DNA of 64,000 nucleotides. Origin: Pseudomonas nicosulfuronedens. Lineage in GTDB: Bacteria > Pseudomonadota > Gammaproteobacteria > Pseudomonadales > Pseudomonadaceae. Shown piece after piece: positions 1-64,000 of this stretch; the stretch's first letter is position 1; the number at the start of each line of letters is the position of its first letter. A program made the position numbers and the translations under genes. Under the pieces are notes generated by a model. It was not told the DNA's origin, searched no databases, and saw only the letters and a program-made list of their open reading frames with translations. The stretch lies in the NCBI RefSeq assembly GCF_005877905.1, contig NZ_SWDV01000003.1, forward strand, positions 186,001 through 250,000, written 5' to 3'.

Positions 1-418
1 CGTGGGGGAAGCGCGGTTGGCGGCGGAGGAGTTCTGTTGCGAGGACGAACTCTTCGTTCCGGTGTGGGACGACCCCTACGTAGTGGCGTTGCCGCCCGGC
101 GAAGAGGGTGTGCAAGTTGACGCGTGGATCACCTGCCCGTCGCACCCGTCTCATCAGCGACTGATGTCAGCCTATGGCAGCGCGGCGGTGGTGGCGCAGG
201 CCAGCAGCCTGAACCTGGCACTGCGGCTGGTCAGCGCCGGTCTGGGCGCGGCGATTCTTCCCGCTTCGCTGCTGAGCGGTGCTCCGGCTGTCAGGACCGG
301 GGCCTTGCACCTGCCGTTACCGGTGCGCCGCATCGGCCTCTGCCACGCTGCCCAGGCGCTTGAGCAGCCGGCGGTACGAGCACTCTATGACTTCCTTCGA
401 GCCCGCGAGGCGGCCTGA
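1..418 (+). CDS. LysR-family transcriptional regulator, C-terminal part (5' end outside window)
   Basis: The reading frame is open from the window edge to a TGA at 416-418. About 138 residues are visible and they match the effector-binding half of LysR-type regulators: the stretch LALRLVSAGLGAAILPASLL is the usual end-of-domain pattern (a 'G.G...LP' loop after an amphipathic helix), followed by a final helix ending RALYDFLRAREAA. The N-terminal helix-turn-helix must lie upstream of position 1. The gene ends 1 base before the stop of the convergent MFS gene, so its regulatory target cannot be deduced from this side. The family call is firm; the ligand is unknown. Confidence 0.8.
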   Translation, partial: VGEARLAAEEFCCEDELFVPVWDDPYVVALPPGEEGVQVDAWITCPSHPSHQRLMSAYGSAAVVAQASSLNLALRLVSAGLGAAILPASLLSGAPAVRTGALHLPLPVRRIGLCHAAQALEQPAVRALYDFLRAREAA

Positions 419-419
419 C

Positions 420-1616
420 TCAGGCTTGGGTCTTTTGCGCGGCGGGCGAGCTCAGGCTCAGCAGCAGGACCAGCGACGCCGCAAGAATCTGCAGGCTCGC
501 ATAGCCGTTGGTGGTGGCGATCAGGCCGTAGCGCTGGATCGCCAGCCCGGCAAGAATCGCCGGCACGCTGAAGGCCAGGTAGCTCAGCACGTAGAAGCTT
601 GCCATCAGCGCGCCACGCTCGTGGGCATGGGCCAGTGGCACCACCGAGCGCAACGCGCCGAGGAAGGCGCCGCCGAAACCCAGGCCAGCGACGGCGGTGC
701 CGAGGAAGAACAGCCAGAGGTTGGCGCTGTCCACGCCGAGCAGGGTGACCAGCAGGCCGAAGATCAGCGCCAGGCCGCCACGACGCAGGATCGCCGGCGC
801 CGGTTGGTTGCGCAGGGCGAAGATCGCCACGGCGCCGCAGAAGCACAGCAGCGACACCAGCCCGCCGCCGATCATCGGGACCTGAAGGCCCGTCACCTGC
901 CGCGCCAGGGTCGGCCCCAGCGACAGGTAGAAACCGCCCAGCGCCCAGAGGCTGGCGTTGAGTGGCGCGACGCTCCAGAACGCCCGGCGCGCTTGCGGGG
1001 GAATGCGGATGCGCGGCTTCAGCGAGGCCCAGGCGCCGGGCTGCGGGCTGACACTCTCCGGCAACCAGCGCAGCAGCATCAGTGCCAGCGCGAATACCAC
1101 CAGCAACCAGACGTAGACGCGGTGCAGCGGGTCGCCGCCGAACTGCACCAGGGCGCTGCTGCCCAGGGCGCCCAGCGCCATGCCGAGCATGGGCGCCACG
1201 CTGTTGATCAGCGGGCCGCGCTCGCGGTCGATATCCAGCATGGCGGCGCCCAGCACGGCGGTGGCGATGCCGGTGGCGAAGCCTTGCAGCAGGCGCGCGG
1301 CAATCAGCAGTTCCACCGAGTTGGCGTAAAGGAAAACGCTCATCGCCAGCAACTCGATGATCAGCGCCGCACGGATCAGCGGGCGACGGCCGAGGTAGTC
1401 CGACAGCGAGCCGAACACCAGCAGTGCCAGCATCAGCCCGCCGGCGTAGATGCTGAACGCCAGCGTCAGCAGGGCGGGGGAAAACTGCCAGGACTCGCGG
1501 TACAGCGCATAGAGCGGCGTGGGCGCCGCGGCGGCGGCGAGGAAGGCCATGAGGATGGCCGTCAGCAGCAGCGCCGGGAAAACGCCGAACGCGCTTTTGG
1601 GTGTGGTCTGTGCCAT
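420..1616 (-). CDS. MFS transporter, likely drug/metabolite efflux
   Basis: A 398-residue polytopic membrane protein of the major facilitator superfamily. The family's motif A is visible at residues 69-79 (GSLSDYLGRRP) in the loop after the second helix, and hydrophobic segments run through the whole length as expected for 12 helices. The frame could be extended upstream to 1715, but that would run through the promoter/operator region and overlap the divergent TetR gene; the ATG at 1616-1614 (MAQTTPKSAF) gives a normal MFS N-terminus. It is transcribed divergently from the TetR regulator at 1705, and a palindrome lies between them, so repression by that regulator with induction by a substrate of the pump is likely. 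Substrate not predictable. Confidence 0.85.
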   Translation of the reverse strand: MAQTTPKSAFGVFPALLLTAILMAFLAAAAAPTPLYALYRESWQFSPALLTLAFSIYAGGLMLALLVFGSLSDYLGRRPLIRAALIIELLAMSVFLYANSVELLIAARLLQGFATGIATAVLGAAMLDIDRERGPLINSVAPMLGMALGALGSSALVQFGGDPLHRVYVWLLVVFALALMLLRWLPESVSPQPGAWASLKPRIRIPPQARRAFWSVAPLNASLWALGGFYLSLGPTLARQVTGLQVPMIGGGLVSLLCFCGAVAIFALRNQPAPAILRRGGLALIFGLLVTLLGVDSANLWLFFLGTAVAGLGFGGAFLGALRSVVPLAHAHERGALMASFYVLSYLAFSVPAILAGLAIQRYGLIATTNGYASLQILAASLVLLLSLSSPAAQKTQA

Positions 1617-1676
1617 GATTCTGCTCGCAAAGGCTAAGATTTTGCTTTTGCGAGATGCTGGACCCGTTTCGGGATA

Positions 1677-1695
1677 AAAGCAAATTCTTTGCTTT
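1677..1695. promoter_or_regulatory. Candidate TetR operator (perfect inverted repeat)
   Basis: An 8-bp perfect inverted repeat, AAAGCAAA - TTC - TTTGCTTT, lies 9 bp before the TetR start codon in the MFS/TetR divergent intergenic region. A further half-site-like TTTGCTTTT lies near 1641-1649. TetR-family proteins bind such palindromes as dimers; assigning this one to the neighbouring regulator is inference from position and symmetry. Confidence 0.55.
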
Positions 1696-1704
1696 AAGGT
1701 GCTT

Positions 1705-2259
1705 ATGGCAATCAATCAGGGTGTTCGACCGGGCGGCCGCAGCGCACGGGTACAGGCGTCTGTGCACAAGGCTGTGCAGGAGTTGCTTGAGGAGCGCGAC
1801 CGCGCCGAACTGACGGTGCCGCTGATCGCCACACGCGCTGGCGTCACGCCCTCGACGATCTACCGGCGCTGGGGCGATCTCAGCGAACTGCTGGGCGACG
1901 TCGCCCTGGAGCGCATCCGTCCGGATGCCGAACCCGCCGACACCGGTAGCCTGCGCGGCGACCTGCTGGCCTGGGGCGAGCAGTACATGGAAGAGACGGC
2001 CTCGGTGCCCGGCCGTGCGGTGGTGCTCGACCTGCTGGCGGCCGGCGGCGGCTGCTCGGGGCGCTGCATGGCCATCGCCTGCGGCCAGTTCGACATCATC
2101 CTGCTGCGCGCCAGGGAGCGCGGCGAAAAGCTGCCGGAGTTGGACCGCATCGTCGATCGGCTGATGGCGCCGCTGGTCTATCGCATCCTGTTTTCCGGCG
2201 AGGAACTGGAAGTGGCCTATGTCGAGCGATTGGTCGATTTGACGCTGGAAGGGTTGTAA
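1705..2259 (+). CDS. TetR/AcrR-family transcriptional repressor
   Basis: A 184-residue protein. Residues about 37-58 (LTVPLIATRAGVTPSTIYRRWG) form the classical TetR helix-turn-helix with the signature 'AGVTPSTIYRRW', and the remainder is an all-helical ligand/dimerisation domain. A GTG two codons upstream (1699) is possible, but the ATG at 1705 follows the AAGGTG ribosome-binding site at 1696-1701. Divergent from the MFS gene and adjacent to a palindromic operator candidate, it most likely represses both itself and the pump. Ligand unknown. Confidence 0.85.
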   Translation: MAINQGVRPGGRSARVQASVHKAVQELLEERDRAELTVPLIATRAGVTPSTIYRRWGDLSELLGDVALERIRPDAEPADTGSLRGDLLAWGEQYMEETASVPGRAVVLDLLAAGGGCSGRCMAIACGQFDIILLRARERGEKLPELDRIVDRLMAPLVYRILFSGEELEVAYVERLVDLTLEGL

Positions 2260-2300
2260 CGGATTCGTGGGCAAGCTCCGCGCCTGCCATTGACGTATTC

Positions 2301-2382
2301 GTAGGATGGCGTGGAGCGCAGCGATACCCATCGATCCCGGCACCGGCAGCATGGGTATCGCCTAGGCTCCACCCATCCTGCG
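2301..2382. repeat. Paired REP (REPIN), family B copy 1
   Basis: Two inverted copies of a GTAGGATGG...GGAGCGCAGCGATACCCAT unit face each other around a short spacer. The same unit occurs at 14433-14513 and 56775-56861. It lies between the ends of the convergent TetR and amine oxidase genes. REP pairs of this kind are mobilised by RAYT proteins in Pseudomonas; no RAYT gene is present in the window. Confidence 0.8.
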
Positions 2383-2398
2383 TTTCAGTTCGGCGCTC

Positions 2399-3643
2399 CT
2401 ACAGGTCAGCGCCGTTGTTTCGAATGGCATCTGCCCACGCTTGCAGAGCTTTGCAAGCCGCATGCGCAATTTCCTCATCGCTACGCCCGGCAAACACCCG
2501 CTCCAGCGCATCCGCCGCGATCAGCCCGGCAACGGTCGGCGTGCCTACGGCGTCGGTGAGGTCCAGCCACTCGCCGAAGCTGGCCGGCGTGTCGTACCAG
2601 CGCAGGTAACCTGACGGCGACACCGGCCACCAGCGCTCGTCGAATTGCAGCACGACTTTCTCCAGTTGCCCCATGCCCAGGTGGTCGAGCGCAGTCTGCT
2701 GCGCGGGTGGCAAAGGCGGATTGAAGTGAATATCGCGCAGCACGCCGACAGGTACGGTGCAGATGCAGAAGTCGGCGACCTCGTCGTCTACGCGAACCGG
2801 CGAGTCGGACCAGTCGATGGCGCTCACCGGCCGGTTGAGGCGGATATCCAGCCCGGCGGCGAGCTGCTCGACCAGCTGTGAATACCCCTGCGGCAGGAAA
2901 CGGTCGCCGGCACCGACGCCTTCTTCGTCCAGCGCAGCGACCGACAGCGATTCCAGCGGCAGGCAGGCTTCCAGGATCAGGTTGGCGTCCAGGGCGAAAC
3001 GGGTGGCGCGGCGAGTTGGCTCATCGCAATTTTCGAGATAGCGCGTGACACCGTCCGCCAGCGGCAGGCGGCGGTCGATTCCGGCGCGCAAGGCTTCCCA
3101 GGCTGCGTCGATGTCCGGCACCGGACCATCCGCCGCCGCGGCCAGGGGCTGGCCGAAATCGGTTTCCCGCAACGGCAGACCGAGGTGCTGGGCGTGGGCG
3201 GCCAGCGGGTTGTCGTCGAACTGCTGCAGCCAGGCGGCGCCTTCGTCGACCCGTACCGGCCCCAGGGTGATGCTGTGGACGCGACCACCGACGCGGTCGC
3301 GGGCTTCCAGCACCACGCAGTCGATTCCAGCCTCCCGCAGGCGCCGTGCGGCGGCCAGCCCGGCGAAGCCCGCGCCGATCACTACCACTCGGCGGGCGCC
3401 GCTTTCAATGGCGACTTCGGCGGCACGCAGGCCATCGTTCCAGGCGCCGTGGGTCATGGCCGGGGCGACGGGATTGCAGGCTTCGCCGGCGAGCATCAGC
3501 TTGCCGCCGATGACCTCGCCCAACCGGCGCCGATGCTCCGGCGTGCCGCCGGGCAGCAGGGTGCTGTAGGCGCCACGGCTGAACGGGTCGTCACCCCAGT
3601 GGGTGACGTGGAAGACGGTGGGGTGGTGGCGAAGGCTATCCAT
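2399..3643 (-). CDS. Flavin amine oxidase-family protein with circularly permuted domain order
   Basis: A 414-residue protein carrying all the sequence blocks of the flavin amine oxidase (MAO/polyamine oxidase) family, but in permuted order. Residues about 14-78 contain what is normally the C-terminal block: 'THWGDDPFSRGAYS' followed by 'LMLAGEACNP' and 'THGAWNDGLRAA'. The Rossmann FAD-binding motif (GAGFAG, residues 90-95) and 'VLEARDRVGGR' (110-120) come next, though they normally start the protein. The chain ends with 'LERVFAGRSDEEIAHAACKA', which in canonical members precedes the DPFSRGAYS block. All blocks are in one intact frame, so a functional FAD enzyme oxidising an amine is plausible; substrate unknown. 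The family call is strong; the permutation is read directly from the sequence. Confidence 0.85.
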   Translation of the reverse strand: MDSLRHHPTVFHVTHWGDDPFSRGAYSTLLPGGTPEHRRRLGEVIGGKLMLAGEACNPVAPAMTHGAWNDGLRAAEVAIESGARRVVVIGAGFAGLAAARRLREAGIDCVVLEARDRVGGRVHSITLGPVRVDEGAAWLQQFDDNPLAAHAQHLGLPLRETDFGQPLAAAADGPVPDIDAAWEALRAGIDRRLPLADGVTRYLENCDEPTRRATRFALDANLILEACLPLESLSVAALDEEGVGAGDRFLPQGYSQLVEQLAAGLDIRLNRPVSAIDWSDSPVRVDDEVADFCICTVPVGVLRDIHFNPPLPPAQQTALDHLGMGQLEKVVLQFDERWWPVSPSGYLRWYDTPASFGEWLDLTDAVGTPTVAGLIAADALERVFAGRSDEEIAHAACKALQAWADAIRNNGADL

Positions 3644-3721
3644 GGCGGTCTCGCTCGATAAAGAGCGACGACCTTAGCGGGGGTGGGTTCGCCGGCACAA
3701 GGTCAGGGGTGGACGCATTTT

Positions 3722-3799
3722 GTAGGAGCGAGCTTGCTCGCGAATGGAGTCAGCCGGCAGCGACAAGGCCGGGCGATTCGCGAGCAAGCTCGCTCCTAC
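3722..3799. repeat. REPIN, family A copy 1
   Basis: Inverted pair of the unit GTAGGAGCGAGCTTGCTCGC with facing GCGAGCAAGCTCGCTCCTAC. Identical or near-identical units are found at 11439, 12566, 32792 and 51212. Located between the amine oxidase start and the AbrB-family gene stop. Confidence 0.85.
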
Positions 3800-3821
3800 G
3801 GGGCCATACCCAGACCCAGAC

Positions 3822-4892
3822 TCAGGCGTGGCTCAGGCGAATGACCTGGCGAGCCACCCAGACGCCGGTGAACAGCACCACGAACAGCCGCAGCGTCTGC
3901 ATTGCCAGCACCAGGCCGACGTCGGAGTGGGTGTCCACCGCGATGATCGCCATGGCGTCCAGGCCGCCGGGGCTGGTGGCGAGGTAGAGGGAGAGGAAGT
4001 CCATCCCGGTGATGGCCGCCAGCGCCCAGGCGAATAGCGCGCAGCTGGCGATCAGCCCGAGTGCGCTGACGATCATGGCCGGCAGGTGGCGGCCAACGTA
4101 GGCCAGGCTTTCGCGGTCGAAGCGCAGGCCAATGTAGCAGCCGATGACGCCGTAGGCCGTGGCCAGCAGCCAGTGCGGCAAGGTGATCTGCAGTACACCG
4201 GTCAGTTGCAGCACGGCGCCGGCCACCAATGGCACCAGCAGGGGGCCAGCCGGCAACTTCGCGCCGGCGGTGGTGCAGACGAAGATCAGCAGCAGGCAGT
4301 TGATCAGGTCGGGGAGGGTGGCGGTGTCGAGGATTGGTGTGCTGTGCACCACCGAGCCGCCGCCTTCGATGCCCAGCAGGCGGCCGACCAGGGCGCCGGC
4401 CATGACTACGCAGACCACTCGCACGTACTGCATGGTGGCGACCACGCGCGGGTCGGCGCCGTTGGCTTCGGCCATCGACACCATGGCCGCCGCACCGCCC
4501 GGAGCGGTGCCCCAGGCGGCGGTGCTGCCGGGAATGCCGCCGAAGCGCACCATGGCGTAGCTGACGGCGCCGGAGAGCAGCACGGTGAGCACGGTAGCGC
4601 TGAGCATCAGCGGCCAGGATGCGACCATTGCCTGCAGCACCGACCAGCTCATGGCGTGGGCGACCAGCAGGCCGATGCAGCCTTGGCTCAAGCGGAAGGC
4701 GCTGCGCGGCAGACGGATTTCAGCGCCGCTGACCCCAAAGGCGATACCCACCAGCATGGGCCCGAGGAACAGCGCGGCAGGGATGCCGAGCCAGGTCAGC
4801 AGTTGCCCGGCGCCTGCGGCTCCGAGCGCCAGGGCCAACCATTGCAGGCTGACGGGAATGCGGGCGACGGACAGGGCAGGGCGACTGGACAC
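3822..4892 (-). CDS. AbrB-family putative membrane transport/regulatory protein
   Basis: A 356-residue integral membrane protein, almost entirely hydrophobic helices. It shows the internal duplication of the Gram-negative AbrB family: the pattern 'PAALFLGPMLVGIAFG' near residue 40 and the 'TSPGGLDAMAIIAVDT' segment near residue 315 parallel the first-half 'GTAPGGAAAMVSMAEANGAD'. Members are often mislabelled ammonia monooxygenase; there is no evidence of enzyme activity here. It is divergent from a LysR regulator starting at 4999, which may control it. The transported substrate is unknown. Confidence 0.8.
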   Translation of the reverse strand: MSSRPALSVARIPVSLQWLALALGAAGAGQLLTWLGIPAALFLGPMLVGIAFGVSGAEIRLPRSAFRLSQGCIGLLVAHAMSWSVLQAMVASWPLMLSATVLTVLLSGAVSYAMVRFGGIPGSTAAWGTAPGGAAAMVSMAEANGADPRVVATMQYVRVVCVVMAGALVGRLLGIEGGGSVVHSTPILDTATLPDLINCLLLIFVCTTAGAKLPAGPLLVPLVAGAVLQLTGVLQITLPHWLLATAYGVIGCYIGLRFDRESLAYVGRHLPAMIVSALGLIASCALFAWALAAITGMDFLSLYLATSPGGLDAMAIIAVDTHSDVGLVLAMQTLRLFVVLFTGVWVARQVIRLSHA

Positions 4893-4998
4893 GGACGGCT
4901 CCGGGCGGGGAAGACGGGCAAATTATCGGTAGCCGGATCGATCAAGTCTATTTTCTAATAGTCATGAATCCATTCCTGAAATTTATCAGTTGGCTACC

Positions 4999-5901
4999 AT
5001 GGACCTGCGCGATCTCGCCTACTTCGAAACCATTGCCGAACTCGGCCACCTGGGCCGCGCCGCCGAGCGCCTGGGGCGTAGCCAACCGGCACTGACCAAG
5101 AGCATCCAGCGCCTGGAGGAATCTCTCGGTGCGCGGCTGTTCCAGCGCGATGGCCGACGGATTCGCCTGACACCGGCCGGCGAACTGATGCTCCAGCGTG
5201 CCCGGCAGCTACGGCAGGACATCGAGGAAACCCGCCGAGAGGTGCGCGATTTTGCCAGCGGCGTCGTAGGTAATATCCGCCTCGGCTGCGCCGCGACCAT
5301 GGCCGAGTACCTGTTGCCGCGCCTGACCGAGGACCTGCTGGCGCGGGCGCCGGACGTGACCATGAGCCTGGTGCTGGGGCAGGACGATGTGCTGCGCGAG
5401 GCACTGCGCAGCGGGCGGCTGGACATGGCGATCTGCTCGCGGATCGTCGACGATCCGCAACTGAGCAGCGAACCGCTGCTGCAGGACCAGGTGGTGGTGG
5501 TAGCCAGTCGCGACCATCCGATCTTCGACGCACCCGTCGCCATGGCCGACCTGTGCCGCTATCGCTGGGTGCTGCCGGCCACCGGGGTGTCGTCGCGGCG
5601 CTGGATGGACGCCACCTTCCAGGCTCACCAGTTGCCGATGCCGCAGGTGCAGATCGAGACCAACGCGATCCCGATGCTGCCCAACCTGATCGCCCGTACC
5701 CGCCTGCTCAGTTTCATCGCCCGCGAGGCGCTGGCCGGCGGGCACGGCATGGACCAGTTGCGCGAGGTGCAGCTGGCCGAAACGACACTGACGCGGACCA
5801 TCGGCCTGGCGGTGCGGGAGGGAGCTTATCTGTCGCCCGCTGCACAGTTGCTGCGCGGGATGTTGCGCGAGCATGCGGGGCGGTTCGGGGCGGATCTTTA
5901 G
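4999..5901 (+). CDS. LysR-family transcriptional regulator
   Basis: A 300-residue protein with the LysR N-terminal winged helix (MDLRDLAYFETIAELGHLGRAAERLGRSQPALTKSIQRLE, HTH about residues 16-37) and a full-length effector domain. The ATG at 4999 is preferred; an in-frame TTG at 4990 would add three residues. It is transcribed away from the AbrB-family gene, with a 106-bp shared promoter region, which is the standard arrangement for a LysR regulator and its target. Effector unknown. Confidence 0.88.
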   Translation: MDLRDLAYFETIAELGHLGRAAERLGRSQPALTKSIQRLEESLGARLFQRDGRRIRLTPAGELMLQRARQLRQDIEETRREVRDFASGVVGNIRLGCAATMAEYLLPRLTEDLLARAPDVTMSLVLGQDDVLREALRSGRLDMAICSRIVDDPQLSSEPLLQDQVVVVASRDHPIFDAPVAMADLCRYRWVLPATGVSSRRWMDATFQAHQLPMPQVQIETNAIPMLPNLIARTRLLSFIAREALAGGHGMDQLREVQLAETTLTRTIGLAVREGAYLSPAAQLLRGMLREHAGRFGADL

Positions 5902-5905
5902 GAAC

Positions 5906-5932
5906 CGGGCCCGCGAGTCGCGAGCGGGCCCG
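5906..5932. terminator. GC-rich hairpin between convergent genes
   Basis: CGGGCCCGC (5906-5914) pairs with GCGGGCCCG (5924-5932). It lies between the stops of the LysR gene and the convergent hydratase gene and lacks a clear T-run, so it is at best a weak bidirectional terminator. Confidence 0.45.
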
Positions 5933-5941
5933 ATCAACGGC

Positions 5942-6724
5942 TCATCGTTCGAAGCTGCAGCCGACGCGCCCCAGCCCCTCGATCTCCAGCTCGACTACAT
6001 CCCCTGGTGCAACTGGCGACATCGGCGCCAGGGCCCCGCACAGCAGGACGTCGCCGGACTTCAGCGGCACGTCCAGGCGCGCCATGCGCTGCGCCAGCCA
6101 GAGGCCGATGTCGAGCATCGCCCCGAGGCTCGTCTGGGTCGGCGGGAAGGCCGGTGCGCCATTGCGTAGCAGTTGCACAGCGAGAGCGGCATCTTCCAGT
6201 TTTTCCAGCGCCACCGGCTGATCGCCGGTCAGGTAGAGACCCGCGCAGAGGTTGTCGGCGACCGAGTCGAGCAGGCCGATCTGCCAGTTGGCCACGGCGG
6301 TGTCGTTGATCTCGATGGCCGCGACCGCTCCGGCGATACAGGCGCGGAACGTGTCCTGGTCGAGCTCTCCCGGCGGCAGGTCGCGGCCGATGAGCAGGGC
6401 CAGTTCCGCCTCTATACGCGGTTGCAGCAGGCGTTCGCGGGCGATGCGCGCGCCGGACTGGCAGCGCAGGCCGGCGAGCAACCGGCCGTAAACCGGTTCG
6501 CCGACCTTCAGTGCCACCTGCATCGCCGGTGAGATCAGTCCGGCCTTGGCGCCCGCGAGGCGTTCGCCGCCGGCCAGCGCGAGGTCGATGCCCAGCGACT
6601 GCACGCGATAGGCATCGTCCAGTCCGGTGAGGCCAAAGTGTGCCGCGGGCGCGGCGATGGGCGTTCGGCTGGCCCGCGCGTCGGTGAGGGCGCGAGCGGC
6701 GGCGTGGAGATTGTCCGTGGTCAT
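5942..6724 (-). CDS. 2-keto-4-pentenoate hydratase / fumarylacetoacetase-fold protein (MhpD-like)
   Basis: A 260-residue protein of the MhpD/FAH superfamily, whose members hydrate 2-oxopent-4-enoate or decarboxylate related keto acids in aromatic ring-cleavage pathways. The metal-binding acidic residues expected for the family are visible at E105 and E107 (in IEAELALLIGRDLP) and E138 (in AAIEINDT). It lies 11 bp downstream of the TauD-type dioxygenase gene on the same strand and is therefore probably cotranscribed with it, with the divergent AraC regulator at 7753 as the likely controller. No ring-cleavage dioxygenase is present, so the pathway is unclear. Confidence 0.8.
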   Translation of the reverse strand: MTTDNLHAAARALTDARASRTPIAAPAAHFGLTGLDDAYRVQSLGIDLALAGGERLAGAKAGLISPAMQVALKVGEPVYGRLLAGLRCQSGARIARERLLQPRIEAELALLIGRDLPPGELDQDTFRACIAGAVAAIEINDTAVANWQIGLLDSVADNLCAGLYLTGDQPVALEKLEDAALAVQLLRNGAPAFPPTQTSLGAMLDIGLWLAQRMARLDVPLKSGDVLLCGALAPMSPVAPGDVVELEIEGLGRVGCSFER

Positions 6725-6735
6725 TGTTGGGCTCC

Positions 6736-7629
6736 TCAGCGGCTCGGCACTTCGCCGACGACGGTGGTGCGGTACATCTCGCGGCGCATGCCGTGGTAGT
6801 CCGACACGGGGTAGTGCCAGGTGCTGCGGTTGTCCCAGATCGCCAGGGTGCCCGCGCTCCAGCGCATGCGGCAGGTGAAGGCCGGCTGGGTGGCGATGCT
6901 GAACAGGTAGTCGAGCAGCGGCTGCGATTCGGCCGGGCGCATGCCCTTGATGCCGCTGGTGTAGGCCGGGTTGATGTAGAGGACTTTCTTGCCGGTCTCC
7001 GGATGCTTGGTGACCAGCGGGTGCGAGCGCACTTCGCCGTCATGGCTGCCGTAGCGCACTGCCATGTTCTCCATCAGATCGTTGTGCTTGGCCTCGGCGC
7101 CGTAGGCGCGTTCGGGGCTGTGGATGGCGTCGAGGGTTTCCAGTTGCGCGCGCAGTTTCGGCGACAGCCATTCGTAGGCCAGCGCCAGGTTGGCGTACAG
7201 GGTGTCGCCGCCGAACGGCGGGATGTCCTGGCCGTAGAGCAGGGTGAAGGCGGGCGGGCGCTCCTGGAACGACCAGTCGCTGTGCCAGGCGCCGCCGAAC
7301 ACCACCGGGGTCTTTTCGTTGGCTTCCTTCACCACCCGCACCACGTGCGGATGATCGTCCATGCCGACCACGTAAGGCTCGCGGCCGAATTCGCCGAAGC
7401 GCAGGGTCACGGCTTCGAGGGCTTCCACGCTGAGCGACTGGTCGCGAATGAACAGCACCTTGTGCGCCAGCAGCGCCTGGCGCAGCTCGGCGTAGCCGGC
7501 TTGGTCCAGCGTGGTCAGGTCGACGTCGCTGACGTCCGCGCCGATGGCGCCGGTGGCCGGGACGATGCGGAAGTGCTTGTACTCGGCGGCGCGGTTCTGG
7601 CTCGGCAGCGCGTAGAAGAACTCGAACAT
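6736..7629 (-). CDS. TauD/TfdA-family 2-oxoglutarate-dependent dioxygenase
   Basis: A 297-residue Fe(II)/2-oxoglutarate dioxygenase. The iron ligands fit the family: H116 and D118 in 'WHSDWSF' and the distal H272 in 'STWHYP', with R287 fifteen residues later as the 2-oxoglutarate-binding arginine, the same spacing as in TauD. The frame is open to 7683, but the ATG at 7629-7627 (MFEFFYALPS), preceded by an AGAGG element, is the likely start. TauD-type enzymes hydroxylate small sulfonates, phenoxyacetates or related acids next to a leaving group; the exact substrate is unknown. First gene of a probable two-gene operon with the hydratase. Confidence 0.88.
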   Translation of the reverse strand: MFEFFYALPSQNRAAEYKHFRIVPATGAIGADVSDVDLTTLDQAGYAELRQALLAHKVLFIRDQSLSVEALEAVTLRFGEFGREPYVVGMDDHPHVVRVVKEANEKTPVVFGGAWHSDWSFQERPPAFTLLYGQDIPPFGGDTLYANLALAYEWLSPKLRAQLETLDAIHSPERAYGAEAKHNDLMENMAVRYGSHDGEVRSHPLVTKHPETGKKVLYINPAYTSGIKGMRPAESQPLLDYLFSIATQPAFTCRMRWSAGTLAIWDNRSTWHYPVSDYHGMRREMYRTTVVGEVPSR

Positions 7630-7752
7630 GGGGAAGCCTCTTGTGAGTGTTATTGGCACCTGAAGCATGGTCAGCGCCGCCACTTTCTTCCATGATCAAG
7701 TCCGCCAAAAATTGACTATCTCCGCCAAGTAGCCGCCCGCGAGGAATCACCG

Positions 7753-8784
7753 ATGGACTGGCGCCAGACCCGCGAGATCACCGGAGTGCAGTACCTGCTC
7801 GACAGCGCCTGCGAGGAGGGCATCGGCGTGGACGATTGCCTGGTGGGCAGCGCCATCGCCCTGGCCGACCTGCAGGCGCGTTCCGGGCGTATCCAGGCCT
7901 GGCAGGAGCTGGCGGTGATTCGTAACCTGCTGCAACGGGTCAGCCGTCCCGGTCTCGGGTTGGCGACGGGGTGGCGCTATCACCTCACCTCGCTGGGGCT
8001 GCTGGGATTCACCATGCTCGCCAGCCGTACCTTGCAGGAGGCCTTCGAAACCTTCGGGCGTTTCCAGAGCCTGGCGCTGACGCTCTGCCCGGTGAGCAGC
8101 GAAGCAGAAGCGCGCGGGCTTTGGCTGGTGTACGACGACCGGGTGTTGCCGGAGGATGCCCGCGCCTTCGTGGTGGAGCGCGGCATCGCCGGGTGCTGGC
8201 AGCTTTCCGGCGAATTGCTCCAGCGGCCCTTGCGGCCGCTGGCCATCCAATTGCGCAGTGCGGCACCGGGCGACACCTCGCCGTTCCTCGACACTTTCGG
8301 CATCGAACCGGAGTTCGATGCGCCGCGCAATGCCATGCTTTTTGCCCTGGAAGACCTGCAGGCGCCGCTGCCGCAAGCGCAGATCAGCGCCCGCGACAGC
8401 GGCGAGCAACTCTGCGAAAGCCTGTGTGGAGAGCTGGCGTTGACGCTGGCCGCCACACCCACCGCGCGGCAGGTTCAGCAACTGCTGCTGCGTGACTCCG
8501 CCAGCCTGCTCGGTGCCAGCGCGGTGGCCGAGCGGCTGGGCCTTTCCGAGCGCACGCTGCAACGCCGTCTGGCCGAGGAGGGGCAGAACCTCCAGGCGCT
8601 CAACGACGGCATCAAGCAGCGCCTCGCCGAACGTCTTCTGCGCGAATCGCGGATGGACCTGCAAGGCATAGCCCAGTGCCTGGGCTATGCCGAGGCGGCG
8701 AGTTTTTCCCGCGCTTTCCAGCGCTGGACGGGGCAGTCGCCCAGTCGTTGGAAACGTCAGTCCGGAACCCTCCCGACGCCCTGA
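7753..8784 (+). CDS. AraC-family transcriptional regulator
   Basis: A 343-residue regulator. The N-terminal two thirds correspond to the arabinose-binding-type domain of the OruR/ArgR-like AraC branch (e.g. 'LGLATGWRYHLTSLGLLGFTMLAS'). The C-terminal double HTH is clear: 'SASAVAERLGLSERTLQRRLAEEG'-type first HTH and 'IAQCLGYAEAASFSRAFQRWTGQSPSRWK' as the second. It is divergent from the dioxygenase/hydratase pair, with 123 bp between the start codons, and most likely activates that operon in response to its substrate. Confidence 0.88.
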   Translation: MDWRQTREITGVQYLLDSACEEGIGVDDCLVGSAIALADLQARSGRIQAWQELAVIRNLLQRVSRPGLGLATGWRYHLTSLGLLGFTMLASRTLQEAFETFGRFQSLALTLCPVSSEAEARGLWLVYDDRVLPEDARAFVVERGIAGCWQLSGELLQRPLRPLAIQLRSAAPGDTSPFLDTFGIEPEFDAPRNAMLFALEDLQAPLPQAQISARDSGEQLCESLCGELALTLAATPTARQVQQLLLRDSASLLGASAVAERLGLSERTLQRRLAEEGQNLQALNDGIKQRLAERLLRESRMDLQGIAQCLGYAEAASFSRAFQRWTGQSPSRWKRQSGTLPTP

Positions 8785-8953
8785 AGTCGAACCGCCCGCG
8801 ATGCCTCTGGAACGGGTGGAAGCCGCGAGATAGAGCCTTCTGGTGTGGCCGATTGCCATCGGTCACGGGCTAATTTCGCGCGCTTCCCATCCGTTGCCCT
8901 CAAGAGACGCATCGCCATTTTTCGCGAGGCGCCCGACAAGAAAAGGAGAATCC

Positions 8954-9034
8954 ATGTCCTCAGCAACCTGCCTGCGCGCGTGCCTCGGAAGGCGCGGCGC
9001 GATGACCGTCACTGCGCTGCATGGGCGGACTTGA
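8954..9034 (+). CDS. Possible small ORF / leader peptide (26 aa)
   Basis: The 347-bp gap between the AraC gene and the acylase gene contains one short frame with a strong ribosome-binding site (AAAAGGAG at 8941-8948, 5-6 bp before the ATG at 8954). It encodes 26 residues including two cysteines (ATCLRACLGRRG), with no recognised family. It ends about 100 bp before the acylase start. It may be a leader peptide, a remnant, or a chance match; I see no other feature in this gap. Confidence 0.3.
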   Translation: MSSATCLRACLGRRGAMTVTALHGRT

Positions 9035-9131
9035 GCCGCCACCCAACCCCTTGCACCGGTGGCCGCGAAAGCGGCAATGCCGCGTGCCCCTGGCCGGGCA
9101 TCCGGCCGACATCCGAGCATTGAGGGAATCA

Positions 9132-11411
9132 ATGAGCAAGACCTTCCGACTGGCCGCCGTGGCCGGCAGCCTGCTGGCTGCCGGACTGCCCGCGCTGGCC
9201 TATGGCGCCGAACTCGAGGCGCAGATCCGCTGGACCCGCTACGGCATTCCGCACATCCAGGCCAGGGACGAACTGGGCCTGGGCTACGGCATCGGTTACG
9301 CCTACGCCCGCGACAACGCCTGCCTGCTGGCCGAGGAAGTCCTCACCGCGCGGGGCGAGCGTTCGCGCTATTTCGGCGTGGATGGCAAATCTTCCGCCGG
9401 CATCGGCAACCTGCCCTCGGACTTCTTCTACACCTGGCTCAACGACAACGAGTCCCTACGCCGGATGCGCAGCGCCCAGCCGCAGCCGATCCGCGACCTG
9501 CTCGATGGCTACGCCGCCGGCTACAACCGCTGGCTGTGGGACACCCAGGCTGCCGGCACGCAGTGCGCAGGCAAGGCCTGGCTGCGCCCGCTGGAGGCCG
9601 ACGACCTGTTGCGCCTGACCCGCCGCCTGCTGGTGCAGGCCGGCGCCGGGCAGTTCGCCGAGGCGATGATGGCGGCTACACCGCCGGGGCAGGCGACCTC
9701 CTCCGTGGTCAAAGACGGCGAGGTGCTCGCCGCCATGGAGCGACGCCAGCGCTTTCACCAGAACCATGGCAGCAACGCTGTCGCCGTGGGCAGTGAGCGT
9801 TCCATGGACGGCAACGGCCTGCTGCTGGCCAACCCGCATTTCCCCTGGTTCGGCGCGCTGCGTTTCTACCAGATGCACCTGACCATTCCCGGCCAGCTCG
9901 ACGTGATGGGCGCATCCTTGCCGGGCATGCCGCTGGTGAACATCGGCTTCAGCAAGGACGTGGCCTGGAGCCACACGGTGGACACTTCCAGCCACTTCAC
10001 CCTGTACCGCCTTGACCTCGATCCGCAGGACCCGCACAGCTACCGCGTCGACGGCCAGTCGCGTCCGCTGAAGGAGATCACCCTGCGCGTTCGCGTGCTG
10101 GAGCCCAATGGCCGAGTGGGCACGCGCAGCCATACGCTGTACGAGTCCGAGTACGGCCCGTTGCTCAGCGTGCCCGGCAAATTCCCCTGGAATGGCAACG
10201 AAGCTTTCGCGGTACGCGACGCCAACCTGGGTAACGACCGCGTGCTGCAGCAGTGGTACGCCATTGATCACGCACGCAGCCTGGATGAGCTGCGTGACAG
10301 CGTGGAGCGCGTGCAGGGCATCCCGTGGGTCAACACACTGGCCACCGATGCGGCGGGCAAGGTGCTCTATCTCAACCAGTCGGTGGTGCCGTACCTGAGC
10401 CAGCAGCAACTGGCCGACTGTGTGCTCCCCGAGTTCCAGAAGCAGGGCCTGCCGGTGCTGCAGGGCGGACGCCGCGCTTGCAACTGGTCGAGCGCACCGG
10501 GCGCCCGCCACGCCGGGCTGACCCCGCCGGAGCAGATGCCTTCGCTTACGCGCGAGGACTTCGTGCAGAACTCCAACGACAGCGCCTGGATGAGCAACCC
10601 GGCGCAGCCGCTGACCGGGTTCTCGCCGCTGGTGAGCCGCGATTCGGTCCCGGTCAGCGCCCGTGCGCGCTTCGCCCTGGAGCGCTTGAAGGGCGACGGC
10701 AAGATCGGCCCGGACGACCTGCAGAAGATGGTCACCGACAACCGCGTCCACGTGGCCGACATGCTCCTCGACGATCTGTTGCAGTTGTGCAAACCGGCCC
10801 CGGCGGGCACCGAGGCGGCCTGCGCCACGCTGGGGTCGTGGGACCGCCACGTCAACCTCGACAGCAACCCGGGCTTCGCCTACTTCCAGGCCTTCGTCGC
10901 ACGCTTCCTGAAGATCGACGGCGGCTGGCGGCTGCCCTTCGATCCCAAGCTGCCCCTGGCCACGCCCTCGGGTATAGCCCTGGACAAACCTCAGGTGCGC
11001 CAGCAGGCGCAGCAAGCCCTGGTCGCCGCCGCGCAGGAGATCGATGGCCGCAAGATTCAGGCGGATGAAAAGTGGGGAGAGCTGCAGCTGACCGGTGATC
11101 AGACCAACCCCCTGGGCATCCCCGGTGGCACCGGCAACGAGGGCGTGTACAACGCCATCACCTCGGAGTGGCAGGGCGACCATTACCGCGTGCTCAGCGG
11201 CAGCAGCTACATCCAGCTGGTGGACTTCACCGCTGACGGCCCGAAGGCGCGCGGGCTGCTGGCGTTCTCGCAGTCCAGCGAACCCGGCTCGCCGCACCAT
11301 CGCGACCAGACCGAGCTGTTCGCACGGCAGCAATGGCCGGAGCTGCCGTTCACCGACGAGCAGATCAAGGCCGATCCGGAGCTGAAGGTGATGGAGTTGC
11401 GCGAGCGCTAA
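9132..11411 (+). CDS. PvdQ-like N-acyl-homoserine lactone acylase (Ntn-hydrolase, penicillin acylase family)
   Basis: A 759-residue precursor. A Sec signal peptide is visible (MSKTFRLAAVAGSLLAAGLPALAYGA region). Autocleavage is expected before S214 in 'HGSNAVAV', making S214 the N-terminal nucleophile of the beta chain. Counting from it, the PvdQ catalytic positions beta-His23, beta-Val70 and beta-Asn269 fall exactly on H236 ('NPHF'), V283 ('SHTVD') and N482 ('QNSNDSAW'). PvdQ matures pyoverdine by removing a fatty acyl chain and degrades long-chain acyl-homoserine lactones in the periplasm. There are no pyoverdine genes here, so quorum quenching or another amidase role is possible; HacB is the main alternative. 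The ATG at 9132 follows a GAGG element. Confidence 0.85.
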   Translation: MSKTFRLAAVAGSLLAAGLPALAYGAELEAQIRWTRYGIPHIQARDELGLGYGIGYAYARDNACLLAEEVLTARGERSRYFGVDGKSSAGIGNLPSDFFYTWLNDNESLRRMRSAQPQPIRDLLDGYAAGYNRWLWDTQAAGTQCAGKAWLRPLEADDLLRLTRRLLVQAGAGQFAEAMMAATPPGQATSSVVKDGEVLAAMERRQRFHQNHGSNAVAVGSERSMDGNGLLLANPHFPWFGALRFYQMHLTIPGQLDVMGASLPGMPLVNIGFSKDVAWSHTVDTSSHFTLYRLDLDPQDPHSYRVDGQSRPLKEITLRVRVLEPNGRVGTRSHTLYESEYGPLLSVPGKFPWNGNEAFAVRDANLGNDRVLQQWYAIDHARSLDELRDSVERVQGIPWVNTLATDAAGKVLYLNQSVVPYLSQQQLADCVLPEFQKQGLPVLQGGRRACNWSSAPGARHAGLTPPEQMPSLTREDFVQNSNDSAWMSNPAQPLTGFSPLVSRDSVPVSARARFALERLKGDGKIGPDDLQKMVTDNRVHVADMLLDDLLQLCKPAPAGTEAACATLGSWDRHVNLDSNPGFAYFQAFVARFLKIDGGWRLPFDPKLPLATPSGIALDKPQVRQQAQQALVAAAQEIDGRKIQADEKWGELQLTGDQTNPLGIPGGTGNEGVYNAITSEWQGDHYRVLSGSSYIQLVDFTADGPKARGLLAFSQSSEPGSPHHRDQTELFARQQWPELPFTDEQIKADPELKVMELRER

Positions 11412-11438
11412 GGTGAGCTTCCGCAGCGGAGGCTTTTC

Positions 11439-11515
11439 GTAGGAGCGAGCTTGCTCGCGAACGGTACTTTCCGGCGGCTCGGAATCGTGCGGTTCGCGAG
11501 CAAGCTCGCTCCTAC
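11439..11515. repeat. REPIN, family A copy 2
   Basis: Inverted pair of the GTAGGAGCGAGCTTGCTCGCGAA unit with its reverse complement ending CTCGCTCCTAC. Lies between the acylase stop and the PPK2 gene, and could stabilise the acylase mRNA 3' end. Confidence 0.85.
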
Positions 11516-11604
11516 AAGGGAAGTCCGGCGCTGTCGGCTGTCACCAGCCTGACACCGAGCACCCCTAGTCTGGCGGCAAAGCCCCTGAAGCGTAGGCCGC
11601 CGCC

Positions 11605-12543
11605 ATGCCCCTGACCAATGAATCCGTGATCCGCCGCATCCACCGTGAACTGCTCGACCACAGCGATGAAGAGCTGGAACTGGAGCTGCTGGAAGATGTG
11701 CGCAACCTCGACGAGTTGTTCGACGAGCACGCCGATGTCGACGAGGAAAAGCTCGCCCGCCGTCGTTACTTCAGCGAGCTGTTCCGCCTGCAGGGCGAAC
11801 TGGTGAAGTTGCAGAGCTGGGTGGTGAAGACCGGCCACAAGGTGGTCATCCTCTTCGAAGGCCGCGATGCCGCGGGCAAGGGCGGGGTGATCAAGCGCAT
11901 CACCCAGCGCCTGAATCCGCGTGTCTGCCGTGTCGCCGCGCTGCCCGCGCCGAACGACCGCGAGCAGACCCAGTGGTATTTCCAGCGCTACGTCTCGCAC
12001 CTGCCGGCGGCGGGGGAGATCGTGCTGTTCGACCGCAGCTGGTACAACCGCGCTGGGGTCGAGCGGGTGATGGGGTTCTGCAACGACGAGCAATACGAGG
12101 AGTTCTTCCGCAGCGTGCCGGAGTTCGAACGCATGCTGGCGCGCTCGGGCATCCAACTGATCAAGTACTGGTTCTCCATCTCCGACGATGAGCAGCACCT
12201 GCGCTTCCTCAGCCGCATCCACGACCCGCTCAAGCAGTGGAAGCTCAGCCCGATGGACCTGGAGTCGCGCCGCCGCTGGGAGGCCTACACCAAGGCCAAG
12301 GAAATCATGCTCGAGCGTACCCACATCCCCGAGGCGCCCTGGTGGGTGGTGCAGGCCGACGACAAGAAGCGTGCGCGGCTGAACTGCATCAGCCATCTGC
12401 TGAATCTGATTCCCTACGAGGACGTCGAGCACCCGGCGGTGATCCTGCCTGCACGCCAACGCCACGAGGATTACTCGCGTACGCCGACGCCGCAGCAGGG
12501 CCGGCGCATAACCTGTTCCAGGTTATGCGCCCTACGTTTCTGA
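11605..12543 (+). CDS. ppk2: Polyphosphate kinase 2 (PPK2), C-terminus altered by an inverted repeat
   Basis: A 312-residue single-domain PPK2, which transfers phosphate between polyphosphate and nucleotides (class assignment by sequence only). Walker A is at residues 85-94 (EGRDAAGKGG) and Walker B around D143 (LFDRSWYNRAG). The conserved tail 'LIPYED...ERQRHEDY.R'-type region is present, but the last 13 residues (300-312, RRITCSRLCALRF) are encoded by a 27-bp perfect-armed inverted repeat (12504-12530) rather than by the tyrosine-ending tail usual in the family. A REPIN follows immediately. The phosphate transporter gene downstream fits a phosphate/polyphosphate role. Confidence 0.9.
   Translation: MPLTNESVIRRIHRELLDHSDEELELELLEDVRNLDELFDEHADVDEEKLARRRYFSELFRLQGELVKLQSWVVKTGHKVVILFEGRDAAGKGGVIKRITQRLNPRVCRVAALPAPNDREQTQWYFQRYVSHLPAAGEIVLFDRSWYNRAGVERVMGFCNDEQYEEFFRSVPEFERMLARSGIQLIKYWFSISDDEQHLRFLSRIHDPLKQWKLSPMDLESRRRWEAYTKAKEIMLERTHIPEAPWWVVQADDKKRARLNCISHLLNLIPYEDVEHPAVILPARQRHEDYSRTPTPQQGRRITCSRLCALRF
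12504..12530. repeat. Inverted repeat overlapping the PPK2 3' end
   Basis: GCGCATAACCTG (12504-12515), loop TTC, CAGGTTATGCGC (12519-12530): twelve perfectly paired positions inside the last codons of ppk2. It looks like an intergenic REP-type element that has been captured by the reading frame. As RNA it may also act as a 3' stem-loop. Only one copy occurs in this window. Confidence 0.7.
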
Positions 12544-12565
12544 GGCTCGTAGCGCAACGATTTTC

Positions 12566-12639
12566 GTAGGAGCGAGCAAGCTCGCGAACCTGGCCGATTG
12601 TCGCGGCGTCAGGCGGTTCGCGAGCAAGCTCGCTCCTAC
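12566..12639. repeat. REPIN, family A copy 3 (left arm variant)
   Basis: Same unit as the other family A copies, but the left arm reads GCGAGCAAGCTCGC in place of GCGAGCTTGCTCGC, so the central bases of that arm's loop are inverted. The right arm is canonical. Lies between ppk2 and the PiT transporter gene. Confidence 0.85.
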
Positions 12640-12723
12640 AAGGGGCGGCCTCTGCATGGAGACATAACTTGTAACATTCCCCGCCGATCATGACTGGGAC
12701 ATCCCTCCACGCGGACTCCCAGC

Positions 12724-14337
12724 ATGACCACCGATACCCTGGCCGCCGGCGATCTTCCCGTCGCCGAAGAACGGCCCCATCTGGAACGCAAGCCCGGCCG
12801 CATTACCGCCTTCATCTTCTTCGCCGTGCTCGCCGTCGGCCTGCTGTTCTCGGCCTGGAGCCTGGTGCGCGACGTCGATGACGTCACCACCACGGTTACC
12901 ACCTGGACGCCGTTCCTGCTGCTCGGGGTCGCCCTGTTCATCGCCCTGGGCTTCGAGTTCGTCAACGGCTTCCACGATACCGCCAACGCGGTGGCCACCG
13001 TCATCTATACCCACTCGCTGCCGCCGCACTTCGCGGTGGTTTGGTCGGGCTGCTTCAACTTTCTCGGCGTGCTGCTCTCCAGCGGCGCGGTGGCCTTCGG
13101 CATCATCGCCCTGCTGCCGGTGGAGCTGATCCTGCAGGTCGGCTCCTCGGCCGGCTTCGCCATGGTCTTCGCGTTGCTGATCGCCGCCATCCTGTGGAAC
13201 CTCGGCACCTGGTGGCTGGGCCTGCCGGCATCGTCCTCGCATACCCTGATCGGCTCGATCATCGGCGTCGGCATCGCCAATGCACTGATGCACGGCCGCG
13301 ATGGCACCAGCGGCGTCGACTGGGCGCAGGCGACCAAGGTCGGCTATTCGCTGCTGCTCTCGCCGCTGATCGGCTTCGTCTGCGCCGCGCTCCTGCTGCT
13401 GGCGCTGCGCCTGCTGGTGAAGAACCGCGCGCTGTACAGGGCGCCGAAGGGCAAGACCCCGCCGCCGTGGTGGATTCGCGGCCTGCTGATCCTCACCTGC
13501 ACCGGTGTGTCGTTCGCCCACGGTTCCAACGACGGGCAGAAGGGCATGGGCCTGATCATGTTGATCCTGGTCGGCACCCTGCCGATGGCCTACGCGCTGA
13601 ACCGCACCATGCCGGCGGACCAGACCGTGCAATTCGTCGCGGTCGCCGAAGTCACCCAGCAGGCGCTGGTTCGCGCCGCGCCGCAGGCGGCTCCGGCTGA
13701 TCCGCGTGCGGTGCTGTCGGAATATGTGCGCACCAAGGAAGCCAAGCCGGAGCTGATCCCGTCCCTGGCGGCGCTGACCGGCGCCATCGGCGCGGAAGTG
13801 AAGGGCTACGGCAGCCTGGCTCGCGTGCCGGCCGAAGCCATGGGCAACGTGCGGAACGACATGTACCTGACCAGCGAGGCGATCCGCCTGATGGACAAGG
13901 ACAAGGTCGGCAACTTCGACGCGGACACCAGCAGCAAGCTGGCCGCGTTCAAGGGCAAGATCGACGAGTCGACCCGCTTCATCCCGCTCTGGGTGAAGGT
14001 CGCCGTGGCCATCGCTCTCGGCCTGGGCACCATGGTCGGCTGGAAGCGCATCGTGGTCACCGTCGGCGAGAAGATCGGCAAGACCCACCTGACCTATGCC
14101 CAGGGCGCCTCGGCGGAGCTGGTGGCGATGATGACCATCGGTGCGGCGGACATGTATGGGTTGCCGGTGTCGACGACCCACGTGTTGTCCTCGGGTGTGG
14201 CCGGCACCATGGCCGCCAACGGCTCGGGCCTGCAGATGCGCACGATCCGCAACCTGCTGATGGCCTGGGTGCTGACCCTGCCAGCGGCCATCGTGCTCTC
14301 CGCTTCGCTGTACTGGCTGTTCACCCATCTGTTCTGA
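12724..14337 (+). CDS. pitA: PiT-family inorganic phosphate transporter
   Basis: A 537-residue membrane protein with the two PHO-4/PiT signature repeats: 'FEFVNGFHDTANAVATVIYT' near residue 80 and, in the second half, 'MTIGAADMYGLPVSTTHVLSSG', together with 'GVSFAHGSNDGQKGMG'. The long hydrophilic central insertion (about residues 290-410) is typical of PiT proteins. It imports metal-phosphate by proton symport. Downstream of ppk2 with a REPIN between them; a rho-independent terminator follows. The symbol is by family resemblance. Confidence 0.9.
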   Translation: MTTDTLAAGDLPVAEERPHLERKPGRITAFIFFAVLAVGLLFSAWSLVRDVDDVTTTVTTWTPFLLLGVALFIALGFEFVNGFHDTANAVATVIYTHSLPPHFAVVWSGCFNFLGVLLSSGAVAFGIIALLPVELILQVGSSAGFAMVFALLIAAILWNLGTWWLGLPASSSHTLIGSIIGVGIANALMHGRDGTSGVDWAQATKVGYSLLLSPLIGFVCAALLLLALRLLVKNRALYRAPKGKTPPPWWIRGLLILTCTGVSFAHGSNDGQKGMGLIMLILVGTLPMAYALNRTMPADQTVQFVAVAEVTQQALVRAAPQAAPADPRAVLSEYVRTKEAKPELIPSLAALTGAIGAEVKGYGSLARVPAEAMGNVRNDMYLTSEAIRLMDKDKVGNFDADTSSKLAAFKGKIDESTRFIPLWVKVAVAIALGLGTMVGWKRIVVTVGEKIGKTHLTYAQGASAELVAMMTIGAADMYGLPVSTTHVLSSGVAGTMAANGSGLQMRTIRNLLMAWVLTLPAAIVLSASLYWLFTHLF

Positions 14338-14353
14338 TTGTCGTGGGTGAAGT

Positions 14354-14386
14354 GAAAACGCCGCTCCCCGGAGCGGCGTTTTCATT
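14354..14386 (+). terminator. Rho-independent terminator after the PiT gene
   Basis: GAAAACGCCGCTCC (14354-14367) pairs with GGAGCGGCGTTTTC (14370-14383), a strong GC stem with an A/U-rich base and short T-run, 16 bp after the stop codon. Its symmetry allows action in both directions. Confidence 0.85.
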
Positions 14387-14432
14387 CTGCGCATCCGTAC
14401 GTGCGCGCACCATTTTCCCGGCGTGGGCCTTT

Positions 14433-14513
14433 GTAGGATGGGTAGAGCGCAGCGATACCCATGCTGTCGGCGCACGGAATCGATGGGTATCGCTGCGCTC
14501 CACGCCATCCTAC
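14433..14513. repeat. REPIN, family B copy 2
   Basis: Inverted pair GTAGGATGGGTAGAGCGCAG...CTGCGCTCCACGCCATCCTAC. It fills the middle of the 330-bp gap between the PiT gene and the glutamine-synthetase-like gene; the rest of the gap holds the terminator above and presumably a promoter I cannot place. Confidence 0.85.
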
Positions 14514-14667
14514 GGCGTGCTCATCCCGTTACTCCGCTCGGTGGCTTTAGCAACGGCCCCATTCTGGCCCGCTTGAAATATTGAACGCGTGGTGCGTATT
14601 TTGTACGGGCTCGCGCACCTCGCGCGGCGTCCTGTGACAAGGACAAGAAGAACAAGGATAAGAAGTC

Positions 14668-16008
14668 ATGAGTAGCGATCTAGCGAACCCGCTCGCCGAA
14701 CGCCTGGCTGGAGTGGAAGAGATCGAGTGCGTCACCCCCGACCTCAACGGGGTGCCGCGTGGCAAGGTGATGACCGGCGAGGGCTTCCTCACCGGGCGCC
14801 GGCTGCAACTGGCGCGCGGCGTGCTGCTGCAGTGCATCATGGGCGGCTACCCGGCCGCGAAGTTCTACGGCAGCGACGACGGCGACCTCGCCCTGATCGC
14901 CGAGCCGACCCAGATTCACCGCCTGCCCTGGAGCGACGAGCCCCGCGCCTTCGCCATCTGTGATGCGGTGGAGCTCGACGGCAAGCCCTCCGGCCTGTCC
15001 ACCCGTGGCCTGCTCAAGCAGGTCGTCGCGCGCTACGCCGAGCGCGGCTGGAGCCCGGTGGTGGCGACCGAGCTGGAATTCTTCGTTTTCGCCCCAAACC
15101 CCGACGCCAACGAAGCCTTCCAGGCGCCGCTCGGCCTCGACGGCCGCCGTGAGCTCGGTCACTCGGCCTTCAGCGTGTCCTCCAACAACGGCCTGCGCCC
15201 GTTCTTCCAGGACGTTTACCGCTGCATGGAAGCGGTGGGGCTGGAGCGCGACACCTTCATGCACGAGATGGGTACCACTCAGTTCGAGATCAACTTCCTG
15301 CATGGCGACCCGGTGCTGCTGGCCGACCAGACCTTCCTGTTCAAGCACCTGCTCAAGGAGGTCGCGCTCAAGCACGGGCTGATCGTGGTGTGCATGGCCA
15401 AGCCGCTGGCGCACACGCCGGGCAGTTCGATGCACATCCACCAGAGCGTGGTCGACGGCGAAGGCCGCAATATCTTCACCGATGCCAACGGTGATGCCAC
15501 GCCATTCTTCCGCCACTTCATCGGCGGCCAGCAGGCCTGCCTGGCGGATTTCACCCTGCTGTTCGCGCCGAACGTGAATTCCTTCCAGCGCCTGTGCCAT
15601 CCGTACGCGTCGCCGAACAATGCCTGCTGGTCCCATGACAACCGTGCCGCAGGCCTGCGCATTCCGGCCAGTGCACCGGTAGCCCGTCGTGTGGAAAACC
15701 GTCTGGCCGGTGCCGATGCCAACCCTTACCTGGCCATCGCCGCCAGCCTCGCTGCCGGCCTGCATGGCATCGAGCAGGGTCTTGAGCCCACTGCGCCGAT
15801 CCAGGGTGAGTTCGAGGTGCCGGACGAGCTGCTACTGCCCTGCACGATGTACGACGCGATGCAGCGCCTGAAACGCAGCGAACTGGCCCGCGAGGTGTTC
15901 GGCAACGAGTTCATCGACGGCTACTGCGCGACCAAGTCCATGGAGCTGACCAGCTTCTTCGACGAAATCACCCCGTGGGAGCGCCGCGTACTCGCTGCCC
16001 AGGCCTGA
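14668..16008 (+). CDS. Glutamine synthetase-family enzyme, probable glutamate-polyamine ligase
   Basis: A 446-residue member of the type I glutamine synthetase fold. Catalytic-domain signatures are present: 'ELEFFVFAPNP' (glutamate/metal-binding ELEF), 'GTTQFEINFLHGDP', 'GSSMHIHQSVVDGEGRNIF' (the HxH loop) and 'NRAAGLRIPA'. The pattern and length match the gamma-glutamylpolyamine synthetases (PuuA/PauA/SpuI) that attach glutamate to putrescine or spermidine in Pseudomonas polyamine catabolism, rather than GlnA. No other polyamine genes are adjacent here, so the acceptor amine is inferred. The ATG at 14668 is preceded by an AAGGATAAGAAG purine tract. Confidence 0.82.
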   Translation: MSSDLANPLAERLAGVEEIECVTPDLNGVPRGKVMTGEGFLTGRRLQLARGVLLQCIMGGYPAAKFYGSDDGDLALIAEPTQIHRLPWSDEPRAFAICDAVELDGKPSGLSTRGLLKQVVARYAERGWSPVVATELEFFVFAPNPDANEAFQAPLGLDGRRELGHSAFSVSSNNGLRPFFQDVYRCMEAVGLERDTFMHEMGTTQFEINFLHGDPVLLADQTFLFKHLLKEVALKHGLIVVCMAKPLAHTPGSSMHIHQSVVDGEGRNIFTDANGDATPFFRHFIGGQQACLADFTLLFAPNVNSFQRLCHPYASPNNACWSHDNRAAGLRIPASAPVARRVENRLAGADANPYLAIAASLAAGLHGIEQGLEPTAPIQGEFEVPDELLLPCTMYDAMQRLKRSELAREVFGNEFIDGYCATKSMELTSFFDEITPWERRVLAAQA

Positions 16009-16295
16009 TGCCTGGAGCCTGATGTCAAGGTCCTGAGTCGCGTGCCCGCCGACACAGCTGCGGCGAAAGTCTGATGCAGCTGTGATCGGCGGCCATTTCC
16101 AGACGATCTTCCGGCCATCCTCGTACATCCGGCCGATATCCTTCGAAACGCCCCGCTTGACCGCGTGCGACGCCCGCAATTCCAGGCCCGGCAGGCCTCT
16201 CGACGCGCCGGTTGGCAGCCTCTACTGTGTCACGGCAAGTCCCGCTTTCCGCTTCCCGGACATTGTGCCGGGGTTGTCCTGGACCAGGAGGTCCA

Positions 16296-17642
16296 ATGCT
16301 TCGGATCGTCACTGCCTTCCGCGCTCTGTACTTCGCCGCCGTCATGCTCTTGACCGGTTCCGGTCTGCTCAGTACCTACCTTGCCTTGCGCCTGGGCGCG
16401 GAGAAGGTCGATGGACTCTGGATCGGTGCCATGATGGCGGCCTACTACCTCGGTCTGGTACTGGGCGGCAAGATCGGCCACCGGCTGATCGCCCGTGTCG
16501 GCCACATCCGCGCCTATGTCGCCTGTGGCGGCCTGGTGACCGCCGCCGTGCTGGGCATCGGCCTGTTGCCGTGGATGGGGTTCTGGCTGGTCCTGCGGGT
16601 CGCCATCGGCCTGGGGATGATGTGCCAGTACATGGTCATCGAGAGCTGGCTCAACGAGCAGGCCGAGGCGCGCCAGCGCGGGCTGGTGTTCGCCGGCTAC
16701 ATGGTGGCCTCGTACCTGGGGCTGGTGCTCGGCCAACTGGTGCTGGTGGTGCATCCGGGGCTCGGCCCGGAACTGCCGATGCTGATCGCGCTGTGCTTTG
16801 CGATGTCGCTGATACCGGTGGCGATCACCCACAAGGTCCACCCGGCACCGCTGCGCCCGGCGCCGCTGGAGCCGCGCTTCTTCATCCAGCGGGTGCCGCA
16901 GTCGCTGACCACGGTGCTGGTGTCGGGGCTGGTGATTGGCTCCTTCTACGGCCTGGCGCCGCTCTATGCGGTGCGCCAGGGCTTGAGCACCGAGGAAATC
17001 GGTGTGTTCATGGGCGGCTGTATCTTCGCCGGGCTGGTGGTGCAGTGGCCGCTGGGTTGGCTCTCGGATCGCTACGATCGGGCGGCGCTGATCCGCAATG
17101 CCTCGATCCTGCTGCTGGTGGTGGCTTTGCCGCTGGCACTGTTGCCGATGCTGCCGCTGCCCCCGATCTCGCTGGCCTGGCTGTTGCCGATGGGGTTTAT
17201 CGTCTGCCTGGTCCAGTTCACCCTTTATCCGCTGGCAGTGGCGTTCTCCAATGACCATGTGGAGGGCGAACGCCGTGTTTCGCTGACGGCCATGCTGCTG
17301 GTGACCTTCGGCGTGGGTGCCTGTATCGGCCCACTGGCGGCCGGTGCGCTGATGAAGCTGTTCGGCGCGAACATGCTCTATGCGTTCGTCTGCGCCTGTT
17401 CACTGATACTGATCTGGCGCGTGCGCCCGGAGAAGGTCAGTGGTATGCACCGCGTCGACGAGGCGCCGGTCAAGCACGTCGCCACGCCGGACAGCCTGGC
17501 GTCTTCGCCGCTGTCCGCCGCGCTCGACCCGCGGGTCGACGAATCGGCGGTGGAAGAGCAGATGAAGGGCAACGACAACAGCGTGCCGACTCCCGAGCCA
17601 GCAGCGGAAACGGAAGCCGAGGAAGAAAGCCGGCCTGCCTGA
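16296..17642 (+). CDS. MFS transporter (YcaD/YfkF-like)
   Basis: A 448-residue MFS protein: 12 predicted hydrophobic segments with the loop motif 'LGGKIGHRLIARVGHIRAYV' after the second helix and 'GWLSDRYDRAALI' after the eighth, plus 'IESWLNEQA' typical of the YcaD branch. The last 70 residues are a hydrophilic, acidic tail. The ATG at 16296 is chosen because AGGAGG ends 4 bp upstream (16286-16291); an upstream in-frame start at 16212 would add an unlikely Cys/Pro/Gly-rich extension. The 287 bp between this gene and the ligase gene show nothing I can identify. Substrate unknown. Confidence 0.85.
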   Translation: MLRIVTAFRALYFAAVMLLTGSGLLSTYLALRLGAEKVDGLWIGAMMAAYYLGLVLGGKIGHRLIARVGHIRAYVACGGLVTAAVLGIGLLPWMGFWLVLRVAIGLGMMCQYMVIESWLNEQAEARQRGLVFAGYMVASYLGLVLGQLVLVVHPGLGPELPMLIALCFAMSLIPVAITHKVHPAPLRPAPLEPRFFIQRVPQSLTTVLVSGLVIGSFYGLAPLYAVRQGLSTEEIGVFMGGCIFAGLVVQWPLGWLSDRYDRAALIRNASILLLVVALPLALLPMLPLPPISLAWLLPMGFIVCLVQFTLYPLAVAFSNDHVEGERRVSLTAMLLVTFGVGACIGPLAAGALMKLFGANMLYAFVCACSLILIWRVRPEKVSGMHRVDEAPVKHVATPDSLASSPLSAALDPRVDESAVEEQMKGNDNSVPTPEPAAETEAEEESRPA

Positions 17643-17656
17643 GGCCGCAAGGGAAG

Positions 17657-17676
17657 GGCGGCAAGAGCTTGCCGCC
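17657..17676. terminator. Bidirectional hairpin between MFS gene and flgZ
   Basis: GGCGGCAA (17657-17664) pairs with TTGCCGCC (17669-17676), between the convergent stops of the MFS gene and flgZ. There is no strong T-run, so terminator strength is uncertain. Confidence 0.55.
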
Positions 17677-17685
17677 CGGGACGAA

Positions 17686-18435
17686 CTAGAACAGCTCGTC
17701 CTTCTCGAAGCGCCGGGCTTCGCGTTGCAGCTGGTAGACGAAACGCTCGATGTTGCGCTGCGCCAGGCCGCTCATCTGGTGGAAGCGCATGCCGGCAAAG
17801 CTGTAGCCGACCTTTTCCTCGAAATGCACGTGGCGCAGTTCGACCGCCATGGTCAGCGCGCCAAAGGGCAGCCGCGCAGTGAATTCCTCGTAGACCTGGC
17901 CGGGCTGCAGACGCTCGGCGGCGTTGCCTTCCAGGCGGATCTTGCAGCCAGTGGCGGAAATGTCGATCAGGCTGCCCTTGAGTGGAGACTTCAGCTTGCT
18001 GCCGGCAATCTCCACGGCCACCGGTTGGCCCTGGCCCACGGGGGCGCGGAAGGCATTGCGGCGCTGGTGGTAGAGCATCTCGGACGGCACTGGCAGCCAG
18101 TAGCAGCGAGCGCCGTCGATCTCGGAGAAGAAAGCGTTCTGGGTGTTTTCCCAGGCGATGCGCACGCCTTCGTGGAAGGCTTCGATACGGAATTGCTCGC
18201 CGTTCTGCAGGAAGCGCTCGCCGTCGTTGGGGATGAGTTCATCGAGGGCGACGATGTTGCGCTCGCGGTTGATCTCGACGACGAAGCTCTGGAAGCGCTG
18301 GCCGCGCCCTTCGAAGGTGATTACCAGGGGATCGTGACTGTCCATCAGCATTTTCAGGCTGGCGTGGATCTCCACCGGAGCTTTCAACACCTTCGGTGGT
18401 TGAGGGCCATTTTCCTCGGCGAACAGATTGGACAC
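17686..18435 (-). CDS. flgZ: Flagellar brake protein, PilZ cyclic-di-GMP receptor (YcgR/FlgZ)
   Basis: A 249-residue protein with an N-terminal YcgR domain and a C-terminal PilZ domain. The cyclic-di-GMP-binding residues are visible: RRNAFR (125-130) and D158-x-S160-x-x-G163 (DISATG). In Pseudomonas FlgZ binds the ligand and acts on the MotCD stator to slow swarming. The start is a GTG at 18435-18433; the frame extends upstream, but the sequence after this GTG (VSNLFAEENG) is the usual N-terminus. It is the last gene of the minus-strand flgM-flgN-flgZ group, 97 bp after flgN, and so is likely under the sigma28 promoter before flgM. Confidence 0.92.
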   Translation of the reverse strand: MSNLFAEENGPQPPKVLKAPVEIHASLKMLMDSHDPLVITFEGRGQRFQSFVVEINRERNIVALDELIPNDGERFLQNGEQFRIEAFHEGVRIAWENTQNAFFSEIDGARCYWLPVPSEMLYHQRRNAFRAPVGQGQPVAVEIAGSKLKSPLKGSLIDISATGCKIRLEGNAAERLQPGQVYEEFTARLPFGALTMAVELRHVHFEEKVGYSFAGMRFHQMSGLAQRNIERFVYQLQREARRFEKDELF

Positions 18436-18532
18436 GGTCCGCGGGTCTCCATTGTGTTTGTTATGAGTCGTGCACGGGGCAGGGCCGAATAGTGGCATTC
18501 TGCCCTAGGGCGGGCCTTCAGGCCAGAGAAGT

Positions 18533-18994
18533 TCAGGCCTGGCTGAGCGGGCGCTGGCGGTTGCTCTGGGTGGAGCCGCCGTAGCGATCATAGAGTCGAG
18601 GAGTGTCCTGGCCGCGCAGGATATCGAGCGTGCGCTCGGTGCTGGCCTGGCCGGAACGGATGATGCGGCCGTTGCGCTGGTTGGCTTCCTGGCAGCGTTC
18701 GAGCAGGGCGCCGAGCTCTTCGGCACGAGCGGTGAGAGCGGTGTTGCCGGTCGCCTGGGCGATCTGTGCAAGCCCTTTGCTGTCCGCGCTGACGCCGGCC
18801 TGTTGCAGTGCCTGGGTGCGGATGCGACCGTTCTGCTCGAGCTGATGCAGCAGCGGCAGCTTGCTGTCGAGCAGCTTCTGCAGCTGGTCCAGGTCGCGTG
18901 CTTGCAGCGCCTGGTACTCGTCGTCGATCAGCTGCAGCAGGTTGCTGGCTGCTTCGATGTCGCCGTTGATCAGGGAAAGCAGGGCATCGGACAT
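18533..18994 (-). CDS. flgN: FlgN, export chaperone for FlgK/FlgL
   Basis: A 153-residue, highly helical, Gln/Leu-rich protein with the coiled-coil character of FlgN chaperones ('LLQLIDDEYQALQARDLDQLQKLLDSK'-type heptads near residues 19-45). FlgN binds the C-termini of the hook-filament junction proteins FlgK and FlgL and delivers them to the export gate. It sits between flgM and flgZ, 43 bp after flgM. FlgN sequences are poorly conserved, but length, composition and position agree. Confidence 0.9.
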   Translation of the reverse strand: MSDALLSLINGDIEAASNLLQLIDDEYQALQARDLDQLQKLLDSKLPLLHQLEQNGRIRTQALQQAGVSADSKGLAQIAQATGNTALTARAEELGALLERCQEANQRNGRIIRSGQASTERTLDILRGQDTPRLYDRYGGSTQSNRQRPLSQA

Positions 18995-19037
18995 CTTGGG
19001 CTCGGCGTACTAGCGGTTGACCAGGCGCTGAGTGAAC

Positions 19038-19352
19038 TCAGCGCTGGGATTCGAAATCGAGCAGCTTGCTGGCGACTTTCTGGCTGTCGACCTGGTAGCT
19101 GCCGTCAGCGATGGCCGCCTTGATGCGGGCCACTTTCTCGTTGTCGACCACGGGCTGGTCCTTCAGTTGATCGCTTACTTTCTGCAGTTGCTGCGCGGTG
19201 TCGCTCAGCTGTACCGACTCGCCGCTCTTGGCCGGGGCGTTGACGGAGGCATTCTCTGCGGCGGCTTCGCTGCGACCGCTCTGGGCAGCACTGCTACGGC
19301 CAGTGCTGGCTGTCGTAGAGGCCGGGTTCAGCCGGTTGAAGTCGATGACCAT
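19038..19352 (-). CDS. flgM: FlgM, anti-sigma28 factor
   Basis: A 104-residue protein starting [10 protein letters not shown], the typical Pseudomonas FlgM N-terminus. The first half is low-complexity Ser/Ala-rich (disordered) and the C-terminal half (about 45-104) carries the sigma28-binding region ('[13 protein letters not shown]', '[18 protein letters not shown]'). FlgM holds FliA inactive until the hook is complete and is then exported. The frame extends upstream to 19442 but would run through a sigma28 promoter, so the ATG at 19352-19350 is chosen. First gene of flgM-flgN-flgZ. Confidence 0.95.
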
Positions 19353-19389
19353 GGTGGAAACCTCTGGAGGTATTGGACGCTTGCCAAGC

Positions 19390-19416
19390 TTTTCGGCCGT
19401 CCTGAAAGAAACTTTA
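19390..19416 (-). promoter_or_regulatory. Sigma28 (FliA) promoter of flgM
   Basis: Read on the minus strand: TAAAGTTT (19416-19409), exactly 11 bp, then GCCGAAAA (19397-19390). The enterobacterial FliA consensus is TAAAGTTT-N11-GCCGATAA, so only one position differs. It lies 38 bp before the flgM start codon, fitting FliA-dependent autoregulation of flgM. Confidence 0.88.
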
Positions 19417-19493
19417 GGCCGAATTTTCGTGCGCCTGAGCACATTTTGCAGAGGGCTGCGCTCATCATGCCAGAAAAAGCCCGAGGTCGAGCG

Positions 19494-20252
19494 CTACAGG
19501 CTGACTTCCACGGTCCCCGGCTCCACCACGCGAGCCCTGACGATACGCTGGGAGCGCAGGTTGCGCACGCGGATCTGCTCACCGGTTACGCCATCGGACA
19601 GCGCTTCGCCGGGCATGAACACGTTGATCGCACTGGTCCTGGCGCGAATCACCACCTGGTCGCCCTTGCGCACGGCCGCCGCCTGTTCGAGGAAGACCGG
19701 CGCCAGCACCTGGTCGTTGACGGTTGGGCGCTTGAGCTTCATGCCGACCACCTGGCTCGGATCGGTCAGGTAGCCCTGGCTCAGTTGGCCGACGTCCCGC
19801 TCGACGACACTGACGTCACCCGGTTCGACGACATGGTTGCGCTGCAGCGGCAGGGTGGTGACGACAACTTGACGGAACAGCTTGACCGTCGCCGGCACGA
19901 ACACCGTCCAGGGCGAGCTGCCCTCGCAGAGCACCCGCACGGTGACCCGACCAACGGGCTGTGCCGGGCTTTCCAGCTTCTGCGTCAGGTCCTTGTCGCA
20001 TTGCGTCAGGCGCAGGCGGGGGTCGATGCGTGCGACTTCAATCTCGTAGCGCGCGTCTATGCCCGAAGTCTGCAGATAATCTTCCACCTTGAACTCAAGA
20101 AAGCCCTGGGTGGAGCCGATAAGGATTTCAGGCGCGGTGAAGCCTTCCGCCCCAGCCGGGGAGAGGGTCAGCGCACCCGTCATGCCGAGCAGCGCAGCCA
20201 TCAGGGCGCGCGCGGGTCTCAGCTGTCGGAAAAATGTCGTTGCCTGTTTCAT
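19494..20252 (-). CDS. flgA: FlgA, P-ring assembly chaperone
   Basis: A 252-residue periplasmic protein. The start at 20252 gives MKQATTFFRQLRPARALMAA..., a signal peptide ending around 'SPAGA|EGF'. The frame is open much further upstream but would cover the cheV start. The C-terminal half is the SAF-like domain (e.g. 'VEPGDVSVVERDVGQLSQGYL' and 'VRKGDQVVIRARTSAINVFMPGEAL'). FlgA is needed to polymerise FlgI into the P ring. It is divergent from cheV with 67 bp between starts, and is followed by flgM after 141 bp that contain the flgM promoter. Confidence 0.93.
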   Translation of the reverse strand: MKQATTFFRQLRPARALMAALLGMTGALTLSPAGAEGFTAPEILIGSTQGFLEFKVEDYLQTSGIDARYEIEVARIDPRLRLTQCDKDLTQKLESPAQPVGRVTVRVLCEGSSPWTVFVPATVKLFRQVVVTTLPLQRNHVVEPGDVSVVERDVGQLSQGYLTDPSQVVGMKLKRPTVNDQVLAPVFLEQAAAVRKGDQVVIRARTSAINVFMPGEALSDGVTGEQIRVRNLRSQRIVRARVVEPGTVEVSL

Positions 20253-20319
20253 GCAACGATCCAAGCAATGGTCATGCCGCCTTCGTGAGTCGGGCGGCGT
20301 TGCGTGCACAGGAGGCTCA

Positions 20320-21258
20320 ATGGCCGGAGTCATGGATTCGGTCAACCAGCGTACGCAGCTGGTTGGCCAGAATCGTCTCGAACTGCTGCTGTTCCGCTTG
20401 AACGGCAGCCAGCTGTACGGGATCAACGTGTTCAAGGTGAAGGAGGTGCTGCAGTGCCCCCGCCTGACCGTGATGCCCAAGTCCAGCCAGGTGGTGCGTG
20501 GGGTGGCGAACATCCGTGGCGGCACCATTCCGATCCTCGATCTGGCGCTGGCCACGGGGCGTCACGCCCTGCGGGACATTGCCAACAGCTTCGTGATCAT
20601 CACCGAGTACAACACCAAGGTGCAGGGCTTCCTGGTGCATTCGGTGGAGCGCATCGTCAACATGAACTGGGAGTCGATCCATCCGCCACCCAAGGGGACC
20701 GGCCGCGATCACTACCTGACGGCGGTGACGCGGGTGGACAACCAGCTGGTGGAAATCATCGACGTGGAGAAGATCCTCGCCGAAGTGGCACCGACCTCGG
20801 AGGACATCTCCGAAGGCGTGCTGGATGCCGAGACCCAGGCCCGCGCGGTGAGCAAGCGCGTGCTGGTGGTGGACGATTCCTCCGTGGCACGCAAGCAGCT
20901 GGTGCGTTGCCTGGAGACCGTCGGCGTGGAAGTGCTGGCGCTCAACGACGGCCGCCAGGCGCTGGACTACCTGCGCCAGATGGTGGAAGCCGGTGGGCAT
21001 CCGGGCAGCGATCTGTTGATGGTGATCTCGGATATCGAGATGCCGGAAATGGATGGCTACACGCTCACGGCGGAAATCCGTCACGACCCGCGCATGCAGG
21101 ATCTGCACATTCTCCTGCATACTTCGTTGTCCGGGGTGTTCAACCAGGCGATGGTGAGAAAGGTCGGCGCTGACGACTTCCTCGCCAAGTTCCGTCCCGA
21201 TGACCTGGCGGCCCGCGTGTCGGACCGCATCAAGGCAGTGGATGGCGCGACGGCCTGA
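20320..21258 (+). CDS. cheV: CheV, chemotaxis coupling protein with receiver domain
   Basis: A 312-residue two-domain protein. Residues about 15-155 form a CheW-like coupling domain ('LLLFRLNGSQLYGINVFKVKEV', 'VRGVANIRGGTIPILDLALA'). Residues about 178-305 form a response-regulator receiver with the acidic pair D185/D186 (VLVVDDSS) and phospho-acceptor D238 (VISDIEMPEMDG). It links chemoreceptors to CheA and can be phosphorylated by it. The ATG at 20320 has a GGAGG five bases upstream (20311-20315). It is followed by cheR after 122 bp. Confidence 0.94.
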   Translation: MAGVMDSVNQRTQLVGQNRLELLLFRLNGSQLYGINVFKVKEVLQCPRLTVMPKSSQVVRGVANIRGGTIPILDLALATGRHALRDIANSFVIITEYNTKVQGFLVHSVERIVNMNWESIHPPPKGTGRDHYLTAVTRVDNQLVEIIDVEKILAEVAPTSEDISEGVLDAETQARAVSKRVLVVDDSSVARKQLVRCLETVGVEVLALNDGRQALDYLRQMVEAGGHPGSDLLMVISDIEMPEMDGYTLTAEIRHDPRMQDLHILLHTSLSGVFNQAMVRKVGADDFLAKFRPDDLAARVSDRIKAVDGATA

Positions 21259-21380
21259 TGCCTGAGTGACGAGATGCGGGTGGCGCCGGTGCCGCCCGCA
21301 TCGTCTATGGTTTTTTGAGCACCGGTCAGGCAGCTGTCGTCGTATTGCCGGCAGCCGTCCACGAGCAAAGAGGCTTATCT

Positions 21381-22202
21381 GTGACATCCACCAATTCTGA
21401 ATTCGAGCTGTTCCGGGATTTCCTGGAGAAGACCTGCGGCATCCTCCTGGGCGCCAACAAGCAGTACCTGGTCTCCAGCCGCTTGAACAAGTTGATGGAG
21501 CAGCAGGGCATCAAGTCCCTGGGCGAACTGGTACAGAAGATCCAGATACGCAGCCAGCTGCGCGAGCAGGTGGTCGACGCCATGACCACCAACGAAACCC
21601 TGTGGTTTCGCGATACCTACCCCTTCGAGGTACTGAAGAACCGCGTGCTGCCAGAGATGATCAAGGCCTCGCCCGGCCAGCGCCTGCGTATCTGGTCGGC
21701 CGCCTGTTCGTCGGGGCAGGAGCCGTATTCGCTATCGATGGCCATCGACGAGTTCGAGCGCACCAACCTCGGCCAGTTGAAGGCGGGTGTGCAGATCGTT
21801 GCCACCGACCTTTCCGGCTCCATGCTCTCTGCCTGCAAGGCCGGCGAGTACGACAGCCTGGCCATCGGCCGTGGCCTGTCGCAGGAGCGCCTGGCGCGCT
21901 ACTTCGACCAGAAGACGCCCGGACGCTGGACGGTGAAGCCGCCCATCAAGAGTCGCGTGGAGTTCCGCGCGCTGAACCTGCTGGACAGCTACGCGACGCT
22001 GGGCAAGTTCGACATGGTGTTCTGCCGCAACGTGCTGATCTATTTCTCGGCTGAGGTGAAGCGCGACATCCTGCTGCGCATCCATGCCACCCTCAAGCCC
22101 GGCGGCTATCTGTTCCTCGGCGCATCCGAAGCGCTCAACGCGCTGCCGGACCATTACCAGATGGTCCAGTGCAGCCCGGGGATCATCTACAAGGCCAAGT
22201 GA
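21381..22202 (+). CDS. cheR: CheR, chemoreceptor methyltransferase
   Basis: A 273-residue SAM-dependent methyltransferase that methylates glutamates of chemoreceptors. The N-terminal helical domain (FRDFLEKTCGILLGANKQYLVSSRLNKLM) is followed by the SAM-binding core with 'IWSAACSSGQEPYSLSMAI' and 'FDMVFCRNVLIYFS'. The start is a GTG at 21381 with AGAGG seven bases upstream; an upstream in-frame start at 21315 is less likely because it precedes that site. It is downstream of cheV and upstream of the flgB regulatory region, an order also seen in P. putida/fluorescens-type loci. Confidence 0.94.
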   Translation: MTSTNSEFELFRDFLEKTCGILLGANKQYLVSSRLNKLMEQQGIKSLGELVQKIQIRSQLREQVVDAMTTNETLWFRDTYPFEVLKNRVLPEMIKASPGQRLRIWSAACSSGQEPYSLSMAIDEFERTNLGQLKAGVQIVATDLSGSMLSACKAGEYDSLAIGRGLSQERLARYFDQKTPGRWTVKPPIKSRVEFRALNLLDSYATLGKFDMVFCRNVLIYFSAEVKRDILLRIHATLKPGGYLFLGASEALNALPDHYQMVQCSPGIIYKAK

Positions 22203-22272
22203 TTGGCCGATGCCCCGCCTGTTCGGGCGGGGCTCTTGCTACTGCATTCACATTCAGCATTCGCATTCAGCC

Positions 22273-22427
22273 GATCGCGGACGAAGTCCGCTCCTGTGCA
22301 GGGATCGGCCTGTGTAGGAGCGGATCCTATCCGCGATCCGCCGACAAGCCCGGCGCCGGGCGTGGCCCTGTTTTTTCTGGAACGGCGGAATCTCGTGCTC
22401 GGGAATCGCGGACAAGGTCCGCTCCTA
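22273..22427. repeat. Cluster of three REP-like units (family C)
   Basis: Three copies of a third REP type: ATCGCGGACGAAGTCCGCTCCTG (22273-22295), an inverted GTAGGAGCGGATCCTATCCGCGAT (22314-22337), and ATCGCGGACAAGGTCCGCTCCTAC (22404-22427). They occupy the first half of the 443-bp cheR-flgB gap. The cores differ from families A and B but share the GTAGGAGC end. Confidence 0.75.
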
Positions 22428-22453
22428 CAGGGACGGTTCTGCGCCGAGCAAGG

Positions 22454-22543
22454 GCGGCAAAGCGCAGCGGCAAGCTTGCCGCCTTGCCTCTGGCGGCAAG
22501 GAAAACAGTTGCCGCTTTGCCGCTGTTTGCCGCTTCTTGCCGC
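22454..22543. promoter_or_regulatory. Array of eight TTGCCGC heptamers upstream of flgB (candidate enhancer)
   Basis: TTGCCGC occurs on the plus strand at 22476, 22509, 22517, 22527 and 22537 (the last four spaced 8, 10 and 10 bp apart) and as GCGGCAA at 22454, 22467 and 22493: eight exact copies in 90 bp, ending 46 bp before the sigma54 -24 element. Such phased repeats upstream of a sigma54 promoter suggest an activator-binding enhancer (FleR or FleQ are candidates from known biology). Identity of the binding protein is inference. Confidence 0.55.
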
Positions 22544-22588
22544 TCTAAAGATTCGCTCAAACCCTTGAAAATAAAGGGAATGAAAATA

Positions 22589-22604
22589 TGGCACGCACCT
22601 TGCT
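22589..22604 (+). promoter_or_regulatory. Sigma54 promoter of flgBCDE
   Basis: TGGCACGCACCTTGCT: the invariant GG (22590-22591) and GC (22602-22603) are separated by 10 bp, as required by RpoN, and the flanking bases match TGGCAC-N5-TTGCT fully. It lies 42 bp before the flgB start codon. A weak IHF-like match (CTCAAACCCTTG) lies between it and the TTGCCGC array. Confidence 0.88.
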
Positions 22605-22645
22605 GAAGTGTTGGCAAGCCCACACCGGCAAACAGGTTCGTGACC

Positions 22646-23053
22646 ATGAGCATCAGCTTCGACAAAGCCCTCGGCATCCACCAGCAAGCGCTGAGCTTCC
22701 GCTCCCAGCGCGCTGAAGTTCTGGCCAACAACCTGGCCAACGCCGACACGCCCAACTACAAGGCGCGCGACCTGGATTTCGCCTCGGTGCTGGCGGCCCA
22801 GTCGGACAAGATGAAGAACGGCACCTTCAGCGCGACCCTGACCAATTCGCATCACATTGCCGCTGATGGTTTCGGCATGGGTGACGAGTCGCTGAAGTAC
22901 CGCATCCCGAACCAGCCTTCGGTCGACCAGAATACCGTCGACGAACAGATCGAGCAGGCCAACTACGCGGAGAACTCCGTGCAGTTCCAGGCCTCGTTCA
23001 CCTTCCTCAACAGCAAGTTCAAAGGGCTGATGAACGCCCTGCGCGGGGAGTAA
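22646..23053 (+). CDS. flgB: FlgB, flagellar proximal rod protein
   Basis: A 135-residue rod protein with the conserved N-terminal rod/hook motif 'RAEVLANNLANADTPNYKARDLDF' (residues about 25-48) and a C-terminal amphipathic helix ('VQFQASFTFLNSKFKGLMNALRG'). An in-frame GTG lies two codons upstream (22640); the ATG at 22646 is preferred. First gene of flgBCDE, behind a sigma54 promoter and the TTGCCGC array; flgC follows 5 bp after the stop. Confidence 0.96.
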   Translation: MSISFDKALGIHQQALSFRSQRAEVLANNLANADTPNYKARDLDFASVLAAQSDKMKNGTFSATLTNSHHIAADGFGMGDESLKYRIPNQPSVDQNTVDEQIEQANYAENSVQFQASFTFLNSKFKGLMNALRGE

Positions 23054-23058
23054 TCGCC

Positions 23059-23502
23059 ATGTCGCTCGCCAGTGTCTTCAACATCGCCGGTACCGGCATG
23101 AGTGCCCAGACCACCCGCCTGAACACCACCGCGTCGAACATCGCCAACGCCGAGAGCGTCTCCTCGAGCATCGACCAGACCTACCGCGCCCGTCACCCGG
23201 TGTTCTCCACCATGCTGCAGAACGCCCAGGGCGGCGACCAGGGTTCGCTGTTCGGCGAGACCGACCAGGCGGGTTCGGGTGTGCAGGTGCTGGGCGTGGT
23301 CGAGGACCAGAGCCCGCTGGTGCCGCGCTACGAGCCGAACCACCCGGCCGCTGACAAGGACGGCTACGTCTACTACCCCAATGTCAACGTGGTGGAGGAG
23401 ATGGCCGACATGATCTCCGCCAGCCGTTCTTTCCAGAGCAACGCGGAAATGATGAACACCGCCAAGCAGATGATGCAGAAGGTCCTGACCCTGGGTCAGT
23501 AA
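23059..23502 (+). CDS. flgC: FlgC, flagellar proximal rod protein
   Basis: A 147-residue rod protein. The N-terminus 'FNIAGTGMSAQTTRLNTTASNIANAES' and the C-terminus 'VVEEMADMISASRSFQSNAEMMNTAKQMMQKVL' are the two coiled-coil ends common to axial proteins. It is cotranscribed with flgB (5-bp gap) and flgD (16-bp gap). It builds the proximal rod with FlgB, FlgF and FliE. Confidence 0.96.
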   Translation: MSLASVFNIAGTGMSAQTTRLNTTASNIANAESVSSSIDQTYRARHPVFSTMLQNAQGGDQGSLFGETDQAGSGVQVLGVVEDQSPLVPRYEPNHPAADKDGYVYYPNVNVVEEMADMISASRSFQSNAEMMNTAKQMMQKVLTLGQ

Positions 23503-23518
23503 GCGCAGAGGACGCCCC

Positions 23519-24220
23519 ATGAGCATCAATACCGATAACACCACGTCGAACTCGGTCCTGACGTCGCTGAACGCCGGGTCCAAGAGCTCGTCGTCCACGA
23601 CCGAGACCGGGACCAGCGCGCTGGGCAAGGATTCCTTCCTGCAACTGCTGGTCACCCAGCTGAACAACCAGAACCCCCTGGACCCGCAGGACAACACCGA
23701 GTTCGTCTCCCAGCTGGCGCAGTTCAGCAGCCTGGAGAGCATGCAGAACCTGGATACCACCCTGGGTACCTTCTATTCCTCGTTCCAGTCGTCGCAGGCC
23801 CTGCAGGCTTCCTCGCTGGTCGGCCGCTCGGTGATCGTCAACTCCAGCAAGGTACAGGTCGACGACCCGAGTGCCGGCGTCAACGGCACCCTGGTGATGC
23901 CGTCCGGCGGCGACGGCGTGACCCTGAAGATCTACGACGACTCCGGCGACCTGGTGCGCACCGTCGACATGGGCAGCCAGAAGGCCGGCAACATCGACTT
24001 CAAGTGGGACGGCAAGGACGACAGCGGCGAGCTGGTGGGTGCCGGCACTTACACCGTCAAGGCCACCGCCAGCCTGGACGGTACCAGTACCGCCCTGACC
24101 ACCTACCTGCCGGCCACGGTCAACAGCGTCACGCTCGGCCAGAACGGCGGGGAAATGTCCCTGAACCTGGCGGGCATCGGCGCCGTTTCCGCCTCCAGCA
24201 TTCAGACCATCGGAAAATAA
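23519..24220 (+). CDS. flgD: FlgD, hook-capping/scaffold protein
   Basis: A 233-residue protein. Its N-terminal region shows the FlgD export/capping signature 'KDSFLQLLVTQLNNQNPLDPQDNTEFVSQLAQFSSLE' (residues about 38-75), followed by an Ig-like FLG/FN3 domain ('DGVTLKIYDDSGDLVRTVDMG', 'FKWDGKDDSGELVGAGTYTVKA'). FlgD caps the growing hook while FlgE is added beneath it. It lies between flgC and flgE in the operon. Confidence 0.95.
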   Translation: MSINTDNTTSNSVLTSLNAGSKSSSSTTETGTSALGKDSFLQLLVTQLNNQNPLDPQDNTEFVSQLAQFSSLESMQNLDTTLGTFYSSFQSSQALQASSLVGRSVIVNSSKVQVDDPSAGVNGTLVMPSGGDGVTLKIYDDSGDLVRTVDMGSQKAGNIDFKWDGKDDSGELVGAGTYTVKATASLDGTSTALTTYLPATVNSVTLGQNGGEMSLNLAGIGAVSASSIQTIGK

Positions 24221-24247
24221 CGCCGCGTTTCGGCACAGGAGCAACAC

Positions 24248-25555
24248 ATGTCTTTCAATACCGCCCTGAGTGGACTCAACGCCGCGTCGATGGACCTGAA
24301 CGTCACCGGCAACAACATCGCCAACGTCGGCACCACCGGCTTCAAGTCGTCGCGCACCGAGTTCGCCGACCTCTACGCCTCCTCGATGCTCGGGACTGGC
24401 CGCATTGCCGTGGGTAACGGCGTGGTCACCCAGGCCGTCTCGCAGCAGTTCACCCAGGGCAACCTGAGCACCACTGGTCGCAGCCTGGACCTGGCAGTGA
24501 GCGGCAACGGCTTCTTCATGACCAGCGACAACGGCAGCCGCGTCTACACCCGCAACGGCACCTTCAATACCGACGCCAGCGGCTACATCGTCGATGGTTC
24601 GGGCAACCGCCTGCAGGGTTACGGCGTCAACGCCAACGGCAACATCGTCAACGGCGTGATCACCGACCTGAAGGTCGACACCGCCAACCAGCCGCCGAGC
24701 CCGACCTCCACGATCACCTCGACCCTGAGCCTGAACTCCAACGCCACCACGCCGACCACCACGCCGTTCGATGCGACCGACTCGGACAGCTACAACTGGT
24801 CGACCTCGGTGGATATCTACGACTCCCAGGGCAACTCACACACCATGACGAACTACTTCGTCAAGGACAGCGCCAACAACTGGAGCATGTACACCCTGGT
24901 GGACGGTCGCAACCCGCAGACCCCGACCAGCACCACGCCGCTGAGCAGTGACATCACCTTCAACAGCGCCGGCCAGCTGACGGGCATCACTTCCACCGGC
25001 ATGACCGTCAACGCCGACAAGACCCTGACCCTGACTGGCTGGACCCCGGCGGCCGTCACCAACTCCACCACCAGCCCGGTGACCTGGGGCGCCAACGGCG
25101 CAGCGGGCGCTACCGGCGGCATCAGCATCGACCTGACCAAGACCACCCAGACCAATGGCTCCTTCGCCGTGACTGCGGTGACCCAGGACGGCTACGCCAC
25201 TGGCCAGATGTCCGGTCTGTCGTTCGCCGAAGACGGGCAGATGTACGCCACCTACACCAATGGCCAGTCCAAGGTGATCGGCCAGGTGATCCTGGCCAAC
25301 TTCGCCAACACCCAGGGCCTGACTCCGGTGGGCAATACCGGCTGGAAGCAGTCGCTGGCCTCGGGCGAGGCGGTGATCGGCACGCCGACTTCCGGCACCC
25401 TCGGTTCGGTCGGCTCGGGCACCCTGGAAGACTCCAACGTCGACCTCACCGCGCAGCTGGTGAACCTGATCGTGGCGCAGCGCAACTACCAGGCGAACGC
25501 CAAGACCGTCCAGACCGAAAGCACCATCTCCGACACCATCATCAACCTGCGCTGA
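24248..25555 (+). CDS. flgE: FlgE, flagellar hook protein
   Basis: A 435-residue hook subunit. The N-terminal 'SFNTALSGLNAASMDLNVTGNNIANVGTTGFK' and C-terminal 'LTAQLVNLIVAQRNYQANAKTVQTESTISDTIINLR' D0 helices are present. The middle is a Ser/Thr/Asn-rich surface domain. It is the last gene of flgBCDE; a strong terminator follows 13 bp after the stop, so flgF is not read from this promoter. In P. aeruginosa flgF follows flgE directly, whereas here 4.9 kb intervene. Confidence 0.96.
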   Translation: MSFNTALSGLNAASMDLNVTGNNIANVGTTGFKSSRTEFADLYASSMLGTGRIAVGNGVVTQAVSQQFTQGNLSTTGRSLDLAVSGNGFFMTSDNGSRVYTRNGTFNTDASGYIVDGSGNRLQGYGVNANGNIVNGVITDLKVDTANQPPSPTSTITSTLSLNSNATTPTTTPFDATDSDSYNWSTSVDIYDSQGNSHTMTNYFVKDSANNWSMYTLVDGRNPQTPTSTTPLSSDITFNSAGQLTGITSTGMTVNADKTLTLTGWTPAAVTNSTTSPVTWGANGAAGATGGISIDLTKTTQTNGSFAVTAVTQDGYATGQMSGLSFAEDGQMYATYTNGQSKVIGQVILANFANTQGLTPVGNTGWKQSLASGEAVIGTPTSGTLGSVGSGTLEDSNVDLTAQLVNLIVAQRNYQANAKTVQTESTISDTIINLR

Positions 25556-25568
25556 TCGGCGTCATGAG

Positions 25569-25608
25569 AAAAGGCCCCGCCGGGTAAACCGGCGGGGCCT
25601 TTTTCTTT
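25569..25608 (+). terminator. Rho-independent terminator after flgE
   Basis: AAGGCCCCGCCGG (25571-25583) pairs with CCGGCGGGGCCTT (25589-25601), followed by a T-rich tract. The symmetric A- and T-runs let it serve both flgE and the convergent poxB-like gene. Confidence 0.9.
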
Positions 25609-25650
25609 ACCGCGCGCCTTGCTGCGAATGGCGCGTCAGCGGGTGAGTGG

Positions 25651-27369
25651 TCAGCGAGCGAGGTGGTTCTCGATCATCTTCACCACGTCACCGGCGTGCC
25701 CACTGATGACTGCCTTGGCGGCATACAGGGCCATGCCCCTGACCGCTTCGGGGGCAACCTTGGGCGGCATCACCAGCTCCTGATTCACCACCACGTCCAG
25801 CAGTGCGGGGCCGGGCTGCGCCAGCCATTCGACGACGGCTGCCTCCAGCTCGTCGCAGTGCGTCACCTTGCGCCCCCACAAGCCAATGGACTCTGCCACG
25901 CGGCCGAAGTCGGGGTTCTGCAGGTTGGTGAAGGCGTCGAGCATGCCTTCCACCCGTTGCTCCAGTTCGACGAAGAACAGCGCGCTGTTGTTGAACACCA
26001 CCAGCTTCAGCGGAATTTTCTCCTGGACCAGTGTCAGCAGGTCGCCCATCAGCATCGACAGGCCGCCGTCGCCGCACAGGGCAATGACCTGACGTTCCGG
26101 GAAGGCGACCTTCAGGCCCATGGCCTGCGGCATGGCGTTGGCCATGGTGCCGTGCACCAGGCTGGCCAGGGTACGCCGGCCCGGCAGGGCGCTGATGTAG
26201 CGCAGGATCCAGATCATCGGTGAACCGCCGTCGGCGGTGAACATCGCATCCGCCGGAGCGTGGCGGTCGATCAGGCTGGTCAGGTACTGCGGGCGGATCA
26301 AGCCGCTGTGCGTTGGTTGGGCATGCTCGCGCAGGCCATCCAGTGCCTTGCTGTGTCGCTCCCGGCAGTGGTCGAGGAAGCTGCGTTCCTGGCGCGGGGT
26401 GATCAGCGGCAGCAGCGCCTCCACGGTGCTGCGCACATCGCCCACCGCACCGAGGCTGATCGGATGGCGGCGGCCGAGATGGCTGGCTTCCAGGTCGATC
26501 TGGATGATGGTCGCGTGCTCCGGGTAGAACTGCCGCCAGGCGAATCCCGAGCCGAGGATCAGCAGCGTGTCGCACTGGCTGACGGCATAGCAGCCGGACT
26601 CGTGCCCCATCATGCCTATCATGCCGACGTTGAACGGGTTGTCCGGTTCGAGGAAGTCCTTGGCGCGGGAGCTGTGGGCGATGGGTGCCTGCAGCGCTGC
26701 TGCCAGTTTCTTCACCTCGTCCTGTGCCCCGGCGCAACCGATGCCGCCATAGATGGCAACGGACTTGCCGGCATTGAGTAGCGCGGCGATCTGCTGCAGT
26801 TCGTCGTCGGCCGGTCTCACTCTGGGCCGGGGCCTGATCGGTGGCAGTGCCTTGGCGCCGGTCGGCGCAGGCATGCCGGCGATGTCGGCCGGCAGCACCA
26901 GCACGGCGACGCCGCGCTTGTTCAGCGCTTCCTGAACGGCCTGCCGGGTCTTCTGAACGGCCTGTTGCGGGCTGTGGATTTCTTCGCAGTAGACGCTGCA
27001 ACGGCTGTAGACCTGGAGGAAGTCGACTTCCTGGGGGAAGTCCGTGCCCTGGGTGTCGCTGAGGATCTGGCTGGCGATCAGTACCACCGGCGCGCCGTTG
27101 CGGTGGGACTCGAACAGGCCGTTGATGAAGTGCAGGCTGCCCGGCCCGCAGCTGCCGGCGCACAGGGTCAGGGTTTCGCTGATCAACGCCTCGGCGCCAG
27201 CGGCAAAGGCGCCGGCTTCTTCGTGACGCACGTGTACCCAACGGATTTTGCCCTGGCGTCGCAGGGCGTCGGTGAAATGGTTGAGGGTATCGCCGGGAAT
27301 TCCCCAGCAGTGTCTGGCACCTGCGCTGAGCAGGATGTCGACCATGAGTTCTGCCACTGTCTGGCTCAT
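25651..27369 (-). CDS. poxB: Thiamine-pyrophosphate enzyme, pyruvate oxidase/dehydrogenase PoxB-like
   Basis: A 572-residue ThDP-dependent enzyme of the acetolactate synthase/pyruvate oxidase family. The catalytic glutamate is E50 (HVRHEEAGAFAAGAEA). The C-terminal ThDP/Mg motif is 'GDGGLSMLMGDLLTLVQEKIPLKLVVFNN' around residues 435-465. The tail 'LVMPPKV...ALYAAKAVISGHAGDVVKMIENHL' resembles the membrane-activation region of E. coli PoxB, which decarboxylates pyruvate to acetate and passes electrons to ubiquinone. Last gene of the minus-strand block, 96 bp after the Rid-family gene. Why it is grouped with an amine oxidase is unclear; a different 2-oxo acid substrate is possible. Confidence 0.85.
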   Translation of the reverse strand: MSQTVAELMVDILLSAGARHCWGIPGDTLNHFTDALRRQGKIRWVHVRHEEAGAFAAGAEALISETLTLCAGSCGPGSLHFINGLFESHRNGAPVVLIASQILSDTQGTDFPQEVDFLQVYSRCSVYCEEIHSPQQAVQKTRQAVQEALNKRGVAVLVLPADIAGMPAPTGAKALPPIRPRPRVRPADDELQQIAALLNAGKSVAIYGGIGCAGAQDEVKKLAAALQAPIAHSSRAKDFLEPDNPFNVGMIGMMGHESGCYAVSQCDTLLILGSGFAWRQFYPEHATIIQIDLEASHLGRRHPISLGAVGDVRSTVEALLPLITPRQERSFLDHCRERHSKALDGLREHAQPTHSGLIRPQYLTSLIDRHAPADAMFTADGGSPMIWILRYISALPGRRTLASLVHGTMANAMPQAMGLKVAFPERQVIALCGDGGLSMLMGDLLTLVQEKIPLKLVVFNNSALFFVELEQRVEGMLDAFTNLQNPDFGRVAESIGLWGRKVTHCDELEAAVVEWLAQPGPALLDVVVNQELVMPPKVAPEAVRGMALYAAKAVISGHAGDVVKMIENHLAR

Positions 27370-27465
27370 ATCGGGTTCCTTGGATCTTCAGGGAAGGGGG
27401 TGTGTGTGCCTCTTCGGTGCGCACGTCGGCCCCTTGCTGACGGGGCCGTTGGCGGGGATGGCGGA

Positions 27466-27975
27466 TCAGGGCTTCTTGCGTACGGCGGTGACTTCGATCT
27501 CCACCAGCCAGCCCGGATCGAACAGACCGGCCACCTGGATGGCTGAGCGCGCCGGCACCTTGGGCTGAGACGCGGTGCCGAAGAACTGGTTGTAACCTTC
27601 CATGAAGCCGGCGAAGTCCATCTTGCCGCCCTGCTTCGGGTCGCCCACCAGGTAGGCCTGCATCTTCACTGCGTCATCCATGCCCAGTCCCATGGACTTG
27701 AGGGTGCTCTGGATGGATTGAAGGACGCTGATGGTCTGGGTTTTGGTATCGCCGTACACCACGGTGGCGCCGGAGAGGTCCTTCTGCGGCACGGCGCCGG
27801 GCGTCAGGCCACTGACATGGATTTCCGAGGAACCCTCGGGCACCTCCACCGCCAGGGCGATGGGGAAGTTGGAGTCCGGCAGCTTGTAGCGGATCACCTC
27901 GGCGGCGCTGGCGTAGAGCGGACCGGCCAGCAGGATGAGGGCAAGCGGCAGGGTGAAGCATTGGAGTCGTTTCAT
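27466..27975 (-). CDS. Periplasmic Rid-family (YjgF/UK114) protein
   Basis: A 169-residue protein with a Sec signal peptide (cleavage near 'YASA|AEV', residue 24) followed by a Rid domain. The arginine that binds imine/keto substrates in RidA enzymes is present as R143 in 'PARSAIQVA', suggesting hydrolysis of reactive imines to ketones and ammonia. Most RidA proteins are cytosolic; an exported one fits its neighbours, a Tat-exported amine oxidase and a cytochrome c. The stop of the upstream cytochrome gene is only 3 bp before its start, so they are cotranscribed. Confidence 0.87.
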   Translation of the reverse strand: MKRLQCFTLPLALILLAGPLYASAAEVIRYKLPDSNFPIALAVEVPEGSSEIHVSGLTPGAVPQKDLSGATVVYGDTKTQTISVLQSIQSTLKSMGLGMDDAVKMQAYLVGDPKQGGKMDFAGFMEGYNQFFGTASQPKVPARSAIQVAGLFDPGWLVEIEVTAVRKKP

Positions 27976-27978
27976 CGG

Positions 27979-28419
27979 TCAGCCTTCCTGGTAGGTGATG
28001 GGCTTGGGCGGTCGCAGTTCCTTGACCTGCTGCGCGGTGATGGTCTGCGTGCTCTTGTTGCCGAAGTGGGTGGTGACGTAGTTGGCGACGGCGGCAATCT
28101 GCGTGTCGTTCAGGTCGGCGCTGAAGCTGGGCATGCCGTGCAAGCCGTTGAGCATGATGGTGGCGGGGTAGTCCGGAGTGGCCAGGCGTGGGTTGTCGGC
28201 GAGCTTGGGATACATCCCCGCGCCGCTGTGGGCGCCCTGGCCTTCGGGCATGTGACAGCCCTGGCAGATGGACTGGTAAAGCACGGCACCGTCGGTGCTG
28301 GTGAAGTTGTTGTGGTCGTTCTGGAAGATCGCGTCGTCCCGGCGCATGGGGTCGGGGCCGGCCAGCGCAAGGGTTGGAAGCAGGGTCAGCAGGGCAAAGA
28401 AGGAATGGCGTGGTTGCAT
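27979..28419 (-). CDS. Periplasmic c-type cytochrome
   Basis: A 146-residue secreted monohaem cytochrome c. A signal peptide (MQPRHSFFALLTLLPTLALA, 20 residues) is followed by one haem-binding site, C52-Q-G-C55-H56, and a probable axial methionine M96 in 'LHGMPSF'. The start at 28419 is chosen over the longer frame because the latter is Arg/Pro-rich shadow sequence overlapping the amine oxidase gene. Placed directly after the amine oxidase (11-bp gap), it is the likely electron acceptor of that enzyme. Confidence 0.9.
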   Translation of the reverse strand: MQPRHSFFALLTLLPTLALAGPDPMRRDDAIFQNDHNNFTSTDGAVLYQSICQGCHMPEGQGAHSGAGMYPKLADNPRLATPDYPATIMLNGLHGMPSFSADLNDTQIAAVANYVTTHFGNKSTQTITAQQVKELRPPKPITYQEG

Positions 28420-28430
28420 GGCAGTAATCC

Positions 28431-30023
28431 TCAGGAGGCTGAGCCGACGATGCGCCGATGCAGGCGGGTGACAGCGTCGCGGGCGGAGAGGGCGGCGCCT
28501 TCCTGCCAGCCGGGAATGTAGGAAGCGTGCTCGCCGGCCAGGAGGATGCGGCCGTCGATCTGGCACAGGTTGTCGTAGTGCTCCTTGCGCGTTTCTTCGG
28601 TCCACAGGCCGTAGCAGCCGTTGCTCCAGGGAACCCGGTGCCAGCCGACGGTGATGCCGTTGTCGAACTCATCGTGGTATTGCGGGTGGATCTGCGCGCC
28701 GTATTCGAGAACCTTCTGCAGGCGCTCGTCCGGCGTCATGGCGGTGAATTTGTAGGAGTCCGCGCCGAAGGTGTAAGCCGCCATGAGAACGCCCTTGCCG
28801 GGTTGGTTGATGCCGGCCATGGGGTAGCTGATGCGGTTGATCGGCAGGTTGGTGCGGGTGATGCCGCCGTAGATGCGCTCATCGTCCTCCCAGAAGCGCC
28901 GTTTGAACTGGATGCCGGCCTTGAAAGCGGTGTCATAGGGAACGGCAGCGATGGCGGCCTTCATCTTGTCGCTGACATTGATGTCGAGCTGGCTGAGGAT
29001 CGACAGGGGCAGGGTGCAGATGCACCAGTCGGCGCTGGCGTGCTGGGTCTTGCCGGTCTTCAGGTCGGTGTAGGTGGCGGTGACGCCCTTGTCGGTCTGC
29101 TCGATCCTGCTGATCCTGGCGTTGAATTGCAGGACCGCTTTTAGCTCGCGTTCGAAGGCCCTGGGCAGCATGTCCATGCCGCCGGTGGGCTGGAACAGCG
29201 CGGTCTGGAATTCATACAGCTGGCCCTGGGAGATTGCCGCCCACAGGCCGGACTTGAGCAGGTCGCCCAGCTGCGTCGGCTCGGAATAGCTCGCCACCGG
29301 CATCAGGCCGCCGCCGGGGTCGATCTCGTAACCGCGCCGCGCGCTGGAGACCAGGCTCTTGGAATAGCGGTAGTTGCTGTCCAGGGCGCCGAAGTCCTTC
29401 AGCGATTCGAGCAGCCTCTGCTGGTCCTCCTTGGTCAGCGACGAGTCGAGGGTGCCCTGGCCGACCACCTTGGCCAGCAGTTCCGAGACGCCGCCCTGAT
29501 AGTCGCACTGCACATGGCGCAAGCGCTGTGGCTGGCCGCTGAAAGTGTCGGAGGCATGGACATAGGCGTTGTAGTTGACCTGGAAGAAAGGCTCGATAGC
29601 GACGCCCAGTTCCTTGTAGTAGTCCAGCATCGCGTAGTGGTTGTAGGGGATGCGCCACGGACCGGGATTGATGTACTGGCCCTTGTCAAACCGGCACACC
29701 TGCTTGATGCCGCTCAGTTCGGTGAACTCATCTCCGCCGCGCAGCGTCCAGGAGCGGCCACCGGCCTTGGCGTTGAATTCGAGAATCTGCACCTTGTAGC
29801 CGGCCTTGCGCAACTCATAGGCCGAGACCAGGCCAGCGATGCCCGCGCCGAGGATCAACACGCTGGCGCCCTTGGGCGCGCCTTCGAGTTTCATCGGCCC
29901 GCGGTAGGGCGGTACCGCGGCGTAGCCCAGGCTGGTCGTGGCCTGGTACAGCACGGCGCCGCCGGCAGCCATGCCGATCATGGACAGCAGATTGCGCCGG
30001 GTGACAGTAGCGGAATGGACCAT
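28431..30023 (-). CDS. Tat-exported flavin monoamine oxidase/dehydrogenase
   Basis: A 530-residue flavin amine oxidase in canonical domain order. A twin-arginine signal is visible at residues 8-15 (TRRNLLSM) with a hydrophobic stretch after it; the FAD Rossmann motif 'LILGAGIAGLVSAYELRKAGYKV' starts near residue 56, 'GGRSW' follows, and the C-terminal FAD block is 'ILLAGEHASYIPGWQEGAALSARDAV'. It should oxidise a primary or secondary amine in the periplasm. Adjacent cytochrome c suggests dehydrogenase rather than oxygen-consuming chemistry, as described for the nicotine oxidoreductase NicA2, which uses a cytochrome c. Substrate unknown. First gene of the four-gene minus-strand block. Confidence 0.9.
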   Translation of the reverse strand: MVHSATVTRRNLLSMIGMAAGGAVLYQATTSLGYAAVPPYRGPMKLEGAPKGASVLILGAGIAGLVSAYELRKAGYKVQILEFNAKAGGRSWTLRGGDEFTELSGIKQVCRFDKGQYINPGPWRIPYNHYAMLDYYKELGVAIEPFFQVNYNAYVHASDTFSGQPQRLRHVQCDYQGGVSELLAKVVGQGTLDSSLTKEDQQRLLESLKDFGALDSNYRYSKSLVSSARRGYEIDPGGGLMPVASYSEPTQLGDLLKSGLWAAISQGQLYEFQTALFQPTGGMDMLPRAFERELKAVLQFNARISRIEQTDKGVTATYTDLKTGKTQHASADWCICTLPLSILSQLDINVSDKMKAAIAAVPYDTAFKAGIQFKRRFWEDDERIYGGITRTNLPINRISYPMAGINQPGKGVLMAAYTFGADSYKFTAMTPDERLQKVLEYGAQIHPQYHDEFDNGITVGWHRVPWSNGCYGLWTEETRKEHYDNLCQIDGRILLAGEHASYIPGWQEGAALSARDAVTRLHRRIVGSAS

Positions 30024-30270
30024 CTTCGGAAGTACTCACGTCGAGAGTGAACAAGGCCACCAGAAGCTGAGTGGCTACTGCCGGCTGGGCCGGTCTTCCT
30101 TAATTAGCATCGTCCCCTTGGGCGATGGGCTGAGTGGGAATGAAGTGGAACGATCGGCCAGAACACAGCGAAGAATCGGACGCTCAACTTCTTCCGAGCG
30201 AAGAATTTTCCAGGTAGCCCCTCTGATAGGGCGTGCCTCTGAAGAGTGACTTCTTCAACTTGGCGTCACG

Positions 30271-30363
30271 TTGCCGGTGGCGGCAGTCTGTCGCCGCTTC
30301 CCGGCCATTCAGTAGCGGGCTGATGCTGGATATTTTAAAAATTCTTTAAATATCAATTGATTA
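30271..30363. promoter_or_regulatory. flgF upstream region: degenerate TTGCCGC sites and consensus IHF site
   Basis: TTGCCGG (30271-30277), GCGGCAG (30280-30286) and TCGCCGC (30291-30297) are one-mismatch relatives of the eight heptamers before flgB. An A/T-rich tract follows, containing TATCAATTGATTA (30351-30363), an exact match to the IHF consensus WATCAA-N4-TTR. Enhancer, IHF bend and sigma54 promoter are thus in the classical order. The rest of the 423-bp gap to the divergent amine oxidase shows nothing further I can assign. Confidence 0.5.
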
Positions 30364-30380
30364 TGTGGTTGTTGTGGGTC

Positions 30381-30396
30381 TGGCATAGCCCTTGCT
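30381..30396 (+). promoter_or_regulatory. Sigma54 promoter of flgF operon
   Basis: TGGCATAGCCCTTGCT, with GG (30382-30383) and GC (30394-30395) 10 bp apart. One position (CAT for CAC) departs from consensus. It lies 51 bp before the flgF start. Confidence 0.82.
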
Positions 30397-30446
30397 AGCT
30401 CCACTCCAGCACCGCCGGGAATTCGACTCGGCACTGGAGGAATGCC

Positions 30447-31190
30447 TTGGACAGAATGCTGTATGTCGCCATGAGCGGCGCGAGCCAGAACACCAAAGCC
30501 ATGCAGGCTCACGCCAACAACCTGGCGAACATCTCGACGACTGGTTTCCGCCGCGACTTCGAACAAGCTCGCGCCATGCCCGTGTTCGGCGACAGCTTTC
30601 CGGCGCGCGTCTTCGCCATGAGCGAACGCCCGGCGACCGACTTCACCACCGGCTCCCTGCAGGAGACCGGCCGTGACCTGGACGTGGCTGCCAAGGGCGA
30701 TGCCTGGATTGCCGTACAGGCGCCGGACGGCGGCGAAGCCTATGTGCGCACCGGCAGCCTCGAAATCGATGCCCTCGGCCAACTGCGCACCGGCGACGGC
30801 ATGCCGGTGATGGGCAATGGCGGGCCGATCGCGATTCCGCCGGAAGAGAAGATCGACATCGGCCAGGACGGCACCATCACCGTCCGCGGCCAGGGTAACC
30901 AACCTAACGCGCTGGCCACCGTCGACCGCATCAAGCTGGTCACGCTCGATCCCAAGCAGCTGGAGAAAGGCAGCGACGGCCTCATTCGCCTGAAGTCGGG
31001 CCAGCCCGCCCCGCAGGCCGACGCCAATGCCGGTGTGCAGTCCGGCGTGCTGGAGGCCAGCAACGTCAACGCCGTGGACGAGATGACCTCGATCCTGGCG
31101 CTGTCTCGCCAGTTCGAATTGCACGTGAAGATGATGAAAACCGCCGAAGAAGACTCCCAGTCGATGGCGCGTGTTTTGCAGTTCAGTTGA
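30447..31190 (+). CDS. flgF: FlgF, flagellar proximal rod protein
   Basis: A 247-residue rod protein with the axial-protein ends 'MLYVAMSGASQNTKAMQAHANNLANISTTGFR' and 'LEASNVNAVDEMTSILALSRQFELHVKMMKTAEEDSQSMARVLQ'. It appears to use a TTG start at 30447: GGAGG (30436-30440) lies at the right distance and MDRMLYVAM is the usual beginning; the first in-frame ATG (30456) would remove three residues. First gene of flgFGHIJKL, under its own sigma54 promoter. Confidence 0.95.
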   Translation: MDRMLYVAMSGASQNTKAMQAHANNLANISTTGFRRDFEQARAMPVFGDSFPARVFAMSERPATDFTTGSLQETGRDLDVAAKGDAWIAVQAPDGGEAYVRTGSLEIDALGQLRTGDGMPVMGNGGPIAIPPEEKIDIGQDGTITVRGQGNQPNALATVDRIKLVTLDPKQLEKGSDGLIRLKSGQPAPQADANAGVQSGVLEASNVNAVDEMTSILALSRQFELHVKMMKTAEEDSQSMARVLQFS

Positions 31191-31247
31191 TTTAGAACCT
31201 GATTAACCGTTCGAGGCGCCACGAATCCGGCGCCCGAGGAGAACGAC

Positions 31248-32033
31248 ATGCTTCCGGCACTTTGGGTCAGCAAGACCGGTCTGTCCGCCCAGGACATGAA
31301 CCTGACCACCATCTCGAACAACCTGGCGAACGTGTCCACCACGGGCTTCAAGCGCGACCGCGCGGAGTTCCAGGACCTGCTCTACCAGATCAAGCGTCAG
31401 CCCGGCGCCAACTCGACCCAGGACACCGAGCTGCCCTCGGGCCTGCAACTGGGTACCGGTGTGCGCATCGTCGGCACCCAGAAGAACTTCACCGCCGGCA
31501 GCCTGCAGACCACCGACAACCCGCTGGACCTAGCGGTCAACGGTCGCGGCTTCTTCCAGGTGCTGACCCCGGACGGCACCGTCGCCTACACCCGTGACGG
31601 CAGCTTCCACCTGAACTCCGACGGTCAGATCGTCACCTCCAACGGCAATACCCTGGAGCCGGCCGTTGTCGTCCCGGCGGAAACCCAGACCTTCACCGTC
31701 GGCAACGACGGCACCGTCTCGGTCACCGTCGCCGGCAACGCCACGCCGCAGATCATCGGCAACATCCAGACCGCCGACTTCATCAACCCGGCGGGCCTGC
31801 AGGCCACCGGCGACAACCTGTTCCTGGAAACAGCCTCCAGCGGCGCGCCCCAGGTCGGCACCCCGGGCCTGAACGGCCTGGGCACCGTGCTGCAGAACAC
31901 CCTGGAGAACTCCAACGTCAGCGTGGTGGAAGAGATGGTGAACATGATCACCACCCAGCGCGCCTACGAGATGAACTCCAAGGTGATCTCCACCGCTGAC
32001 CAGATGCTCTCCTTCGTCACGCAAAACCTGTAA
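31248..32033 (+). CDS. flgG: FlgG, flagellar distal rod protein
   Basis: A 261-residue distal rod subunit, the family's normal length. N-terminus 'MLPALWVSKTGLSAQDMNLTTISNNLANVSTTGFKRDRAEFQDLLYQ' and C-terminus 'NVSVVEEMVNMITTQRAYEMNSKVISTADQMLSFVTQNL' are near-textbook FlgG. A good ribosome-binding site (GAGGAG at 31238-31243) precedes the ATG. It follows flgF by 57 bp. Confidence 0.97.
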   Translation: MLPALWVSKTGLSAQDMNLTTISNNLANVSTTGFKRDRAEFQDLLYQIKRQPGANSTQDTELPSGLQLGTGVRIVGTQKNFTAGSLQTTDNPLDLAVNGRGFFQVLTPDGTVAYTRDGSFHLNSDGQIVTSNGNTLEPAVVVPAETQTFTVGNDGTVSVTVAGNATPQIIGNIQTADFINPAGLQATGDNLFLETASSGAPQVGTPGLNGLGTVLQNTLENSNVSVVEEMVNMITTQRAYEMNSKVISTADQMLSFVTQNL

Positions 32034-32075
32034 CCCGCTGATCCCGTAGTCGCTCTCCCCGAGAGGTAGCTGTAG

Positions 32076-32768
32076 ATGAACCGTTCCCACCTCCTTCCGC
32101 TGCTGGCCATCGCCGCGTTGGCAGGGTGCGTGAGCCCTCCGCCCAAGCCGGACGATCCCTATTACGCTCCGGTGCTGCCGCGCACGCCTGCGCCGGCCGC
32201 CCAGAACAACGGATCGATCTACCAGGCCGGGTTCGAGAACAACCTCTACGGCGACCGCAAGGCCTTCCGCGTGGGTGACATCATCACCATCACCCTCAAC
32301 GAGAAGACCCAGGCCAGCAAGAAAGCCAACTCGGACATCTCCAAGGACAGCAGCAACAAGCTCGGCCTGACCTCGATGTTCGGCAGCAGCCTGACCACCA
32401 ACAACCCGGTAGGCGGCGGCGACCTGAGCCTTTCCGCCGAGTACTCGGGCAACCGCGAAGCCAAGGGTGACAGCGCCGCCGGGCAGAGCAACAGCCTGAC
32501 GGGTTCGGTCACCGTGACCGTGGCCGATGTCATGCCCAACGGCATCCTCGCCGTGCGTGGCGAGAAGTGGATGACCCTGAACACCGGCAATGAGCTGGTG
32601 CGCATCGCTGGCCTGATTCGCGCCGACGACATCGCTACCGACAACACCGTGTCGTCCACCCGTGTGGCCGACGCGCGCATCACCTACTCGGGCACCGGTG
32701 CGTTCGCCGATGCGAGCCAACCGGGCTGGTTCGATCGCTTCTTCCTCAGCCCGCTGTTCCCGTTCTGA
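32076..32768 (+). CDS. flgH: FlgH, L-ring lipoprotein
   Basis: A 230-residue outer-membrane lipoprotein. The lipobox LAGC ends at C18 ([17 protein letters not shown]). The conserved FlgH core is present ('[28 protein letters not shown]', '[33 protein letters not shown]'). It forms the L ring around the rod at the outer membrane. Its stop (32768) lies 24 bp before the REPIN that overlaps the start of flgI. Confidence 0.96.
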
Positions 32769-32782
32769 GCAGGGTGAATGTG

Positions 32783-33946
32783 ATGATCACTGTAGGAGCG
32801 AGCTTGCTCGCGAAGTCTCTGATCCGCCGGGTTCGCGAGCAAGCTAGCTCCTGCAGCCTGGTGCTGCTCTGTGCGTTGATGGTCGTGCCGGCCGCCCATG
32901 CCGAACGGCTCAAGGACATCGCCACCATCCAGGGCGTGCGCAATAACCAGTTGATCGGCTACGGCCTGGTCGTTGGCCTCAACGGTACGGGCGACCAGAC
33001 CACCCAGACGCCGTTCACCCTGCAGACCTTCAACAACATGCTGGCGCAGTTCGGCATCAAGGTGCCGGCCGGTTCGGGCAACGTGCAGCTGAAGAACGTC
33101 GCGGCGGTGTCCATCCATGCCGACCTGCCGCCTTTCTCCAAACCGGGCCAGGCCATCGACGTCACCGTCTCTTCCATCGGCAACGCCAAGAGCCTGCGCG
33201 GCGGCAGCCTGCTGATGACCCAGCTGAAGGGTATCGACGGTCAGACCTACGCCATCGCCCAGGGCAACCTGGTGGTCGGCGGCTTCGATGCCGAAGGCCG
33301 TGACGGCTCCAAGATCACTGTCAACGTGCCGTCGGCCGGTCGCATTCCTGCCGGTGCCACGGTCGAGCGTGCGGTGCCGAGCGGTTTCGACCAGGGCAAT
33401 ACCCTGACGCTGAACCTCAATCGCCCGGACTTCACCACCGCCAAGCACATCGTCGACCGCATCAATGAACTGCTCGGCCCGGGTGTCGCCCAGGCCGTAG
33501 ACGGCGGCTCGGTGCGCGTCAGCGCGCCGCTGGACCCGAACCAGCGCGTGGACTACATGTCCGTGCTGGAGAACCTCGACGTGCAGGCCGGCGAAGCCGT
33601 GGCCAAGGTCATCATCAACTCGCGCACCGGCACCATCGTGATTGGTCAGAACGTGCGCGTGTCGCCGGCCGCCGTGACCCATGGCAGCCTGACCGTGACC
33701 ATCACCGAAGACCCCATCGTCAGCCAGCCCGGCCCGTTCTCCAACGGCCAGACCGCCGTGGTGCCGCGCTCGAACGTGAGCGCCAACCAGGAAGCCAAGC
33801 CGATGTTCAAGTTCGGCCCCGGCACCACGCTGGATGAAATCGTACGCGCCGTTAACCAGGTGGGCGCCGCGCCCGGCGACCTGATGGCGATCCTCGAAGC
33901 CCTGAAACAGGCCGGCGCGTTGCAAGCCGACCTGATCGTGATCTGA
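32783..33946 (+). CDS. flgI: FlgI, P-ring protein, with REPIN-derived signal peptide
   Basis: A 387-residue periplasmic ring protein. The mature part begins [21 protein letters not shown] and is a standard FlgI to the end ([14 protein letters not shown]). The signal peptide is unusual: from the ATG at 32783 (AGGG at 32771-32774 as ribosome-binding site) it is about 40 residues, against about 20 in relatives. Residues 4-24 ([21 protein letters not shown]) are translated from a family A REPIN at 32792-32854, while only [17 protein letters not shown] forms the hydrophobic core and cleavage site. A GTG at 32774 is an alternative start. Function should be retained if the signal works. Confidence 0.93.
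32792..32854. repeat. REPIN, family A copy 4, inside the flgI coding sequence
   Basis: The left arm GTAGGAGCGAGCTTGCTCGCG is intact. The right arm reads GCGAGCAAGCTAGCTCCTGC, two changes from the canonical GCGAGCAAGCTCGCTCCTAC. At 63 bp it is shorter than the other family A pairs (74-78 bp). It is open in the flgI frame throughout. Confidence 0.88.
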
Positions 33947-33956
33947 GGACGCCGCC

Positions 33957-35198
33957 GTGGACGCCCGACTGCTTTCTGCTGGTACCTCGACCACCGACTC
34001 CGGTTCCTACTCCGACCTCAATCGCCTGTCGGCGATGAAGACCGGCGCGAACCGCGACAGCGCCGGGAACATCCGCAAGGTCGCCCAGGAATTCGAGTCG
34101 CTGTTCATGAACGAAATGCTGAAGTCCATGCGTTCGGCCAACGAGGTGTTCGCCAAGGACAACCCGATGAACAGCGAAGCAGCCAAGCAGTACCAGGACA
34201 TGTACGACCATCAGCTGTCCGTGTCCCTGGCCACCCAGGGGCATGGCATCGGCCTGGCCGACGTGCTGGTCAAGCAGATGGAAAAGATGCAGGGCGTCCG
34301 CCACACCGGCAACAATCCCTTTGCCCAGGCTGGCGTACAGTCCGCCACTGACGGTACCCAGAGTGCAGCGGCCACCGCCGCGGCGTCCGACCGGCAGAAG
34401 ACCCCGAGCGTGTTTGCCGCCAACGGCAAGGCCTTGCCGCAACCTGACGCTGGCCGTGACGATCGCCAGGCGCTGAATGCTCGTCGCCTCGCGCTGCCGG
34501 GCAAGCTCGCCCAGCGTATCGCTGCGGGCATCGTGCCGGGTGCCGACGGCTCCGTGGCTTCCACCGCCAACCAGCCGGCGCAGCTGGCCAGCAACGACTG
34601 GCGTGGCAATCAGGCCTATACGAAGCAGATCGACACCAGCGTGCCGGTGGCCGATGTCGATACCTCGGCGATCTCCACCAGGCCGGGCAAGTCGATGTTC
34701 GCCTCGGCCGACGACTTCATCAGCACCATGCTGCCCATGGCCGAGCGCGCGGCCAAGCGCATCGGTGTCGACCCGCGTTACCTGGTGGCCCAGGCCGCGC
34801 TGGAAACCGGCTGGGGCAAGAAGATGATTGCCCAGCGCGACGGCAGCAGCAGCCACAACCTGTTCGGCATCAAGACCGGCTCGAGCTGGAAGGGCGACTC
34901 CGCCCGCGCCACCACTACCGAATTCGAGAAAGGCAAGGAAGTGAAGGAGGTGGCGTCGTTCCGCGCCTACAACTCCTTCGAACAGAGCTTCCAGGATTAC
35001 GTCAGCTTCCTGCAGAACAACGACCGTTATCAGGATGCACTGGATTCCGCTGCGCGCCCGGACCAGTTCATGAAGGAGATGCAGCGCGCCGGCTATGCCA
35101 CTGACCCGCAGTACGCGCGCAAGGTGAACCAGATCGCCAAGCAGATGCAGGTCTACCAGACCGTTGCGATGGCCGACACCCCGACTCGCACACTGTGA
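33957..35198 (+). CDS. flgJ: FlgJ, rod cap and peptidoglycan hydrolase
   Basis: A 413-residue bifunctional protein. The N-terminal ~100 residues are the rod-cap domain ('AQEFESLFMNEMLKSMRSANEVF', 'MYDHQLSVSLATQGHGIGLADVLVKQM'). A Ser/Ala/Gln-rich linker follows, then a C-terminal glucosaminidase domain from about residue 255 with the catalytic glutamate E283 in 'AQAALETGWGKKM' and 'NLFGIKTGSSWKGD'. It opens the cell wall for the growing rod. The start is a GTG at 33957, 10 bp after flgI; no better ATG is nearby. Confidence 0.95.
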   Translation: MDARLLSAGTSTTDSGSYSDLNRLSAMKTGANRDSAGNIRKVAQEFESLFMNEMLKSMRSANEVFAKDNPMNSEAAKQYQDMYDHQLSVSLATQGHGIGLADVLVKQMEKMQGVRHTGNNPFAQAGVQSATDGTQSAAATAAASDRQKTPSVFAANGKALPQPDAGRDDRQALNARRLALPGKLAQRIAAGIVPGADGSVASTANQPAQLASNDWRGNQAYTKQIDTSVPVADVDTSAISTRPGKSMFASADDFISTMLPMAERAAKRIGVDPRYLVAQAALETGWGKKMIAQRDGSSSHNLFGIKTGSSWKGDSARATTTEFEKGKEVKEVASFRAYNSFEQSFQDYVSFLQNNDRYQDALDSAARPDQFMKEMQRAGYATDPQYARKVNQIAKQMQVYQTVAMADTPTRTL

Positions 35199-35232
35199 AG
35201 CCCTGTACAAAGGACTGCGCTAAGGAAAGACC

Positions 35233-37230
35233 ATGAGCCTCTTATCCATCGGACTGTCCGGCCTCAACGCCTCGCAAGCGGCGCTGAGCACCACCGGCAA
35301 CAACATCACCAACGTCAACACGGCCGGCTATACCCGCCAGACGACGTCGCAGGTGACCTCCGCCGAGCAGTTCGCGGGGCGGTATTACGTCGGCACCGGT
35401 ACCACGGTGCAGGACGTCCGCCGGATGTACAGCGAGTTCCTGGCCAACCAGCTGCGCGGTGCCACCTCGGTGGACAGCGATGCGCAGACCTACCTGTCTC
35501 AGGTCAACCAGATCGATTCGCTGCTGTCCGACAGCACCACCGGTCTGTCCAAGGTCATGCAGAACTTCTTCGCCTCGCTGCAGACCGCCGCGGCGACGCC
35601 GACAGACGCCGCCTCGCGCCAGTTGGTGCTGACCCAGGCCGCGAACCTGGCGCAGCGCTTCAACTCGATTTCCACCCAGCTGGGCACCCAGAACAGCTAC
35701 GTCAACACCCAGATGGACAGCCTGGCCGGGCAGGTCACCGACCTGGCCAAGACCATCGCCCAGTACAACCAGGCGATCATCGCCGCCGAAGCGGGCGGCG
35801 CCAGCGCCAACGACTTGCAGGACAAGCGCGACCAGGCGGTACTGCAGCTGTCGGACATGATCGGCGTCAGCGTGGTCAAGCAGGGTAGCAGCCTCAACCT
35901 CTACCTGGGCTCCGGCCAGCCTCTGGTGGTGGGAGCCAATTCCTCTACCTTGACCGCAGGCCCGAGCGCCAACAACCCGTCGCAGTTCAGCCTGAGCCTG
36001 AGCTCCGGCAGCTCGACCATGGACGTCACCTCGGTGGTCACCGGCGGACAGATGGGCGGCTTGCTGCGCTACCGCAGCGACGTGCTCGACACGACCCAGA
36101 ACGAACTGGGACGCATGGCCATCGTCCTCGCCGATACCTTCAACAGCCAGCTCGCCCAGGGCCTGGACCTGAACGGCAATTTCGGCGCGCAGCTGTTCAA
36201 GGACATCAACGACGCCAGCGTCATCGGCAACCGTAGCCTGGCCAACACCCATAACACCGGTACCGGCAACCTCAACGTCAACATCACCGACAGCAGCGCG
36301 CTGACCACCAGTGACTATGAGGTGACCTTCACCTCTGCCACCGGCTACACCATCAAGCGCTCCTCCGACGGCACGGTGCTGGGCAGCGGTGATCTGACCG
36401 ATAATCCGCCCAAGGAATTCGACGGCTTCAGCATCAGCCAGCAGAGCGTCGGCACCGTGCAGGCCGGCGACCGCTTCACGGTGATCCCGACCCGGACCGC
36501 CGCTTCGGACATCTCGGTCACCATGACCGACTCCAATCGCCTGGCCTTCGCCTCGGCGGTGACCGCCAGCACCACCACCGGCAACATCGGTAGCGGCACC
36601 ATCAGTGGCACCAGCCTGACTTCCCAGCTGGACTCGACCAACAGCGCGGCCATGTCGGCGGCGATCAAGGCTGGCCTGCCGGTCAAGCTGGTGTTCGACG
36701 CGGCCAGCGGTGGCACCCAGGGCTATACCATCTACGACTCGGCGGGTAATTCGCTGGGCACCGGCAATATCGTGCCGGGGCAGAGCAATGACCTCAGCAT
36801 CACCGTGCCGGGAACGCCGTCGTTCACCTTCGAGACCACCATCGCCGGTTATCCGGGGGAGGGCGACAGCTTCTCCGTGGCCTTCAACAGCGACGGCGAC
36901 GCCGACAACACCAACGCGCAGAAGCTCATCGACCTGCAGACCAGCAAGACCGTCGGCAGCGGCACGGGCAGCGGTAGCGGCATGAGCCTGACCGGCGCCT
37001 ACAGCAGCCTGACCGAGACCGTTGGCGCCACGGCCAACCAGGCCAAGCTCGACGCCACCGCCACTGAAGCGGTGCTGACCAATGCGCAGGGCACCCGTGA
37101 CTCGCTGTCGGCAGTGAACCTCGACGAAGAGGCGGCCAATCTGGTGAAGTTCCAGCAGTACTACACGGCCTCCGCGCAGATCATCAAGACCGCGCAGACG
37201 CTCTTCGACACCCTGATCAACAACATCTGA
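35233..37230 (+). CDS. flgK: FlgK, hook-filament junction protein 1
   Basis: A 665-residue junction protein. The N-terminus 'LLSIGLSGLNASQAALSTTGNNITNVNTAGYTRQ' and C-terminus 'VNLDEEAANLVKFQQYYTASAQIIKTAQTLFDTLINNI' are diagnostic. The central region is a repetitive Ser/Thr/Gly-rich surface domain. FlgN (18533-18994) is its export chaperone. It lies 34 bp after flgJ and 10 bp before flgL. Confidence 0.96.
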   Translation: MSLLSIGLSGLNASQAALSTTGNNITNVNTAGYTRQTTSQVTSAEQFAGRYYVGTGTTVQDVRRMYSEFLANQLRGATSVDSDAQTYLSQVNQIDSLLSDSTTGLSKVMQNFFASLQTAAATPTDAASRQLVLTQAANLAQRFNSISTQLGTQNSYVNTQMDSLAGQVTDLAKTIAQYNQAIIAAEAGGASANDLQDKRDQAVLQLSDMIGVSVVKQGSSLNLYLGSGQPLVVGANSSTLTAGPSANNPSQFSLSLSSGSSTMDVTSVVTGGQMGGLLRYRSDVLDTTQNELGRMAIVLADTFNSQLAQGLDLNGNFGAQLFKDINDASVIGNRSLANTHNTGTGNLNVNITDSSALTTSDYEVTFTSATGYTIKRSSDGTVLGSGDLTDNPPKEFDGFSISQQSVGTVQAGDRFTVIPTRTAASDISVTMTDSNRLAFASAVTASTTTGNIGSGTISGTSLTSQLDSTNSAAMSAAIKAGLPVKLVFDAASGGTQGYTIYDSAGNSLGTGNIVPGQSNDLSITVPGTPSFTFETTIAGYPGEGDSFSVAFNSDGDADNTNAQKLIDLQTSKTVGSGTGSGSGMSLTGAYSSLTETVGATANQAKLDATATEAVLTNAQGTRDSLSAVNLDEEAANLVKFQQYYTASAQIIKTAQTLFDTLINNI

Positions 37231-37240
37231 GGAGGCTGAA

Positions 37241-38836
37241 ATGGTTGTGCGAATTTCCACCCCGCAGATCTTCAATTCGAATATCGACAACTACAACCGC
37301 GGCTATGCCAGCCTGGCCAAGCTGCAGGAGCAGATCTCCAGCGGCACGCGTATCCAGACTCCGGCGGACGACCCCGTCGGCGCCGCACGTCTGCTACAAC
37401 TGGAACAGCAGCAGGCGCTGCTGACCCAATACAGCGGCAACATGACCAGTGCCACCAACAGCCTGAACCAGGAACAGAGTGTTCTCGACTCCATCACCAC
37501 CGCCCTGCAGCGCGCCCGCGAACTGACGCTGCGCGCCGGCGACGGTTCGATGACCGACGAGGACCGCGGCGCCATCGCCGACGAACTGGGCGAGATCCAG
37601 AACCAGCTGCTGACCCTGATGAACAGTAAGGACGCCAGCGGCAACTACCTGTTCTCCGGCAGCAAGAGCACCGTGCAGCCCTTCGTGCAGAACGCCGACG
37701 GCAGCTTCAGCTACCAGGGCGACCAGAGCACCCTCAAGCTGCAGATCTCCGATAACCTGACCATGTCGACCAACGACAACGGTTGGAGCATCTTCGAGAT
37801 GGCCGCCAACGCCAGCCGTACCGTCAGCTCGGTGACCAGCAACCCGAGCACCGATGGTACCCAACGCGTGTTCCTGTCCCAGGGCACGGTGACCAGCGAC
37901 AGCAACTACAACGCCAGCTTCCGCGACGGTGCGCCGTACACCCTCAACGTGCTCAGCGGCACGCAGTACCAGATCCTCGACAAGGACGGTAACGACGTCA
38001 CCAGCGAGGCCACCACCAACGGTACCTACGACGCCACGTCCACCGACAGCAATGCCATCAGCTTCCGCGGCGCACAGTTCCAGCTCGACGTTTCGCTGCC
38101 GTCCAGCGACGACGCCAGCAATATGGACAGCCTGGTCAATGGCTACAGCTTCAGCTTCGGTACCGCACCGGACACCCTGTCGATCAAGCGCAGTGCCACC
38201 AATACTTCCACCGCGCAGATCACCTCGGCCACCGTGAGCAACAACACGGCCTACACCACGCAGTTCCCCAGCAGTGGCGTGCAGCTCAAGTTCACCAGTG
38301 CCACCGCCTTCGAGGTTTATGCGCTGCCCACCAACCAGGGGGCCACGCCGCTTTCCACCGGCACTCTGGGCGCAACCTTCCCGCAGACCGTCACCGTGGC
38401 CGGCGTCGATATGAGCATCAGTGCAGCGCCGGCTGCCGGCGATCAGTTCAGCGTCACCGCCAGCTCGCCTGAACGGCAGAATATTCTCAACACCATCGGC
38501 GACCTGCGCGACGCGCTCAATACGTCCACGGCAGGCGATCCGCAGGCCCAGTTGAACATCCGTAACATGGTGGCGACGGCGATCACCAACCTGGACAAGG
38601 CGAGCGACCAGGTGCTCGCCACCCAGTCCTCGATTGGCGCGCGGCTCAACACCATCGATGTGCTGAACCAGGAAAATCAGAGCCTGGCCCTGACCAACAC
38701 CACCACGCAGTCATCGATCCGTGACACCGACATGGCCGCCGCGACATCGCAGTTGGTGCTGCAGCAGACCATGTTGGAGGCGGCCCAGGCCGCGTTCGCG
38801 CGGATCAGCCAGCTGAGCCTGTTCAACAAACTCTAA
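37241..38836 (+). CDS. flgL: FlgL, hook-filament junction protein 3 (long form)
   Basis: A 531-residue protein with flagellin-like ends: 'VRISTPQIFNSNIDNYNRGYASLAKLQEQISSGTRIQTPADDPVGAARL' at the start and 'DTDMAAATSQLVLQQTMLEAAQAAFARISQLSLFNKL' at the end. It is longer than the roughly 440 residues of P. aeruginosa FlgL; the extra length is in the Ser/Thr/Asn-rich central part (about 150-420), a surface-exposed region. It is last of flgFGHIJKL and is followed 23 bp later by a methyltransferase gene on the same strand. Confidence 0.95.
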   Translation: MVVRISTPQIFNSNIDNYNRGYASLAKLQEQISSGTRIQTPADDPVGAARLLQLEQQQALLTQYSGNMTSATNSLNQEQSVLDSITTALQRARELTLRAGDGSMTDEDRGAIADELGEIQNQLLTLMNSKDASGNYLFSGSKSTVQPFVQNADGSFSYQGDQSTLKLQISDNLTMSTNDNGWSIFEMAANASRTVSSVTSNPSTDGTQRVFLSQGTVTSDSNYNASFRDGAPYTLNVLSGTQYQILDKDGNDVTSEATTNGTYDATSTDSNAISFRGAQFQLDVSLPSSDDASNMDSLVNGYSFSFGTAPDTLSIKRSATNTSTAQITSATVSNNTAYTTQFPSSGVQLKFTSATAFEVYALPTNQGATPLSTGTLGATFPQTVTVAGVDMSISAAPAAGDQFSVTASSPERQNILNTIGDLRDALNTSTAGDPQAQLNIRNMVATAITNLDKASDQVLATQSSIGARLNTIDVLNQENQSLALTNTTTQSSIRDTDMAAATSQLVLQQTMLEAAQAAFARISQLSLFNKL

Positions 38837-38859
38837 TTCGGTATCGGGAGAGAAGTAGC

Positions 38860-39465
38860 ATGGCAACCCTCGAAGAACTAGCGGCGTTCTGGAACGCTGA
38901 AGGCCTCAGGCATGTCATTCCAGATGTTGGCGGCGAGTTTCCAGAGGGCTTCGATGTCCGGTTGATGCTCAGTCAGATGATCGATGCCACTGATGGTGTG
39001 CTCGAAGTCGGGTGTGGATATGGCCGTCTGTGCAAAGCATTCCCTGCACAGAGCTATTTGGGAGTGGATGTCAACGTTTCGGCGGTCAGCACGGCGCGTG
39101 AAAACCATCCCGGCTATCGCTTCGAATGTATCGAGCCCGGAGCGGAATTGCCGAAGGCGGGGACCGCCTTGATCTACACCGTGGCTTGCCATATTCCCGA
39201 CGAGGAACTGGGACGCTTCCTGGCGCCGATCTGTGCAGCAGTGGACCGAGTGGTGATTGGGGAGGTGATGGATGAGCGCTGGCGACGAGATGGCAATCCG
39301 CCGATCTTCAATCGTGATCCAGAGGCCTATGTGGGGGCCATGTTGCGTCAGGGCTTCGAACTGGAGCGATACGGCAAGGCCGTGTATGCCCGTTATGACA
39401 CTCCGGCCTTCAATGTCGGGCGCGATGTGCGCCTGACTGTTCACGTATACCGCCGCAAGGGATGA
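38860..39465 (+). CDS. SAM-dependent methyltransferase, probably glycan-modifying
   Basis: A 201-residue class I methyltransferase: motif I 'DGVLEVGCGYGRLCKAF' (residues about 46-62), then the acidic end of beta2 in 'YLGVDVNVSAV'. It lies 23 bp after flgL, on the same strand, in the position where Pseudomonas carries flagellin-glycosylation genes between flgL and fliC. Methylation of a flagellin sugar is inferred from position; the sequence alone does not show the substrate. Confidence 0.75.
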   Translation: MATLEELAAFWNAEGLRHVIPDVGGEFPEGFDVRLMLSQMIDATDGVLEVGCGYGRLCKAFPAQSYLGVDVNVSAVSTARENHPGYRFECIEPGAELPKAGTALIYTVACHIPDEELGRFLAPICAAVDRVVIGEVMDERWRRDGNPPIFNRDPEAYVGAMLRQGFELERYGKAVYARYDTPAFNVGRDVRLTVHVYRRKG

Positions 39466-39494
39466 CCCCGTGAGGGGCTCCCCGACGGTCGGGA

Positions 39495-40808
39495 TCAGGC
39501 CCCTTTGTTCGGCGCCAGCAGGTAGTTAGTGCTGAGCGTATACTCGAATGCTCGTGCTACCTGATAGCCGTTTTCCACGCTCCAGGAAACGAGTCTGTCC
39601 TTGTTGTCATTAGTGGCGCGCACCAGGATCAGTGGGCGGTTCCTCTCTATCAGATCCCTGGCGCCACGAAGGATGCCGATCTCCAGGCCGGGGCGATCGA
39701 TTCGCAGCAGGTGGCAGCCAGTCTCGGGGTGCAGGCTGTCCAGCGCAGAACCTTGCGCCTGGCTGTAATCCTTCAGATCCATGCGGCCAAACAGGCTTTC
39801 CGCTTTATCCGGATTGTTCGGACCCGCGCCGACAATGATCTGGTGAGCTCGATAGCGTTCCGGGTCAAGCTCGTTCAGGCGCAGGTTGTACTCCAGGTAT
39901 TGAGCCAGTTCCGGGTTCACCTCATAGCTATCGAGTGAGGCTGCATTGGCGGCGAGCGCAAGGAACAGCGAATGGCTACCCAGGTGAGCGCCCACGTCGA
40001 TCAGTTGGGCATCCTGTGGTAGCCGGCGGAGCACCTCGATCAGCTCCTCCCCGTCATGCAGACGCTCGCCAGCCAGTAGGGTCTGGATCGGGTCCAGCGT
40101 ATTGCTCAGGCGCAGAGAGAGACTGCCTTCTCTGAGAGGGATCGACGCAACCACATCGTTGTTCCGGCAAAAGTCTGCGAACACTTGATTGATCGCCTCA
40201 CGCCAGTCGTTGCCGCTGGCTGCACGTGGGCCGGTCGAATGCTGTCCGCGGATGTTGAGGAACAGGGGGGTATCGATCTTGACGCAGCGCTGGTCTTTCC
40301 AGAGGCGCAGGTAGTAGTCGAAGTCTTCGCCGGTATCGAGTTCCGTATTGAAGGCATTCGCTTCAGCCACGCCCTGGCGAACGAAGTGACCCATCTGCAG
40401 GGTCAGGTAGGGATCGTTCAGCAGCACCTGCTCCAGGCTATCGATCGGACTGATCTGGTTCTCGCGCCGCGATACCTGGCCCGCCTTCAGATCGGCGACG
40501 AAAATGGCTCCCCAAATGGCGTCATGGGTCGGCAGCAGACTGGCGACATCAACAAAGGCGCTGGGGCACATCACATCGTCGGCGTCGAGGAAGAACAGCC
40601 AGTCGATACCGCGATTCCCGGCTTCCTTGACCGCCAGGTTGCGAACATGCGAGCGGCCGAGTAGCCCTTGGCTGTCATCCATCTCCAGTACCTGGATTTC
40701 GTTGAAGGCACCTTGGCCATGGGCGACCGCTCGGGCGACCGAGTCCTTCGCGCGGCTCACGATGTCCTGATGGCCTGGGCCTACGGGGATGATCACACAA
40801 CACTTCAT
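39495..40808 (-). CDS. Fusion: GT2-type glycosyltransferase and FkbM-type methyltransferase
   Basis: A 437-residue two-part protein. Residues 1-~230 are a GT-A (family 2-like) glycosyltransferase: 'CVIIPVGPGHQDIVSRAKDSV' at the start and the metal-binding acidic motif 'FFLDADDVMCP'. Residues ~250-437 match FkbM-like methyltransferases: 'QLIDVGAHLGSHSLFLALAA' (SAM motif), 'YEVNPELAQYLEYNLRLN', and 'LLRIDRPGLEIGILRGARDLIER'. One chain could thus add and then O-methylate a sugar. It is antisense to flgL/fliC, 20 bp downstream of the TPR glycosyltransferase gene and presumably cotranscribed. Base composition is clearly less GC-rich than the flagellar genes. Confidence 0.82.
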   Translation of the reverse strand: MKCCVIIPVGPGHQDIVSRAKDSVARAVAHGQGAFNEIQVLEMDDSQGLLGRSHVRNLAVKEAGNRGIDWLFFLDADDVMCPSAFVDVASLLPTHDAIWGAIFVADLKAGQVSRRENQISPIDSLEQVLLNDPYLTLQMGHFVRQGVAEANAFNTELDTGEDFDYYLRLWKDQRCVKIDTPLFLNIRGQHSTGPRAASGNDWREAINQVFADFCRNNDVVASIPLREGSLSLRLSNTLDPIQTLLAGERLHDGEELIEVLRRLPQDAQLIDVGAHLGSHSLFLALAANAASLDSYEVNPELAQYLEYNLRLNELDPERYRAHQIIVGAGPNNPDKAESLFGRMDLKDYSQAQGSALDSLHPETGCHLLRIDRPGLEIGILRGARDLIERNRPLILVRATNDNKDRLVSWSVENGYQVARAFEYTLSTNYLLAPNKGA

Positions 40809-40828
40809 GTTTTTGTCCTGCAGTCAGA

Positions 40829-42466
40829 TCAGAGATGGCCGTTGTCGCGCATCGCGGTGACGGCCTTGTCCAGAACGTTGCCCCACCTGCCGATCTCCAG
40901 GTTGCGCACGAGATGGACCGATGGGTACCAATAGCTCTGGCTGTCATTCAGAGCCCAACGCCAGTTGGGGTTAAGTTGAAGCAGTACATAGGTCGGGATG
41001 CCCAAGGCGCCGGCCAGATGTACAGTCGTGTTGTCGATGCTCAGCACTGTGTCCAGTGCAGCCAGCTGATTGGCCTGAGCGTCCATGCTGGTCAGCGGAT
41101 CCACGCTTGGATCGTGGTGGATATTGAGGCCCAGGATCTGTGCCTCGTAGCGTTCCAGCAGAGTGTCGCCATACTGCAGGTTGATGAACTGCACGCCCGG
41201 CAGACTGGATAGACGGGCCAGTTCGGACATCGTGATGCGGCGGCTCTGCATGTCGTTGGACACGTTGGTGCCGCCACGCCAGGAGAGGCCGATTAGGCGT
41301 TTGCCAGGGAAAAGCTTGCTGTACTCTTCACGCTTGGCTTGAGCACCGGCCTGATCGGCCTTCAGATAGCCTGACGGGCTCGCGAAGGAAGGCAGGTCCG
41401 GGCGAAGCCAGCGGCCCAGGCTGCCCATCGGGATATGGAAGTCGCAGCGCGGCCAGTTCTGCCGATACAGCATCTGCACCCCGTCGTTCACCGTGCCGGA
41501 CTGCTCGCGGCGGATGAACTCGACCTGCGGGAAACTGCGATTGAGGATGGGGTCGAGTCTTGCGTAGCTCTCGAAACAGATCCTGCCACCCAGCGCCAGA
41601 AGGCTGGGCAGCATGCTGGCGAACATGATGTGGTCCCCGATGCCTTGCTCAGCCCACACCAGTAGCGACTTACCTTGCAGCGGCTCGCCTTGCCACTGGG
41701 GAATGTTGAATACCTGCTGCTGGTTCTGCTGGCTGGCGGGCCAGCGCCACTCGTAATGTGGCCAGCCTGCCTCGAACTCCTTCAGGCGCAGCATCAGCAG
41801 GCCGAGATTATTGTGGGTGCCCACGTGCTGAGGGTCCTTGTCCAGGACCACCTGGTAGTGCCGGAAGGCGTCTTCATATCGCGCTACCTGCTCCAGCGCT
41901 GTGGCCATGTTGAAGTGCAGGCGTACGTCGTCCGGTGAAGCTTCCAGGCCTAGCTGGCAGCAGGCAATGCAGTCATGGTAACGGCCAGTGTCGAAGTAGA
42001 GCTTGGACAGCGCGCAGAGAATCCAGGTTTGCTGGCTGGCATCGAGTTTGCCTTGCAGAGTCTCCAGCAGTAGCTTCTCGGCTTCCTCATTCTGCTGTGC
42101 GGATTGCAGCGCATTGATGTACAGCTTGAAGCGCCAGAGGTTCGGCCGCTGCTGGTACCAGGTGCGTGCCTGCGCAAGCTGATCGCTGAACTCGGTTGCC
42201 TCAGCCATGCGATCGAAAATTTCAGCGTCCACCTTGTCATCGCCTGGCATCGAGAGTGCCTTTTCTATATGGGCGCGGGCGGCCTGCGGTTGTTTCAGGC
42301 GCAAGTGGAGGTGGCCGAGCTTGGCATGAATCAGAGCTACCTGAGGCGTGATGGCTGCCAGGCGTTCGTACAATTGCACCTGGCCAAGCATGTCATCGGC
42401 AAGTTCTGCTTGCTGGAGAGCATGGGCGATGCGTTGTATTTCAGCTCGATCGTTTTGTTCAGACAT
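40829..42466 (-). CDS. TPR-repeat glycosyltransferase, probable flagellin glycosyltransferase
   Basis: A 545-residue protein. Residues 1-~250 are tetratricopeptide repeats (e.g. 'LIHAKLGHLHLRLKQPQAARAHIEKAL', 'HVGTHNNLGLLMLRLKEFEAGWPHYEWRW'). The C-terminal half is a GT-B/GT9-like transferase domain ('LIGLSWRGGTNVSNDMQSRRITMSELARL', 'DTVLSIDNTTVHLAGALGIPTYVLLQLNPNWRW'). TPR-GT fusions O-glycosylate proteins, including flagellins. The open frame runs far upstream through fliC antisense, so the start was set at the ATG at 42466 (MSEQND); an ATG at 42478 (MEPLMSEQ) is possible. It is divergent from fliC with about 200 bp between. Confidence 0.82.
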   Translation of the reverse strand: MSEQNDRAEIQRIAHALQQAELADDMLGQVQLYERLAAITPQVALIHAKLGHLHLRLKQPQAARAHIEKALSMPGDDKVDAEIFDRMAEATEFSDQLAQARTWYQQRPNLWRFKLYINALQSAQQNEEAEKLLLETLQGKLDASQQTWILCALSKLYFDTGRYHDCIACCQLGLEASPDDVRLHFNMATALEQVARYEDAFRHYQVVLDKDPQHVGTHNNLGLLMLRLKEFEAGWPHYEWRWPASQQNQQQVFNIPQWQGEPLQGKSLLVWAEQGIGDHIMFASMLPSLLALGGRICFESYARLDPILNRSFPQVEFIRREQSGTVNDGVQMLYRQNWPRCDFHIPMGSLGRWLRPDLPSFASPSGYLKADQAGAQAKREEYSKLFPGKRLIGLSWRGGTNVSNDMQSRRITMSELARLSSLPGVQFINLQYGDTLLERYEAQILGLNIHHDPSVDPLTSMDAQANQLAALDTVLSIDNTTVHLAGALGIPTYVLLQLNPNWRWALNDSQSYWYPSVHLVRNLEIGRWGNVLDKAVTAMRDNGHL

Positions 42467-42567
42467 GAGCGGTTCCATGTGGCGGCAGTTTGGCGCTTTG
42501 CGTGGGTACAGCAAGATTGGGGCCAGCAGGAAGAAAAGGTGTTCCTGAAAATTCTTCGAAAAAAAAT

Positions 42568-42594
42568 TAAAGCCCTTCCGACTTGGGACGATAA
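42568..42594 (+). promoter_or_regulatory. Sigma28 (FliA) promoter of fliC
   Basis: TAAAGCCC (42568-42575), 11 bp, then GACGATAA (42587-42594); the -10 element differs from GCCGATAA at one position. The expected start of transcription is about 70 bp before the fliC ATG, leaving a long leader. Confidence 0.82.
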
Positions 42595-42673
42595 CCCTAA
42601 CGAAGGTTCTCCACGCCATTTCGAAACAAATCGCGGCAGGGAGGCCACTCAGCCCTAATACGAGGAATTCGTC

Positions 42674-43831
42674 ATGGCTCTTACCGTCAACACCAACATC
42701 GCCTCGCTGTCGGTTCAAAAGAACCTGACCAAGGCCGCCAACAACCTGAATACTTCGATGACCCGTCTGTCCACCGGCCTGCGTATCAACAGCGCCAAGG
42801 ACGACGCCGCCGGCTCGCAGATCTCCAACCGTCTGACCAGCCAGGTCAACGGCCTGAACGTGGCCGTCAAGAACGCCCAGGATGCCAACTCCATCGCCCA
42901 GGCCGCCGAAGGCGCCCTGCAGGAGTCCACTAACATCCTGCAGCGTATGCGTGAACTGTCCCTGCAGTCCGCCAACGGCTCCAACAGCAGCGAAGACCAG
43001 ACTTCCCTGAACCAGGAGTTCAAGTCGCTGACCGCTGAACTGACCCGTATCTCCAAGACCACCACCTTTGGTGGCGGCACCTCCGGTATCAAACTGCTCG
43101 ACGGCAGCGCCGGCACCAACGGCACCCTGACCTTCCAGGTCGGCGCCAACGCCAACGAAACCGTCAGCTTCACCTTGAGCGACATGAGCGCCACCGCGCT
43201 GAAAGGTTCCTCGCAGCTGGCCTCGGCCAACCTGACCGGTATCACCTTCGACAGCGCTGGCCTGGCTTCCACCGCCGGCACCATCGCCATCAACGGCACT
43301 GCCGTGTCCTACGAGAAGGGCGCTACGGTCAACGACATCGTTGGCGCGATCAACACCAACGTCAGCGGCGTCGCTGCGGTCAACAGTGCAGCCAGCGCCG
43401 GTGCTACCCCGGTCATCACCCTGACCTCCAGCTCCGACTTCAACGCCGGTGTGGTTGCCAGTGCCGGTCTGGTGAGTGCCGGTGCGGGCTCGGCCGCTAC
43501 CGCCACCAGCTCTGCGTTCACCGTACAGCAACTGGACATCACCAGTGCCAAAGGCGCCCAGTCGGCCACCCAGGTGATCGACGCCGCCCTGAAGCAGATC
43601 GACACTCAGCGTTCCGCGCTGGGTGCCATCCAGAACCGTCTGGACAGCACCATCTCGAACCTGCAGAACGTGTCCGAGAACGCCACCGCTGCACGCAGCA
43701 CCATCCAGGACGTGGACTTCGCCGCTGAAACCGCGGAGATGACCAAGCAGCAGACCCTGCAACAGGCCGCCACCGCGGTACTGGCCCAGGCCAACCAGTT
43801 GCCCTCCGCTGTCCTGAAGCTGCTCCAGTAA
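42674..43831 (+). CDS. fliC: FliC, flagellin
   Basis: A 385-residue flagellin. The D0/D1 ends are conserved: '[46 protein letters not shown]' and '[44 protein letters not shown]'. The variable Ser/Thr-rich centre (about 140-300) offers many O-glycosylation sites. The length is nearer to the P. aeruginosa a-type (about 394) than the b-type (488) flagellin, from memory of those proteins. It is monocistronic or nearly so: sigma28 promoter upstream, hairpin downstream. Confidence 0.97.
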
Positions 43832-43857
43832 GGGACGCCGAAAGGCAATAAACGGAA

Positions 43858-43886
43858 GGAAGGGCGCCCAGCGCCCTTCCTTGCTT
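43858..43886 (+). terminator. Terminator/attenuator hairpin after fliC
   Basis: GGAAGGGCGC (43858-43867), loop CCA, GCGCCCTTCC (43871-43880), then TTGCTTT. Strong stem with an imperfect T-run; it separates the highly expressed fliC from flaG. Confidence 0.8.
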
Positions 43887-43908
43887 TGCGTGTGGAGGGT
43901 AATACCTG

Positions 43909-44250
43909 ATGGATACCAGCCTCGGAATCAACAGCCCGCGCCCGGCCGACAATGCCGCCGCAGGCAGCAAGCCGGCCAGCGGCAACAGCTTGCCGCAAAG
44001 CGCCAAGGAATCGTCGGCCAGCAACAAGACGCGCAGTCTGAACGAAGCCGTCAGCAAGTTGCGTGAGCAGGCCCAGTCGGTACAGCGCAACCTCGAGTTC
44101 TCGGTGGACGACGCCAGCGGCGAAACCGTCGTGAAGGTCGTGGCCTCCGATACTGGCGAGGTCATACGGCAGATTCCTTCGGAAGTTGCGCTCAAGTTGG
44201 CAGAAAGCCTGAAGGAAGCGGGTAATCTGCTGTTCAGTGAACGCGCCTGA
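43909..44250 (+). CDS. flaG: FlaG, flagellar filament length-associated protein
   Basis: A 113-residue protein with a disordered Ser/Ala/Asn-rich N-terminal half and the FlaG domain in the C-terminal half ('LNEAVSKLREQAQSVQRNLEFSVDDASGETVVKVV', 'GEVIRQIPSEVALKLAESL'). FlaG proteins influence filament length in Pseudomonas. It sits between fliC and fliD as usual for the genus. Confidence 0.93.
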   Translation: MDTSLGINSPRPADNAAAGSKPASGNSLPQSAKESSASNKTRSLNEAVSKLREQAQSVQRNLEFSVDDASGETVVKVVASDTGEVIRQIPSEVALKLAESLKEAGNLLFSERA

Positions 44251-44282
44251 TCTCGGTTGAGAGTCAGAGAATTCGAGAGCTC

Positions 44283-44297
44283 TGGCGCGATTCTTGA
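44283..44297 (+). promoter_or_regulatory. Weak candidate sigma54 promoter of fliD
   Basis: TGGCGCGATTCTTGA: GG (44284-44285) is followed 10 bp later by GA instead of the invariant GC. fliD is RpoN/FleQ-dependent in P. aeruginosa, which favours it, but the mismatch in the -12 dinucleotide leaves it doubtful. Confidence 0.35.
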
Positions 44298-44364
44298 ATG
44301 AAGCGTCACAAGACGCAGGCGGCAATCAGAATACCGCCAGAAATTTGGACAGGAGGGTAGGCAA

Positions 44365-45765
44365 ATGGCCGGGACTTCAATCAATGGCGTAGGGTCGGGA
44401 TACGACATCGACTCCATCGTGACTGCTTTGGTGAATGCGCAAAAAGCGCCGAAATCGAACCAGATCGCCACCCAGAAGACCGCGACCAATACCACGCTGT
44501 CCGGTATCGGCTCGCTGCAGAGTGCCCTGGATACGTTCCAGACGGCCATGGGCAAGCTCAACGACGCCAACTCCTTCGCCGGCCTGGCGGTGAAGTCGTC
44601 GAACACTGATGCGCTGACCGCCACCCTGGGCACCGGCGCTGCCGCCGGTACCTATGCCATCGATGTGGAAAGCCTGGCCACCAGCTCCAAGGTCGCTACC
44701 CAGTACATCGACAAGTCGGCCACCTTCGGCGCCGGCAAGCTGACCATCACTCAGGGCAGCAGCACCTACAATGTCACCGTCAAGGCGGGGGCGAGCCTGT
44801 CTGACATCCGCGACAGCATCAACACCCAGCTCAAGGACCAGGGCCTCACCGCCAACATCATCACTGATGCCAGCGGCCCGCGTCTGGTCTTGGGTTCCAG
44901 TGTCACCGGTGCAGGCAGCGATATCAGCGTATCCACCAGCGGCGATTCGAGCCTCGATGTGCTCAAGATCGACGGCGCCGGCACCAAGGCTTCGGCCACC
45001 GCCGGCGGCTATGTCAGTGCTCCCGCGGCGAATGCCAAGTACACCATCGACGGCCTGGAAATGAGCAGTTCGGTGAACAAGATCTCCAGTGCCATCAGCG
45101 GCGTGGAGCTCAACCTGGTGGCCACGGGCAAGTCGACCGTCACTGTGGACACCAACACCGACGGCCTGAAGACTTCCATCCAGTCCTTCGTCTCGGCGTA
45201 CAACGCGTTGATCACCAGCGTTAACTCGCTGACCAAGGTCACCAATACCACCGACTCCAGCGGTAACCCGACCACCACGGCCGCCTCGCTGGCCAGTGAC
45301 TCGATGACTCGCAACCTGCTCAACACCTTGCGCACCCAACTGGTCGGGTCGTCGGCTGATGGTGGCAGCATCAAGCTGCTGTCCCAACTGGGTATCTCTA
45401 CCAAGACTGACGGTACCCTGGAAGTCGATGACACCAAGCTCGACAAGGCGCTGGAGAAAAACTTTGCTTCGGTGCAGGGGTTCTTCACCGGTGACGGCGG
45501 CCTGCTCAATCGTATGAGCAGCAGTATGGACGTCTACACCAAGTCCAATGGCCTGCTCGATCAGCGGAAGGCCGCACTGAACGACACCCTGAGCGACCTG
45601 GCCGACCAGTCCACCAAGCTGGATAACCGCATGACCAAGCTGACCGAGACGCTCATGGCCAAGTACACCGCCATGGACACCCTGGTCGCCCAGCTCAATG
45701 CCACCAAGTCCAGCGTACTCACCACGCTGAACGCGTTGAACAAGACCAGTAGCTCCGATAGCTGA
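44365..45765 (+). CDS. fliD: FliD, filament cap protein (HAP2)
   Basis: A 466-residue cap protein. The N-terminus 'SINGVGSGYDIDSIVTALVNAQKAPKSNQIATQKT' and C-terminal 'LADQSTKLDNRMTKLTETLMAKYTAMDTLVAQLNATKSSVLTTLNAL' are the FliD_N and FliD_C domains. It caps the filament, assists flagellin polymerisation, and in P. aeruginosa binds mucin. It is followed by fliS. Confidence 0.96.
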   Translation: MAGTSINGVGSGYDIDSIVTALVNAQKAPKSNQIATQKTATNTTLSGIGSLQSALDTFQTAMGKLNDANSFAGLAVKSSNTDALTATLGTGAAAGTYAIDVESLATSSKVATQYIDKSATFGAGKLTITQGSSTYNVTVKAGASLSDIRDSINTQLKDQGLTANIITDASGPRLVLGSSVTGAGSDISVSTSGDSSLDVLKIDGAGTKASATAGGYVSAPAANAKYTIDGLEMSSSVNKISSAISGVELNLVATGKSTVTVDTNTDGLKTSIQSFVSAYNALITSVNSLTKVTNTTDSSGNPTTTAASLASDSMTRNLLNTLRTQLVGSSADGGSIKLLSQLGISTKTDGTLEVDDTKLDKALEKNFASVQGFFTGDGGLLNRMSSSMDVYTKSNGLLDQRKAALNDTLSDLADQSTKLDNRMTKLTETLMAKYTAMDTLVAQLNATKSSVLTTLNALNKTSSSDS

Positions 45766-45907
45766 TCCCTGAGCCGCGCACTGCGCCGCTCTGCGGCGCC
45801 GTTGCACGGCAGTACGCCCGTGCAGATTTTTGCCTAAAGCTTTTCCCGTCCTCGCCGATACTTTGAATATCAACGATTTGATCGTTCAGCGAATCAAGGG
45901 GAAAGAG

Positions 45908-46288
45908 ATGAACGCTTCGGCAGCGCTGCGCCAATACCAGAACGTGAACAACCAGTCGCAAGTGCACGACGCGTCTCCCCATCGCCTGATCCAGATGCTG
46001 ATGGAGGGCGGCCTCAGCCGCATCGCTCAGGCCCGCGGCTCCATGGAGCGCGAGCAGTTCGCCCAGAAGGGCATGCTGATCGGCAAGGCCACCGGGATTA
46101 TCGCCGGTCTGCGCGAAGCGCTGAATTTCGAAGCCGGTGGTGAGCTGGCCGAAAACTATGCCAACCTGTACGACTACATGAGCCGTCGCCTGGGCGACGC
46201 CAACCGCAGCAACGACCTGGAAGTCCTCGACGAGGTGTCGGGCCTGCTGCGTACCATCAAGGAAGGCTGGGACGCGATTCCGCATTGA
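45908..46288 (+). CDS. fliS: FliS, flagellin export chaperone
   Basis: A 126-residue helical-bundle chaperone, the usual length. Signature residues: 'ASAALRQYQNVNNQSQVHDASPHRLIQMLMEGGLSRIAQARGSM' and 'LNFEAGGELAENYANLYDYMSRRLGDANRSND'. The frame extends upstream to 45830, but the ATG at 45908, preceded by GGGGAAAGAG, is the family start. It keeps FliC unfolded until export. Confidence 0.95.
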   Translation: MNASAALRQYQNVNNQSQVHDASPHRLIQMLMEGGLSRIAQARGSMEREQFAQKGMLIGKATGIIAGLREALNFEAGGELAENYANLYDYMSRRLGDANRSNDLEVLDEVSGLLRTIKEGWDAIPH

Positions 46289-46314
46289 TCGCAGCTCGCC
46301 AGGAGATACCGAAC

Positions 46315-46611
46315 ATGACGCTCGCCGTCCAGCAGATCGAACAGACCCGCCTTGCTCTTGGTGCGGCGCTGGCCCAGGGCGACTGGGAAGCCGTCGCACA
46401 GCTTGACCTCCAGTGTCGCGAGCACGTCGATGCCGCGATGGTCGAGCCGATGGACGATGACAGCGACCTCAAGCGCAGCCTCGAGGGTCTGCTGGTGCTG
46501 TACCGCGATCTGGTTCAGGCGGTCACCCGGCAGCGCGAGGAAGTGGCCACCGAGATCGTCCGCGTCAACCGTTCGCACCAGGGCGCCAAGGTTTACCAGA
46601 TGTTCGGCTGA
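46315..46611 (+). CDS. fliT: FliT-like chaperone (FleP)
   Basis: A 98-residue helical protein directly after fliS (26-bp gap), where Pseudomonas carries fleP/fliT. Sequence such as 'QQIEQTRLALGAALAQGDWEAVAQLDLQCREHVDAAM' and 'LLVLYRDLVQAVTRQREEVATEIVRVNRSHQGAKVYQ' is consistent with the FliT chaperone fold that escorts FliD; the family is short and divergent, so the call leans on position. The start is the ATG at 46315 with AGGAG upstream. Confidence 0.8.
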   Translation: MTLAVQQIEQTRLALGAALAQGDWEAVAQLDLQCREHVDAAMVEPMDDDSDLKRSLEGLLVLYRDLVQAVTRQREEVATEIVRVNRSHQGAKVYQMFG

Positions 46612-46755
46612 TCCATCCGGATTGGCTCTCTTTCGGCGGTGATCGGCAAAGTGCCGGTGGCCGCCGCCTCCGCTTCGAACTACGCTCCATTTCAATTGCC
46701 ATGACAGGGATCAACACCCTTCGTCGGGCCGCACCAAAAAAAACACGCCATAAAT

Positions 46756-46784
46756 TTGACTCGAGCCACAATTTTGACTTAACT
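46756..46784 (+). promoter_or_regulatory. Possible sigma70 promoter of fleQ
   Basis: TTGACT (46756-46761), 17 bp, TTAACT (46779-46784). A direct repeat of TTTGACT (46755 and 46773, 18 bp apart) overlaps it. The 269-bp fliT-fleQ gap is otherwise featureless apart from a 46735-46743 A-run. In P. aeruginosa fleQ is sigma70-dependent and repressed by Vfr; I do not see a convincing Vfr/CRP palindrome. Confidence 0.35.
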
Positions 46785-46880
46785 AGTGGCCAAATGCTGG
46801 CTAGCACGAGGAAATTGTGCTGTGGCCAGGTCGTGTCAGCCGCCGTAGTACGGCCTTCAAGCCCGGGATGACAAGCTAAG

Positions 46881-48356
46881 ATGTGGCGCGAAACGAAAAT
46901 CCTCGTGATCGATGACAACCAGGACCGTTGCCGGGACCTCTCGGTGATCATCAGCTTCCTGGGTGAAGACCAACTGTCCTGCAGCAGCCGTGACTGGCGC
47001 CAGATCGTCGACCCGCTGCCCAACGGCAGCCGCGACGTGCTCTGCGTGCTGGTAGGCGCGGTGGAGAGCAAGGGCGGGGCGCTGGAGCTGCTCAAGCAGC
47101 TCGCGGCCTGGGACGAGTACCTGCCGGTGCTGCTGATGGGCGAGCCGGTGCCCAACGAGTGGCCTGAGGAACTGCGCCGCCGCGTGCTGGCCAGCCTCGA
47201 GATGCCGCCCAGTTACAACAAGCTGCTCGATTCCCTGCACCGCGCCCAGGTCTACCGCGAGATGTACGACCAGGCCCGCGAGCGTGGCCGCCAGCGCGAG
47301 CCGAACCTGTTCCGCAGTCTGGTGGGCACCAGCCGCGCCATCCAGAACGTGCGGCAGATGATGCAGCAGGTCGCCGACACCGACGCCAGCGTGCTGATCC
47401 TCGGCGAATCCGGCACCGGCAAGGAAGTGGTCGCACGTAACCTGCACTACCATTCCAAGCGCCGCGACGCGCCCTTCGTGCCGGTCAACTGCGGCGCGAT
47501 TCCGGCGGAGCTGCTGGAAAGCGAATTGTTCGGCCATGAGAAGGGTGCCTTTACCGGCGCTATCACCACTCGCGCTGGCCGCTTCGAGCTGGCCAACGGC
47601 GGCACGCTGTTCCTCGACGAAATCGGCGACATGCCGCTGCCGATGCAGGTCAAGCTGCTGCGTGTGTTGCAGGAGCGCACCTTCGAGCGCGTGGGCAGCA
47701 ACAAGACGCAGAACGTGGACGTGCGCATCATCGCCGCGACCCACAAGAACCTCGAAAAGATGATCGAGGACGGCAGCTTCCGTGAAGACCTGTACTACCG
47801 CCTCAACGTCTTCCCCATCGAGATGGCCCCGCTGCGTGAGCGCGTCGAGGACATCCCGCTGCTGATGAACGAGCTCATCTCGCGCATGGAGCACGAGAAG
47901 CGTGGTTCGATCCGCTTCAACTCCGCCGCCATCATGTCGCTCTGCCGCCACGACTGGCCGGGCAACGTGCGGGAGCTGGCGAACCTCGTCGAGCGCCTGG
48001 CGATCATGCATCCCTATGGCGTGATCGGCGTGGGCGAGCTGCCGAAGAAATTCCGTCATGTCGACGACGAGGACGAGCAGCTGGCGACCAGCCTGCGCGA
48101 GGAGCTGGAGGAGCGCGCGGCGATCACTGCCGGCCTGCCGGGCCTCGACTCGCCGGCGATGCTGCCGGCCGAGGGCATCGACCTGAAGGACTACCTCGCC
48201 AACCTCGAGCAGGGCCTGATCCAGCAGGCGCTGGACGACGCCAGTGGCGTGGTCGCCCGTGCCGCCGAACGCCTGCGCATCCGCCGCACCACCCTGGTGG
48301 AGAAAATGCGCAAGTACGGCATGAGCCGTCGCGAAGAGGAAATGGCGGAGGATTGA
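46881..48356 (+). CDS. fleQ: FleQ, master flagellar regulator
   Basis: A 491-residue sigma54 activator. It has an N-terminal receiver-like FleQ domain (1-~120) lacking the standard phosphorylation pocket, and a central AAA+ domain with Walker A 'GESGTGKE' near 174-181, the sigma54-contact loop GAFTGA at 222-227 and Walker B 'TLFLDEIG'. A C-terminal Fis-type HTH follows ('[25 protein letters not shown]'). FleQ activates class II flagellar genes, and on binding cyclic-di-GMP switches exopolysaccharide genes from repression to activation. It is upstream of fleSR, which it activates. Confidence 0.97.
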
Positions 48357-48409
48357 CGCCTTCGCCTTGCTCGTTTTTTCAAGCCATTGAAATATAACGA
48401 GTAAATTTT

Positions 48410-48425
48410 AGGCACGGGGTTTGCT
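48410..48425 (+). promoter_or_regulatory. Sigma54 promoter of fleSR
   Basis: AGGCACGGGGTTTGCT: GG (48411-48412) and GC (48423-48424) are 10 bp apart; the only deviation is A for the T preceding GG. It lies 53 bp before fleS, as expected for the FleQ/RpoN-controlled fleSR operon. Confidence 0.8.
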
Positions 48426-48477
48426 AAGACTCATCCGACCGACAGATTCACGCCGTCGGACGGATGAGGAAACCCGC

Positions 48478-49707
48478 ATGATGCACGCCACCAATCGCCA
48501 GACTGAACTTGCTTCCCAGCTGCCAGCGGAACCGCTGCCGGTGCCGGTGGAGCAGCAGAGCCGTGCCCATCTGGAGCAGACTTTCGAACTGTTCAGCCAG
48601 ATGTCCAGCCAGCTCAACCAGTCCTACAGCCTCCTGGAAGCCCGCGTCACCGAGCTGAAGGGCGAACTGGCCCTGGTCAGCGCGCAGCGCATGCAGGAGC
48701 TGGCGGAGAAGGAGCGTCAGGCCAACCGCCTGCAGAGCCTGCTCGATGTGCTGCCCGGCGGCGTCATCATGATCGACGGCCAGGGCGTGGTGCGCGACGC
48801 CAATCCGGTGGCGGTCGCGCTACTGGGCAAGCCGCTGGTGGGCATGCTCTGGCGTGAAGTCATTGCCCGCAGCTTCGCCCCGCGTGCCGATGACGGCCAC
48901 GAAGTTTCCCTGCGCGACGGACGCCGCGTGTCCATCGCCATCCGCCCGCTGAATGGCGAGCCCGGTCAACTCATCCTGCTCAATGACCTGACGGAAACCC
49001 GTCGCCTGCAGGACCAACTGGCTCGCCACGAGCGTCTGTCTGCCTTGGGGCGCATGGTTGCCTCGCTGGCTCATCAGATTCGCACCCCGCTGTCCGCCGC
49101 CATGCTTTATGCGGGCCACCTCAGCGAGGGCGAGTTGCCGGTCGAGCAGCAGCAACGCTTCGCCGGGCGCATCAAGGAGCGCCTGCATGAGCTGGAAAGC
49201 CAGGTGCGCGACATGCTGGTGTTCGCCCGCGGTGAGTTGCCGCTGCCGGATCGCATCGCGCCGAATCAACTGTTCGCCAGCCTGCGCGCCGCCGCCGAAT
49301 CCCATGTCGTCGGCCTGAATCTGCGCTGGCAGTGCGACGCTCGCGTTGGCGAGCTGCTGTGCAACCGCGACACCCTGGTCGGCACCGTGCTCAACCTGGT
49401 GGAGAACGCCATCCAGGCCGCCGGCCGCGATGTGCGCCTGAAGGTGCACCTGTACCAGCGCGATAACAGCCTGCGCCTGTCCATCAGCGACAACGGCCCG
49501 GGCATGAGCGCCGAAACCCTGGCGCGCCTGGGCGAGCCTTTCTTTACCACCAAGACCACCGGCACCGGCCTTGGCCTAGCCGTAGTGAAAGCCGTCGCCA
49601 AGGCCCACCAGGGCGAACTGCTTCTGCGCTCGCGCCCCGGTGTCGGTACCTGCGCCACCCTGATCCTGCCTCTGATCCTGGCTCAACCCGTCGTCCACGA
49701 GGAGTGA
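48478..49707 (+). CDS. fleS: FleS, sensor histidine kinase
   Basis: A 409-residue kinase without transmembrane segments. A PAS domain (about 90-175: 'LLDVLPGGVIMIDGQGVVRDANPVAVALLG') precedes HisKA with phospho-acceptor H199 ('MVASLAHQIRTPLSAAML') and an HATPase domain with the N-box 'NLVENAIQAAG', 'DNGPGMS' and 'TGTGLGLAVV'. It phosphorylates FleR. Two tandem ATGs (48478, 48481) follow GAGGA; translation before them (from 48421) is unlikely because it would start inside the promoter. The stop is 5 bp before fleR. Confidence 0.95.
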   Translation: MMHATNRQTELASQLPAEPLPVPVEQQSRAHLEQTFELFSQMSSQLNQSYSLLEARVTELKGELALVSAQRMQELAEKERQANRLQSLLDVLPGGVIMIDGQGVVRDANPVAVALLGKPLVGMLWREVIARSFAPRADDGHEVSLRDGRRVSIAIRPLNGEPGQLILLNDLTETRRLQDQLARHERLSALGRMVASLAHQIRTPLSAAMLYAGHLSEGELPVEQQQRFAGRIKERLHELESQVRDMLVFARGELPLPDRIAPNQLFASLRAAAESHVVGLNLRWQCDARVGELLCNRDTLVGTVLNLVENAIQAAGRDVRLKVHLYQRDNSLRLSISDNGPGMSAETLARLGEPFFTTKTTGTGLGLAVVKAVAKAHQGELLLRSRPGVGTCATLILPLILAQPVVHEE

Positions 49708-49712
49708 TATCC

Positions 49713-51128
49713 ATGGCCGCCAAAGTCCTGCTGGTCGAAGACGACCGCGCCCTTCGTGAAGCTCTCTCCGACACCCTGTCCCTCGGCGGGCATGACTTCA
49801 TCGCCGTCGATTGCGCCGAGGCTGCACTGCCGGCGCTGGAGAAGGACAGCTTCAGCCTGGTGATCAGCGACGTGAACATGCCGGGCATGGACGGGCACCA
49901 GTTGCTCGGCCTGATCCGCAAGCGCTACCCACAACTGCCGGTGCTGCTGATGACTGCCTACGGCGCCGTCGACCGCGCCGTGGATGCCATGCGCCAGGGG
50001 GCAGCCGATTACCTGGTCAAGCCGTTCGAGCCGCGTGCGCTGCTGGAACTGGTGGCCCGCCATGCGCTGGGCGCTGTGTCCGCCAGCGTCGGCGAAGGTC
50101 CGGTAGCCCTGGAACCGGCCAGCCAGCAATTGCTGGAGCTGGCTGCTCGTGTCGCGCGCAGCGATTCCACCGTGCTGATTTCTGGTGAGTCCGGTACCGG
50201 TAAGGAAGTGCTGGCCCAGTACATCCACCAGCAGTCGCCGCGTGTCGACAAGCCCTTCGTTGCGATCAACTGTGCGGCGATCCCGGACAACATGCTCGAG
50301 GCCACCCTGTTCGGCCACGAGAAGGGCGCTTTCACCGGTGCCATTGCCGCCCAGCCGGGCAAGTTTGAACTGGCCGACGGCGGCACCATTCTGCTCGACG
50401 AAATCTCCGAGATGCCGCTGGCCCTGCAGGCCAAGCTGCTGCGCGTGCTGCAGGAGCGGGAAGTGGAGCGCGTCGGCGCGCGCAAGCCGATCAGCCTCGA
50501 TATCCGCGTGCTCGCCACCACCAACCGAGACCTGCTGGGCGAAGTGGCTGCCGGGCGTTTCCGCGAGGATCTCTACTATCGCCTGTCGGTGTTCCCGCTG
50601 GCCTGGCGCCCGCTGCGCGAGCGTCCCGCCGATATTCTGCCGCTGGCGGAGCGCTTGCTGGCCAAGTACGCCCGCAAGATGAACCATGCGCCGGTGACCC
50701 TGGCCGACGACGCCCGCGCCGCTTTGCTGGCGCACCCTTGGCCGGGCAACGTGCGTGAACTGGACAACGCCATCCAGCGTTCGCTGATCCTGCAGCAGGG
50801 TGGCCAGGTGCAGGCCGCCGACCTGTGCCTGACCGCGCCCATCGGCCTGGCTCCGCGCCCGGTGCTGGCGGCGGTCCCGGCGCCCGTCGCTCCGTCGATT
50901 CCGACCAGCGTCGAAATTCCGTCGCCGGCTTCCACCGAACCCGGCCAACTGGGGGAAGACCTCAAGCGCCGCGAGTTCCAGATGATCATCGATACCCTGC
51001 GCAGCGAGCGCGGCCGCCGCAAGGAGGCCGCCGAACGACTGGGCATCAGCCCGCGCACCCTGCGTTACAAGCTCGCGCAGATGCGCGATGCGGGCATGGA
51101 TGTGGAGGCTTACCTCTACGCCAGCTGA
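49713..51128 (+). CDS. fleR: FleR, sigma54-dependent response regulator
   Basis: A 471-residue NtrC-type activator. Receiver domain with D53 as phospho-acceptor ('LVISDVNMPGMDG'), central AAA+ domain ('[12 protein letters not shown]', '[12 protein letters not shown]', 'TILLDEISEMPL') and C-terminal Fis HTH ('RKEAAERLGISPRTLRYKLAQMRDAGM'). It activates class III genes, in P. aeruginosa flgBCDE, flgFGHIJKL and fliEFGHIJ. It follows fleS closely and ends before a strong terminator. Confidence 0.96.
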   Translation: MAAKVLLVEDDRALREALSDTLSLGGHDFIAVDCAEAALPALEKDSFSLVISDVNMPGMDGHQLLGLIRKRYPQLPVLLMTAYGAVDRAVDAMRQGAADYLVKPFEPRALLELVARHALGAVSASVGEGPVALEPASQQLLELAARVARSDSTVLISGESGTGKEVLAQYIHQQSPRVDKPFVAINCAAIPDNMLEATLFGHEKGAFTGAIAAQPGKFELADGGTILLDEISEMPLALQAKLLRVLQEREVERVGARKPISLDIRVLATTNRDLLGEVAAGRFREDLYYRLSVFPLAWRPLRERPADILPLAERLLAKYARKMNHAPVTLADDARAALLAHPWPGNVRELDNAIQRSLILQQGGQVQAADLCLTAPIGLAPRPVLAAVPAPVAPSIPTSVEIPSPASTEPGQLGEDLKRREFQMIIDTLRSERGRRKEAAERLGISPRTLRYKLAQMRDAGMDVEAYLYAS

Positions 51129-51151
51129 CCGGCAAAAAAGTACCCCCTCTT

Positions 51152-51177
51152 GGCCCGCATTCGTGCGGGCCTTTTCT
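51152..51177 (+). terminator. Rho-independent terminator after fleR
   Basis: GGCCCGCA (51152-51159), loop, TGCGGGCC (51164-51171), then TTTTCTT. Located 23 bp after the fleR stop. Confidence 0.9.
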
Positions 51178-51211
51178 TGACGGTCTCCAGGCACAGACCG
51201 AGGGGCTGTTT

Positions 51212-51289
51212 GTAGGCGCGAGCTTGCTCGCGAACCGCTTAGCGCTGATGCCGTCGGTTGGTCTTGTTCGCGAGCAAGCTCGCTCCTAC
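51212..51289. repeat. REPIN, family A copy 5
   Basis: GTAGGCGCGAGCTTGCTCGCGAA (one change from canonical GTAGGAGCG) facing CGCGAGCAAGCTCGCTCCTAC. Lies in the 347-bp fleR-fliE gap with the terminator above and the fliE promoter below. Confidence 0.85.
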
Positions 51290-51399
51290 AGGAAGAGCCG
51301 GGGCCAAGGCGCAAGTGCTGAGCTGAGGCCCGTCTTTCCCTCTGCTTGAAAGGTCCGGCCCAGAGCCTTCCTCCGCATTTTTCCTACGTCTGAAAAAGC

Positions 51400-51415
51400 T
51401 GGCACCCAAGTTGCA
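51400..51415 (+). promoter_or_regulatory. Sigma54 promoter of fliE operon
   Basis: TGGCACCCAAGTTGCA: GG (51401-51402) and GC (51413-51414) 10 bp apart, full match to TGGCAC-N5-TTGCA. Lies 61 bp before fliE. No TTGCCGC copies are seen upstream. Confidence 0.88.
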
Positions 51416-51475
51416 ATCCCCTCTGCAAAGCGCCGCGTAGTGTCAAAAAACCGCGGCCAGTCGGAGGGGTAAGTG

Positions 51476-51805
51476 ATGAGTCAGGGTATCGAGTTCAATC
51501 GTCTGCTGCTGGAAATGCGCTCCATGCAAATGGAGGCCATGGCCAAGGCGAAGACGCAGGCCGCACCGGCTGAGCCGGGGGCGCCAAGCTTCTCGCAGAT
51601 GCTCGGGCAGGCGGTGGAAAAAGTGAACGGTACCCAGCAGGCCGCCTCCGACCTGTCCTCTGCCTTCGAGATGGGGCAGAAGGGCGTCGATCTCACCGAC
51701 GTGATGATCGCTTCCCAGAAGGCCAGTGTTTCTTTCCAGGCCATGACCCAGGTACGCAACAAGCTTGTCCAGGCGTACCAGGACATCATGCAGATGCCGG
51801 TTTGA
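51476..51805 (+). CDS. fliE: FliE, hook-basal body adapter
   Basis: A 109-residue protein, the normal length. '[68 protein letters not shown]' is the FliE core. It joins the MS ring (FliF) to the rod. GGAGGGG (51463-51469) precedes the ATG at 51476; an in-frame GTG one codon upstream is less likely. First gene of fliEFGHIJ. Confidence 0.96.
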
Positions 51806-51824
51806 GCGGCGAGGATCGTAGGTA

Positions 51825-53618
51825 ATGTCCCAAGCCTCCGTTGTTGACAGTCAGGTTCCGGCCAAGGTCGGCGCCGACGCGCCGAAAAAGCCGCTGCTCG
51901 GCCTGACTTTCCTCGAGAACCTCGCGGACATGCCGGTGCTGCGCCAGGTTGGCCTGCTGGTCGGCCTTGCCGCGAGCATCGCCATCGGTTTCGGCATGGT
52001 CCTGTGGTCGCAGCAGCCTGACTACAAGCCGCTGTACGGCAGCCTGAACGGCGTCGATGCCAACAAGGTGGTCGAGGCATTGTCCGCTGCCGACATCGGC
52101 TACAAGATCGAGCCCAACTCCGGCGCGCTGCTGGTGAAGGCCGATGACCTGGGCCGTGCGCGCATGAAAGTCGCCGGTGCCGGCCTGGCACCGACCGACA
52201 GCAACGTCGGCTTCGAGATCCTCGACAAGGAACAGGCGCTGGGCACCAGCCAGTTCATGGAAGCGACCAACTACCGTCGCGGCCTGGAAGGCGAGCTGGC
52301 GCGTACCGTCTCCAGCCTGAACAACGTCAAGGGCGCCCGCGTGCACCTGGCGATCCCGAAAAGCTCGGTATTCGTCCGTGACGACCGCAAGCCCAGCGCC
52401 TCGGTGCTGGTCGAGCTGTACCCGGGCCGCACCCTGGAGCCGAGCCAGGTGCTGGCCATCGTCAACCTGGTCGCCACCAGCGTGCCGGAGCTGGACAAGG
52501 GCCAGGTCACCGTGGTCGACCAGAAAGGCAACCTGCTGTCCGACCAGCAGGAGCTCTCCGAGCTGACCATGGCCGGGAAGCAGTTCGATTTCACCCGTCG
52601 CATGGAAACCAACTTCACCCAGCGCGTGCACAGCATCCTCGCGCCGGTACTGGGCAGCGGGCGCTACAAGGCCGAGGTGTCTGCTGACGTCGACTTCAGC
52701 GCGGTGGAATCCACCTCGGAGTCGTTCAACCCGGACCAGCCGGCCCTGCGCAGCGAGCAGAGCAACAACGAGGAGCGTCAGAACAGCAACGGCCCGCAGG
52801 GTGTGCCGGGTGCACTGTCGAACCAGCCGCCGGGGCCGGCCAGTTCGCCGCAGACCACCGGTCAGAATGCCGGCGCGGATTTCGTCGCCCCGGGTCAACC
52901 CCTCAAGGACGCCAACGGCCAGCCGATCATCGACCCGAAGACCGGCAAGCCGGAACTGGCGCCGTACCCGACCGACAAGCGCCAGCAGAACACCCGCAAC
53001 TACGAGCTGGATCGCTCGGTGAGCTACACCAAGCAGCAGCAGGGGCGCCTGCGCCGGCTTTCCGTCGCGGTGGTGCTGGATGACCGCATGATCACCGATC
53101 CGAAGACCGGTGAAGTCAGCCACCAGCCCTGGACCGCCGACGAACTGGGCCGCTTCACCCGCCTGGTGCAGGACGCGGTAGGCTATGACGCCAGCCGTGG
53201 CGACAGCGTCAGCGTGATCAACGCGCCGTTCGCTCCGGAGCTGGGTGATGACATTGCGTCGCCGCCGTTCTACTCGCAGCCCTGGTTCTGGGACGTGGTC
53301 AAGCAGGTGCTGGGCATCGTCTTCATCCTGGTGCTGGTGCTGGGTGTACTGCGGCCGGTGCTGAACAACCTGTCGGGCAACAAGAGCAAGGCCCTGGTGG
53401 CCGGTGGCGCTGCAGGCGAAGGCGGCCTGGGCGAGTTGGGCGGTCTGGAGGGCGAGTTGTCCGAAGACCGTGTGAGCCTCGGTGGCCCGGCCAGCATCCT
53501 GCTGCCCAGCCCGTCCGAGGGGTACGATGCACAATTGAATGCGATCAAGACACTGGTCGCCCAGGACCCGGGGCGCGTTGCCCAGGTAGTGAAGGACTGG
53601 ATCAATTCCGATGAGTGA
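51825..53618 (+). CDS. fliF: FliF, MS-ring protein
   Basis: A 597-residue membrane ring protein. The first transmembrane helix is near residues 43-62 (LVGLAASIAIGFGMVLW) and the second near 490-515 (VVKQVLGIVFILVLVLGVLRP), enclosing the periplasmic YscJ/FliF domains ('QALGTSQFMEATNYRRGLEGELARTVSSLNNVKGARVHLAIPK'). The C-terminal cytoplasmic tail ending 'VAQVVKDWINSDE' binds FliG. Its last codons overlap the fliG start by 8 bp. Confidence 0.97.
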   Translation: MSQASVVDSQVPAKVGADAPKKPLLGLTFLENLADMPVLRQVGLLVGLAASIAIGFGMVLWSQQPDYKPLYGSLNGVDANKVVEALSAADIGYKIEPNSGALLVKADDLGRARMKVAGAGLAPTDSNVGFEILDKEQALGTSQFMEATNYRRGLEGELARTVSSLNNVKGARVHLAIPKSSVFVRDDRKPSASVLVELYPGRTLEPSQVLAIVNLVATSVPELDKGQVTVVDQKGNLLSDQQELSELTMAGKQFDFTRRMETNFTQRVHSILAPVLGSGRYKAEVSADVDFSAVESTSESFNPDQPALRSEQSNNEERQNSNGPQGVPGALSNQPPGPASSPQTTGQNAGADFVAPGQPLKDANGQPIIDPKTGKPELAPYPTDKRQQNTRNYELDRSVSYTKQQQGRLRRLSVAVVLDDRMITDPKTGEVSHQPWTADELGRFTRLVQDAVGYDASRGDSVSVINAPFAPELGDDIASPPFYSQPWFWDVVKQVLGIVFILVLVLGVLRPVLNNLSGNKSKALVAGGAAGEGGLGELGGLEGELSEDRVSLGGPASILLPSPSEGYDAQLNAIKTLVAQDPGRVAQVVKDWINSDE

Positions 53619-54627
53619 AGCCCGCATGAGCGCCAAACTGAACAAGGTCGACAAGGCTGCCATCCTCCTGCTCTCCCTGGGTGAGACCGATGCCGCGCAG
53701 GTACTGCGCCACATGGGCCCGAAGGAAGTGCAGAAGGTCGGCGTGGCCATGGCGCAGATGCGCAACGTGCATCGCGAGCAGGTCGAGCAGGTGATGGGCG
53801 AGTTCGTCGAGATCGTCGGCGACCAGACCAGCCTGGGCGTGGGCGCCGACAGCTACATCCGCAAGATGCTCACCCAGGCCCTGGGCGAGGACAAGGCGAA
53901 CAACCTCATCGACCGCATCCTGCTGGGCGGCAACACCAGCGGCCTGGACAGCCTGAAGTGGATGGAGCCGCGCGCCGTGGCCGACGTGATCCGCTACGAG
54001 CACCCGCAGATCCAGGCCATCGTGGTCGCCTACCTCGACCCGGACCAGGCCGGTGAAGTGCTCAGCCACTTCGATCACAAGGTGCGCCTGGACATCATCC
54101 TGCGCGTGTCCTCGCTGAACACCGTGCAGCCCTCCGCGCTCAAGGAACTCAACCTGATCCTGGAGAAACAGTTCGCCGGCAACGCCAACTCCACCCGCAC
54201 CACCATGGGCGGCGTGAAGCGCGCGGCGGACATCATGAACTACCTCGACAGCTCGGTCGAAGGCTCGCTGATGGACGCCATTCGCGAAGTCGACGAAGAC
54301 CTGTCGGGCCAGATCGAAGACCTGATGTTCGTCTTCGACAACCTCGCCGACGTCGACGACCGCGGCATCCAGGCGCTGCTGCGCGAGGTTTCCTCGGACG
54401 TGCTGGTGCTGGCCCTCAAGGGCTCGGACGAGGCGATCCGCGAGAAGATTTTCCGCAACATGTCCAAGCGTGCCGCCGAACTGCTGCGCGACGACCTCGA
54501 GGCCAAGGGCCCGGTACGCGTCAGCGAGGTGGAAGGTGCGCAGAAGGAAATCCTCACCATTGCCCGGCGCATGGCCGAGTCCGGCGAAATCGTACTGGGT
54601 GGCAAGGGCGGCGAGGAGATGATCTAA
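53611..54627 (+). CDS. fliG: FliG, motor switch protein
   Basis: A 338-residue switch protein. The N-terminal FliF-binding domain contains 'LNKVDKAAILLLSLGETDAAQVLRHMGPKEVQKVG', and the C-terminal torque domain has the charged residues that face the stator ('LREVSSDVLVLALKGSDEAIREKIFRNMSKRAAELLRDDLEAKGPVRVSEVE'). The start ATG at 53611 overlaps fliF, indicating translational coupling; a second ATG six codons in (53626) is possible. Confidence 0.97.
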   Translation: MSEARMSAKLNKVDKAAILLLSLGETDAAQVLRHMGPKEVQKVGVAMAQMRNVHREQVEQVMGEFVEIVGDQTSLGVGADSYIRKMLTQALGEDKANNLIDRILLGGNTSGLDSLKWMEPRAVADVIRYEHPQIQAIVVAYLDPDQAGEVLSHFDHKVRLDIILRVSSLNTVQPSALKELNLILEKQFAGNANSTRTTMGGVKRAADIMNYLDSSVEGSLMDAIREVDEDLSGQIEDLMFVFDNLADVDDRGIQALLREVSSDVLVLALKGSDEAIREKIFRNMSKRAAELLRDDLEAKGPVRVSEVEGAQKEILTIARRMAESGEIVLGGKGGEEMI

Positions 54628-54628
54628 G

Positions 54629-55417
54629 TTGGTCAAGGACGAGGACAAACTCAGCGAGCTGATCCGCGCGCGCGACGTGGCGGGTTTCGACCGCTGGTCG
54701 TTGCCCAGCTTCGATCCGGCGCGGCCGGCTCCGGAGCCGGAGCCTGAACCGGAACCCGAGATCGCGGAACAGCCGCAGATCGAGGAAGTGCCGGAGGAAG
54801 AGGTCAAGCCGCTGACGCTCGACGAACTCGAGGCGATCCGCCAGGAGGCCTACAACGAGGGCTTCTCCACTGGCGAGAAGGACGGCTTCCACGCCGGCCA
54901 GATCAAGGCGCGCCAGGAAGCTGACGCGGCGCTGCAGCCGCGCCTGCAGAATCTCGAAACCCTGATGTCGCATTTGCTCGACCCCATCGCCGAGCAGGAC
55001 CAGATGCTCGAACAGGGCATGCTCAACCTGGTGACCCACGTGGTGCGCCAGGTGGTACAGCGCGAGCTGGCCACCGATTCCAGCCAGATCCGCCTGGTCC
55101 TGCGCGAGGCGCTCAAGCTGCTGCCGATGGGCGCCAGCAACATCCGCATCCAGGTCAACCCGCAGGACTTCGAACTGGTGAAAGCCCTGCGCGATCGCCA
55201 CGAGGAAAGCTGGAAGATCATCGAGGACGACGGCCTGCTGCCCGGCGGCTGCCGTATCGAGACCGAACACTCGCGTGTCGACGCCACGGTCGAGACGCGC
55301 CTGGCCCAGGCCGTGAAACAGCTCTTCGAGCAGCAACGCGACCAGGCGACCCATGCATTGGAGCCAGACCTGCACGTGGACTTCGGCGTCGGCCAGGGCG
55401 AGTCCGATGCGCCTTGA
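54629..55417 (+). CDS. fliH: FliH, export ATPase regulator
   Basis: A 262-residue protein. The N-terminus '[25 protein letters not shown]' is Pseudomonas-type FliH, followed by a Glu/Pro-rich stretch, a coiled coil with the A/G-x-x-x-G-like spacing ('[28 protein letters not shown]'), and a C-terminal FliI-binding domain. The only reasonable start is a TTG at 54629, 1 bp after the fliG stop. It overlaps fliI by 11 bp. Confidence 0.92.
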
Positions 55418-56762
55418 TCGCGTCAGCTTCGCCCGCCGCCTGCAGGGTTACAACGACGCCGTGAGCCTGCCGGCCCAGCCGGTGGTGGAAGGTCGCCTGC
55501 TGCGCATGGTTGGCCTGACACTGGAGGCCGAAGGCCTGCAGGCCGCCGTTGGCAGCCGTTGCCAGGTCATCAACGACGGCGGCTACCACCCGGTGCAGGT
55601 GGAAGCCGAAGTCATGGGCTTCGCCGGCAGCAAGATCTACCTGATGCCGGTCGGCAGCCTCGTTGGCATCGCCCCTGGTGCCCGCGTGGTGCCGCTGCCC
55701 GACTCCGGTCGCCTGCCCATGGGCATGTCGATGCTCGGCCGCGTGCTCGACGGTGTCGGCCGCGCTCTGGATGGCAAGGGCGGCATGCGCGCCGAAGACT
55801 GGGTGCCGATGGACGGCCCGATCATCAACCCGCTGGCGCGCGACCCGATCCACGAGCCGATGGATGTCGGCATCCGCTCGATCAACTCGCTGCTCACCGT
55901 CGGCCGTGGTCAGCGCCTGGGGCTGTTCGCCGGTACCGGCGTGGGTAAATCCGTGTTGCTGGGCATGATGACCAAGTTCACCAAGGCCGACATCATCGTG
56001 GTCGGGCTGATCGGCGAGCGGGGCCGCGAAGTGAAGGAGTTCATCGAGCACATTCTCGGCGAGGAGGGCCTGAAGCGCTCCGTGGTGGTCGCCTCGCCAG
56101 CGGATGATGCGCCGCTGATGCGTCTGCGCGCTGCGCAGTACTGCACCCGTATCGCTGAATACTTCCGTGACAAAGGCAAGAACGTGCTCTTGCTGATGGA
56201 TTCCCTGACCCGTTATGCCCAGGCCCAGCGTGAGATCGCCCTGGCCATCGGTGAGCCGCCGGCGACCAAGGGGTATCCACCATCGGTGTTCGCCAAGCTG
56301 CCGCGCCTGGTCGAGCGTGCCGGCAACGGCGAGAAGGGTGGCGGTTCCATCACGGCGTTCTACACCGTGCTCAGTGAAGGCGACGACCAGCAGGACCCGA
56401 TCGCCGACGCCGCGCGGGGTGTGCTCGATGGTCACTTCGTGCTGTCGCGTCGGCTGGCCGAGGAAGGCCATTACCCGGCCATCGACATCGAGGCCTCGAT
56501 CAGCCGGGTGATGCCGCAGGTCACCACGCCCGAACACCTGCGCGACGCCCAGCGCTTCAAGCAACTGTGGTCGCGCTATCAGCAGAGTCGCGACCTGATC
56601 AGCGTCGGTGCCTACGTGGCCGGCGGTGATCCGGAGACCGACCTGGCCATCCAGCGCTTCCCGATCATGCGCCAGTTCCTCCGCCAGGCGCTGGACGAGA
56701 GCCAGAACCTCGACGACAGCCGCCTGCTGCTGGACGCGGTGGTCAGCGGAAAGGCCGGGTGA
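55407..56762 (+). CDS. fliI: FliI, flagellar export ATPase
   Basis: A 451-residue F1-beta-like ATPase. Walker A is AGTGVGKS at residues 175-182 (K181), with '[13 protein letters not shown]', Walker B '[18 protein letters not shown]' and '[18 protein letters not shown]' all present. It forms a hexamer at the export gate with FliH and FliJ. The start at 55407 ([11 protein letters not shown]) lies inside the end of fliH. Downstream, a REPIN separates it from fliJ. Confidence 0.97.
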
Positions 56763-56774
56763 TGAAGCTCGGCC

Positions 56775-56861
56775 GTAGGATGGGTGGAGCTTGCGATACC
56801 CATCGTCTGGCAGTTCGCGGCGAGTTGCAGCATGGGTATCGCTGCGCTCCACCCATCCTAC
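56775..56861. repeat. REPIN, family B copy 3, between fliI and fliJ
   Basis: GTAGGATGGGTGGAGCTTGCGATACCCAT (left unit, 56775 on) facing ATGGGTATCGCTGCGCTCCACCCATCCTAC (right unit, to 56861). It occupies most of the 124-bp fliI-fliJ gap, where flagellar operons normally have almost no spacing. Confidence 0.88.
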
Positions 56862-56886
56862 GCACGCGGCATCGCGAGGAGAGTGT

Positions 56887-57330
56887 ATGAACCGTCGCGC
56901 CGAACGCCTCGCCCCGGTGGTGGACATGGCGCTCAAGGCCGAGCGCGAGGCCGCGCGGCAGCTTGGCCAGATGCAGGGCCAGTTGCAGCAGGCGCAGCGC
57001 AAGCTCGCCGAGCTGGAGCGCTACCGCTTCGACTACCAGCAACAATGGATCACCAATGGCCAGCAGGGTGTCAGCGGCCAGTGGCTGATCAATTACCAGC
57101 GCTTCCTGTCCCAGCTCGAGGGCGCCGTCGAGCAGCAGAATCGCTCGGTGGCCTTCCACGAGGGCAACGTGGGCAAGGCACGGGTCATCTGGCAGGAGAA
57201 GTACGCTCGCCTTGAGGGGCTGCGCAAGCTGGTGGAGCGCTACCGCGAGGAAGCTCGTATGGCTGCCGACAAGTACGAGCAGAAGCAGCTCGACGAATTC
57301 GCCCAGCGCCTGAAGCCTTCCGCCGACTGA
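56887..57330 (+). CDS. fliJ: FliJ, export apparatus stalk protein
   Basis: A 147-residue antiparallel coiled coil typical of FliJ ('RRAERLAPVVDMALKAEREAARQLGQMQGQLQQAQRKLAELERYRFDYQQQW', 'YARLEGLRKLVERYREEARMAADKYEQKQLDEFAQRL'). It links the FliI hexamer to FlhA. The frame runs upstream through the REPIN, but the ATG at 56887 (MNRRAERLA), with GAGGA just before, is the family start. Last gene of fliEFGHIJ. Confidence 0.94.
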   Translation: MNRRAERLAPVVDMALKAEREAARQLGQMQGQLQQAQRKLAELERYRFDYQQQWITNGQQGVSGQWLINYQRFLSQLEGAVEQQNRSVAFHEGNVGKARVIWQEKYARLEGLRKLVERYREEARMAADKYEQKQLDEFAQRLKPSAD

Positions 57331-57382
57331 TCCGGCCTGCGGCCGTGCTAGGCTCCAGTCAGATCCCGACCGGAACCTTTCC

Positions 57383-58219
57383 ATGCCGCTTCCCACTCCC
57401 GTGCCTGTGGATTTCCAGCGCGTCTTCTCCCTGTGGCGCCTCAGCGCCGAAGGCGAGCCGATCATCACACTGAGCAGCCACCTGCTGCCGGTTCGCTGGC
57501 AAGGTCGGGCGGCCATGCTCAAGCGCGCCCTCGACGTCGATGAACGCCTGGGCTCGAAGGTACTCGACTGGTGGGATGGCGACGGCGCTGCGCTGGTCTA
57601 TGCCTACGACGGTGACACCATCCTCATGGAGCGCGCCGAGGGTGAACGGTCGCTGATGCACATGGCGCTTCATGGCGAGGACGATCAGGCCAGCCGCATC
57701 GTCTGCGATGTCGTGCGCAAGCTGCACCAGCCACGGGAAAAACCTCTGCCGGAGGTGATCGGCCTGCGCGAGTGGTTCCGCGATCTCGCGCCTGCCGCCG
57801 TGCGCTATGGCGAGCTGTTCCCGCGCTGCCTGGAGACCGCCGAGGCGCTGCTGGCCAGCGAGCACGACCAGTGCGTGCTGCATGGCGATGTTCACCACGA
57901 CAACATTCTGGATTTCGCCGAGCGCGGTTGGCGCGCCATCGACCCCAAGCGTCTGCAGGGTGAGCGCCTGTTCGACTATGCCAACCTGCTGTGCAATCCG
58001 GACTTGCCCACTTCCCGCGAGCGCGCGCGCTTCCTGCGTCAGCTGGACGTGATCGTCGAGCACGCACGCGTCGACCGCCGTCGCCTGCTGGAGTGGGTGC
58101 TGGCATTCGCCGGTCTCTCCGCCGCCTGGTTCCTCGATGACGGCATGGCCGCCGAGAGTGACCTGAGCGTGGCGCACCTGGCTGCCGCCGAGCTGGACCG
58201 CATGGCATGCTGCGCTTGA
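57383..58219 (+). CDS. APH(6)/hydroxyurea-type antibiotic kinase family protein
   Basis: A 278-residue kinase-like protein of the streptomycin 6-phosphotransferase/hydroxyurea resistance family. The catalytic loop is H167-G-D169-V-H-H-D-N174 ('VLHGDVHHDNIL'), followed by the metal-binding 'AIDPKRLQGERLFDYANLL'. Chromosomal homologues often have an unknown natural substrate, so clinical streptomycin resistance should not be assumed. It begins 52 bp after fliJ on the same strand, and the next gene overlaps its end by 13 bp. Confidence 0.83.
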   Translation: MPLPTPVPVDFQRVFSLWRLSAEGEPIITLSSHLLPVRWQGRAAMLKRALDVDERLGSKVLDWWDGDGAALVYAYDGDTILMERAEGERSLMHMALHGEDDQASRIVCDVVRKLHQPREKPLPEVIGLREWFRDLAPAAVRYGELFPRCLETAEALLASEHDQCVLHGDVHHDNILDFAERGWRAIDPKRLQGERLFDYANLLCNPDLPTSRERARFLRQLDVIVEHARVDRRRLLEWVLAFAGLSAAWFLDDGMAAESDLSVAHLAAAELDRMACCA

Positions 58220-58860
58220 ACCGAGCCCTGTTGCAGGCGCATCCGCGCCTGATCACCTCCGCCGTCATCGGCGCATTGGTGGCGCTGGCGTGCTACCGGT
58301 TCGCGCCCATGACTCGCGTGCTACTGGGCTGGAACTGCATGGCCTGGCTCTACGTGCTGCTGATCGGCTGGCTGGCCCTGCGCGCGGCGCCAGCGGAAGT
58401 GCGCCGCCTGGCGGAGATCGAGGACGAGAACGCCGAGGCGGTGCTGGTGCTGGTCACCGTCGCAGCCGTGGCGAGCCTGGTTGCCATCGTCGTCGAGTTG
58501 GCCATCGCAGGGCATTCCAATGGCCGCGAGCAGTTCGTTCGCTACGCCTTTACCGCCAGCACGGTGCTGGGTTCCTGGTTCCTCATTGGCACCATCTTCA
58601 CCATGCACTACGCCCGCCAGTTCTACTCGGCCGATACGGCGGAGCCGGTGCTGCGCTTCCCCGAGGGTGAAAAGAACCCGGACTACTGGGACTTCCTCTA
58701 CTTCTCCTTCACCCTCAGCGTGGCGGTTCAGACCTCCGACGTGGAGATTGCCTCACGCTCGATGCGCAGGGTGGTACTGGCGCACTCGGTGATCGGTTTC
58801 CTGTTCAACACCGCGATCCTGGGGCTGGCGATCAACATGGGCGCGGGGCTGATCGGCTAG
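58207..58860 (+). CDS. DUF1345-family membrane protein
   Basis: A 217-residue membrane protein with about six hydrophobic segments and the DUF1345 signature 'FPEGEKNPDYWDFLYFSFTLSVAVQTSDVEIASRSMRRVVLAHSVIGFLFNTAIL', which resembles a two-helix ion-channel pore region. Function is unknown. Its start lies within the end of the kinase gene (13-bp overlap), indicating cotranscription; it is convergent with the LysE-type gene. Confidence 0.85.
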   Translation: MLRLNRALLQAHPRLITSAVIGALVALACYRFAPMTRVLLGWNCMAWLYVLLIGWLALRAAPAEVRRLAEIEDENAEAVLVLVTVAAVASLVAIVVELAIAGHSNGREQFVRYAFTASTVLGSWFLIGTIFTMHYARQFYSADTAEPVLRFPEGEKNPDYWDFLYFSFTLSVAVQTSDVEIASRSMRRVVLAHSVIGFLFNTAILGLAINMGAGLIG

Positions 58861-58867
58861 CGGGTGA

Positions 58868-59485
58868 TCAGGGCTGGAACGTCTCGACAGCCAGCCGCAG
58901 CGCCAGTACGACAAAGGCGAGGGTGAAGCTCCAGCGGATCAGCGACATCACCGCCGGGCGCCCGATTACTTGCTCGCGCACCCAGGACGCCAGCAGCCCG
59001 TAGCCGATGAAGACGATAAAGGTCATCAGCGCGAACACCAGGCCCAGCATCAGGAACAGCCCTCGGGCGTTCTCGCTGCCGGTTGGCACGAACTGCGGCA
59101 GGAAGGCCAGGAAGAACAACCCGAGCTTGGGGTTGAGCAGGTTCAGCCAGAGCCCGGTGCCCACCAGTTGCGGGATGCTGCGCGGGCTGCTGGCCGAGTC
59201 CAGCGCCAGCGCGCCGCTGCCGCGAAACACCTGCCAGGCGACGAACAACAGATAGGCCGTGCCCAGCAGCCGAATGATCTGGAAGCTGGCTGCGCTGGCC
59301 TGCACGATCACCGACAGGCCGAAAGTGGCGAGCAGCAGTTGCGGCAGCATGCCCAGCGTGCAGCCCAGTGCCGCAAGAGTGGCCGCGCGGGCGCCAAGGC
59401 CGAGGCCGACGGCCAGGGTGTAGAGCACGCCGGTGCCGGGCAGCAAAACGACGACGAGCGCCGTCAGCAGGAATTCTGCGTTCAT
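58868..59485 (-). CDS. LysE/RhtB-family amino-acid exporter
   Basis: A 205-residue transporter with five to six hydrophobic helices and the family's start 'LLTALVVVLLPGTGVLYTLAVGLGLGARAATLAALGCTLG' and central 'GTGLWLNLLNPKLGLFFLAFLPQFV'. These proteins export amino acids or homoserine lactones. It is 49 bp downstream of an AraC regulator on the same strand, a pair seen repeatedly in Pseudomonas. Substrate unknown. Confidence 0.88.
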   Translation of the reverse strand: MNAEFLLTALVVVLLPGTGVLYTLAVGLGLGARAATLAALGCTLGMLPQLLLATFGLSVIVQASAASFQIIRLLGTAYLLFVAWQVFRGSGALALDSASSPRSIPQLVGTGLWLNLLNPKLGLFFLAFLPQFVPTGSENARGLFLMLGLVFALMTFIVFIGYGLLASWVREQVIGRPAVMSLIRWSFTLAFVVLALRLAVETFQP

Positions 59486-59534
59486 TCCCGTGGGTTTCCT
59501 GTGTGGATGAGAAAAGGGCGTGGCGCTGGCGAAT

Positions 59535-60338
59535 TCAGCGTGCCGGTGGCCGCTGCCTGAGCGAGGTGCGCCATTGCCCCGGCGTCAGCCCGAGTTGGCG
59601 GGCGAAGGCGCGGGTCATGTGCGACTGGTCGGCGAAGCCGGCGAGCTGGGCGGCATCGGCCAGCGTGCGGCCTTCGCCAATGGCCTTGTGCGCTTGTCGC
59701 ACGCGGTACTGCAGGAGGTAGGCGCGGGGCGTGGTGCCCAGTTCGCGGCGGAAGCGACGCAGCGCCGCGTAAGGTGTCAGCCCGGCTATGTTGGCCAGCT
59801 CCGCCAGCGCGGGGGCGTTGCGTGGGTCGTCGTGAATCCGCTCGAGCATGCGCGCCACGCCTCGACTGGGCAGGGCTGCCACGCTGGTGTCGGTGTGCTC
59901 GTCGAGCAGTTCGCCGAACAGGTCGAGTACGCCCTCGGCAACTTCGTCTGCGCCAGCTCCCGGCAGGTGCTGCAACAGGCGGGCGATACGCTGGGCGAGT
60001 GGCGGGTCGGCCAGCGCCGGCAGGGAGAACTCCCGTCCGGCCAACTCGCCGCCGGCCCACCGCTCGATCACCGCGGGTTCGACATACAGCATCCACCAGC
60101 GTCGCGGAGCACCCCGCAGGGGAATGCCGTCGTGCAGCTCGTTGGGGCTGACGGTGATGATGTCGCAGGGGCGCGCTTCGATCTCGCCGCGTCCGCTCCA
60201 GGAACGATGTCCGCCCTCGAGCATCACGCCGATACCGTATTCGTCGTGGGCGTGACGCGGGAAGCTGCGCTGGGTGAGTATCTCGACCGTGCGCAGGCCG
60301 GGCAGGGCGGCGGAGGTGCAGTTCACACGGTGCAGCAT
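59535..60338 (-). CDS. AraC-family transcriptional regulator
   Basis: A 267-residue regulator with an N-terminal cupin sensor domain ('RHAHDEYGIGVMLEGGHRSWSGRGEIEARPCDIITVSPNELHDG') and a C-terminal double HTH ('LAELANIAGLTPYAALRRFRRELGTTPRAYLLQYRVRQAHKAIGEG' and 'AAQLAGFADQSHMTRAFARQLGLTPGQW'). It likely controls the adjacent LysE exporter. Confidence 0.88.
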   Translation of the reverse strand: MLHRVNCTSAALPGLRTVEILTQRSFPRHAHDEYGIGVMLEGGHRSWSGRGEIEARPCDIITVSPNELHDGIPLRGAPRRWWMLYVEPAVIERWAGGELAGREFSLPALADPPLAQRIARLLQHLPGAGADEVAEGVLDLFGELLDEHTDTSVAALPSRGVARMLERIHDDPRNAPALAELANIAGLTPYAALRRFRRELGTTPRAYLLQYRVRQAHKAIGEGRTLADAAQLAGFADQSHMTRAFARQLGLTPGQWRTSLRQRPPAR

Positions 60339-60481
60339 CGCTGGGTCACCTGGGTGATGGGCGCGTTCGGGTGAAGGGGCCGCGCCGGGAGTTGCCGATC
60401 ACGGGAGAAGTGACTGCAACCTTAGCCTGCCGTGCAGCGGCGCTCTTGAATGAAATTGACTTTCTGCAAGCGCCACTCGGC

Positions 60482-61198
60482 TCAGAAGAATGGCCGCGAC
60501 GCCTTGAACATGAACGCCGAGTCGCAATAGGCGTTGTGCCCGGAGTAGGCGCTACAGTCGCCGCCGGTGAGGCTGCTGCCGCTGTAGGAGAAGTTCAGGT
60601 CGATGCCGTTCCAGGGGCGACTGAAGTTCACCGACCAGTCGCCGAATGCGCTGACGCTGCCGCCGCTGTCCAGGCTCACCGGGGAGGCAAGGCTGTAGGT
60701 GGAATACTTGAAGGTCACGTCGAAGCCAAGGTCAGGCTGCACGCCAAGGTCGGTGAACAAGGTAGTGGTGCTGCGCCCGGCCTGGGCGCTGTAGGCCGCT
60801 CCGAGACGGCTGCCGAATACCGAGAGGCCACCGTACAGGGCCTGGCTGTCGTAGTCGGGTTGTTCCGGTCGGGTGTAGCGCAGGGTACCCACTTCGTAGC
60901 CCAGCTTGCCGTCGCCCAGCGGGTGCTTGAAACCGGCATAGCTGTCGATCTCCAGCGGCTTTTCCTGCTCGATGTTCGAGGTCCAGCTGCCGACGTACCA
61001 GCCGCTGTCGTGGGTGATGTCGAGGCCACCCTGGGCGCTGTTGGCCTGGCCGGGCTGGACCAGCCCCTGGGCCATGCTGCGTGTCGGCGAATTGGCGAAC
61101 TTGAGGTCGAAATCGCCCAGCTCGCGCTGCATCACCTGGGCACCGGCTTGCGGCGCCGCGCACAACACGCAGGCCGCGATGAGAATGGACTTGTACAT
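60482..61198 (-). CDS. TorF-family putative outer-membrane porin
   Basis: A 238-residue secreted protein. The signal peptide is MYKSILIAACVLCAAPQAGA (20 residues), and the mature part is rich in alternating aromatic/hydrophobic residues ending '...FKASRPFF' with a terminal phenylalanine, as in outer-membrane beta barrels. Pattern such as 'YVGSWTSNIEQEKPLEIDSYAGFKHPLGDGKLGYEVGTLRYTRP' matches the conserved Gcw_chp/TorF family. The start at 61198 was chosen for the signal peptide. Substrate unknown. Confidence 0.78.
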   Translation of the reverse strand: MYKSILIAACVLCAAPQAGAQVMQRELGDFDLKFANSPTRSMAQGLVQPGQANSAQGGLDITHDSGWYVGSWTSNIEQEKPLEIDSYAGFKHPLGDGKLGYEVGTLRYTRPEQPDYDSQALYGGLSVFGSRLGAAYSAQAGRSTTTLFTDLGVQPDLGFDVTFKYSTYSLASPVSLDSGGSVSAFGDWSVNFSRPWNGIDLNFSYSGSSLTGGDCSAYSGHNAYCDSAFMFKASRPFF

Positions 61199-61446
61199 GC
61201 TCCCCCCTTCTTGCGGGTGCGACCCCTCCAAGGTTTCTTGCGAACCTTCGCCCTGCGTCACACGCGTAAAAGGGTAAAGGCATTCCGCGTGCCTGTGGCG
61301 ACCGGCGGTCCATTAATCGACCTGCCGGATGCCGTTCGACCGGTCTGGCGAGGCGGTTTCCCATCGCTCGCCGAGGTTGCCGCTGTCATCGCTAGCTGCT
61401 ACATCTTCAAGCTCGTGCGCGACCATCGATCGATAAGGAGAATCCC

Positions 61447-61752
61447 ATGGCCATCACTTCCGTTCCCTCCGCTGACGGGCAGGAGCTCACCATCGTGGTC
61501 CAGGGACGTTTCGATTTCGGCGCACACCAGGAATTCCGCAATGCCTACGAGCGCGTCGAGACCACGCCCAAGCGTTATGTGGTGGATCTGAAAGGCGCCA
61601 CCTACCTCGACAGCTCGGCGCTGGGCATGCTCCTGCTGCTACGCGACCACGCCGGCGGCGAGAGCGCGCAGATCAGCCTGGCGCATTGCAACCCGGATGT
61701 GCGCAAGGTGCTGTCCATCTCCAACTTCGAGCAGCTGTTCAAGATCAGCTGA
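61447..61752 (+). CDS. hsbA: HsbA, STAS-domain anti-anti-sigma factor
   Basis: A 101-residue STAS protein with the phosphorylatable serine in 'YLDSSALGMLLLL' (about S57/S58). In P. aeruginosa HsbA is switched by HsbR phosphatase/kinase activity: unphosphorylated it binds FlgM and frees FliA, and phosphorylated it stimulates the diguanylate cyclase HsbD. A ribosome-binding site (AAGGAG at 61436-61441) precedes the ATG. It is followed by hsbR after 28 bp. Confidence 0.92.
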   Translation: MAITSVPSADGQELTIVVQGRFDFGAHQEFRNAYERVETTPKRYVVDLKGATYLDSSALGMLLLLRDHAGGESAQISLAHCNPDVRKVLSISNFEQLFKIS

Positions 61753-61780
61753 CGCAGCGCCGTCTGCAGTGGCAACGGCC

Positions 61781-63478
61781 ATGTCCGAACTGCTCACCGT
61801 CCTGATCGCCGACGACAACGCCGCCGATCGCCTGCTGCTGTCGACCATCGTCAGCCGCCAGGGGCATCGCGTGATCACCGCCGCCAACGGGCTGGAAGCG
61901 CTCGCGCTGTTCGCCCAGGAGCGCCCGCAGCTGGTGCTGATGGATGCGCTGATGCCGGTGATGGACGGCTTCGAAGCGGCGCGGCGGATTCGCCGGCAGG
62001 CGGGCGAGGAATTGGTGCCGATCATCTTCCTCACTTCGCTGAGCGAGCCCGAAGCGCTGGTGCAGAGCCTGGAGGCGGGCGGCGATGATTTCCTCTCCAA
62101 GCCCTACAACCGCGTCATCCTCGAAGCCAAGATCCGCGCCATGGGCCGCCTGCATCACCTGCAGCGGATGGTGCTGGAGCAGCGTGACCTGATCGCCCGG
62201 CACAACGAGCACCTGCTCAACGAGCAGCGGGTGGCCAAGGCGGTGTTCGACAAGGTGGCGCACTCGGGGTGCCTGAACGCGGCGAACATCCGCTACCTGC
62301 AATCGCCTTTCGCGCTGTTCAACGGCGACCTGCTGCTGGCGGCATTCAAGCCTTCCGGCGGCATGCACGTGCTGCTCGGCGACTTCACCGGCCACGGCTT
62401 GCCGGCGGCCATCGGTGCCATGCCGCTGGCCGAGGTGTTCTATGGCATGACTGCCAAGGGTTACCCGATGGCGGACATCCTCCGGGAGATGAACGCCAAG
62501 CTGAAGCGCATCCTCCCGGTGGGCGTGTTCTGTTGCGCCGCCGTGCTAAACCTGAGCTTCCAGCGTGGCCTGGTGGAGGTGTGGAACGGCGGCTTGCCCA
62601 ATGGCTACCTGCTGCGCCGGCAGCCGCGCGAAATCGTGCCCCTGGTGTCGCGGCATTTGCCGCTGGGTATCCTCGATTCCTCGGCCTTCAGCGACCATTG
62701 CGAGGTCTATGCGATGGAGGAGGGCGACAGCGTGTTCCTCTTCTCCGATGGCGTGCTGGAGGCGCGCAACGCGGCCGGCGAGATGTTCGGCGAGCAGCGT
62801 CTGCGTGAGGTCTACGACAGCGAGCTGAATCCGGCGCGTCTGTTCGACGGTATCCAGGCCGCCCTGGCGCGCTTCCGTGGCGAGGCCCAGGACGACGTCA
62901 GCATGCTGGAGATCGCGCTGGTGCCCGAGGACTCGCTGCAGCGCCCGCCGCTGGCGTTCTCCGACAACGGCCTGAGCAGCCCGCTGGACTGGTCTGCCAG
63001 CTTCGAATTCCGCGCGCCGACCCTGCGCAACTTCAACCCGTTGCCCTTCCTGCTGCAGCTGCTGATGGAAGTACACGACCTGCGCCCGCGCGGCGGCGCG
63101 CTCTACACCGTACTCGCCGAGCTGTACTCCAACGCCCTGGAGCACGGCGTCATGGGCCTGGATTCCTCGCTCAAGTGCGATGCCGCCGGCTTCGCCCGCT
63201 ATTACCAGGAGCGCAGCAAGCGCCTGGTCACCCTGCGCGACGGCTTCGTGCGCTTCCACCTCGACCTGGCCCCCCACGGCGATGGCGGTCGCCTTCTGGT
63301 GCGGGTGGAGGACAGCGGCGACGGTTTCGACGTGGGCGCGGTACTGGCTTCGCAGAAAGTTGCCGGCAGCCTCTGCGGACGCGGACTGACACTGGTCCGG
63401 CAATTGTCTGATCGCTGTCAGTGGTCGGCCGATGGCAAGACCGTCTCCGTGGAGTTCTTCTGGTCGGCTCAGGCATAA
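61781..63478 (+). CDS. hsbR: HsbR, response regulator with PP2C phosphatase and kinase domains
   Basis: A 565-residue three-domain protein. Receiver (1-~125) with D55 ('LVLMDALMPVMDG'); PP2C-type phosphatase (~190-390) with 'LLGDFTGHGLPAAIGAMPLAEVFYG', 'FLFSDGVLEA' and 'DDVSMLEIAL'; and a C-terminal HATPase anti-sigma-type domain (~430-565) with 'ELYSNALEHGVMGLDSS', 'EDSGDGFDV' and 'CGRGLTLVRQL'. It acts on HsbA serine phosphorylation. The ATG at 61781 lacks a strong ribosome-binding site; a GTG four codons upstream is an alternative. The whole architecture matches P. aeruginosa PA3346. Confidence 0.94.
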   Translation: MSELLTVLIADDNAADRLLLSTIVSRQGHRVITAANGLEALALFAQERPQLVLMDALMPVMDGFEAARRIRRQAGEELVPIIFLTSLSEPEALVQSLEAGGDDFLSKPYNRVILEAKIRAMGRLHHLQRMVLEQRDLIARHNEHLLNEQRVAKAVFDKVAHSGCLNAANIRYLQSPFALFNGDLLLAAFKPSGGMHVLLGDFTGHGLPAAIGAMPLAEVFYGMTAKGYPMADILREMNAKLKRILPVGVFCCAAVLNLSFQRGLVEVWNGGLPNGYLLRRQPREIVPLVSRHLPLGILDSSAFSDHCEVYAMEEGDSVFLFSDGVLEARNAAGEMFGEQRLREVYDSELNPARLFDGIQAALARFRGEAQDDVSMLEIALVPEDSLQRPPLAFSDNGLSSPLDWSASFEFRAPTLRNFNPLPFLLQLLMEVHDLRPRGGALYTVLAELYSNALEHGVMGLDSSLKCDAAGFARYYQERSKRLVTLRDGFVRFHLDLAPHGDGGRLLVRVEDSGDGFDVGAVLASQKVAGSLCGRGLTLVRQLSDRCQWSADGKTVSVEFFWSAQA

Positions 63479-63533
63479 TCGAGGCCTTCTTGTCTCCCTG
63501 AAGGGTGGCGAGCCGTCCTTCAGGGAGTGCCCC

Positions 63534-63875
63534 ATGTCCGAGCCGCATCTCGATGGCGCCGTGCTGAGCAATTTGCTGTCGATCATGGAAGACGAGTACC
63601 CGCTCCTGGTGGAAACCTTCCTCAGCGACTCCGAGGAGCGCCTGCGCAGCATCCGCGAGGCCTTCGCCGCCAGTGATGCGCCGGCCCTTCGACATGCCGC
63701 GCACAGCTTCAAGGGCAGCTGCGGCAACATGGGCGCCTCGGTACTGAGCAGCCTGTGCAAGCGCCTGGAGGAGGCCGCACGGCAGAGCGACCTGGCCAGC
63801 GCGCAGGGCCTGATCGGCAAGGTCGAGCACGAATTCGGCATCGTCCGTACCCTGCTGCTGCCTGCCCGCCGCTGA
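63534..63875 (+). CDS. hptB: HptB, histidine phosphotransfer protein
   Basis: A 113-residue single Hpt domain with phospho-acceptor H57 in 'RHAAHSFKGSCGNMGA'. In P. aeruginosa HptB receives phosphate from RetS-group hybrid kinases and passes it to HsbR, linking surface-sensing kinases to swimming and biofilm output. The ATG at 63534 follows a CAGGGAG element. Last gene of hsbA-hsbR-hptB. Confidence 0.94.
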   Translation: MSEPHLDGAVLSNLLSIMEDEYPLLVETFLSDSEERLRSIREAFAASDAPALRHAAHSFKGSCGNMGASVLSSLCKRLEEAARQSDLASAQGLIGKVEHEFGIVRTLLLPARR

Positions 63876-63887
63876 GCTTTTTCGAGT

Positions 63888-63903
63888 TGGCCCGCGCCTT
63901 GCT
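63888..63903 (+). promoter_or_regulatory. Sigma54 promoter upstream of the last gene
   Basis: TGGCCCGCGCCTTGCT: GG (63889-63890) and GC (63901-63902) are 10 bp apart and the -12 block is consensus; the -24 block has C for A. It lies 39 bp before the ATG at 63942 and marks that gene as flagellar. Confidence 0.8.
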
Positions 63904-63941
63904 ATCTCCGTGTTGGATATTCACATCAACGGAGAACTCCG

Positions 63942-64000
63942 ATGGCTGTCGCCCCGGATATTTTATTGACGTCGACGCCTGACACCCGGCCCAAGGCGGC
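63942..64000 (+). CDS. fliK: Probable fliK, hook-length control protein (N-terminal fragment)
   Basis: Nineteen complete codons plus two bases are visible (MAVAPDILLTSTPDTRPKA...) after a GGAG ribosome-binding site at 63931-63934. The sequence is too short to identify by itself. The call rests on position: a sigma54 promoter, and in Pseudomonas fliK usually follows hptB. The gene continues beyond the window. Confidence 0.6.
   Translation, partial: MAVAPDILLTSTPDTRPKA

Follow-up and report, generated by a model that had tools for sequence, protein, structure and literature searches.

REP-Derived Codons in the FlgI Leader of Pseudomonas nicosulfuronedens and Its Relatives

Introduction

REPs of the GTAG and CGTC types, often arranged as dimers, can lie entirely within open reading frames, where many of them code for 20–30 residues (Di Nocera and others 2013, PMC3733652). 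The same paper describes different REPs at about the same recB site in two Xanthomonas species, and gives as a warning that many REPs at the start of an open reading frame may go untranslated. Its main text contains neither "signal peptide" nor "flagell" or "flg"; the gene list lies in the supplement. Mobile palindromes in frame inside genes are also known as the Rickettsia palindromic elements, with a length of about 150 bases (review PMC10969869). For Pseudomonas, REPINs are described as inverted arms with a spacer, present in hundreds of copies and forming a strong hairpin, and in SBW25, 14 of 1067 REP 16-mers overlap genes (PMC3116915, 2011).

The flgI locus of Pseudomonas nicosulfuronedens shares with the intragenic elements of PMC3733652 the presence of GTAG-type REPs in open reading frames, but here, one signal peptide is the recurrent site of three families, in 17 species. 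The Rickettsia elements are set apart by their description: they are longer and inhabit many unrelated genes, whereas a single place is concerned here, and the part involved is likely cut off with the signal. All structural traits of the Pseudomonas REPINs given above (PMC3116915) are present, the difference being that this copy lies in a coding frame. Among the literature matches listed, which covered few subscription papers, none reported a REP-coded flgI or a REPIN-built signal peptide, and the building of one protein's signal peptide by several REP families seems new. In our reading, GTAG-type REPs have probably landed repeatedly, and in a nearly neutral way, in the n-region of FlgI, where the gene is most tolerant; the copies kept would be those that leave the frame open and the signal functional.

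A Family A REPIN in the flgI Frame

The window, i.e., the whole stretch of 64,000 nucleotides analyzed here, contains flgI as a single open frame from the ATG at 32783 to 33946, closely following flgH. The product matches the NCBIfam model NF003676 (FlgI) with 477.5 bits (cut-off 300) and is that of an ordinary P-ring gene. As the original prediction held, a family A REPIN, 63 bases long (32792–32854), lies in this frame and makes up codons 4–24 of a 40-residue signal. The features of the locus and the other family A REPINs of the window are:

32076..32768, + strand: flgH, L-ring protein, directly upstream of flgI (NCBIfam NF001304, 348.2 bits, cut-off 247)
32771..32776, + strand: Shine-Dalgarno-like AGGGTG of flgI, from the sequence (for the ATG at 32783, the strongest pairing to the anti-SD tail has −8.5 kcal/mol)
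32783..32785, + strand: likely flgI start codon ATG (alternatives in frame: GTG at 32774 and 32780)
32792..32814, + strand: exact left arm of the family A REPIN, coding for VGASLLAK
32815..32831, + strand: REPIN spacer
32832..32854, + strand: right arm of the REPIN, two changes, coding with the preceding base for VREQASSC
32855..32902, + strand: hydrophobic core and cleavage region of the signal peptide, 16 residues (from signal features and alignment to solved FlgI chains)
32903..33946, + strand: mature FlgI (ERLKDIA...) and stop codon
3722..3799, strand not given: second family A REPIN, intergenic
11439..11515, strand not given: third family A REPIN, intergenic
12566..12639, strand not given: fourth family A REPIN, intergenic, left arm with two changes
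51212..51289, strand not given: fifth family A REPIN, intergenic, left arm with one change

The copy in flgI has the structure of the GTAG class, with two inverted arms and a spacer; its right end is eroded from CTAC to CTGC. The left arm equals the 23-base family A arm exactly. The right arm differs from it at two positions, whereas the four remaining right arms of the window show no change; this part of the original prediction stands, but the flgI copy is not alone in being altered, as two of the four other left arms (those at 12566 and 51212) are changed too. The extragenic position that is usual for REPINs, a common trait and not part of the element, does not apply to this copy inside the frame. 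The arm occurs in 488 exact copies in the 6.7-Mb genome and in none when its sequence is reversed; hence, it is not a product of chance. The flgI REPIN belongs to a dispersed Pseudomonas REP family. Its spacer with flanks was found, at up to three mismatches in the 25 genomes of the genus, in the window flgI, in the flgI leader of genome G008, and once elsewhere in each of G004 and G014; at this threshold, its own genome (G000) thus contains no donor for it.

Other repeats are present in the window. A family C arm with one mismatch lies between genes at 22406–22428, and a different dispersed palindromic repeat, GTAGGATGG...GCGCAGCGATACCCAT, occupies at least four places, including 2300–2339, 14433–14514, and 56828–56861. 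The genome also carries a second flgI-like gene (G000:C1:163190-164221; 56–57% protein identity), present in 18 of the 25 genus genomes.

REP Leaders in Related Genomes

By its relatives, the genome of the window stands near P. nitroreducens. FlgI was found in all 25 genus genomes, and all 25 leaders were read. REP-derived codons make up part of the leader in 17 of them, 15 being recognized by an arm search at up to two mismatches and two (G018 and G024) by alignment. This number does not fit the single event that had been proposed from the window. The leaders are distributed as follows:

Family A, both arms: G000 (window), G008, G014, G022
Family A, eroded: G001 (leader as in P. citronellolis LMG 18378), G003 (leader as in P. 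delhiensis)
Family B (GGGCCATGCCC): G004 (leader as in P. jinjuensis), G013 (leader as in P. schmalbachii)
Family C (CGCGGACAAAGTCCGCTCCTAC), one clear arm: G006, G007, G012, G015, G018, G020, G021, G023
Family C, eroded, assigned by eye: G024
Short leaders, no recognizable REP: G002, G005, G010, G011, G017
Type X leaders, no recognizable REP, length as most C leaders: G009, G016, G019

The family C arm is found at up to two mismatches in seven of the eight C genomes, G018 being more eroded, and the left half of the C leader is only weakly REP-like. The type X leaders were considered as eroded C leaders, of which they have the length and the upstream bases; as no REP bases can be recognized in them, they are counted as being without REP. 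Relatives lacking the REPIN and having the same residues by common descent, which would have spoken against the original prediction, were not seen: the nearest relatives have other n-regions.

Outside the genus, leaders were read in a collection of named loci (251 stretches with FlgI, of which the best 80 were kept, 13 of them belonging to the genus genomes) and in a family survey (248 genomes, including the 25 of the genus; FlgI in 242). In P. benzenivorans (L106), whose genome contains 67 B arms, the leader includes an in-frame family B REPIN in eroded form. The leader of P. carbonaria (L108), about 101 codons long, carries a fourth REP family, GAGTTCTGCTC; arms of this family number 11 in L108, 48 in L109, 3 in L081, and 0 in L106. 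No further REP leader was found among the other 67 named loci by exact arm ends, perfect stems, and reading of the leaders. No in-frame REP was recognized in the leaders of 80 Pseudomonadaceae genomes outside the genus, some of which are the same genomes as the named loci.

Several candidates were set aside. In protein, the P. mendocina group (L081, L103, L109, L110) has leaders resembling the REP leader of P. carbonaria (SARKAF or SARQAF vs. SAREAF), but the DNA match is too weak; a TCCTACAGCCTGGT stretch in L095, resembling the end of the window REP, was left uncounted, and an isolated GCTCCTGC in G063, whose leader is ordinary, was taken as chance. Very long FlgI leaders (58–101 codons), with CRRQFA...RGYRRRGANDW or a similar sequence as their last part ahead of the core, were seen in L081, L100, L103, L108, L109, and L110, i.e., in the P. 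mendocina group and its neighbors. G039 (L247) has a non-coding REP-like hairpin within a flgH-flgI gap of 328 bases. Among the 80 genomes outside the genus are also G054, with another long flgH-flgI gap, and G062, whose long leader contains no REP; for G046, the flgH end could not be located.

Distribution of the Leader Types on the Trees

On a tree of rpoB and gyrB, the leader types need nine changes when eroded leaders are pooled with intact ones, and the presence or absence of a REP needs four. Three pairs of sisters differ in type: G000 (A) and G015 (C) (100/97), G008 (A) and G007 (C) (98/97), and G022 (A) and G021 (C) (87/86). The trees of flgH and of mature flgI likewise scatter types A, C, and X, while the two B genomes stay together on all three trees, as do the two eroded A genomes. 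The latter pair (G001 and G003) is sister to the short-leader G002 on the rpoB+gyrB tree (98/98), which calls for a separate gain. From this distribution, we infer several insertion events rather than one.

The alternative of one old, inherited insertion, whose arms were converted by gene conversion with the abundant genomic REPs and whose leader alleles were exchanged by short-tract recombination, is possible but unlikely. The REPIN spacers of G000 and G008 are alike (three mismatches), and G014 and G022 share another, though on the tree, the sister of G000 and that of G008 are both C species; part of the pattern is thus due to shared copies, by descent or exchange. Leaders of types A, eroded A, B, and C agree in the distance from the REP end to the mature start (14–16 codons). 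Moreover, the window A leader and the B leader of G004 share ATGATCACTGTAGGAGCG, which could mean one old insertion with the arms changed later; the bases ATGATCACT are likewise common to G000 and G004. Against this, the short leaders of G002, G005, and G010 stand beside or outside the eroded A pair, the spacers differ among the two A kinds, B, and C, and the 120 bases flanking the leader on each side show no grouping for type A and a weak one for type X.

Signal Peptide and Start Codon

The window leader has the features of a Sec type I signal: a charge of +3 in the n-region, a KD9 of 3.36, and AHA before the mature end. Two of the five matched solved FlgI chains (346 and 343 residues, without leader) align from query residues 41 and 42, which are the residues paired with residues 1 and 2 of these chains. 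The REP-coded part should therefore be absent from the finished ring. Signal peptides with a long charged n-region before the core are present in autotransporters and similar proteins, and the window leader would resemble them in this respect.

The REPIN lengthens the signal, as had been supposed: the 40 residues of the window compare with 22–25 in the five short-leader species. Counted from the farthest ATG, the signals of the 17 REP species measure 34–41 residues, with an n-region charge of +1 to +4. An ATG ahead of the REP, whose strongest Shine-Dalgarno duplex lies between −7.3 and −13.0 kcal/mol, is present in 17 of 17 species, and the frame is open through the REP in all 17 leaders. Shifted by one base in frame, the family A arm gives a TAG, while its remaining two frames are open; with two of three arm frames open, the use of the frame is, by itself, weak evidence.

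If translation began behind or inside the REPIN, the element would be leader RNA or would itself bring the start. We hold such a misplaced start to be quite improbable. In the window, the starts behind the REPIN leave at most 14 residues without positive charge; a downstream start giving a normal short signal, which would have contradicted the original prediction, is absent. The upstream ATG, with the stronger Shine-Dalgarno duplex, is kept in all REP species. On the other side, the left arm itself holds an AGGAG and an in-frame TTG (32794–32806 in the window), a possible built-in start common to all four intact A leaders, with a Shine-Dalgarno duplex of −6.5 kcal/mol in each, and a simple codon-score gene caller chose a flgI start behind the REP in the window and in several other genomes.

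In both family B species, an ATG within the right arm would give a signal of 19 or 20 residues with one Arg, which makes an inner start a real possibility there. Its Shine-Dalgarno duplexes (−6.0 and −5.7 kcal/mol) compare with −9.9 and −8.2 kcal/mol for the ATG ahead. The family B repeat may thus bring its own start codon. In the named loci with family B leaders (L040 and L041), starting at the in-frame ATG of the right arm would make the signal normal in length, and P. benzenivorans (L106) also has an ATG at −19. For the REP leaders, we infer the use of the upstream start, export, and cleavage from these sequence features.

Constraint on the Leader and RNA Hairpin

The ratio pN/pS was determined on six pairs of the same leader type, chosen by the authors and using each genome once; the B pair was left out, since its spacers do not align. 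The leader before its last 45 bases, i.e., the REP and a few codons, shows 6 synonymous and 19 amino-acid changes (pN/pS 1.09), its last 45 bases 13.7 and 16.3 (0.45), and mature FlgI 222 and 38 (0.06). The difference between the REP-derived part and mature FlgI has a Fisher p of 2e-10. There is no detectable amino-acid constraint on the REP part, an argument against selection having finely shaped the changes of the window copy. Synonymous change is lower in the REP part (0.062) than in mature flgI (0.138); the REP part may, therefore, be young, have spread between species, or be constrained as DNA. Over the last 45 leader bases, a mean of 0.30 of the sites differ (120 pairs, 16 species of the window's clade), compared with 0.06 for mature flgI, 0.14 for its third positions, and 0.033 for the flgH signal in the same species. 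The whole FlgI signal, hence, evolves or recombines very fast.

The window flgI transcript forms a strong hairpin just behind the start: a stretch of 146 bases folds with −70.5 kcal/mol (z −4.6), and none of 200 shuffles was as low. The large stem begins 8 bases past the A of the ATG, and at the start region, the window is at least as open (mean unpaired 0.54) as the five short leaders (0.29–0.44). Over the same stretch, folding is far weaker in the C leaders (about −32 to −43 kcal/mol) than in the A and B leaders (−51 to −65 kcal/mol). In a longer fold, the Shine-Dalgarno of flgI pairs with bases behind the REPIN, by which translation might still be tuned.

An adaptive domestication, in which the two right-arm changes (Arg-Ser-Tyr to Ser-Ser-Cys) restored export and the hairpin tuned FlgI translation, had been suggested from the window; although a Tyr-to-Cys change at the same codon is also present in the C leader of G012 and in the leader of P. 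benzenivorans, it is very improbable in view of the Arg-Ser-Tyr kept in 13 of the 16 other REP leaders, the pN/pS of about 1 in the REP part, the changed arms of two non-coding REPINs in the window, and the position and varying strength of the hairpin.

REP Abundance and a Proposed Landing at flgI

Families A, B, and C are dispersed in the genus genomes. In all eight A or B species, the family found at flgI outnumbers each of the other two in the genome; this holds for none of the nine C species. Within 482 kb around flgI from the 25 genomes, 62 arms were detected at up to two mismatches, 21 in the flgI leader and 41 elsewhere. Seven arms were placed in or partly in a gene by a simple gene caller, all of them in the flgI leader; some of the flgI copies were called outside the gene, as the caller had chosen a later start. 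Matches to Y1_Tnp are present in 22 of the 25 genus genomes, with four in G000. None was found in G022, although its A leader is intact and its genome contains 451 A arms.

These repeats suggest the following course for the recurrent landing proposed above. As flgH and flgI are so tightly packed, a REPIN arriving at their junction would fall into the start of flgI. Its movement is probably due to a RAYT-type transposase. Since FlgI must be exported, in-frame insertions alone would survive, as the open frames of all 17 leaders suggest. The inserted palindrome would be translated from the old ATG into a long, positively charged n-region, and the protein would be exported by Sec and cleaved at AHA, judging from the signal features and the homologues. 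With the old hydrophobic core and AXA site kept, signal peptidase should remove the REP-coded residues and leave the P ring unchanged. The graded series of leaders points to different families landing, eroding, and being replaced by lineage.

A bolder version makes the front of flgI a true hot spot, to which the REP machinery of several families returns and where leader cassettes are swapped between species and diversify faster than synonymous sites; an export signal on which swimming depends would be remade from selfish DNA time and again, and in family B the repeat would even bring the start codon. We put this forward tentatively, as a doubtful extension.

Conclusions

For gene calling, the flgI leaders are a warning that a REP at the start of an open reading frame can be coding. 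The recurrent, nearly neutral landing of REPs in the FlgI n-region would provide a natural, replicated series for the passage of a non-coding mobile repeat into coding sequence, with intact, half-eroded, and barely recognizable stages, as well as the empty state in near relatives. Such a series indicates which part of a gene tolerates insertions.
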